Shown one piece after another: positions 1 to 30,063 of a stretch of DNA of 30,063 bases; the stretch's first letter is position 1, and each line of letters begins with the position of its first letter. Source of the stretch: a virus. The translations under genes were made by a program, and so were the position numbers. The DNA lies in the IMG/VR virus record IMGVR_UViG_3300044998_001229, positions 1-30,063 of that record. The stretch is one strand, 5' to 3'. Below the pieces are notes generated by a model. The model made no database searches, was not told the DNA's origin, and saw only the letters and a list, made by a program, of their open reading frames with translations.

Positions 1-41
1 GCGCGAGCGCGGCGCTTGTTTAGCGTCAGGGCGCAAAAACA

Positions 42-96
42 GGTTACCACCCGGCCAGGTTACCGGCCCCGGTTACCACCCTCGCACCCGGTTACC
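42..96. repeat. Four GGTTACC iterons
   Basis: The heptamer GGTTACC occurs at 42-48, 58-64, 71-77 and 90-96, all in the same orientation with start spacings of 16, 13 and 19 bases. No convincing gene covers this stretch. The cluster lies just before the hairpin at 120-149 and the methyltransferase gene. It could be a protein-binding array, for example a regulator, an origin-type or a packaging site, but nothing in the sequence decides which. Confidence 0.6.
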
Positions 97-119
97 AGCG
101 CCAGACTTCCTCATTTTCC

Positions 120-158
120 AACCCGCCGGGCGGCAGCGCTCGGCGGGTTTTGCTTTTG
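120..158 (+). terminator. Terminator-like hairpin before the ParB-methyltransferase gene
   Basis: AACCCGCCG (120-128) pairs with CGGCGGGTT (141-149) across a 12-base loop and is followed by TTTGCTTTT. It probably ends transcription from a gene left of the window. The arms resemble the hairpins at 11294 and 26791. Confidence 0.6.
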
Positions 159-168
159 GACTTGCCCT

Positions 169-1582
169 TTGAACACGCTCAACGTCGAGTACCGCAAGGT
201 CGAGGCGCTGATCCCCTACGCCCGCAATCCGCGCACGCACGCCGAGAGCCAGATCGCCAAGATCGCGGCCAGCATCGTCGAGTTCGGCTGGACCAACCCG
301 ATCCTTGTCGATGGCGCGAACGGCATCATCGCCGGCCACGGCCGCCTGGCCGCTGCGCGCAAGCTGGGACTGGATCAGGTGCCGGTGATCGAACTGGCCC
401 ATCTGACGCCGGCGCAGAAGCGCGCCTATGTCATCTCCGACAACCGACTGGCGCTTGATGCCGGCTGGGACGAGGAGATGCTGGCGCTGGAACTGGCGGA
501 ACTGTCCGAAGCCGGGTACGACATGGCTCTGACCGGGTTTGAGGATGCCGAGATCGAGGCGCTGCTCACGGGTGAGGTGACTGCCGCCGACGATGACGCA
601 GCGCCTGACGCTGAGGAGTCGGACGCCACCGACGACGTGCCGGATGCGCCCGCGGAGCCGGTGTCCCGCGCCGGCGATGTCTGGGCCATCGGCGCGCACC
701 GCCTGATCTGTGGCGATGCCGCCGACGCGCAGGTGGTCGCCACGCTGATGGGGAGCGAGCGCGCGGCGCTGTGCTTCACCTCGCCGCCCTACGGTAACCA
801 GCGCGACTACACCACGGGCGGCATCGCCGACTGGGACGGCCTGATGCGCGGCGTATTCGCGCACCTGCCGATGGCGGACGACGGTCAGGTGCTGGTCAAC
901 CTCGGGCTGATCCACAGAAACAACGAGGTCATCCCGTACTGGGACGGTTGGCTCGCTTGGATGCGCCAGCAGGGGTGGCGGCGTTTCGCCTGGTACCTGG
1001 GACCAGGGGCCGGGCATGCCCGGCGACTGGGCGGGGCGTTTTGCGCCGAGCTTCGAGTTCGTCTTTCACTTCAACCGGCAAAGCCGCAAGCCCAACAAGA
1101 TCGTGCCCTGCAAGCACGCCGGTCAGGAGTCCCACCTGCGCGCCGATGGATCGAGCACGGCGATGCGGGGCAAGGATGGCGAGGTGGGCGGCTGGACGCA
1201 TGCCGGTCAACCGACGCAGGACAGCCGCATCCCCGACTCGGTGATCCGCGTGATGCGCCACAAGGGCAGGATCGGCCAGGGGATCGACCACCCGGCCGTG
1301 TTCCCGGTCGCGCTGCCCCGGTTCGTGATCGAGGCCTACACCGACGTCGGCGATATCGTGTTCGAGCCCTTCGGCGGCAGCGGCAGCACGATGCTGGCGG
1401 CCGAGCGCACGGGCCGCCGCTGCCGCAGCGTGGAAATCGCACCGGAATACGTGGACGTCGCCATCCGACGTTTCCAGCAGAACCACCCTGGCGTGCCGGT
1501 GACCTTGATGGCCACCGGCCAGTCCTTCGAACAGGTGGCGGCGGATCGCGCCACGACCCAGCCAGCCGAGGGGGTGGCATGA
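169..1582 (+). pseudogene. ParB-domain / beta-class DNA methyltransferase, frameshifted
   Basis: A fusion of an N-terminal ParB/Srx-type domain (IPYARNPRTH, then GHGRLAAARKLG) with a C-terminal N4/N6 adenine or cytosine methyltransferase. Motif IV is TSPPYG near residue 205, and the AdoMet-binding motif FEPFGGSGST comes near the end; this order marks the beta class. The proposed start is TTG at 169 with GGA about 8 bases upstream, because nothing upstream looks coding. Frame 1 runs to about 996 (ending in FAWY); the sensible continuation (WDQGPGMPGDW) begins at 998 in frame 2 and ends at 1582. Relatives usually read WYVWDQGPG here, so two bases seem to be missing. It may be a real inactivating mutation or a sequence error. 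It overlaps the next gene by ATGA. Confidence 0.75.
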
Positions 1583-2844
1583 ACTGGCTGGCCGACAAGA
1601 TCGAGCAGTGGCCAACCACCAAGCTGATTCCTTACGCCCGCAATGCGCGCACCCACTCGGACGAACAGGTGGCGCAGATCGCCGCCAGCATCGCCGAGTT
1701 CGGCTTCACCAACCCGATCCTGGCCGGCAGCGACGGTGTCATCGTCGCAGGCCACGGGCGGCTTGCCGCTGCACAGAAGCTCGGGCTGGAGGTGGTGCCC
1801 GTGGTCGTCCTTGACCATTTGACGCCCACGCAGCGGCGTGCCCTGGTCATCGCCGACAACCGCATCGCCGAAGCCGCGGGCTGGGATGAAGCGCTGCTGC
1901 GCGTCGAATTGGAAGCACTCCAGGACGAAGGCTTCGATCTGGACCTCACCGGTTTCGACGCCGACGCGCTGGCCGATCTGCTGGCGGGCGAGGAGCCCGC
2001 GCACAGCGGCCAGACCGATGACGATGCAGTGCCCGAAGCTCCGGAAGAGGCGGTGTCCCAGCCCGGCGACGTGTGGTTGCTCGGCCCCCATCGCTTGGTG
2101 TGCGGGGACGCGACCACTGCCGAGGCCTACGCGCGGCTGTTCCGGGACGGCGAACGAGCGGACATGGTCTTCACCGACCCGCCCTACAACGTGAACTATG
2201 CCAACTCGGCCAAAGACAAGCTGCGCGGCAAGCACCGCCCGATCCTCAACGACGCGCTGGGCGACGGGTTCGGCGACTTCCTGCACGATGCGCTGACGCT
2301 CTTGATCGCCCATACCCAAGGCGCGATCTACGTGGCCATGTCCTCCAGCGAGCTCGACACCCTGCAGGCGGCCTTCCGCGCCGCCGGCGGGCATTGGTCG
2401 ACCTTCATCATCTGGGCCAAGCACACCTTCACGCTGGGCCGCTCGGACTACCAGCGCCAGTACGAACCGATCCTCTACGGCTGGCCTGAAGGCGAGCAGC
2501 GCCACTGGTGCGGCGACCGCGACCAGGGCGACGTGTGGGCCATCAAAAAGCCGCAGAAGAACGACCTGCACCCGACGATGAAGCCGGTGGAACTGGTCGA
2601 GCGCGCGATCCGCAACTCCAGCCGCCCGGGCGATGTGGTGCTCGATCCCTTCGGCGGTTCCGGCACGACCCTGATCGCGGCGGAGAAGTCCGGTCGCGTG
2701 GCGCGGCTGATCGAGCTCGATCCGAAGTATTGCGACGTGATCGTGCGCCGCTGGCAGGACTGGACGGGCCAGCAGGCCGCGCGCGAATCGGATGGCCTGG
2801 TGTTCGATCAGGCGGCGACCTCCTCCTCGATGATCTCGCAGTGA
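1579..2844 (+). CDS. ParB-domain / DNA methyltransferase (intact paralog)
   Basis: A 421-residue protein of the same two-domain design as its upstream neighbour. The N-terminal ParB-like part has LIPYARNARTH and GHGRLAAAQKLG. The C-terminal beta-class methyltransferase has motif IV DPPYNVNY, a central target-recognition region, a conserved HPTMKP segment, and the AdoMet motif DPFGGSGTT. It should methylate exocyclic amino groups of adenine or cytosine; the target site cannot be read from sequence. The start ATG at 1579 overlaps the upstream stop (ATGA), suggesting translational coupling. In phages such enzymes usually protect DNA from host restriction, or the ParB part may bind DNA. The last 37 bases overlap the 3' end of the convergent gene on the minus strand. 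Confidence 0.88.
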   Translation: MNWLADKIEQWPTTKLIPYARNARTHSDEQVAQIAASIAEFGFTNPILAGSDGVIVAGHGRLAAAQKLGLEVVPVVVLDHLTPTQRRALVIADNRIAEAAGWDEALLRVELEALQDEGFDLDLTGFDADALADLLAGEEPAHSGQTDDDAVPEAPEEAVSQPGDVWLLGPHRLVCGDATTAEAYARLFRDGERADMVFTDPPYNVNYANSAKDKLRGKHRPILNDALGDGFGDFLHDALTLLIAHTQGAIYVAMSSSELDTLQAAFRAAGGHWSTFIIWAKHTFTLGRSDYQRQYEPILYGWPEGEQRHWCGDRDQGDVWAIKKPQKNDLHPTMKPVELVERAIRNSSRPGDVVLDPFGGSGTTLIAAEKSGRVARLIELDPKYCDVIVRRWQDWTGQQAARESDGLVFDQAATSSSMISQ

Positions 2845-3176
2845 ATCACGAACCCGGTGAGGTAAGGCAAGCCGCGCGGAATGCCGTACTGCTTGCTGGT
2901 CTGGCGGCCGATCGTCCAGCCCATCCACTGCTCGGTGGCGGCGTGGATCGCGTCCGTCAGGGGCTGGCCCCGGTAGAGGCCGCTCTGCACATCGTCCGCG
3001 AAGTGGCGGCCGTGGCGGCTGTCGAGGAAGACCCGCACGGCCTCGACGGGCTGTCCGGTGGCCTCAGCGATGGCGTTCATCGCCAGCGGCCAGGCGGTGG
3101 GCGCATGGCCTTCCATCGTGCCCCAGAAGCCCCAGACTTCGTTGCGGGTGGCGGGGATCACGTGTGTGGTGGTCAT
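2808..3176 (-). CDS. Hypothetical accessory phage protein (122 aa)
   Basis: A 122-residue soluble protein without a motif I can name. It reads as a folded domain (NEVWGFWGTMEG, then QWMGWTIGRQTSKQYG) with an acidic end (EIIEEEVAA). The start is supported by AAGGAG about 8 bases upstream and by the conserved promoter-like element 36 bases upstream. It is the last of four minus-strand genes, each with its own element, opposite to the structural genes. Its 3' end runs 37 bases into the methyltransferase gene. It may belong to the small proteins often found near DUF3489 genes in proteobacterial mobile elements; this is inference and its function is unknown. Confidence 0.7.
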   Translation of the reverse strand: MTTTHVIPATRNEVWGFWGTMEGHAPTAWPLAMNAIAEATGQPVEAVRVFLDSRHGRHFADDVQSGLYRGQPLTDAIHAATEQWMGWTIGRQTSKQYGIPRGLPYLTGFVIHCEIIEEEVAA

Positions 3177-3212
3177 GGTCGACTCCTTGGCGTCGATCGT
3201 TGCGGTACCCGT

Positions 3213-3244
3213 ATGAACGCGCTGTTCAACAGGTAAGCCAAGCG
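3213..3244 (-). promoter_or_regulatory. Conserved promoter-like element, copy 1
   Basis: Read on the minus strand: CGCTTGGCT, a variable stretch, then GAACAGCGCGTTCAT. TTGGCT (3241-3236) and GTTCAT (3218-3213) are exactly 17 bases apart, as in a sigma70 promoter, and the gene start at 3176 lies 36 bases beyond. GAAC-N5-GTTC forms a hyphenated dyad over the -10 edge. Confidence 0.65.
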
Positions 3245-3249
3245 GAACC

Positions 3250-3462
3250 TCAATTCACTTGCTTCGCCTGTGGGCGCCCGGTGACGGCGGCGAGCTTGGC
3301 GCGGGCCGATGCGCTTTCCCATCGGCAGGGTCCGTTGCCGCGAGCGGCCTCTTCGGTCCAGCGAGCCAGGATTTCGTCGTCGCTCCAGCCCTTGGCGCAG
3401 AGGTAGGCGTAGTCGTCGGCGTCATAGTTGCTGTGGGTGAGGATGGCGCGGGTGGGTTTCAT
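3250..3462 (-). CDS. Small hypothetical protein (70 aa)
   Basis: A 70-residue protein beginning MKPTRAILTHSNYDADDYAYL, with a Trp-rich centre (KGWSDDEILARW) and a basic C-terminus. ATG at 3462 is chosen because AAGGAG lies 7 bases upstream and the conserved promoter-like element sits at the fixed 36-base distance; longer in-frame readings would overlap that element. KGWSDDEILARW looks like a short helix-turn-helix or adaptor segment, but I recognise no family. It is the second of four individually promoted minus-strand genes. Confidence 0.7.
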   Translation of the reverse strand: MKPTRAILTHSNYDADDYAYLCAKGWSDDEILARWTEEAARGNGPCRWESASARAKLAAVTGRPQAKQVN

Positions 3463-3498
3463 GCTGTGCTCCTTGGCGTCGATCGTTGCGGCACCCGT

Positions 3499-3530
3499 AT
3501 GAACGCGCTGTTCGATGGGCAAGCCAAGCG
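3499..3530 (-). promoter_or_regulatory. Conserved promoter-like element, copy 2
   Basis: Minus strand TTGGCT (3527-3522), 17-base spacer, GTTCAT (3504-3499), with GAACAGCGC conserved inside the spacer. An A-tract (GCAAAAAGCG) lies just upstream of the -35-like hexamer. The leader down to the ribosome site is nearly identical to copy 1. Confidence 0.65.
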
Positions 3531-3581
3531 CTTTTTGCATCGTGTGGCAGGGGGCGACGGAGTTCGCGGCCCCACCGTCGC

Positions 3582-4145
3582 TCACGCGAGACGGTAGACG
3601 CGCTCGCCACCCGGCACCTTCTCGGAGACGATGGTCAGACCGAGCTTCTTCTTGAAGGTCCCGGCGAAGGTGCCGCGCACCGTGTGCGCCTGCCAGCCGG
3701 TGGCGGCACAGATCTGGCGGATGGTGGCGCCCTCGGGGCGCTGCAACATCCGGATCACCTCGGCCTGCTTGCTGCTTGCCCGGGTGCGCGGCTTGGCCCA
3801 GGTGGCCTCGGCCGCCGCAACCGCAGCCTCCAGTTCGGGATCGCCCGTCTCGGCTTGTGCCCCTTCAGCGTTGGCGATGATCCGGTCGAGATGGGCTTCG
3901 AACCGACCGATGCGCGTCTGGCCGACGCCGGGGCGCGCAAGCCCCAAGGCGTCGTAGCCCTCGGCGGCGACGCGCCAGCCCTCGCCATCGGGCGTGATCA
4001 GGGCGCGCTTGAACATCCCGTCGAGCACTTTCTGGCGGGCGCCGCCTTTGATGTGGTCGGGGAACCAGTCGATCTTGCCGTCCGTGTGGTGGACGGCGTG
4101 GGCGAGGATGGCGTGCTGGGCCGGGGTCAGTGGCGTGGTGCTCAT
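3582..4145 (-). CDS. DUF3489 domain protein
   Basis: A 187-residue protein. The C-terminal 65 residues (KQAEVIRMLQRPEGATIRQICAATGWQ onward, to GGERVYRLA) match my memory of DUF3489, a winged-helix-like domain of unknown function common in proteobacterial prophages and mobile elements. The N-terminal half (LTPAQHAILAHAVHHTDGKIDWFPDHIKGGARQKVLDGMFKRALI) also looks like a small helical DNA-binding or antirepressor-type domain. ATG at 4145 is preferred over the ATG 15 bases upstream because GAAGGAG lies 7 bases before it. A conserved promoter-like element sits 36 bases upstream. It is probably a DNA-binding regulator; this is inferred from the domain shape only. Confidence 0.8.
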   Translation of the reverse strand: MSTTPLTPAQHAILAHAVHHTDGKIDWFPDHIKGGARQKVLDGMFKRALITPDGEGWRVAAEGYDALGLARPGVGQTRIGRFEAHLDRIIANAEGAQAETGDPELEAAVAAAEATWAKPRTRASSKQAEVIRMLQRPEGATIRQICAATGWQAHTVRGTFAGTFKKKLGLTIVSEKVPGGERVYRLA

Positions 4146-4181
4146 GGGCTGCTCCTTCACAGGGGTTGATCGGGTGACGTG

Positions 4182-4213
4182 ATGAACGCGCTGTTCGGCG
4201 GTGCAGCCAAGCG
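4182..4213 (-). promoter_or_regulatory. Conserved promoter-like element, copy 3
   Basis: Minus strand TTGGCT (4210-4205), 17 bases, GTTCAT (4187-4182), with the GAACAGCGC core. An AAAACG tract precedes the -35-like hexamer. The start of the DUF3489 gene is 36 bases downstream. Confidence 0.65.
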
Positions 4214-4241
4214 TTTTGTGCTTGGCGTTCAGGGCATGCCA

Positions 4242-4439
4242 TCAGGTGTGGGTCTTCTCCGACGGCGTGGCTTGGCGGCCCTGCTCGACACCGGCGTTGA
4301 AGGCGGCTTCGAGCGCCTCGCTCAAACACCAGACCGCCACGTCGTGGAAGTCCAGGCGGTCGGCGTGGCGGGTCTGCAGGGTGTCGATGCCCAGATGTTT
4401 CTGGGCGATCTGGGTGAGGAGGGTGTCGATCTGGCTCAT
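4242..4439 (-). CDS. Small hypothetical protein (65 aa), DUF6900-like
   Basis: A 65-residue protein. LLTQIAQKHLGIDTLQTRHADRLDFHDVAVWCLSEALEAAFNAG, here split by description only, reads as two helices around a short strand and resembles what I remember of DUF6900, a family of unknown function in phages and plasmids. The family name is tentative. ATG at 4439 has GAAGGGAAA upstream and the conserved promoter-like element 34 bases upstream. It is divergent from the terminase genes, so the 91-base gap between them contains both transcription starts or a shared control region. Confidence 0.65.
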   Translation of the reverse strand: MSQIDTLLTQIAQKHLGIDTLQTRHADRLDFHDVAVWCLSEALEAAFNAGVEQGRQATPSEKTHT

Positions 4440-4473
4440 GGCGTTTCCCTTCGGGGGTGGTTGGCGTGACGTG

Positions 4474-4505
4474 ATGAACGCGCTGTTCCCCCCAGAAGCC
4501 AAGCG
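4474..4505 (-). promoter_or_regulatory. Conserved promoter-like element, copy 4
   Basis: Minus strand TTGGCT (4502-4497), 17 bases, GTTCAT (4479-4474), with the GAACAGCGC core and a strong upstream A-tract (GCAAAAAACG). It lies in the divergent gap between the 65-aa gene and the small terminase gene. Confidence 0.65.
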
Positions 4506-4530
4506 TTTTTTGCAAGCCATTTGAGATTCC

Positions 4531-5079
4531 ATGGGCCTTTCGATCCGCGCCTACGCGCGCCACCGGGGCGTGTCGCACGTGGCCGTGAAAAAGGCCATCG
4601 ACACCGGGCGCATCACGATGCTTCCCGACGGCACCCTCGACCCCGAGCAGGCCGACGCGCAGTGGGCGAAGAACACCGTCTCTGCACGCAGCACCGGCAC
4701 CGCGAAGGCCGCGCCCCGCCCCCGTGCATCGGAGGAGGGCGCCGCGAGCCTGCCCCCGTCCCTGGGTACCGGGCTGGGCACGGGCGGGGCCACCTTGCTG
4801 CAGGCGCGCACCGTCAACGAGGTGCTCAAGGCCAAGATCCGGCAGGTGGAGCTGGCCGAGAAGAAGGACGAACTCGTCGACCGGGCGCGGGCGATCGCGC
4901 ATGTCTTCAAGCTCGCGCGCGCCGAACGCGATGCCTGGCTGAACTGGCCGGGCCGCGCGGCGCCCCTGCTGGCCGCTCGCTTCGACCTGGACGAGCACGC
5001 GCTGCACGTGGCGCTCGACGCCGCCGTGCGCGAGCACCTGGCCGAACTCGGCGAGCTCGCCCCGAGGATCGACGCATGA
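4531..5079 (+). CDS. Terminase small subunit (Nu1-like)
   Basis: A 182-residue protein that should recognise the packaging site and recruit the large subunit. The N-terminus (GLSIRAYARHRGVSHVAVKKAI) is a helix-turn-helix as in lambda Nu1 and terminases annotated as elements of external origin. A flexible Ala/Pro-rich linker follows (residues about 50-85). The C-terminus is helical and contains NEVLKAKIRQVELAEKKDEL, typical of the oligomerisation part. It overlaps the large subunit by ATGA, so the two are coupled. The ribosome site upstream of 4531 is weak (TTGAGATTCC). Confidence 0.85.
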   Translation: MGLSIRAYARHRGVSHVAVKKAIDTGRITMLPDGTLDPEQADAQWAKNTVSARSTGTAKAAPRPRASEEGAASLPPSLGTGLGTGGATLLQARTVNEVLKAKIRQVELAEKKDELVDRARAIAHVFKLARAERDAWLNWPGRAAPLLAARFDLDEHALHVALDAAVREHLAELGELAPRIDA

Positions 5080-7040
5080 GCCACGACTACGAGGGTGCGG
5101 CCGAGATCGAGCGGGCCTGGCGCGAGGGGCTCACGCCCGATCCGCTGCTGAGCGTCTCCGCCTGGGCCGACCGCTATCGGCGGCTCGGTACCCGCGAGTC
5201 GGCCGAGCCCGGGCGTTGGCGCACCGCGCGCACGCCGTACCTGCGCGAGATCATGGACTGCCTGTCGCCCACCTCGCCGATCGAGCGCGTGGTGTTCATG
5301 AAGGGCGCGCAGGTGGGCGGCACGGAGCTGGGCCTGAACTGGGTCGGCTATGCGATCCACCACGCGCCGGGGCCGATGATGATCGTCTGGCCCACCACCG
5401 AGATGGCGCAGCGCAACTCCAAGCACCGCATCGACCCCTTGATCGAGGAGTCGCCGGTGCTGCGCGAGATCATCGCCCCGGCGCGCTCGCGCGACTCGGG
5501 CAACACCGTGCTGATGAAGGAGTTTCGCGGCGGGGTGCTGGTGATGACCGGGGCCAATTCGGCCGTGGGCCTGCGCTCGATGCCGGTGCGCTACCTGTTC
5601 CTGGACGAGGTGGACGCCTACCCGCTGGACGTGGATGGCGAGGGCGATGCGATCCATCTGGCCGAAGCCCGCACCCGCACCTTTGCGCGCAGGAAGATTC
5701 TGCTGGTCTCGACGCCGACGATCGCCGGCGCTTCGATCATCGAGCGCGAGTACGAAGCCTCCGACCAGCGTCGCTACTTCGTGCCCTGCCCGCACTGCGC
5801 GCACCGCCAGTGGCTGCGCTTCGAGCGGCTGCGCTGGGCGCCGGGGCGGCCGCAGGACGCGGCCTATGTGTGCGAGGCCTGCGAGGAGCCGATCGCCGAG
5901 CACCACAAGCCGCGCATGCTCGAGCTTGGCCAGTGGCAGGCGCAGGCCGAGAGCCGCACCGCGGGTTTCCATTTGTCCTCGCTCTACAGCCCCTGGCGGC
6001 GCTGGCGCGAGATCGCCGCCGCCTGGGAGAAGGCCACCCGCTCGCCCGGCCGCTCGGTGGCGATGATCAAGACCTTCAAGAACCACGAGCTGGGCGAGAC
6101 CTGGGTCGAGGAGGGCGAGGCGCCGGACTGGCAGCGTCTGCTGGAGCGGCGTGAGGACTACGCGATCGGCACCGTCCCCTCGGGCGGCCTCCTGCTCACC
6201 GCCGGCGCCGACGTGCAAAAGGACCGCATCGAGGTCTCGATCTGGGCCTTCGGGCGCGGCAAGGAATGCTGGCTGGTCGAGCACCGGGTGCTGATGGGCG
6301 ACACCGCCCGCGAGGCGGTCTGGCAGCGGCTGGCACAGTTGCTAGCCGAGACCTGGACGCACGAGCGCGGCGCGCCGCTGTCCCTCAGCCGCCTGGCGCT
6401 GGATACGGGCTTTGCGACGCAGGAGGCCTACGCCTTCGTGCGGCAGGTGCGTGACAGCCGGGTGATGGCGGTCAAGGGCGTGCGAAGTGGTGGGATGGGC
6501 GGCGCCGCCTTGATCGGCACGCCGACCGCGGTCGACGTCTCCCAGGCGGGCAAGAAGCTGCGCCGGGGCATCAAGGTCTACAGCGTGGCGGTCGGCATTG
6601 CCAAGCTGGAGCTCTACAACAACCTGCGCAAGAGCGCGGACGTCGCCGAGGACGGCGTGACCGCGACGTATCCGGCCGGCTTCGTCCACCTGCCGAAGAT
6701 CGACGCCGAGTTCATCCAGCAGCTGTGTGCCGAGCAGTTCGTCACCCGCCGCGACCGCAACGGCTTCCCGGTGCGCGAGTGGCAAAAGATGCGCGAGCGC
6801 AATGAAGCGCTGGACTGCTACGTCTACGCCCGCGCGGCCGCGTCAAGCGCGGGCCTGGATCGCTTCGAGGAGCGCCACTGGCGCGAGCTGGAGCGACAAC
6901 TGGGGGTAGCGCCCCCACCGGATGAGCCGCCGCTCATCCACGACATCGCATTGAACGAGGCCACCCATCGCGGTGGCCTTGGTGTTTCTGCAACCCGTAA
7001 CCCCGGCCGGCGTGTGATCAAAAGCCGCTGGCTGGCCTGA
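5076..7040 (+). CDS. Terminase large subunit (GpA family)
   Basis: A 654-residue packaging motor with ATPase and nuclease domains. The ATPase domain shows a Walker A-type segment MKGAQVGGTE (about residues 75-84), Walker B LFLDEVD (174-180) and a coupling motif VSTPT (211-215). A zinc-finger-like pair CPHC (238-241) and CEAC (266-269) follows, as in lambda gpA relatives. The nuclease part begins around AGADVQKDRIEVSIW (377-390), whose Asp is the usual first metal ligand. Length and domain order match the GpA family. The ATG at 5076 overlaps the small-subunit stop. A lambda-type terminase implies cos-end packaging. Confidence 0.95.
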   Translation: MSHDYEGAAEIERAWREGLTPDPLLSVSAWADRYRRLGTRESAEPGRWRTARTPYLREIMDCLSPTSPIERVVFMKGAQVGGTELGLNWVGYAIHHAPGPMMIVWPTTEMAQRNSKHRIDPLIEESPVLREIIAPARSRDSGNTVLMKEFRGGVLVMTGANSAVGLRSMPVRYLFLDEVDAYPLDVDGEGDAIHLAEARTRTFARRKILLVSTPTIAGASIIEREYEASDQRRYFVPCPHCAHRQWLRFERLRWAPGRPQDAAYVCEACEEPIAEHHKPRMLELGQWQAQAESRTAGFHLSSLYSPWRRWREIAAAWEKATRSPGRSVAMIKTFKNHELGETWVEEGEAPDWQRLLERREDYAIGTVPSGGLLLTAGADVQKDRIEVSIWAFGRGKECWLVEHRVLMGDTAREAVWQRLAQLLAETWTHERGAPLSLSRLALDTGFATQEAYAFVRQVRDSRVMAVKGVRSGGMGGAALIGTPTAVDVSQAGKKLRRGIKVYSVAVGIAKLELYNNLRKSADVAEDGVTATYPAGFVHLPKIDAEFIQQLCAEQFVTRRDRNGFPVREWQKMRERNEALDCYVYARAAASSAGLDRFEERHWRELERQLGVAPPPDEPPLIHDIALNEATHRGGLGVSATRNPGRRVIKSRWLA

Positions 7041-7057
7041 CCCTTCAAGGAGCCCCC

Positions 7058-7549
7058 ATGAGTCTGGCCACCCGCATCGAGAGCCTGGTCCTCCGCGTCG
7101 CGCAGGAGTTCAACGATGTGCGCGCGAAGGCCGGGAATCTCGCCAACCTCACCACCACCGACAAGTCGAGCCTGGTCGCGGCGATCAACGAGCTGAAGGC
7201 GGCGGTGCAGTCCGCCACGGCCATCGACGACACCCAGGTCGCCACCACCAGCACCTACTCGTCGAGCAAGATCGTCACCCTGCTCGACACCCTCAAGGCC
7301 GAGATCCTGGGCGGCGCCGATGCGGCCTTCGACACGCTGCTGGAGATCCAGCAGCTGCTGCAAGACGGCGCGAGCGGCCTGGATGCCCTGCTCGCCGCGG
7401 TCAACCACCGCGTGCGCTTCGATGCGGCGCAGTCGCTGACGGTGGCGGAACAACTCCAGGCTCGCAGCAATATCGGCGCGGTCGCCGCCGCCGATGTCGG
7501 CGACACCGACACCGACTTCGTCGCGATCTTCGAAGGATCGCTCGCCTGA
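7058..7549 (+). CDS. Fibre-like structural protein (163 aa)
   Basis: A 163-residue protein with AAGGAG about 10 bases before its ATG. It contains NLTTTDKSSLVAAINELK and LTVAEQLQARSNIGA, motifs common in phage fibre proteins. Its place between terminase and portal suggests a head (capsid) fibre rather than a tail fibre. Its N-terminus, MSLATRIESLVLRVAQEF, resembles that of the next gene, so the two may share an anchor. Its stop overlaps the next start by one base (TGATG). Confidence 0.7.
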   Translation: MSLATRIESLVLRVAQEFNDVRAKAGNLANLTTTDKSSLVAAINELKAAVQSATAIDDTQVATTSTYSSSKIVTLLDTLKAEILGGADAAFDTLLEIQQLLQDGASGLDALLAAVNHRVRFDAAQSLTVAEQLQARSNIGAVAAADVGDTDTDFVAIFEGSLA

Positions 7550-7941
7550 TGAGCCTGGCCTCGCGCATCGCCGCCTTGGCCGGCCGAATCGGTCTGGAGG
7601 TCAAGGCCAAGATCGGCGCCGATCATCCGGGCCTGGCCCGGGCGTGGGTGTGCTTCGGGTACGTGGGCAACCAGATCGTCGTGCGCGCCGCGTACAACGT
7701 GGCCAGCGTCACCCGGCTTACGGCTGGGCGTTACCGCGTGAGCTTCGCCACGCCGATGCCGGATGCCCACTACTGCTGGACGGCGCTCGCCCGCAGCAAC
7801 ACCAACAGCGGGACGCAGCGCGTGGCGATCGTGCGCGCGACCGCTGACGAGAAGACGCCGACGCACGTCGATGTGGGCTGCGCGACCACCACGGCGTCCT
7901 TAGCCGACTCCCCCGAGATCAACCTCGTGGTCTACCGCTGA
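7549..7941 (+). CDS. Fibre-tip-like structural protein (130 aa)
   Basis: A 130-residue protein. After an N-terminus similar to its neighbour (MSLASRIAALAGRIGLE), it carries a beta-rich domain, VRAAYNVASVTRLTAGRYR then FATPMPDAHYCWTAL, of a type found at the C-termini of many phage fibre proteins (compare the N-V-S-S-I...Y-T-V-N-F-A-T-A-M-P-D pattern). It may be a receptor- or glycan-binding tip displayed on the capsid together with the 163-aa protein. It overlaps both neighbours by one base, so translation is tightly coupled. Confidence 0.65.
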   Translation: MSLASRIAALAGRIGLEVKAKIGADHPGLARAWVCFGYVGNQIVVRAAYNVASVTRLTAGRYRVSFATPMPDAHYCWTALARSNTNSGTQRVAIVRATADEKTPTHVDVGCATTTASLADSPEINLVVYR

Positions 7942-8162
7942 TGGCCTACACCCCAGCCGACCTCGATGCGCTGCAAGCCGCGCTCGCCAAGGGCGAACGG
8001 CGCGTGAGCTTCGGCGACAAGACGGTCGAGTACCGCTCGGTCGAGGAACTGCAAGCGGCCATCCGCGCGGTCAAGCGCGACCTGCACGAGCAGGCGGTGG
8101 CCACGGGCCTGTGGCCCGGTGCGCCGCGGCAGATCCGCATCACCACGTCGAAGGGCACGTGA
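7941..8162 (+). CDS. Head-tail joining protein (gpW-like)
   Basis: A 73-residue protein. Its pattern (PADLDALQAALAKGERRVSFGDKTVEYRSVEELQ, shown only as landmarks) is that of gpW-like joining proteins: helix, beta-hairpin around VSFGDKTVEYRS, second helix. It sits just upstream of the portal gene, as W does in lambda. It would plug the portal before tail attachment. Start and stop overlap the neighbours by one base each. Confidence 0.85.
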   Translation: MAYTPADLDALQAALAKGERRVSFGDKTVEYRSVEELQAAIRAVKRDLHEQAVATGLWPGAPRQIRITTSKGT

Positions 8163-9640
8163 TGGCTTGGTGGCACACCCTCAAGCGCCGGCTCTTCGGC
8201 GCCAGCCCGACCTACGACGGCGTGGGCGGCGGCCGCCGGGCCGTGGCCTGGCAGGTCGGCAACCCCGGTGCGGTGGCGGCGCTCGCCTTCACCCAAGGCG
8301 AACTGCGCGCCAAGAGCCGGGATCTCGTGCGCCGTAACGCTTGGGCGGCCGCTGGCGTCGAGGCCTTCGTGGCCAATGCCATCGGCACCGGCATCAAGCC
8401 GCAGTCGATGGTGGCGGACCACGCGCTGCGCGAGGCCATCCACGCCCTTTGGTGGGACTGGGTGGAGGAAGCCGATGCGGCCGGCCTCACCGACTTCTAC
8501 GGCCTGCAGGCCTTGGCCTGTCGCGCCATGCTCGAAGGCGGGGAATGCTTGATACGTTTGCGCTGGCGCCGTCCGGAGGATGGGCTGGCGGTCGGCCTGC
8601 AACTGCAGGTGCTCGAGCCGGAGCACCTGCCGCTCACCCTGAACCGCGAGCTGCCGGGCGGCCACGTGATCCGCGCCGGTATCGAGTTCGACCGGCTCGG
8701 GCGGCGCGTCGCCTACCACCTGACCCGCTCGCATCCGGGCGATGGCAGCCTCGCCCCGATGTCGGGTGCGGGCGGCCTGGAGACCGTGCGCGTGCCGGCC
8801 GACGAGGTGATCCACCTGTTCCGGCCGCTGCGCCCGGGGCAAATCCGCGGCGAGCCGTGGCTGGCGCGTGCGCTGGTCAAACTCCACGAGCTCGATCAGT
8901 ACGACGACGCGGAGCTGGTGCGCAAGAAGACCGCGGCGATGTTCGCGGGCTTCATCACGCGGATGAGTCCCGAGGACCACCTGATGGGCGAAGGGCTGCC
9001 GGATGCCAGTGGTGCCGCGTTGGCCGGGCTGGAGCCCGGCACGCTGCAGATCCTGGAGCCCGGCGAGGACATCAAGTTCAGCCAGCCGGCCGATGTGGGC
9101 TCGAGCTACGACGCCTTCATGCGCCAGCAATTCCGGGCGGTGGCCGCCGCGATGGGCATCACCTACGAGATGCTCACCGGCGATCTCACCCAGGTGAACT
9201 ATTCCAGCATCCGCGCGGGGCTCTTGGAGTTCCGCCGCCGCTGCGAGGCCATCCAGCACGGGGTGATCGTGCATCAGTTGTGCCGGCCGGTCTGGCGGGC
9301 GTGGATGGCGCAGGCGGTGCTGGAAGGCGCGCTCGCCTTGCCGGGATTCGCGCGGCAAAGGCGCCAGTACCTCGCCGCCAAGTGGATCCCACAGGGCTGG
9401 CAGTGGGTCGATCCCTTGAAGGAGTTCAATGCCTTGAAGCTCGCGATCCGCGCAGGACTCATGAGCCGCTCGGAAGCGATCTCGGCCTACGGCTACGACG
9501 CCGAGGACATCGACCGCGAGATCGCCGCCGACAACCAACGCGCCGATGCGCTCGGCCTGGTCTTCGACTCCGATCCGCGGCACGACCAAGCCTCGAGGCC
9601 GACGCCGACCCCCGCGACCGACACCGAACTTCAGGACTGA
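8162..9640 (+). CDS. Portal protein (lambda gpB family)
   Basis: A 492-residue protein forming the dodecameric portal at the packaging vertex. Landmarks typical of lambda-family portals include ARDL-like KSRDLVRRNAWAAAGVE, ANAIGTGIKP, DFYGLQALACRAMLEGGE, and the central VIHLFRPLRPGQIRGEPWLA followed by KKTAAMFAGFI. MGITYEMLTGDLTQVNYSSIRAGLLEFRR is another hallmark. Length fits the family. The C-terminal tail after about residue 470 is Pro/Thr-rich and probably flexible. The start overlaps the gpW-like stop by one base. Confidence 0.95.
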   Translation: MAWWHTLKRRLFGASPTYDGVGGGRRAVAWQVGNPGAVAALAFTQGELRAKSRDLVRRNAWAAAGVEAFVANAIGTGIKPQSMVADHALREAIHALWWDWVEEADAAGLTDFYGLQALACRAMLEGGECLIRLRWRRPEDGLAVGLQLQVLEPEHLPLTLNRELPGGHVIRAGIEFDRLGRRVAYHLTRSHPGDGSLAPMSGAGGLETVRVPADEVIHLFRPLRPGQIRGEPWLARALVKLHELDQYDDAELVRKKTAAMFAGFITRMSPEDHLMGEGLPDASGAALAGLEPGTLQILEPGEDIKFSQPADVGSSYDAFMRQQFRAVAAAMGITYEMLTGDLTQVNYSSIRAGLLEFRRRCEAIQHGVIVHQLCRPVWRAWMAQAVLEGALALPGFARQRRQYLAAKWIPQGWQWVDPLKEFNALKLAIRAGLMSRSEAISAYGYDAEDIDREIAADNQRADALGLVFDSDPRHDQASRPTPTPATDTELQD

Positions 9641-9644
9641 ACCG

Positions 9645-10883
9645 ATGTTCCCCCATCTCGCCGCCCGCCTGTTCGGCACGCCTTTGCTCGTCCAGCGCGC
9701 CAAGCTCGACGTGATCCTCGCGGTGCTCTCCGAGCGCCTGCATCTGACCGCGCCGGACGTCGAACTCGCCCCGCCGCGGCCGAGGGTTCCGAACCCTCCG
9801 GCGTTGGCGTCAAGCGCGATCACGGTCCTTCCGATCCACGGCACCCTGGTCAAGCGCACCGGGGGGCTGGAGGCGGCCTCGGGGCTGACGAGCTACGCCG
9901 ACGTCGGCGCACGGCTGGAGGCGGCGCTCGGCGACCCGCTGGTGGCCGGCATCGTGCTCGACATCGATTCGGCGGGCGGCGAGACCGGCGGCTGCTTCGA
10001 GCTCGCGCGCCGCGTGCGCGAGGCCGCGGCCGTCAAGCCCGTCTGGGCCGTGGCCAACGACGCCGCCTTCTCCGCGGCCTACGCCATCGGCTGCGCCGCC
10101 GAGCGGCTGTATGTGACCGAAACCGGCGGCGTGGGCTCGATCGGCGTGATCGCGCTGCACGTCGACCAGTCGGCCAAGGACGCCCAAGACGGCTTGCGCT
10201 ACACCGCGATCACCGCGGGCGCGCACAAGAACGACTACTCGCCGCACGAGCCGCTTGCGGACGCCGCCCGTGCGGCGCTGCAGGCCGAAGTCGATCGGCT
10301 GCACGCGCTCTTCGTCGCGCACGTGGCGGCGATGCGTGGCCTTCCCGAGGATGCGGTGCGCGCGACCGAGGCCGCGCTCTTCTTTGGCCCACAGGCCGTC
10401 GAGGCTGGATTGGCCGACGGCGTGGCGACGCTCCCCGCGGTGCTTGCCGAGTTCGACCGACATCTTGCGACCACGCGGCGTCCGTCTTCCCCGCCGCGCC
10501 ACGCCCCGACCGGGAAGGCGACCGTTCTTCGAGGAACCCCCACCATGACCGATACCCCACCCGAGACCCTCGGCGAGATGGATGCCGCCGCGCTGGTGCT
10601 CGAGGCCCGCCGCGAAGTGGCGCAGTCCGCGCAAGCGATCGCGGAACTGTGCCTGATCGCCGGCTGCCCCGAGCGCGCCGCCGAGTTCATCGCCGCCGGT
10701 CGCACCGAAGCCGAGGTGCGCCGCGCCCTGATCGAGGCGCGCGCCGCCCGCAGCGACGACACCAGCGTGCGCGCGACCCACGCGCCCCAGGACTGGGCCG
10801 CCCCCGGCGCCGATCCGGCCGCCTCGCCCGTCGTTGCCGCCGTGAAAAAGCTCGTGCGCCGAGAACCCCTTGCCACGGAGTAA
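9645..10883 (+). CDS. Capsid maturation protease (S49 / lambda gpC-like)
   Basis: A 412-residue protein of the signal-peptide-peptidase-like S49 family, which cleaves scaffold and portal during procapsid maturation. The protease domain (about residues 55-260) shows GIVLDIDSAGGE, the nucleophile region NDAAFSAAYAIGCAAERLYV with the probable catalytic Ser, GGVGSIGVI, and a downstream Lys in GAHKNDYSPHEPL as the likely general base. After about residue 280 comes a low-complexity linker. The C-terminal 112 residues can be made independently from an internal start at 10545, as in lambda C/Nu3. Confidence 0.92.
   Translation: MFPHLAARLFGTPLLVQRAKLDVILAVLSERLHLTAPDVELAPPRPRVPNPPALASSAITVLPIHGTLVKRTGGLEAASGLTSYADVGARLEAALGDPLVAGIVLDIDSAGGETGGCFELARRVREAAAVKPVWAVANDAAFSAAYAIGCAAERLYVTETGGVGSIGVIALHVDQSAKDAQDGLRYTAITAGAHKNDYSPHEPLADAARAALQAEVDRLHALFVAHVAAMRGLPEDAVRATEAALFFGPQAVEAGLADGVATLPAVLAEFDRHLATTRRPSSPPRHAPTGKATVLRGTPTMTDTPPETLGEMDAAALVLEARREVAQSAQAIAELCLIAGCPERAAEFIAAGRTEAEVRRALIEARAARSDDTSVRATHAPQDWAAPGADPAASPVVAAVKKLVRREPLATE
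10545..10883 (+). CDS. Nested scaffold protein (Nu3-like), internal start in the protease gene
   Basis: An in-frame ATG at 10545 is preceded by GAGGAA about 9 bases upstream. It would make a 112-residue, helix-rich product beginning MTDTPPETLGEMDAAALVLE. The start falls exactly at the junction between the protease domain and its C-terminal tail. Lambda Nu3 scaffold is made in the same way from within gene C. This is inferred from the ribosome site and position; no direct evidence of expression is available. Confidence 0.65.
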   Translation: MTDTPPETLGEMDAAALVLEARREVAQSAQAIAELCLIAGCPERAAEFIAAGRTEAEVRRALIEARAARSDDTSVRATHAPQDWAAPGADPAASPVVAAVKKLVRREPLATE

Positions 10884-10886
10884 GCC

Positions 10887-11264
10887 ATGCCCACGCTCAC
10901 CCAAGCCCCCAGCCTCGGCGATCTGCTGAAGTACGAGGCGCCGAACCTGTATTCGCGCGAGCAGGCGACCGTGGCCGCCGGCCGGAACCTGCCGCTCGGT
11001 GCCGTGGTCGGCCGCGAGGCGGCTACGGCCAAGCTCAAGGCCCTCGACCCCGCTGCCTCCGATGGCAGCGAGATCGCGGCCGGCGTGCTCGCGCAGGCCG
11101 TGGATGCGACGCTGATCGACCGCGAGGACGCGATCCTGATCGCCCGCCACGCCATCGTTGCCCGTCACGCGGTCGTCTGGCCCGCAGGCCTCACCGCCGC
11201 GCAGCGACTGGCCGCCATCGCCCAGTTGGAAGCGCGCGGCATCCTGGTGCGCGACAGCGCCTGA
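10887..11264 (+). CDS. Head decoration protein (gpD-like)
   Basis: A 125-residue protein in the position of lambda gpD, between protease/scaffold and major capsid. It shows the family's features: PLGAVVGREAATAK near the middle, then AAGVLAQAVDAT and RHAIVARHAVVW, with a C-terminal AQLEARGILVRD. It would form trimers on the mature capsid. A GGAG ribosome site lies about 8 bases before the ATG. Confidence 0.88.
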   Translation: MPTLTQAPSLGDLLKYEAPNLYSREQATVAAGRNLPLGAVVGREAATAKLKALDPAASDGSEIAAGVLAQAVDATLIDREDAILIARHAIVARHAVVWPAGLTAAQRLAAIAQLEARGILVRDSA

Positions 11265-11293
11265 CCGACACCCGATCCCGCCCCACTCGAGCG

Positions 11294-11320
11294 ACCCGCC
11301 ACCCGGCGGGTTCGTCGTTT
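11294..11320 (+). terminator. Hairpin between decoration and major capsid genes
   Basis: ACCCGCC (11294-11300) pairs with GGCGGGT (11305-11311) over a 4-base loop, followed by TTCGTCGTTT. The right arm and tail repeat almost exactly at 26805-26820. It lies in an otherwise empty 68-base gap inside a co-directed operon, so it may attenuate transcription or protect an mRNA end. Confidence 0.6.
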
Positions 11321-11332
11321 CTGGAGACCCCG

Positions 11333-12334
11333 ATGCTCAACCCCTTCGATGCCCCCGGCTTCTCGATGGCGAACCTGACCGCCGCCATCAACCTCATCCC
11401 CAACCGCTACGGGCGGCTGGAAGCCCTGAACCTGTTTCCGGCCAAGCCGGTGCGCACGCGCCAGGTCGTCCTCGAGGAGTACGCCGGCCGCCTGAACCTG
11501 CTGCCCACGCGGCCGCCCGGCGCGCCGGGCACGGTGGGCGAACGCGGCCAGCGCCGACTGCGCTCCTTCGTCATCCCCCACATCCCGCACGACGACGTGG
11601 TGCTGCCGGAAGAAGTGCAAGGCATCCGCGCCTTCGGCTCGGAGACCGAAGTGGAGGCCGTCGCCGGCGTGCTGGCGCGGCACCTGGAGACCATGCGCAA
11701 CAAGCATGCGATCACGCTGGAACACCTGCGCATGGGCGCACTCAAGGGCCAGATCCTGGACGCCGACGGCAGCACGATCTACGACCTGTACGCCGAGTTC
11801 GGTCTCAGCCCCACCACCATCGCCTTCGATCTGGCCAACGCGAGCAGCGACGTCAAGGGCCACTGCTATGACGTGCTGGCCCACATCGAGACGAACCTGA
11901 AGGGCGAGTTCATGACCGGCGTGCACGTGCTGTGTTCGCACGAGTTCTTCCGGGCGCTGACCACCCACAAGGAGGTCAAGGCCGCCTACACGAACTGGCA
12001 ACAAGGGGCCATCCTGATCAACGACGTGCGCGCGGGATTCGTCTTCGCCGGGATCACCTTCGAGGAGTACCGCGGCCAGGCGACCGACACCCACGGCAAC
12101 GTGCGCCGCTTCATCGCCGCCGGCGAGGCCCACGCCTTTCCGCTGGGCACGGTGGACACCTTCGCCACCTACTTCGCGCCGGCGGACTTCAACGAGACGG
12201 TGAACACGCTGGGCCAGCCGCTCTACGCCAAGCAGGCGCCGCGCCAGTTCGACCGCGGCACCGACCTGCACACCCAGAGCAACCCCTTGCCGATGTGCCA
12301 CCGGCCCGGCGTGCTGGTCAAGCTCACGGTCTGA
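11333..12334 (+). CDS. Major capsid protein (lambda gpE family)
   Basis: A 333-residue HK97-fold capsid protein of the gpE family. Landmarks are FSMANLTAAINLIPNRYGRL at the N-terminus, VVLPEEVQGIRAFGS, RHLETMRNKHAITLEHLRMGALKG (the long spine helix), and the C-terminal TYFAPADFNETVNT and QPLYAKQ segments. Length fits lambda gpE (341). GGAGA lies upstream of the ATG at 11333. No delta domain is visible, in line with a separate scaffold protein. Confidence 0.95.
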   Translation: MLNPFDAPGFSMANLTAAINLIPNRYGRLEALNLFPAKPVRTRQVVLEEYAGRLNLLPTRPPGAPGTVGERGQRRLRSFVIPHIPHDDVVLPEEVQGIRAFGSETEVEAVAGVLARHLETMRNKHAITLEHLRMGALKGQILDADGSTIYDLYAEFGLSPTTIAFDLANASSDVKGHCYDVLAHIETNLKGEFMTGVHVLCSHEFFRALTTHKEVKAAYTNWQQGAILINDVRAGFVFAGITFEEYRGQATDTHGNVRRFIAAGEAHAFPLGTVDTFATYFAPADFNETVNTLGQPLYAKQAPRQFDRGTDLHTQSNPLPMCHRPGVLVKLTV

Positions 12335-12344
12335 TGCCGCGGCA

Positions 12345-12626
12345 ATGGTGCGTGTCGAGGATCTGTACGACGCCGCCGAGCGCGCGGGGCTGCTCACGCC
12401 GGTGCGGGTCGGGGCGGTGACGGTGGCCTGTGCGTTCCGTGCGCCGGACGAGACGGTGCTCGACGGCTTGGCGCTCGCGCGCGACTTCGAGCTCGAGTAC
12501 GCGGCCTCGCGACTCGCGCTCGCTCCGGGCGACGTGGTCACCATCGCCGGCGAGTCCTATCGCGTGCGCGAGGTGCGGGCCCTCGGCGACGGCGCCGAGC
12601 ATCGCGCCGCGCTCACCCGCGTGTGA
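12345..12626 (+). CDS. Head-tail connector (gpFII-like)
   Basis: A 93-residue, beta-rich small protein directly after the major capsid gene, where lambda has FI/FII. The segment LALAPGDVVTIAGESYRVREVRALGDG looks like the conserved beta-barrel end of head-completion or stopper proteins. It would close the head after packaging and provide the tail attachment surface. The identification is mostly positional. Confidence 0.65.
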   Translation: MVRVEDLYDAAERAGLLTPVRVGAVTVACAFRAPDETVLDGLALARDFELEYAASRLALAPGDVVTIAGESYRVREVRALGDGAEHRAALTRV

Positions 12627-12633
12627 GGCGGAC

Positions 12634-13059
12634 ATGGCTTCCGTGCGCGAGCGCCTGCTGCGCATCCTGATCGATCGGCTCACGGCGGCCCTGGCCCCGG
12701 CGCCGGTACTGCGCCAGCCGGCCACACCGCTGCCGCGCGAGGCCGGCTCGGCCTTGCTCGTCTTCGTCGAGGGCGACGCGATCACCGCCCACGCCAACCG
12801 GCTGGTGGACCGCGCGCTCACCGTGCGCCTGGTCGCGCTCGCGCGCGGCACCGACGCCTTCGCGGCGGCCGATGCGCTGATCGTCGCCGCCCACGCCGCC
12901 GTGCTCGCGGACCCGAACCTCGGCGGCCTGGCGCTGGCCGTGCGCGAGCTCGACGCCGAGTGGGAGGCCGACGAGCTCGATGCCGGCACGGTGATGCTGC
13001 CGGCCCGCTACGAGATCCGCTACCGCACCGCCATCACCGATCTGACCCAAACAGGATGA
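12634..13059 (+). CDS. Minor tail / tail-terminator protein (gpZ/U-like position)
   Basis: A 141-residue protein. The N-terminus SVRERLLRILIDRLTAAL is a helix, followed by alternating beta strands (LLVFVEGD, ALTVRLVALARG) and a helix (FAAADALIVAAHAAVLAD), which fits the fold of tail-terminator proteins such as lambda gpU. It ends with ARYEIRYRTAITDLTQTG, also usual for this family. Position between connector and tail tube supports the call. A separate gpZ-like gene is not obvious. Confidence 0.65.
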   Translation: MASVRERLLRILIDRLTAALAPAPVLRQPATPLPREAGSALLVFVEGDAITAHANRLVDRALTVRLVALARGTDAFAAADALIVAAHAAVLADPNLGGLALAVRELDAEWEADELDAGTVMLPARYEIRYRTAITDLTQTG

Positions 13060-13066
13060 ACACGAC

Positions 13067-13261
13067 ATGCTCATCGAACTGCTCCAACCCCACACCCACG
13101 CAGGCAAACGCCTCGCGGTGGGCGATCGCCTCGACCTGCATGAGGCCAGCGCCCGCTGGCTGATCGCCCAGGGCACGGCCAAAGCCGCTGCCACCGCCGC
13201 TGATCCCAAACCCACCCGTCGTGATGCCACGTCCGGCAACGGCACCCCCCAAGGAGACTGA
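13067..13261 (+). CDS. Small hypothetical tail-region protein (64 aa)
   Basis: A 64-residue protein. Its first 40 residues carry LLQPHTHAGKRLAVGDRLDL and a helix ending in RWLIAQGTAKA, a pattern I associate with small phage proteins now grouped as DUF7210; this name is tentative. The C-terminal third is low complexity and charged. It lies 7 bases after the tail-terminator-like gene and 2 bases before the tail tube gene. Confidence 0.65.
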   Translation: MLIELLQPHTHAGKRLAVGDRLDLHEASARWLIAQGTAKAAATAADPKPTRRDATSGNGTPQGD

Positions 13262-13263
13262 CC

Positions 13264-14016
13264 ATGCCCTACTTCTCCGGACAAGGCCGCGTCTACATCG
13301 GCGCACGGGATGGACTCGGCAACCCGGCAGGCCTGGCCTTCGTCGGCAACGTGCCGGAACTGAAGGTGTCGCTGTCGGTGGACACCATCGAGCATCAGGA
13401 GGCGCAGTCTGGTCAGCGCCTGACCGACCTGCAACTGATCAAGACCAAGAAGGGCGAGTTCGCCTGCACGCTGGAGGAATTGAGCCCCGGCAACCTCGCG
13501 CTCGCCCTCTATGGCCACTCGACCCCGGTGACCCCGGGCACGGTCACCGGGGAGGCGCTGCCCCAGCCGGTGGTGCCCGGCAGCCTCTATCCGCTCGCCC
13601 ACCAGAACGTCTCGGCGGTGCAGATCCAGGATTCGGATGTCACGCCCAAGACGCTGCCGTCCAGCCAATACAGCGTCCACGTCAAGCACGGCTCGGTGCT
13701 GATCCTGGATGCCACGACCGGCGGGCCTTATGTGGAGCCCTTCACCGTCGATTACGCCTACGGCGCGGCGCACAGCACCGCGATGTTCACCCAACCGCTG
13801 CCCGAGCGCTGGATCCGCTTCGAGGGCCTGAACACCGCCGACGGCAACCGCGAGGTGGTGATCGACCTGTATCGGGTGGCGATCAACCCGGCCAAGGAGC
13901 TGTCGATCATCACCGACGAACTGCTGAAGTTCGAACTTTCCGGCCAGGTGCTGGCGGATCTGTCCAAACCCATCGACGGCGAACTCGGCCAGTTCGGTCG
14001 TCTGGTGCTGCTGTGA
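13264..14016 (+). CDS. Major tail (tube) protein
   Basis: A 250-residue protein with a strong ribosome site (AAGGAG). It begins MPYFSGQGRVYIGARD and includes FVGNVPELKVSLSVDTIEHQEAQSG, typical of siphovirus tube proteins, with an overall beta-rich pattern and acidic loops. It should polymerise into the hexameric-ring tube on the tape measure protein. Position just before the tail chaperones matches lambda gpV. Confidence 0.88.
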   Translation: MPYFSGQGRVYIGARDGLGNPAGLAFVGNVPELKVSLSVDTIEHQEAQSGQRLTDLQLIKTKKGEFACTLEELSPGNLALALYGHSTPVTPGTVTGEALPQPVVPGSLYPLAHQNVSAVQIQDSDVTPKTLPSSQYSVHVKHGSVLILDATTGGPYVEPFTVDYAYGAAHSTAMFTQPLPERWIRFEGLNTADGNREVVIDLYRVAINPAKELSIITDELLKFELSGQVLADLSKPIDGELGQFGRLVLL

Positions 14017-14027
14017 AAGAGGGCGCC

Positions 14028-14432
14028 ATGGCCGACATCCAGACCGTGGACTTCCAGACCTTTCCGCCCGTGCCCCAGGTGGTCACGGTGGCCGGTGTGG
14101 CCATCGAACTCACGCCGATCCGTCTGGGCGAGTTGCCGCGGCTGCTGGCCATCGTGCAGCCGCTGGCCGAGGACCTCACCGGTGATCCGGATTGGATGGC
14201 GTTGCTCGGGCGGCACGGTGAAGCCGTGCTCGATCTGCTGGTGATCACCACCCGGCGTGAGCGGGCGTGGATCAACGATCTGCCGCTGGACGATGCCGTG
14301 CAACTGGCCGCCGCCGTGTTCGAGGTCAACGCGGATTTTTTCGTGGCGCACGTCGTGCCGGCGATTCAGGGCGCGGCTCAGCGACTCGGCCCGACGCTGC
14401 GCACGCTTGGGACCTCGCCGTCGCCCGATTGA
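14028..14432 (+). CDS. Tail assembly chaperone (gpG-like)
   Basis: A 134-residue protein made in frame with the ATG at 14028 (AGAGGG upstream). It reads as an N-terminal strand pair (VVTVAGVAIELTPIRLGELPRLL) and helices (LDLLVITTRRER, DDAVQLAAAVFEVNADFF), the usual form of gpG-like chaperones that bind the tape measure protein. A slippery T TTT TTC lies at 14336-14342 in the right phase for a -1 shift into the overlapping frame that ends at 14617. Confidence 0.82.
   Translation: MADIQTVDFQTFPPVPQVVTVAGVAIELTPIRLGELPRLLAIVQPLAEDLTGDPDWMALLGRHGEAVLDLLVITTRRERAWINDLPLDDAVQLAAAVFEVNADFFVAHVVPAIQGAAQRLGPTLRTLGTSPSPD
14336..14342 (+). promoter_or_regulatory. Slippery heptamer T TTT TTC (-1 frameshift site)
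   Basis: TTTTTTC occurs with zero-frame codons GAT-TTT-TTC, which fits the X-XXY-YYZ rule. A small GC-rich hairpin (GCAC-GTC-GTGC) begins about 5 bases downstream. The shifted frame is open to 14617. Confidence 0.6.
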
Positions 14433-14617
14433 TCCGCGCCGGGCATCGCCTGGACGACGTGATGAGCTACACGCTCGCGCAAGCGCAAGCCTTTCTGGAG
14501 GCCGACGGCCGGATCGAGCGGCAGCAACTGGCCCAGCTGCTCGGCATCCATGCCGTGGCGGCTCAGGGTGAGAAGCGCGACATCGAACAACTGCAACGCG
14601 ATCTTCTGAAGGACTGA
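14342..14617 (+). CDS. Frameshift extension of tail chaperone (gpT part of GT)
   Basis: The -1 frame after the slippery site adds 91 residues, so the fusion would be 196 residues. Its later part, AWDLAVARLIRAGHRLDDVM then SYTLAQAQAFLEADGRIERQQL, is a convincing helical T-domain, whereas residues just after the slip are Arg-rich and look like overlap. Most siphoviruses make the GT fusion this way. An independent start at ATG 14463 would make only 51 residues and has no clear ribosome site, so the fusion is preferred. Confidence 0.7.
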   Translation, partial: RGARRAGDSGRGSATRPDAAHAWDLAVARLIRAGHRLDDVMSYTLAQAQAFLEADGRIERQQLAQLLGIHAVAAQGEKRDIEQLQRDLLKD

Positions 14618-14620
14618 TCC

Positions 14621-15262
14621 ATGCGCCTGTCGCTCACCACCACCGGCTTGCTGGAGCCGCGCCAGTTGGCGGCGTGGACGGCTGAGCGGCGTCGTGCCCT
14701 CCACGCCGCGGTCGCCAAGAGCATGCGATCGGGCGGACGCGCAGTGCGTGATGCGGCGCGATCCGAGATGCGCAGGGCCTTTGCCGTCAAGCGCGCGAGC
14801 TTCATCGCCTCGATGCAGGCCAAGGTGTTCGACCAAAAGCCCGAGCGGCTGCCCGCGCTGTGGGTGGGAAGCCGAATCCCGTGGCTCGGTATCCACGCGC
14901 ACGGCGGCACGGTCGCGGGGCGGATGTTGATCCCGCTGCTGCCCAGGCGCATCGGCCCCAAGCGCTTCCGCCAGGTCATCGACGGCCTGATGCGCTCGGG
15001 CAATGCCTTCTTCATCGAGAAGAACGGCCGCACGCTGCTGATGGCCGAGAACCTCCGCGAAAACGCCGCGCAGCTGGGCCGCTTCAAGCGCGCCGAGCGC
15101 GAGCGCAGCGGCGTCAAGCGCCTGCAGCGCGGCCAGGAGATCCCGATCGCGGTGCTGGTGCGGCGGGTGGATCTCAAGCGCCGGTTCGATCTGCCGGGCG
15201 CGGCTCAGCGGGCGTTGCCGGCGCTGGCGCGGGCGATCGAGCGGGAGCTTCGACGGCTATGA
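14621..15262 (+). CDS. Minor tail-region protein (HK97 gp10-like / DUF6441-like)
   Basis: A 213-residue basic protein with AAGGA upstream. The start MRLSLTTTGLLEPRQLAAW recalls DUF6441-type phage proteins, and RSGGRAVRDAARSEMRRAF then WLGIHAHGGTVAGRMLIPLLP resembles HK97 gp10-like minor proteins. The family assignment is tentative. In similar prophages this gene is followed directly by the tape measure gene; here 1.7 kb of minus-strand genes intervenes. Its 3' end overlaps the convergent membrane-protein gene by 6 bases. Confidence 0.65.
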   Translation: MRLSLTTTGLLEPRQLAAWTAERRRALHAAVAKSMRSGGRAVRDAARSEMRRAFAVKRASFIASMQAKVFDQKPERLPALWVGSRIPWLGIHAHGGTVAGRMLIPLLPRRIGPKRFRQVIDGLMRSGNAFFIEKNGRTLLMAENLRENAAQLGRFKRAERERSGVKRLQRGQEIPIAVLVRRVDLKRRFDLPGAAQRALPALARAIERELRRL

Positions 15263-15571
15263 GCGCCACTTGTTCAGCAGCAACGCGATGACAAGCCAAA
15301 CGACCAGAGACCAGATGGCCGTTGAAGACAAGAAGATGAAGCCCAGCCGATCAAGGAAAGGCCAGCAATCGTCATGCGCTACATCACAGGAAAAAGCCTC
15401 AGCCCACTGCGTTGAAGCGACCCAGCGACCAGGGGCGATCCACACATCGAACACAATGACAGGCAAGCGAGGCATCAGCCGAGGAAAGACTGCCACGATG
15501 AGCGCCGTGAACATGACGGTCACCAATGCTGCGACCAGGAGGTGACGTGTGAATCGATTGCTGCGCTTCAT
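15257..15571 (-). CDS. Small inner-membrane protein (moron candidate)
   Basis: A 104-residue protein with two hydrophobic segments, HLLVAALVTVMFTALIVAVF (about residues 10-29) and IFLSSTAIWSLVVWLVIALLL (about 79-99). The loop between them holds two Cys (CDVAHDDC) that could form a disulfide if periplasmic. Basic ends (MKRSNR, NKWRS) favour both termini in the cytoplasm. ATG at 15571 is chosen over a TTG at 15604. Such proteins in prophages sometimes exclude superinfecting phages; that role is only a guess here. Confidence 0.6.
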   Translation of the reverse strand: MKRSNRFTRHLLVAALVTVMFTALIVAVFPRLMPRLPVIVFDVWIAPGRWVASTQWAEAFSCDVAHDDCWPFLDRLGFIFLSSTAIWSLVVWLVIALLLNKWRS

Positions 15572-15624
15572 GCTCGCCGGTGTCGGTGTACCGTTCAGTC
15601 CCAAAGAAGATCTCGGCCGGGCGA

Positions 15625-15729
15625 TCAGTCCCGCCCACTCTGCAGCTCCATTTCATCGTCGATGAAACGAAACTGATCGCCGATGAGCTTCTTGTTCGAG
15701 ATCATCTGCTGTAGCCCCTGTGTCGTCTC
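15625..15729 (-). pseudogene. In-frame remnant after the nuclease-like gene's TGA
   Basis: After the TGA at 15732-15730 the same frame stays open for 34 more codons, reading ETTQGLQQMISNKKL and then FRFIDDEMELQSGRD before a second TGA (15627-15625). The composition looks like a real helical C-terminus rather than noise. A CGA to TGA change would explain it. Alternatively the ATG inside it could start a 23-residue peptide, for which there is no ribosome site. Confidence 0.45.
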
Positions 15730-16245
15730 TCAAGCGACGACCGGATCGATGCCGAGCGTCGCGTAGGCGTCGACGTAACGCTCGGCGTCGATGAACTCGC
15801 CCACGGTCTTCACGCCGTTCTCCTTCGTCCGGCCCTGCGGCCTGAAGTCGAGCGAGAGGTGGTAGCTGTCGCTGTTCGGAAACTTGCCGCTGAAGTAGTA
15901 ACGCAAGCCTTCGGCCACCACGGCGGCCGGGAACACGTACACCCGCGGCTCGCCTTGCAATACCGCCAAATCCACACAGCAAATGAACCGACGCTCGATC
16001 GGGATCGCCTCGGCGCTGGGCTCGGCGTACTTCTTCTGCAGGATCCAGCGGCGGGAATACTGTGCCGAGGACTTCACTTCGAGAAAGGCCACGTTCCCGG
16101 CCTTGTCGAACACCAGGATGTCATAGCCGATGGTGGTGCCCCATTGCAGCGTCACCATGTAGCCGCGCTGGGTCAGGCGTGAGGCGACCAGGAACTCGCC
16201 GGCCAGACGATTGAGGTTCTTTTTCTCGTTGCTGACGCGGGTCAT
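15730..16245 (-). CDS. PD-(D/E)XK nuclease-like protein (DUF4365-like)
   Basis: A 171-residue protein. An N-terminal helix with Glu17 (LAGEFLVASRLTQRGY) precedes strands bearing GYDILVFD (Asp42) and FLEVKSS (Glu56, Lys58), the pattern of a PD-(D/E)XK nuclease core as in DUF4365 and related proteins. The function is inferred from these residues only. It starts 3 bases after the vapC stop and so belongs to the toxin-antitoxin operon. The frame continues past its stop codon (see the remnant at 15625-15729), so it may have lost its C-terminus. Confidence 0.65.
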   Translation of the reverse strand: MTRVSNEKKNLNRLAGEFLVASRLTQRGYMVTLQWGTTIGYDILVFDKAGNVAFLEVKSSAQYSRRWILQKKYAEPSAEAIPIERRFICCVDLAVLQGEPRVYVFPAAVVAEGLRYYFSGKFPNSDSYHLSLDFRPQGRTKENGVKTVGEFIDAERYVDAYATLGIDPVVA

Positions 16246-16248
16246 GCC

Positions 16249-16665
16249 TTACGTCTCCGACCATGGATCGATCACCGCGAGTCCGGGATACCGGAAATCG
16301 CGCAGATTGCGGGTGACCAAGGTCAGACCGTGGGTCAGCGCGGTGGCCGCCAGCAGGCTGTCGATGGCCGGCAAGGGCCGGCCCGCCTGAGCCACCAAGT
16401 ACCCCCAGCGATCGGCGACACGCGCGTCGACGGGCAATACCCGTCCGGTGAAGAACCCCGGCAGTTCGACCTCCAGCCAGTCGAGGAGCCGACGCTTGCG
16501 CGCGCCCTCGGCCAAGGCCTCGATGCCCTTGCGCAGTTCGCCCAGGGTCAGGACGGAGAGGTACAGCGTGGTGGCCGGGCGGCCCTCCAGCCAGCGCACG
16601 ACGTTGGCGTCGGGATCACGTCGACGCAGCTCGGACAGGACATTGGTGTCGACGAGGTAGCTCAA
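16249..16665 (-). CDS. vapC: VapC-type PIN-domain toxin
   Basis: A 138-residue PIN-domain ribonuclease. The conserved acidic residues are Asp6 (LVDTNVLSEL), Glu43 (LGELRKGI), Asp102 (PAIDSLLAATAL) and a C-terminal TRNLRDF (Asp123), so the active site looks complete. VapC toxins cut tRNA or rRNA when not neutralised. The gene overlaps the antitoxin by ATGA-type coupling (4 bases) and is followed after 3 bases by the nuclease-like gene. Confidence 0.92.
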   Translation of the reverse strand: MSYLVDTNVLSELRRRDPDANVVRWLEGRPATTLYLSVLTLGELRKGIEALAEGARKRRLLDWLEVELPGFFTGRVLPVDARVADRWGYLVAQAGRPLPAIDSLLAATALTHGLTLVTRNLRDFRYPGLAVIDPWSET

Positions 16666-16913
16666 AGGCTGACCTCACGAGTGAGGCTCTGATCACGCGG
16701 AAAGTCGAGATCCTCGGCATCCGCCAGCGGAGACCGGCGCATGAAGGCGACCAGCGATTCGCCGGTGCCGGCCAGCCGGTCGTAATCCGCACGCGACAGC
16801 ACGACCGCCACCGAGCGGCCGTGCACGGTGATTTCCTGCGGCCCCTCGCGTTCGGCGTCCTTGACGACTTCCGACAGACGCGACTTGGCCTCTTGCATTT
16901 GCCAGGTGTGCAT
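16662..16913 (-). CDS. Phd/YefM-type antitoxin (VapB role)
   Basis: An 83-residue protein. The N-terminal MHTWQMQEAKSRLSEVVKDA and GPQEITVHGRSVAVVLSRADYDRL form the Phd/YefM DNA-binding fold; the C-terminal 30 residues would wrap and block the PIN toxin. Its start (ATG at 16913, weak GAGGG upstream) lies just below a perfect inverted repeat that is the likely autoregulation site. Confidence 0.9.
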   Translation of the reverse strand: MHTWQMQEAKSRLSEVVKDAEREGPQEITVHGRSVAVVLSRADYDRLAGTGESLVAFMRRSPLADAEDLDFPRDQSLTREVSL

Positions 16914-16927
16914 GGCTCAGCCCTCAT

Positions 16928-16946
16928 TCTGACCAGACTGGTCAGA
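16928..16946. promoter_or_regulatory. Inverted-repeat operator of the antitoxin
   Basis: TCTGACCA-GAC-TGGTCAGA is an 8-base perfect inverted repeat with a 3-base centre, 15 bases before the antitoxin start and directly next to the -10 box. This is where a Phd-type dimer would be expected to bind. On the plus strand it is followed by TTTT, so it could also act as a terminator. Confidence 0.6.
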
Positions 16947-16974
16947 TTTTAATCGGTAACGGGATCCAAGCCAA
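16946..16974 (-). promoter_or_regulatory. Promoter of the toxin-antitoxin operon
   Basis: Minus strand TTGGCT (16974-16969), 17-base spacer, TAAAAT (16951-16946). The -35-like hexamer ends one base before the tape measure ATG at 16976. The -10 box touches the operator repeat at 16946. Confidence 0.6.
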
Positions 16975-16975
16975 G

Positions 16976-19675
16976 ATGGCCAGCAACCGTGCCCAAATCC
17001 TGATCAGCGCCGTCGACCAGACCAAGACCGCCTTCGATTCGATCAAGCGGGGCTTGGGTGGACTGACTGATGCCGCCCGCAGCGTCAATGGCGTGCTGGC
17101 CGGCCTGGGCGTGGCGCTGTCGGCGGCCGGGCTCGGGGCGATGGTCAAGTCCGCACTCGACTCGGCCGACGCGCTCAACAAGCTCTCGCAGCGCGTGGGC
17201 ATCACGGTGGAATCGCTCTCCACCCTGGTGCCGGCAGCGGAACTGTCGGGCGTCTCCGCGCAGACCTTCGAGACGGGCCTCAAGAAGCTCGCCACCACGA
17301 TGTTCGAGGCGGCCACGGGCTCGCAGGAGTCCGCCCGGCGCTTTGCGGCTTTGGGCGTGGAGTTCCAGAACCAGGACGGCACGCTGCGCGCGACCGATGC
17401 GGTGCTGCTCGATCTGGCCGAGCGCTTTGCGGCCATGCCCGACGGCGCGCAGAAGTCGGCGCTGGCGGTGCAGCTCTTCGGCAAGAGCGGCGCCGAGCTC
17501 ATCCCCTTTCTGAACCAGGGGCGCGAGGGCATCGCGGCGCTCACCGGCGAGATGGCCGAGCTGGGCGTGCAGATCGGCGGCGAGACCGCCGCGCAGGCGG
17601 AAGTCTTCAACGATGCTCTGGCCAAGCTCCGGCTGGCCACGACGAGCCTGGCCAACCGGGTGATCGAGGCCTTCCTGCCGGCCATGAACGAAATGGCCGG
17701 CGGCATGGTCGAGTCGGCCAAGCAGGGCGGCACGCTGCGCGCAGTTCTGGACGGCGTGATGCTGGTGCTCAAGACCCTGGCGCTGGGGGCCGCCACGGTC
17801 GGCAAGGCCTTCGTCGCCCTGGGGGAGGCCATCGGGGGCGGCATGGCCGCCGCCGTCGAGGCCCTCTCCGGCAACGTCGTGGGCGCCAAGGCCATCATGT
17901 CCGACCTCAAGGGCAGCCTCCTGCGGCGGCTGGACGAGTTGGCCGAGTTCCGCGACAGCCTGTTCGACCCCAAGTCCATCGAGGTCCAGGCCCCGCGCAT
18001 TCAGGCCGACCCGTCGCTCTTGCAGCGCTTCGCCGATCCCGGCAAGACCCGGGACGCGGCGAGCGCCCGGGCCGCGTTGCTCAAGGCGCAGATGGAGGCC
18101 GAGTTCGCCTTGCTCAAGGACGGCCTGGCGCGCCAGAAGCAGGCACTCGACACGGCCCTGCAAGACCGGCTGGTGTCGATTCGCGATTACTACACGCAGA
18201 AGACGCAGCTGGAGCAGCGCGAGATCGACACCGAGATCGAGCGCCGCCAGCAGGAACTCGCCGCCCAACGCGCCCTCATCGCCGATCCGCGCGCCTCCGA
18301 GTCCGAGCGGCTGCGTGCCAAGGGCGATGTCGCCAAGGCCGAGGCCGATCTCATCACACTCAACAACCGCCGCGCCGATGTCGAGCAGGCCAACGCTCGC
18401 GCCGCCGCCCGGGCCGAGCGGGAACTGGCCGATGCCTTGGCCCAGGCGCGCGAGGAACTGGCCCAGCTCACCGGCACCGACACGGCCGAGCAGCGGCGTG
18501 CGGCCATCGAGCGCGGCTACCAGGATCTGCGTGCGCGGCTGGCGGCCGAGAACGACGCCGCGGGCGTCTCGCTGATCGACCGGCTCATCGACGTCAAGGC
18601 AGCGCAGGCCAACCTGGCCGCACTCGAAACCGCGTGGCGGCAGGTCACCGAACGGCTGCGCAACGCGCAGGAGGCCATCGGCATCCAGCAGCAGGCCGGG
18701 CTGCTCACCGAAGCCCAGGCACGCGAACGCATCATCGCCTTGCAGCGCGAGTCCGCGGCCGAGATGCAGCGCCTGTTGCCTGCGATGCAGCAGGCCGCGC
18801 GGGCGATCGGGCCCGATGCGGTGCTGCGCGTGCAGGCCTTCAACAATGAGCTGGAGCGCACGCGGCTCGTCACCGATCAGCTGGCGCCGTTGTGGAACGG
18901 CATCGGCGAGAGCTTCGGCACGGCCTTGCAGGCCATGGTCACCGGCGCGCAGAGTTGGCGCGCGGCAATGGCCGGGCTGTTCCGGCAGGTGGCCAATGCC
19001 TTCTTGCAGCAGATCGTGATCCAGCCCTTCCAGCAGTGGGTGGCCATGCAGGCGCGCATGCTGGCAATGAAGCTGGGCTTCGTGCAGCAAGAGCAGGCGA
19101 TCGAGCAAGCGGCGGCCGCCCAGTCGGTCGCGCGGAAGTCCGCCGAGACGACGGCCAAGGTCTCGATGGATGCCGCCCAGGCCGGCGCGGGCGCGGCGGC
19201 GTCGCAGGCCTCCATCCCCATCGCCGGCCCCGCATTGGCGGTCGCCGCGATGGCCGCGATGGTGGCCGCGGTCATGGCGCTGCTGGGCGGCATCAAGAAG
19301 TTCGCCGCCGGCGGCTACGTCACCGGCCCGGGCACCAGCACCTCGGATTCGATCCCGGCTCGGCTGTCGGCGGGCGAGTACGTGGTGCGCGCGGCGGCCG
19401 TGCAGCGCGTGGGCGTGGCCTTCCTGGATGCGATCAACGGCCTGCGCACGCCGCCGGCCTGGGACGGGCAGCGCCTGGCCTTCGCCGCCGGCGGCCTGGT
19501 GCCCACCGTGCAGGTGGCGCCGGCCGCACCGCAGGTGAACAACGCCGTGCGCATCGTCAACGCCATCGACCCGGGCGTTACGCACGACCACCTGCAGACC
19601 CCCGCCGGCGAGCGGGTGATCCTCAACATCATCGGGCGCAACGCGCGCGCGGTGCGCTCAGCGCTGCAAGGATGA
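16976..19675 (+). CDS. Tail tape measure protein
   Basis: An 899-residue protein that sets tail length and is threaded through the tube. The N-terminus (AQILISAVDQTKTAFDSIKRGLGGL) is typical, followed by a long helical body with coiled-coil stretches (about residues 350-600, rich in Glu, Gln, Arg and Ala). Hydrophobic segments near 55 (VLAGLGVALSAAGLGAMV) and 745-770 (AGPALAVAAMAAMVAAVMALLGG) may be the channel-forming parts. The C-terminus has FAAGGYVTGPGTSTSDSIPARLSAGEYVVRA, a common tape-measure ending. The ribosome site is weak, and the start region is shared with the promoter of the toxin-antitoxin operon. Confidence 0.92.
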   Translation: MASNRAQILISAVDQTKTAFDSIKRGLGGLTDAARSVNGVLAGLGVALSAAGLGAMVKSALDSADALNKLSQRVGITVESLSTLVPAAELSGVSAQTFETGLKKLATTMFEAATGSQESARRFAALGVEFQNQDGTLRATDAVLLDLAERFAAMPDGAQKSALAVQLFGKSGAELIPFLNQGREGIAALTGEMAELGVQIGGETAAQAEVFNDALAKLRLATTSLANRVIEAFLPAMNEMAGGMVESAKQGGTLRAVLDGVMLVLKTLALGAATVGKAFVALGEAIGGGMAAAVEALSGNVVGAKAIMSDLKGSLLRRLDELAEFRDSLFDPKSIEVQAPRIQADPSLLQRFADPGKTRDAASARAALLKAQMEAEFALLKDGLARQKQALDTALQDRLVSIRDYYTQKTQLEQREIDTEIERRQQELAAQRALIADPRASESERLRAKGDVAKAEADLITLNNRRADVEQANARAAARAERELADALAQAREELAQLTGTDTAEQRRAAIERGYQDLRARLAAENDAAGVSLIDRLIDVKAAQANLAALETAWRQVTERLRNAQEAIGIQQQAGLLTEAQARERIIALQRESAAEMQRLLPAMQQAARAIGPDAVLRVQAFNNELERTRLVTDQLAPLWNGIGESFGTALQAMVTGAQSWRAAMAGLFRQVANAFLQQIVIQPFQQWVAMQARMLAMKLGFVQQEQAIEQAAAAQSVARKSAETTAKVSMDAAQAGAGAAASQASIPIAGPALAVAAMAAMVAAVMALLGGIKKFAAGGYVTGPGTSTSDSIPARLSAGEYVVRAAAVQRVGVAFLDAINGLRTPPAWDGQRLAFAAGGLVPTVQVAPAAPQVNNAVRIVNAIDPGVTHDHLQTPAGERVILNIIGRNARAVRSALQG

Positions 19676-19682
19676 CCAGACC

Positions 19683-20741
19683 ATGGCACTGCTCTTCATC
19701 GACGGCTTCGACCACTACGACCCGCAGCAACTCGATGCCTTTGGCGACCCGTGGCTCTCGCGCGGCAAGGCGGCGTATCTCTCGCCGCAGGCCACCCGCA
19801 TCGCAGGCCGGCGGCCTTCGTCCTACGCCTTGCGCCTGCTGGCAGGGCCCGGCGGCGGCTACGTCAAGAATCTGGAGGCCGGGCGCACCAGCCTGATCGT
19901 GGGCGCGGCGCTGCGCGTGGCACCCTTCGAGAACACCGGCGAGGAGCCGCTCTTGCTCGGCGTGCGCGACACCAGCGCGCAGGTCGCCCACTTCGTGCGG
20001 ATCGGCGAGGACGGGCGGCTCAAGCTCTACCGTCGTCAGTCCGGCTGGGACCAGTGGCTCTCGACCTCGGTCACCACCGCCGCCGCGCGCGGCTGGCACT
20101 ATGTGGAGCTGCAGATCGTGCAGGGCACGAGCAATGGCACGCTGAACGTGCGCGTCAACGGCGTGCTTGCGATCACCCTATCGGCGCAGAACACGACTCA
20201 GGGCGGCGGTCCGCTGCTCACGGCCTTCGTGGGGGCCATCCCCGGCCAGGCCTGCCCGGTCAGCGTGGACGTGGACGACCTGTACCTGGCCGACACCTCG
20301 GGCACGATCAACAACACATTCCTCGGCGACGTGCGGGTCGATGCCTTGAAGCCGCAAGGCCGGGGCGGCCTGAACCAGTGGACGGTCGAGCCTGCGGGGC
20401 TGCCTGCCTGGGCGGCGGTGAGCGATGCCGATGAGGCCACCGCCATCCGCGCCGCCACGGCTGGCCTGCGCCAGACCTTCGACGTGGAAGCGCTGCCGGC
20501 GATGAGCGCCCCGGCCGTCCACGGCGTGCAGGTGACGCTGCTGGCCCGCAAGACGGATGCCGGCAACGGCCGCGTGCGCGCTTTGGCCGTGAGCGGTGCG
20601 CAGACGGCGGTGAGCGCCGACATCAACCTGCAAGAGCAAGCGGCCTGGCACACGGCGCTGTTCGAGCGCAACCCGAACGGCAACGTGCCGTGGACGGAAG
20701 GCGCGTTCAACGCCGCCGAGTTCGGGCTGGAGTCGGCATGA
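19683..20741 (+). CDS. Lectin-like (concanavalin A-like fold) tail protein
   Basis: A 352-residue protein beginning MALLFIDGFDHYD, a start shared by many phage tail proteins. Residues about 40-210 alternate strands (SYALRLL, TSLIVGAALRV, AHFVRIGEDGRLKLYR, HYVELQIVQG, GTLNVRVNGVLAITL, VSVDVDDLYLAD) in the manner of a jelly-roll or LamG-type domain. It probably binds surface glycans or stabilises the distal tail. The C-terminal part is a second beta-rich domain. The call rests on strand pattern and position. Confidence 0.65.
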   Translation: MALLFIDGFDHYDPQQLDAFGDPWLSRGKAAYLSPQATRIAGRRPSSYALRLLAGPGGGYVKNLEAGRTSLIVGAALRVAPFENTGEEPLLLGVRDTSAQVAHFVRIGEDGRLKLYRRQSGWDQWLSTSVTTAAARGWHYVELQIVQGTSNGTLNVRVNGVLAITLSAQNTTQGGGPLLTAFVGAIPGQACPVSVDVDDLYLADTSGTINNTFLGDVRVDALKPQGRGGLNQWTVEPAGLPAWAAVSDADEATAIRAATAGLRQTFDVEALPAMSAPAVHGVQVTLLARKTDAGNGRVRALAVSGAQTAVSADINLQEQAAWHTALFERNPNGNVPWTEGAFNAAEFGLESA

Positions 20742-22300
20742 CCGAGCGGGTGCTCGCCGAAACACTGGCGGAGGCCGCAGCACAACCGGCGGCGATGGCG
20801 CAGGTGCTTGAGCAGCGAGCCGAGGCGATCTCGCGCGCGGCCTTCGGGACGCTGGCCGCCACGGCGCTGGCCGAGACCTCGAGCCAGCCGCTGCCGGCCC
20901 CGCAGCTTCCGACGCTGTGGGCCGAGACGCTCACCGAACCTGCGCCGCCACTGCGCGCCACGGCGCTCTGGGTCGAGGTGTTGCGCCGTGACACCGCCGC
21001 GGCGGCGATGGTCTCGACCGCGCTGGACGCCTTCGGCGAGACGCCCTGGCCCGAGGCCCCGCGCGGGGTGTTTGCCTTCCGGCACGACTGGGCCGAACCC
21101 CTGGTCGAGCGTCTGCACTGGGCCACCGGTGTGGTGCGGCTCGCCTCCGGCAACGAGGCGCGGCAGGCCCAGCGGCGCGTGCCGCGGCGCTTCTTCACCT
21201 ACCACATGGGCCACGGGCGGGCGAGCGACGCGCTCGTGGCCGAGTGGCTGGCCGACCACCTGGGCCGGCTGGCCTGGTGGCCGCTGCCGCAACACGCGGT
21301 GACGCTGACGGCCGCGGCCGCTGCGGGGGCGCAGTGGCTGCCCGTGACGGCGGCGAATGCGGCGGGCTTTGTGCCGGCACGGGGTCGCTGGCGGCTGGAG
21401 CGCGACGGCTTGCACGGGCCTGCCGAGGGCCAGCGCTTTGCGCTGCTGATCGCTGCGGACGGCTGGCAGGTGCTGACACTGGCCGAGGTGGAACCCGAGC
21501 GCCTGTGGCTCACCGAGCCGCTGACGCGCCCGATCCCCGCAGGCGCGAGCGTGCTGCCCTTGGTCGAGGGCGTGGCGGTCGAACCCGCCGAGTTCACGCA
21601 AGGGGTGCCGGGCATCATGGCCGGCAGCGTTACCGCCCAGGTGGCCTTTGAGCCGATGCCGGACGAAGGGCTGCTCGACGATCCCTGGCTCGACGGCTGG
21701 CCCGTCTGGCCCGATGGCAACTGGCGCGACGATCCATCCGTCACGGCGCAGGCGATGGTGACGGCACAAGACCTGTCGCCCGCCGATCCCTGGGTCCGCC
21801 GCGACGACCCGTGGCCGACGACGAGCTTCCAGCGCCGGTTTCTGGCCGCCGGGCGTGAAGACATCGCCCGCTGGCGCGCACGGTTGTACCGCGCCCAAGG
21901 GCGGCTCGGTGCCTGTTGGCTGCCCGACGGCCTGGCGCCGGTGTTGCACGTGACGGCCGATGCCGACATCGAGGACGGCTTCTTGCGCGTGGGCGCGGCG
22001 GACCTCGCCGCCTTCTGGCACCGCCCGGCCGGGGCCCTGATCCTGCATCCGGACGGCAGCCGTCAGCCCGTGCTCACCGCTGGCTGCCATCGCGATGACG
22101 GCGGCGTGCTGGTGCTGCGCTGCGGGCTGGAAGCGCCGGTGCCCGCCGGCAGCCGCCTCCTGCGTCTTGCGCGCTGCCGGCTGGACCACGACGCGGTGGA
22201 CCTGCACTGGCACACGCCGGGCCTCGTGGAGATTCCCCTGACCCTGCGCCGGCTGCCCGAGCCGCGCGGCAACGACCGCGCGGTCTACACCCCATCCTGA
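20738..22300 (+). CDS. Distal tail structural protein (520 aa)
   Basis: A 520-residue protein whose start overlaps the previous stop by ATGA. The first 90 residues hold a degenerate repeat with a period near 18 residues (VLAETL at 5, VLEQRA at 23, ALAETS at 43, LWAETL at 60, LWVEVL at 77). Beyond it lies a region rich in Trp and Arg (RRFFTYHMGHGRASDALVAEWLADHLG) and several beta domains, with RDDPWPTTSFQRRFLAAGREDIARWRARLYRAQGR near residue 350, typical of GTA-like distal tail proteins. It is followed by the DUF2163-like gene, as in gene transfer agents and related siphoviruses. Confidence 0.6.
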   Translation: MTERVLAETLAEAAAQPAAMAQVLEQRAEAISRAAFGTLAATALAETSSQPLPAPQLPTLWAETLTEPAPPLRATALWVEVLRRDTAAAAMVSTALDAFGETPWPEAPRGVFAFRHDWAEPLVERLHWATGVVRLASGNEARQAQRRVPRRFFTYHMGHGRASDALVAEWLADHLGRLAWWPLPQHAVTLTAAAAAGAQWLPVTAANAAGFVPARGRWRLERDGLHGPAEGQRFALLIAADGWQVLTLAEVEPERLWLTEPLTRPIPAGASVLPLVEGVAVEPAEFTQGVPGIMAGSVTAQVAFEPMPDEGLLDDPWLDGWPVWPDGNWRDDPSVTAQAMVTAQDLSPADPWVRRDDPWPTTSFQRRFLAAGREDIARWRARLYRAQGRLGACWLPDGLAPVLHVTADADIEDGFLRVGAADLAAFWHRPAGALILHPDGSRQPVLTAGCHRDDGGVLVLRCGLEAPVPAGSRLLRLARCRLDHDAVDLHWHTPGLVEIPLTLRRLPEPRGNDRAVYTPS

Positions 22301-22303
22301 CCG

Positions 22304-23089
22304 ATGAGCGAGCGCGCGTTGCACGAAGTCGAGCTCTATGCCTTCGAGGGCACGAGCGGCACGTTCCATCTCACCCCGCACGAGTTCGACGTGGCGATCG
22401 GCGGCCACCGCTACGAGCGCTGCCCGCTCGAGCGAAACGCGCTGGCGTTGGGGGCGGAAGCCGCCAAGAGCGCGCTGGAGTTGACGCTGCCGCCCGATCA
22501 CGCGCTCGTGCGCCATCTGCTGCAGGCGGCGATCACCGGCGAGGCCACCGTGGTGCACTTGCGCCTGGCCCGGCGCGCCGACTGGGACGACGCTTGGTGG
22601 CTTGCCGGCACGCGCTGGATGGGGCGGGTGCTGGGGGTCGAAGTGGCTGACGATGTGGCGCGCATTCGCTGCGAGTCCGCGCAGGTCAGCTTGAAGCGCA
22701 TCGGCTTGCGCCGGCTCTACAGCCGGCAGTGTTCCCACGTGCTGTATTCGGCAGCGTGCGGCGCGACGCCGATCTCGGCCAGCGCCGAAGTGATCCGCTG
22801 CGAAGGCCGTCAGGTGGAACTCACCGGCATCGCGCCCGCCGTGGCCGGGATGCTCGCTGGCGGCTGGCTCGAGACGCCCACAGGCGCGCGCCACATGATC
22901 GTGAGCGAATGGGGTTCCGGCGTGGAGTTGCTCTATCCGGTGGCCATAGAAGCCGGCACCGGGGTGCTGCTGACGGTGGGCTGCGACCACAGCACGGCCA
23001 CGTGCGCATCGCGCTTCGACAACCTCGACAACTACGGCGGGTTTCCCGCCATCCCCAGCAAGAACCCGTTTTCGACCGGCGTGTTCTGA
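22304..23089 (+). CDS. DUF2163 / BR0599-type tail protein
   Basis: A 261-residue protein. The C-terminal region with RRLYSRQCSHVLYSAACGA and CDHSTATCASRFDNLDNYGGFPAIP is the hallmark of the phage BR0599/DUF2163 C-terminal domain, with four conserved cysteines that may bind a metal or cluster. In gene transfer agents and many siphoviruses this is a hub or tail-tip component. It starts 3 bases after the preceding stop. Confidence 0.85.
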   Translation: MSERALHEVELYAFEGTSGTFHLTPHEFDVAIGGHRYERCPLERNALALGAEAAKSALELTLPPDHALVRHLLQAAITGEATVVHLRLARRADWDDAWWLAGTRWMGRVLGVEVADDVARIRCESAQVSLKRIGLRRLYSRQCSHVLYSAACGATPISASAEVIRCEGRQVELTGIAPAVAGMLAGGWLETPTGARHMIVSEWGSGVELLYPVAIEAGTGVLLTVGCDHSTATCASRFDNLDNYGGFPAIPSKNPFSTGVF

Positions 23090-23106
23090 ACCCCGGAGAC
23101 ATCGCC

Positions 23107-23334
23107 ATGTGGTACCTCGTCGTCCTCGTCGTGGCCGCGCTGGTGTCGGTGGCGCTCGCGCCCAAGCCCCCCAGCCCCAAACCCGCTGAACTCTCCGACC
23201 TCGACGCGCCCACGGCCGAGGAGGGGCGACCGATCCCGGTCGTGTTCGGCGCCGTGCTGCTGCGCGGGGCCAATGTCGTGTGGTACGGCGACCTGGAGGC
23301 CGAGCCGATCAAGAAGAAGGGCGGCAAGAAGTGA
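23107..23334 (+). CDS. Small membrane-anchored tail-tip protein (75 aa)
   Basis: A 75-residue protein. Residues 2-17 (WYLVVLVVAALVSVAL) form a hydrophobic segment, followed by a Pro-rich stretch and a conserved-looking motif GRPIPVVFGAVLLRGANVVWYGDLE that resembles the first strand of tip-attachment proteins. The C-terminus is Lys/Gly-rich. GGAGA lies upstream of ATG 23107. In similar phages this small gene always precedes the tip protein gene; its function is not known. Confidence 0.7.
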   Translation: MWYLVVLVVAALVSVALAPKPPSPKPAELSDLDAPTAEEGRPIPVVFGAVLLRGANVVWYGDLEAEPIKKKGGKK

Positions 23335-23540
23335 ACGAGGACGTGACCGTCACCATCGCCCACGTGCGCGCCGCGGGCCTGTGCGTGCCCGGCGCGCGCA
23401 CCTGGTTCGCGCGCCAGGGTCTGGACTTCCGCGCCTTTCTCGCCCAGGGGCTGCCGGCGTCGGTCCTGCTGGCCACGGGCGATGCGATGGCCGCGCGCGT
23501 CGTCGAGGTGGCCCGCCGCGCCCATGAGGAGCCGCGCTGA
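23331..23540 (+). CDS. Small tail-region protein (69 aa)
   Basis: A 69-residue protein from a GTG start at 23331 that overlaps the previous stop. The pattern VRAAGLCVPGARTWFARQGLDFRAFLAQGLPAS, then LLATGDAMAARVVEVA, recurs in small genes of many siphoviruses just before the tail tip gene. No function is known. Its last base overlaps the ATG of the next gene. Confidence 0.7.
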   Translation: MNEDVTVTIAHVRAAGLCVPGARTWFARQGLDFRAFLAQGLPASVLLATGDAMAARVVEVARRAHEEPR

Positions 23541-25813
23541 TGGGCGGGCGCAGTAAGAAGCAGACCGTCGGCTACCGCTACCGGATCGGCCTGCACCTGG
23601 TGCTGTGCCAGGGGCCGGTGGATGCGGTGCAGGAGATCCAGATCGGGGAGCGCACCGCCTGGGGCGATGCGAGCCGCACGTCCCTTCCGACCGGGCACGG
23701 ACTGGGGCGAGTGCGCATCGACCGGCCCACGCTCTTTGGCGGCGACGAACGCGAAGGGGGCGTGGTGGGCGACATCGACGTTCTGCCCGGCACCCCGACC
23801 CAAGCCCGCAACGACTACCTGATGGCCCAGCTCGGGGCCGACATCCCGGCGTTTCGTGGGGTGTTGTCGATCGTGGCGCGCAAGATCCTGTTCGCAGCCA
23901 ACAACCCCTACCTCAAGCCCTGGGCGGTGCGGGTGCGGCGCTTCACGGCGGGCTGGCATGGCGAGCCTTGGATGCCGTGGGACGCCGAGGTGCGAACCTG
24001 GGAGGCCGACACGGGCCAGGCCGTGACCGTCGGCATGAACCCGGCGCACATCCTGGTGCAGTGCCTCACCGACCCGCACTGGGGCATGGGCTATCCGCAG
24101 AGCACCATCGGCTGGAGTTTCTGGAACGCGGCCTGGGCGCTGTCGAGCGAGGGTTTCGGTTTGAACCTCGTCTGGACGCGTCAGCAGCCGATCGAGGCCT
24201 TCATCGCCCAGGTACTCGACCACATCGGTGGCATCCTCTACCTCGACCCGGAGCAAGGCACGTTCGAGCTCAAGCTCCTGCGCGACGATTACTGGATCGA
24301 GGGCTTGCCGCTGCTGGGCCCTGACGAGATCGTGCGCCTGGAGCGCTTCGAGCGCGCGCAGTGGGGCGAGTTGCCCAACGAGATCACCGTGGTCTACACC
24401 GACTGGGAGACCGGCGGCGAAGCCACCATCTCCGTGCAGAATCTGGCGTCGATCCAGCTGCAAGGCGGCGTCATCAACCAGCGCCGCGACTATCCCGGCG
24501 TCAATCACGGGCCGCTGGCTGCACGGCTCGCGCTGCGCGACCTGCGGGCGCTGGGCTCGCCGCTGGCGCGCATGACGCTGCTCATCGCCCCCGGCAGCCT
24601 GGAGCGCCCGCCCTTGCCCGGGGACGTGTTCGTGCTGCATTGGCCGCGCCTGGGCATCGAGCGCATGGTGGTGCGCGTCACCGGCATCGACACCGGCACG
24701 CTGGGCGCGGGCCAGTGGCGCATCGAGGCGGTGGAAGATGTGTTTGCCATGGGCAACACGGTGCTGACGCCCGCGCCGCCGCCCCCGCCGCCCGTGACAG
24801 TGACGCCGCAGCCGCCGGCCCTGGTGCTGGCCGTGGAGGTGCCGTACTGGGAACTCGCGCGGCGCCTGAGCCGGGCCGATCTGGACTACCTCACCGACAC
24901 GGACACCTACGTCGGGGCCTTGGCCGTGGCCGGCGGGCTGGGGCAGCTCAACTGGCAGATGCAAACCGGTGCCTCGGCCGCTGCGCTGGCCGATGCCGCC
25001 GAGGAGGACTACGCGCCACTGCTCACGCTGTCCGCGCCGTTGCCGGCCAGCGAGGCCGATGCGCTGGCCGTGGGGTTTTCGTCGAGCAGCCAAGCGCAAC
25101 GCCTCGCGGTGGGCGACTACGCCTACCTGGTCGATGCGCTGGGTGCGATCCGCGAAGCGGTGGCCATCCTCGCCTTCGATGCCGGCGCGGGCACGGTCGA
25201 TCTCGCGCGCGGGGTGCTGGATACCACGCCGCAGGCGCATGCGGCCGGCACGCGGCTGGTGGGCGTGGGCGAGTGGCTGGCGGCCGAGGAGACCGACCGC
25301 GCGCCGGGTGAGTCGGTCTATGTGGCGGCCGTTCCGCGCACGGCCGGCGGCGAAGGCGATGCGGTGCTCGCCGCCAACGGGCAGCCGCTGTTGCTGGCCG
25401 GCCGCCAGGCGCGGCCCTATCCCCCGGGCCGCATCCGCCTCAATGGCCAGACCGAGCCCGCCGTGGTGGCCGGTGACCTCACCGTCACGTGGGCCCACCG
25501 CGACCGCACCCAGCAAACTGCCTACCTCGTGCACCAGGACGAGGGCGACATCGGCCCCGAGCCGGGCACGAGCTACACCGTGCGCCTGCGTGACCGTCAC
25601 GGCGCCCTGGTGCGCAGCACCACTGGCCTCACCGGCACCACCTGGACCTGGACGGTGGCCGATGCCGCCGCGGACGCCGGTGCCGCGGGCGATCGCGTGA
25701 CCCTCGAGATCAGCGCCGTGCGCGATGGACTGGAGAGCTGGCAGGCGCAGGCGCGCAGCGTCGACCGTGCCGGCTACGGCCTGCGCTGGGGGCAGCACTG
25801 GGGTGGCGTGTGA
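23540..25813 (+). CDS. Tail tip / host-specificity protein (J-like)
   Basis: A 757-residue protein that starts MGGRSKKQTVGYRYRIGLHLVLC, the usual opening of J-like tip proteins. The first 400 residues form the hub part, including PAHILVQCLTDPHWGMGYP and WNAAWALSSEGFGLNLVWTRQQPIEAFIAQVLDHIGGILYLDPEQG. A polyproline linker follows (about residues 412-427). The rest is beta-rich, including a segment near residues 640-740 that looks like a fibronectin-type III domain (TVTWAHRDRTQQ, SYTVRLRDRHG). It would contact the receptor or trigger DNA release. Confidence 0.85.
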   Translation: MGGRSKKQTVGYRYRIGLHLVLCQGPVDAVQEIQIGERTAWGDASRTSLPTGHGLGRVRIDRPTLFGGDEREGGVVGDIDVLPGTPTQARNDYLMAQLGADIPAFRGVLSIVARKILFAANNPYLKPWAVRVRRFTAGWHGEPWMPWDAEVRTWEADTGQAVTVGMNPAHILVQCLTDPHWGMGYPQSTIGWSFWNAAWALSSEGFGLNLVWTRQQPIEAFIAQVLDHIGGILYLDPEQGTFELKLLRDDYWIEGLPLLGPDEIVRLERFERAQWGELPNEITVVYTDWETGGEATISVQNLASIQLQGGVINQRRDYPGVNHGPLAARLALRDLRALGSPLARMTLLIAPGSLERPPLPGDVFVLHWPRLGIERMVVRVTGIDTGTLGAGQWRIEAVEDVFAMGNTVLTPAPPPPPPVTVTPQPPALVLAVEVPYWELARRLSRADLDYLTDTDTYVGALAVAGGLGQLNWQMQTGASAAALADAAEEDYAPLLTLSAPLPASEADALAVGFSSSSQAQRLAVGDYAYLVDALGAIREAVAILAFDAGAGTVDLARGVLDTTPQAHAAGTRLVGVGEWLAAEETDRAPGESVYVAAVPRTAGGEGDAVLAANGQPLLLAGRQARPYPPGRIRLNGQTEPAVVAGDLTVTWAHRDRTQQTAYLVHQDEGDIGPEPGTSYTVRLRDRHGALVRSTTGLTGTTWTWTVADAAADAGAAGDRVTLEISAVRDGLESWQAQARSVDRAGYGLRWGQHWGGV

Positions 25814-26403
25814 TGGAAGCCCGCATCGACGTGCACCTGCTCACGCTCGACGAGCCCGCGGCCTGGCGCGAGGAGTGCCTGGCGAGCCTGGCCGGTGCGC
25901 CGATCCGCCTGCACGTGCTGCCCGGCCTGCGCGGCCGCCTGGGCCAGGCCCGCGCGGCCGGCTTCGCACAGGGCACGCTGCCGCTGGTGTCCTTCGTCGA
26001 TCCGGACGACCGCTACGAGGTCGGCGCCTTTGCGCGCCTGGCCGATGCGCTCGATGCCTGCCCCGCTGCGGTGCTGGCCTACACCGACGAAGCGCTGATG
26101 GACGCGCAAGGCCGCCACATTGGCGTGCGGCGCTTGGCCTACAGCGCCTTGCAGCACGCCCACTCGGCCAGCCACGTCCACGGCCTGATCGTGATGCGCC
26201 GTAGCGCCGTCGAGCCGGTGCTCGATCACATCGCCGATCTCGATGCGGGGGCCGACTGGCGGCTCACCCGCCTCGTGGCGAGCCGTGGTGGCGTGCTGCA
26301 CCTGCCCCTCGTCGGTCGCCACTGGCGGCAGCACGCGAACCAGCATCACCGCCGCGTGAGCACGTCGTCTTCACGAACTCCGCAGAGTTATGCAGCCCCT
26401 TGA
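25813..26403 (+). CDS. Glycosyltransferase-A-like protein in the tail module
   Basis: A 196-residue protein. LGQARAAGFAQGTLPLVSFVDPDDRYEVGAF, with DPDD at residues 63-66, matches the nucleotide-sugar site of GT-A family 2 enzymes (DXD-type), and DAGADWRLTRLV near residue 147 resembles their acceptor-side acidic residue. The protein is shorter than most GT2 enzymes (usually 230 or more residues), and the first strand is preserved (IDVHLLTLDE). It may modify tail proteins or host surface glycans; activity is not established. The ATG overlaps the tip-protein stop by one base. The low-complexity C-terminus (RVSTSSSRTPQSYAAP) may be a flexible tail. Confidence 0.7.
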   Translation: MEARIDVHLLTLDEPAAWREECLASLAGAPIRLHVLPGLRGRLGQARAAGFAQGTLPLVSFVDPDDRYEVGAFARLADALDACPAAVLAYTDEALMDAQGRHIGVRRLAYSALQHAHSASHVHGLIVMRRSAVEPVLDHIADLDAGADWRLTRLVASRGGVLHLPLVGRHWRQHANQHHRRVSTSSSRTPQSYAAP

Positions 26404-26415
26404 GGAGATGAACCG

Positions 26416-26766
26416 ATGCCATCGACCGATCCGAACCTGGGCCTCATCTACGGCTGGACGCTGGGCGAGTCCGGCTGGCACACCGAGATGGACGCCAACC
26501 TCAAACGCCTGGGCGCCGTCGTGGGCCTGTCGGTGACGAGCCGCACCGTGGTCACCCCACCAGCCAGCCCCGCCGAGGGCGATCGCTACATCGTGCCGAG
26601 CGGCGCCACCGGCGCCTGGGCCGGCAGGACGGACCAGATCGCGGTGCGGATCAATGGGGCCTGGGAGTACCACGCCCCGAGGGTCGGCTGGATGTGCTAC
26701 GTCGAGGACGAGGACAAGCTCGCCGTCTACAAGACCGGTGGCTGGAGCGCGGGCATCCCCGTCTGA
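26416..26766 (+). CDS. DUF2793-like tail protein
   Basis: A 116-residue protein with GAGGAGA upstream. It contains NLGLIYGWTLGESGW, ASPAEGDRYIVPSGATGAWAG and WMCYVEDEDKLAVYKTGGWSAG, in the pattern I recall for DUF2793, a domain often found in tail fibre or tail-associated proteins of alpha- and betaproteobacterial phages. It probably forms part of a fibre or receptor-binding complex together with the tip protein. Confidence 0.82.
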   Translation: MPSTDPNLGLIYGWTLGESGWHTEMDANLKRLGAVVGLSVTSRTVVTPPASPAEGDRYIVPSGATGAWAGRTDQIAVRINGAWEYHAPRVGWMCYVEDEDKLAVYKTGGWSAGIPV

Positions 26767-26790
26767 ACCGCATCCTCATCCCACCGTCTC

Positions 26791-26824
26791 GAACCCGCCC
26801 ACGTGGCGGGTTCGTCGTTTTGGC
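26791..26824 (+). terminator. Terminator-like hairpin between tail and lysis genes
   Basis: GAACCCGCC (26791-26799) pairs with GGCGGGTTC (26805-26813) around CACGT, then TCGTCGTTTTGG follows. It lies in a 119-base gap with no gene. Arm and tail are nearly identical to the hairpin at 11294. Confidence 0.65.
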
Positions 26825-26885
26825 TTCGGCACCACGTGGCTGTGCCACCTGAGCCCACGCCGCAACTTCGTTGTGGAGACCCCTC

Positions 26886-27194
26886 ATGACCGAAGAACCC
26901 GCACAACAACCGCCTGCGCTCGTCGAGAACATGCTGCTCCTGCGCCGCGAGGACTTCGAGGAACTGCTCGACCGCGCCGCCGAGCGCGGCGCCGAGCGTG
27001 TTCTCGTTCACCTGGGCCTGGAAAACGGCCACGCAGCACGAGACATCCGTGAACTGCGCGATCTGCTGGAGGCCTGGCGCGATGCGCGGCGCACCGCATG
27101 GCAGACCACCGTCAAGGTCATAACGACCGGCATCCTCGCCGCACTGCTGGTGGGGGCCGCCATCAAGCTCAAGCTGATGGGAGGTGGCCAATGA
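26886..27194 (+). CDS. Small membrane protein (DUF6127-like; lysis cassette)
   Basis: A 102-residue protein. The first 70 residues are a charged helical region (LLRREDFEELLDRAAERGAERVLVHLGL); then comes one hydrophobic segment (VKVITTGILAALLVGAAIKL, about residues 75-94). It resembles DUF6127-type proteins found just before holin and endolysin genes; this name is tentative. It may be a holin partner, antiholin or cytoplasmic-face membrane anchor. GGAGA precedes ATG 26886, and it overlaps the next gene by ATGA. Confidence 0.65.
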   Translation: MTEEPAQQPPALVENMLLLRREDFEELLDRAAERGAERVLVHLGLENGHAARDIRELRDLLEAWRDARRTAWQTTVKVITTGILAALLVGAAIKLKLMGGGQ

Positions 27195-27667
27195 TCGAGA
27201 CTCTGCTCGGTGGCCTCCTCGGCGGCGCCTTCCGGCTCGCTCCGGAGATCCTCAAATGGCTCGACCGCAAGGGCGAGCGCAGCCACGAACTGGCGATGCA
27301 GGACAAGGCGCTGGAGTTCGAGAAGCTACGCGGCGCGCAGCGCATGGCCGAGATCGGCGCCGGGGCCGATGCCGCCTGGAACGTCGGCGCCCTCGAGACC
27401 TTGCGCGAGGCGGTCGCCGCCCAGGGCCAGCGGTCCCGCGTGCGATGGGCCGATGCGCTGTCGGTCAGCGTGCGCCCCGTGATCACGTACTGGTTCATGG
27501 CGCTCTACTGCGCCGCCAAGACCGCAGCGTTCGTGGGTGCTATGAGTGGCGGTAGCAACTGGGGCGCGGCGGTCATTCACGCGTGGACCGAGGCCGATCA
27601 GGCGCTGTGGGCCGGGGTACTCAACTTCTGGTTCCTCGGACGGGTATTCGACCGGGTGAGAGCATGA
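27191..27667 (+). CDS. Holin candidate (3TM-type)
   Basis: A 158-residue protein. The N-terminus has a short amphipathic or hydrophobic stretch (TLLGGLLGGAFRLAPEILKWL), and two clear membrane segments lie at about 95-118 (PVITYWFMALYCAAKTAAFVGAM) and 135-152 (DQALWAGVLNFWFLGRVF). A charged coiled-coil-like middle links them (LAMQDKALEFEKLRGAQRMAEIG). This is the design of 3TM-type phage holins. It lies directly before the lysozyme with a start-stop overlap, so its role in membrane permeabilisation is likely. Confidence 0.78.
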   Translation: MIETLLGGLLGGAFRLAPEILKWLDRKGERSHELAMQDKALEFEKLRGAQRMAEIGAGADAAWNVGALETLREAVAAQGQRSRVRWADALSVSVRPVITYWFMALYCAAKTAAFVGAMSGGSNWGAAVIHAWTEADQALWAGVLNFWFLGRVFDRVRA

Positions 27668-28140
27668 CGCAGGGGGTGATCGCCGTCCCGCAGGCGGCCA
27701 TCGACCTGGCGAAGCGCTTCGAGGGCTTCCACCGCGTGCCGAAGAACGATCCTGGCCGCGCCCATCCCTACCTCTGCCCGGCCGGGTACTGGACCATCGG
27801 CTACGGGCATCTCTGTGACCCCAAGCACCCGCCGGTCACGAAAGCCGAGGCCGAGGCCTATCTCGCCCAGGATTTGAAAGTCGCGCTGGCCGCCACGTTG
27901 CGCTACTGCCCGGTGCTGGCGACCGAGCCAGCAAGTCGGCTCGCAGCTATCGTGGACTTCACCTTCAACCTCGGGGTGGGGCGGCTGCAGACCTCGACGT
28001 TACGGCGGCGGATCAATCAGCGTGACTGGACCGAAGCCGCGACAGAACTCCGGCGATGGGTCTACGGCGGAGGAAAGGTGCTTCCGGGCCTCGTGACGCG
28101 CCGAGCTGCCGAGGCTGCTTGGCTGCTCGGCAACACCTGA
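27664..28140 (+). CDS. Phage lysozyme (T4/RrrD-type muramidase)
   Basis: A 158-residue endolysin that cleaves the MurNAc-GlcNAc bond. Glu20 (LAKRFEGF) is the catalytic acid. In CPAGYWTIGYGH, Cys38 occupies the place of the T4 Asp20, and Thr44 matches Thr26 with the same six-residue spacing. The T4 D20C variant is known to keep activity, and many phage lysozymes naturally carry Cys here. FTFNLGVGRLQTSTLRR and LPGLVTRRAAEAAWL are typical C-terminal motifs. No signal-anchor is visible, so export depends on the holin. No Rz/Rz1 follows. Confidence 0.93.
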   Translation: MTQGVIAVPQAAIDLAKRFEGFHRVPKNDPGRAHPYLCPAGYWTIGYGHLCDPKHPPVTKAEAEAYLAQDLKVALAATLRYCPVLATEPASRLAAIVDFTFNLGVGRLQTSTLRRRINQRDWTEAATELRRWVYGGGKVLPGLVTRRAAEAAWLLGNT

Positions 28141-28158
28141 TGCAGGACAGGTCAGACG

Positions 28159-28190
28159 CGCTTGGCTTTGCGCCCGAACAGCGCGTTCAT
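28159..28190 (+). promoter_or_regulatory. Conserved promoter-like element, copy 5
   Basis: Plus strand TTGGCT (28162-28167), 17-base spacer, GTTCAT (28185-28190), with the GAACAGCGC core. It is the fifth copy of the element seen in 3213-4505, now facing right. The downstream gene begins at 28220. Confidence 0.65.
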
Positions 28191-28219
28191 GTCATCCCAT
28201 CGACCCATGGAGTAATGCC

Positions 28220-28510
28220 GTGAACCACCGATTCAAGAAAGCCATCATCGACGACGTCACCGCAGAGAACATCGACAACGAGCTTCAGGCCGTCCTCCTT
28301 GAGCTCTTCGAGTACGCCATGAAGTCAGTCGCGCCCACCTTGGTGAGAGAAGCGCGATTCGACACCAGCGACTTCGCCTCGGCTCGTCAACGCGGCTGCG
28401 AAGGCTTCGCCATGCTGCTCAGCCGCGCGCGAGCCGATTCGCGTGATGCATGGTTCGGCGCGTTCCAGCGCGGCGACCAGCGACTCGACGTGGTCGGACA
28501 CCTCGAGTAG
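28220..28510 (+). CDS. Hypothetical protein with the conserved promoter element (96 aa)
   Basis: A 96-residue, soluble, helix-rich protein from a GTG start; ATGGAG lies about 9 bases upstream. It has an acidic N-terminal half (DDVTAENIDNELQAVLLELFEY) and a more basic C-terminal half (RQRGCEGFAMLLSRARADSRDAW). I recognise no family. Its promoter-like element links it to the four minus-strand genes near the left end, so it is probably part of the same phage regulon even though it lies beyond the lysis genes. It ends 5 bases before the convergent HrgA-like gene, so the prophage may end about here. Confidence 0.6.
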   Translation: MNHRFKKAIIDDVTAENIDNELQAVLLELFEYAMKSVAPTLVREARFDTSDFASARQRGCEGFAMLLSRARADSRDAWFGAFQRGDQRLDVVGHLE

Positions 28511-28515
28511 CCCAG

Positions 28516-29463
28516 TCAATCAGTCGCCGCGGGAAGATCCCAGTCGGCCGCGCGCGCCTCGCCGGTTTGATAGAACTGCTTGACGAGCTTCACGAAGCCG
28601 AGGAAGTCCTTGTTCTCGGTCGCCAGACGATTGGCCATGTCCCAATCGATCTCGTCCCGCTCGCGAGCCGGAATCAACACCTGGCTGTCGACCGGGTTCT
28701 CGGTGTCCAGCTTGATCAAGCCGATGCCGTGCGCCGCAAAAAGCATCCGCAGCTCCTTGAGCGTGTCCTGACCCTCAATCTCGGCTGCAACCAGGTAGCC
28801 GAAATTGGCCCAAGACGAGTTCGACACGGCTTGGAAGAAGCACTCGCGAGCGTTCGATCGGTTGATCAGCAGCTTGGCTTCGAATGACCACAGCCGGGTT
28901 CTTTTGTCGGAGTACTGATTGACGCAGTCGCGCACCTCCTGGTGCCACTCTGCGCCCAGGTCCTCCATGCCCACCACATCGGGATAGAGCCAACGGTTGC
29001 CATTCGGACCGCGCTTGTTCGACGACTTCTTCTCGTCGATGCGCTTGGAGTAGACCCGGAACTCCTCCCACAGGTATTGCGACAGCATGGGGTACAGCGC
29101 GTGCTCACCGAGCTTGCCGGCTCCTGCATCCGCTGCGGGCAGAGCTTGCCCGGCTTCGGCGGCCGCCACTTCGGCGCTGTCCGACTGCTCTGAGTAGTAG
29201 TACTTGCGCGGGCGTCCCTCCGTGGTCTTCAACTCAGGGTGACGCTTCTGCAGCGCGGGCCGTTGCGAGCTGATCTCCGCCACCAGTTGTTGCACCAGGC
29301 CGGCGTCGTCGGTGATGAATTTGCTGCTGGCCTTCTTGGCCTGGCACTCCTGTGGGTAGGTAGCGAACACCCACTCCGCGATCTGCCTGGCGGTGAATTT
29401 CTCGCCCGAACGCTCCTTCAGGAAGCCGAGCATTGCCTTGCCGAGGTTGAGCTTGTCCTGCAT
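28516..29463 (-). CDS. HTH / PD-(D/E)XK protein, COG2958 (HrgA-like)
   Basis: A 315-residue protein. An N-terminal winged-helix-like region (FTARQIAEWVFATYP, about residues 23-37) is followed by a linker (about 95-115) and a C-terminal nuclease-like domain: YPDVVGMED (Pro161-Asp162), LWSFEAKLLI (Glu195, Lys197) and a downstream ECFFQAVSNSSWANFGYLVA, in the style of a PD-(D/E)XK site. COG2958/HrgA genes are known near restriction-modification systems. A clear GGAGG lies before ATG 29463. It begins 18 bases after the hsdR stop and is probably cotranscribed with it. Its role with type I restriction is not known. Confidence 0.8.
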   Translation of the reverse strand: MQDKLNLGKAMLGFLKERSGEKFTARQIAEWVFATYPQECQAKKASSKFITDDAGLVQQLVAEISSQRPALQKRHPELKTTEGRPRKYYYSEQSDSAEVAAAEAGQALPAADAGAGKLGEHALYPMLSQYLWEEFRVYSKRIDEKKSSNKRGPNGNRWLYPDVVGMEDLGAEWHQEVRDCVNQYSDKRTRLWSFEAKLLINRSNARECFFQAVSNSSWANFGYLVAAEIEGQDTLKELRMLFAAHGIGLIKLDTENPVDSQVLIPARERDEIDWDMANRLATENKDFLGFVKLVKQFYQTGEARAADWDLPAATD

Positions 29464-29481
29464 TTCGCCTCCGGGTGCGGT

Positions 29482-30063
29482 TCAGGCCTGAGCGCCCGAT
29501 TGGGGCGGCACGGACGGCTTCTGCCCCGGGTGGTACGTCGTGTCGAACACCATGTCCGCCAGCCAGCGCTTGAAGTGCGGGTTATCGCTGAACTGCTTGA
29601 AGAGCTCCGTGTGATCGTCCAGCAGCTCCAGCACCACCCGGTTGAGCGCCTTGTCGTGCTCCAGCCTCGCGTTCTGCTTGCCCGAGTTGGCCTGCGCGTT
29701 TTGGTAGGCCTTGTCCTGTGCGACCCGCGCTGGAATTTCCTCGGTGACGACTTTGCGAATCTTGTCGGCGTCATGCCACTCGATGTTGCCGAACAGGTCG
29801 TTGAACTGCTTGATGATGTTCGACAGTCTGTCCAGCTCCGGCTCGCCACTGCCGCCACCCCCTCCGGGGGGCGGTGGCTCGACAAACGCATCGGCGTCGT
29901 CCATCGCCATCCGCATCGAGGCCTGGGCCTGCGCTCGGTAGCTGTCCATGTCGATGGACTCCAGCACACCTTTGGACAGATCCTCCTCCTTGGGTGCGGG
30001 CAGCTTCGGAATCAGGAAGTTCAGGAAGATCGACAGCTTCTCCCATGCCGGGTGACCGTAGGG
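29482..30063 (-). CDS. hsdR: Type I restriction enzyme, HsdR subunit (C-terminal end only)
   Basis: The window holds only the last 193 residues; the frame is open to the right edge and reads HPAWEKLSIFLNFLIPKLPAP, then DMDSYRAQAQASMRMAM. The later part, ELDRLSNIIKQFNDLFGNIEWHDADK then AYQNAQANSGKQNARLEHDKAL and ELFKQFSDNPHFKRWLADMVF, is a clear HsdR C-terminal helical domain that docks on the HsdM/HsdS methylase. The motor and nuclease domains lie outside. A Pro/Gly-rich linker (PPPPGGGGGSGEP) splits two helical parts. Confidence 0.88.
   Translation of the reverse strand, partial: PYGHPAWEKLSIFLNFLIPKLPAPKEEDLSKGVLESIDMDSYRAQAQASMRMAMDDADAFVEPPPPGGGGGSGEPELDRLSNIIKQFNDLFGNIEWHDADKIRKVVTEEIPARVAQDKAYQNAQANSGKQNARLEHDKALNRVVLELLDDHTELFKQFSDNPHFKRWLADMVFDTTYHPGQKPSVPPQSGAQA

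Follow-up and report, generated by a model that had tools for sequence, protein, structure and literature searches.

Two neighbouring phage genes between terminase and portal probably encode the shaft and the tip of one fibre

Between the terminase and the portal of a virus lie two short genes that resemble fibre genes and begin alike. The tail genes of the same virus lie at the opposite end. What do the two genes make, how do their products relate to each other, and where on the virion would these be found? The DNA analysed here is the whole virus record of 30,063 bases, called the window below. An earlier note, made from its letters alone, had proposed paired capsid-surface fibres or a split receptor-binding protein. 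The two proteins are called P1 and P2; their shared N-terminus is called the head, and the peptide that ends P1 is called the tag. The features concerned are these.

5076 to 7040, plus strand: terminase large subunit (context), C-terminus without a tag
7058 to 7549, plus strand: P1, 163 amino acids, proposed fibre shaft; PHROG 4757, all-helical low-confidence model
7058 to 7123, plus strand: P1 N-terminal head, residues 1-22; conservation, pairwise and profile match, modelled helix from residue 3
7124 to 7513, plus strand: P1 shaft, residues 23-152; LTTTDK and QARSNIGA motifs, partial profile match to solved phage fibres
7514 to 7546, plus strand: P1 C-terminal tag DFVAIFEGSLA, residues 153-163; 26.5 bits
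7549 to 7941, plus strand: P2, 130 amino acids, proposed fibre tip; PHROG 11355, tail fiber
7549 to 7611, plus strand: P2 N-terminal head, residues 1-21; conservation, profile match, modelled helix 3-19
7636 to 7938, plus strand: P2 beta tip, residues 30-130; model pLDDT 87, fold matches at Z 5-8
7941 to 8162, plus strand: gpW-like head-tail joining protein (context); NF047331, E 1e-21
8162 to 9640, plus strand: lambda-type portal (context); TIGR01539, E 2e-140

The open reading frames and the flanking genes confirm the placement given in the earlier note. P1 and P2 come immediately after the terminase large subunit and ahead of the gpW-like joining protein and the portal, and a one-base overlap joins the stop of each of P1, P2 and gpW to the start that follows. 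Genes for a gpD-like decoration protein, the major head protein, the major tail protein and the tape measure lie on the 3' side, followed further along by a J-like tail protein, a tail-fibre-type domain and an endolysin. The tail genes are thus at the far end, as had been claimed (tape measure at 16976, J-like tail protein at 23540, tail-fibre-type domain at 26416). The last of these (26416-26766), a protein of 116 amino acids, has matches to tail-fibre PHROGs in their N-terminal part alone; with it, the tail end has a second fibre start, a conventional one. Upstream of the terminase small subunit, the window also carries two overlapping families of direct repeats, one of 104 nt (3141-3244, 3427-3530, 4110-4213) and one of 60 nt (3479-3538, 4162-4221, 4454-4513), each in three copies that are 64-82% alike.

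By tblastn, P1 and P2 are both present in 147 of 149 viral loci, which are close relatives and in which some contigs are counted twice, and in 73 of the 74 genome loci examined. The hosts include Silanimonas, Thermomonas, Vulcaniibacterium, Caldimonas, Stenotrophomonas and other Beta- and Gammaproteobacteria; such loci also occur in some metagenome bins of other phyla. In Thermomonas sp. S9 (L237:9001-9885, plus strand), P1 and P2 read as a single open reading frame of 294 amino acids; whether naturally fused or joined by an indel of the assembly, it carries no weight in what follows. Two phages that have related terminases and lack the pair were opened, RcBaka and AcaML1. Because these go directly from terminase to gpW (or to a small protein instead) and then to portal, the pair looks like an inserted two-gene unit.

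The matching N-termini reported in the earlier note are borne out. The sequences MSLATRIESLVLRVAQEFNDVR (P1) and MSLASRIAALAGRIGLEVKAKI (P2) are identical at 9 of 22 positions. With the Met left out, they reach a BLOSUM62 score of 25 over 21 residues; the next best among 1213 possible starts in the window scores 12, and only 6 in 100,000 shuffles reach 25. Plain BLASTP with the two proteins alone finds nothing significant (E 5.5), and a profile-profile comparison of the two families finds a match limited to residues 1-21 (probability 86%, E 5e-6). Among 41 P1 sequences, M1, S2, L3, R13 and E17 are nearly invariant; among 44 P2 sequences, M1 and R13 are invariant, and S2, L3, L10, G15 and E17 nearly so. 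The likeness is real, it is confined to about 21 residues, and it holds in the homologues examined, where the earlier note had allowed that it might fail.

A shared N-terminus suggests, by itself, that P1 and P2 are two parallel fibres, each attached to the same capsid or neck site by means of the same helix and projecting independently. Whether this is the right way to read the likeness turns on what follows the head in each protein.

In P1, which matches PHROG 4757 (a family whose function is unknown) over residues 1-160 with E 2e-63, the head is followed by a shaft. The QARSNIGA-type motif noted earlier is indeed present in the translated sequence, and part of the shaft profile matches the solved phage fibres 9d93 gp4 (E 3e-10) and 6v8i gp68 (E 2e-5). 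The model of P1 is all-helical, its helices joined by turns, at low confidence (pLDDT 66); Foldseek and VIA-align return only generic helical bundles for it and no structural identity, and neither P1 nor P2, used alone, has a convincing match among solved structures. P1 then closes with the tag, in which D153, F154, V155, F158 and L162 are invariant in 41 sequences. The consensus DFVxxFxxxL is found at the C-terminus of P1 and is lacking in P2. In the window, the tag stands directly before P2, a head-bearing gene.

P2 matches PHROG 11355 (tail fiber protein) over its full length, residues 1-130, with E 8e-58. Its model has an N-terminal helix (residues 3-19) and is all-beta from there on (pLDDT 87), so that the beta tip domain which the earlier note had placed in its C-terminal part is matched by the prediction. 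Among solved folds, VIA places phage tailspike and fibre tips and H-type lectins nearest, at Z 5-8, modest values that give a hint of fold and not of homology; Foldseek alone has the phiAB6 tailspike as its best match, with E 0.015. The modelled fold supports a tip of the sugar-binding type, no receptor being named. Across 71 loci, the mean identity to the window is 74% for P2, 79% for the terminase, 82% for gpW, 82% for the portal and 85% for P1. P2 is the most variable of these five neighbouring proteins, with identity below that of P1 in 71 of 71 loci, which fits the expectation for a fibre tip.

Here, more distant phages are informative. A search for P1 homologues matched 144 records at E 0.1, and 14 annotated phages were opened. 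The gene that precedes the P1 homologue ends in a DLVLLFENAL-type peptide. The homologue itself has a head at its start and a DFVAxFEAAL-type peptide at its end, and the gene after it has a head followed by a differing domain, for example a glycoside hydrolase in Yuma. The order is therefore anchor (tag), P1 (head and tag), tip (head); it was seen by eye in 13 of the 14 phages read, Ochrobactrum phage POA1180 being the one that did not show it. A profile of the tag, trained on some of its own matches, discriminates sharply: it gives at least 14 bits to 312 of 21,270 open reading frames, and those listed, a set without the frames that have the usual window-type tag, are all P1 homologues or the gene just before one.

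The tag was also sought by itself, as a DNA pattern and without P1 homology, in the 2.9 million viral contigs of IMG/VR. These scans gave 3 + 62 = 65 viral loci, of which 57 were assessable after 7 had been dropped (open reading frame below 20 amino acids) and 1 was found to lie at a contig edge. A head opens the next gene in all 57 (51 by regular expression, 6 by eye); most of these loci are near relatives of the window pair, and about 18 have unrelated tips. The 57 loci hold 70 tagged open reading frames with 64 complete next frames. When the head profile is built from P1 N-termini alone, 62 of the 64 reach at least 4 bits and 61 at least 8, the two misses (L347 and L367) being head-like by eye. 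After untagged frames, 77 of 2950 next frames reach at least 4 bits with the same profile; most of the 77 presumably follow frames that end just before P1 or P2.

A scan with the anchor-type tag gave 17 loci, of which 5 were dropped (open reading frame of 16 amino acids or fewer) and 3 were already known; L382 is the same virus as L386. The next gene has a head in 12 of 12, and a tip head then follows in 11 of 11, some of them weak (scores 5-6). In two loci (L390:7990-8430, minus strand; L391:3306-3743, plus strand), the tip gene starts like P1, with a head and the LTTTDK shaft motif, which looks like a duplication of the shaft.

Two parallel fibres would leave much of this without explanation: the conserved tag of P1, the head-bearing gene after every one of the assessable tagged genes, and the tags on anchor proteins that are unrelated to one another. 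That arrangement is therefore unlikely. In relatives, the gene after the P1 tag bears a head, so that the N-terminus looks less like a common capsid anchor than like a plug that fits into the segment before it. We consider it probable that P1 and P2 are two serial segments of one phage fibre, a shaft and a tip. P1 would be the mostly helical shaft, and its tag DFVAIFEGSLA would bind the N-terminal helix of P2, whose predicted lectin-like beta tip probably touches the host surface. The head of P1 would itself plug into a tagged partner, which in most distant relatives would be the tagged anchor encoded just upstream. Of the two proposals in the earlier note, the split receptor-binding protein fits best; pairing on a shared anchor fits less well, the P1 tag preceding head-bearing genes. 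Matching N-termini, tag and gene order can be read directly in the sequences of many phages. The fold of the tip is modelled, and we infer that tag and head bind physically, that the fibre is trimeric, that it has the place on the virion discussed below, and that its tip has a receptor role.

If tag and head dock, their sequences might be expected to change together. A Mantel test for each joint, on 26 non-redundant chains with all four ends, gave r 0.65 for anchor tag and P1 head and r 0.24 for P1 tag and tip head, the cognate pairs, and r 0.10 for the non-cognate anchor tag and tip head. The head and the tag of P1 gave 0.20, the two heads 0.19 (p 0.047), and the two tags 0.27, which falls to -0.02 without two Pseudomonas phages that have a variant tag. 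Pooled over 45 hand-made pairs, co-variation is weak (r 0.17, p 0.05). The co-variation of cognate ends fits docking, and it is supporting evidence only, because neighbouring gene ends are, of course, also physically linked.

Such linkage alone can yield co-variation, and some non-cognate ends correlate too. Both facts would suit a view in which tag and head are trimerisation or folding parts, each serving its own protein, which are inherited as a gene block and do not bind each other. This view we hold to be quite improbable. The anchor tag tracks the P1 head and not the tip head, and tags also close proteins that have no relation to P1, among them a tail terminator; the relatives listed for that terminator have none.

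The anchors deserve a closer description. They are mutually unrelated. Some are small valine-rich proteins with a collagen-like stretch; Yuma has an Mtd_N domain (PF18454, E 1e-14), L340 a tail-fibre N-domain, and L338 a tail terminator (PF13554, E 6e-7; PHROG 179, E 1e-15) with the tag on a C-terminal extension. The collagen-like anchors suggest trimers. In L338, the terminator (111-506, plus strand) is followed by the P1-like and tip genes and then by what reads as a major tail protein gene. In the 15 listed among the 92 known relatives of this terminator, similarity extends to residue 80, 94 or 120 and does not reach the tag; a search of viral contigs for relatives of the tagged terminator found only itself. 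As far as sequence can tell, the tag and head pair recurs in unrelated phages of Proteobacteria and Actinobacteria, on unrelated anchors.

The window is different here. No tagged anchor was found upstream of P1, where the terminase ends without a tag, and no other tag was found in the window, the next best C-terminus (7.5 bits) being unrelated. The anchor tag is also missing in close relatives of the window, whereas most distant members have one. In leave-one-out assignment, which placed 25 of 31 and 25 of 32 shaft and tip heads correctly, the P1 head of the window scores as the tip class, the class that pairs with P1-type tags (log-odds -20). The lack of a separate anchor tag, and heads of P1 and P2 that score as one class, are what two parallel fibres would also predict. 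For serial segments, either P1 of the window attaches to a capsid or neck protein through some other surface, or its segments interlock and P2 caps them. Because the P1 head is of the tip class and the sole P1-type tag found in the window is that of P1, P1 could plug into itself, giving a head-to-tail filament of variable length on head or neck with P2 as its cap; this is a tentative suggestion, and rather doubtful.

Where, then, would the fibre sit, to judge by gene position? The order terminase, cassette, portal is found in the window family and in L332 (960-7259, plus strand), where anchor, P1 and tip come between terminase and portal, in the slot that the pair has in the window; the terminase and portal of L332 match PHROGs other than those of the window. 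In Touem01 and L341, the portal gene is close to the cassette. Yuma, CcrSC, Finch and L382/L386 have it after capsid genes, L338 has it after the tail terminator, and in L351 the major tail protein is nearby. Other cassettes lie near lysis or metabolic genes, away from head genes, and few genes could be placed when 12 records were searched for terminase. Because the cassette is often among head, packaging and neck genes, and because the tag in L338 is on a tail terminator, the fibre is likely to be on the head or neck of the virion; the fusion in L338 points to the neck. The P1 homologue in phage N3 is annotated as capsid-related. Extra density at the vertices of N3 is described in PMC5646251, which does not link it to the P1 homologue.

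One might argue instead that P1 and P2, despite where they are encoded, join the tail tip. Tail fiber is the annotation of most family matches, and 9d93, the solved relative of the shaft motif, is named tail collar fibers. Yet cassettes recur beside terminase, portal, capsid and tail-terminator genes, none of those annotated lies beside baseplate or J-type genes, and at its tail end the window carries a fibre-type gene of its own. Attachment at the tail tip is accordingly improbable.

Two known head structures were considered and set aside. P1 is not proposed as the head filament of phiCbK, since phiCbK shows neither tag nor head in the stretches read (29.5-70 kb). Among Caulobacter relatives, the cassette of CcrSC (gp124-127) lies next to capsid genes and, when L152:8506-10656 (plus strand) is compared with L306:4887-6830 (plus strand), seems to replace phiCbK gp73. 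Likewise rejected was a connection with Agrobacterium phage 7-7-1, which has capsid fibres whose proteins are unknown according to PMC12796354. The best tag in that phage (10.7) is on a minus-strand frame and looks unrelated, as does the one start that scores above 8 bits as a head (9.4), which lies within another gene. Its putative fibre gp102 (L378:1602-3365, plus strand) lies between the terminase small and large subunits, near other structural genes, and neither a tag nor a head could be recognised there with conviction.

Serial and branched phage fibres are, of course, already known. In phi29 (PMC7602432), gp8.5 is a trimeric helix-turn-helix head spike that aids attachment to the cell. 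P1 relatives in several Gordonia phages are annotated head fiber protein. However, gp8.5 is a single protein with a gpD-like base, while P1 lacks the base and has a separate tip next to it. No gpD-like beta-tulip base was found in P1 (163 amino acids, low-confidence all-helical model, no profile match), nor has P1 detectable similarity to the gp8.5 profile (hhalign probability 0.6%). The helices of that monomer model are joined by short turns, which by themselves tell neither for nor against a trimeric helix-turn-helix spike.

The head spike of RcGTA (PMC7296036) has Rcc01079 as its base and Rcc01080 as its fibre, the latter docking to the base by a short N-terminal peptide. This too is a head fibre of two proteins with a short N-terminal docking peptide. 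As described there, however, the peptide is an Ile/Leu-Gly repeat that meets a pentameric jellyroll, whereas the docking proposed for P1 and P2 is that of a helix with a C-terminal tag; an N-terminal Leu-Gly repeat of that type was not found in P1 or P2. Branched receptor-binding proteins of Klebsiella phages have a conserved N-terminal peptide that plugs into another receptor-binding protein (PMC6872550). A short N-terminal sequence with a variable outer domain is seen in P1 and P2 as well. The Klebsiella socket is a T4gp10-like domain in the first protein, in contrast to the C-terminal tag and linear chain proposed here; Pfam, PHROGs and NCBIfam report no T4gp10-like domain in P1.

The long tail fibre of T4 (gp34-gp35-gp36-gp37) sits at the tail baseplate, and its parts are not known to have a shared N-terminal helix or common C-terminal tag. 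Like the fibre proposed for P1 and P2, it is serial, made from separately encoded segments (PMC5537660). In the open-access literature, no account was found of a portable pair of C-terminal tag and N-terminal helix across unrelated phages.

The serial rule of tag and head turns "two fibres, one anchor" into "shaft and tip of one fibre". If it is true, neighbouring genes would become readable as the parts of a fibre, in order, and many "hypothetical" genes of the head module would become anchor, shaft or tip. Which genes make head or neck fibres would then be testable by simple binding assays.
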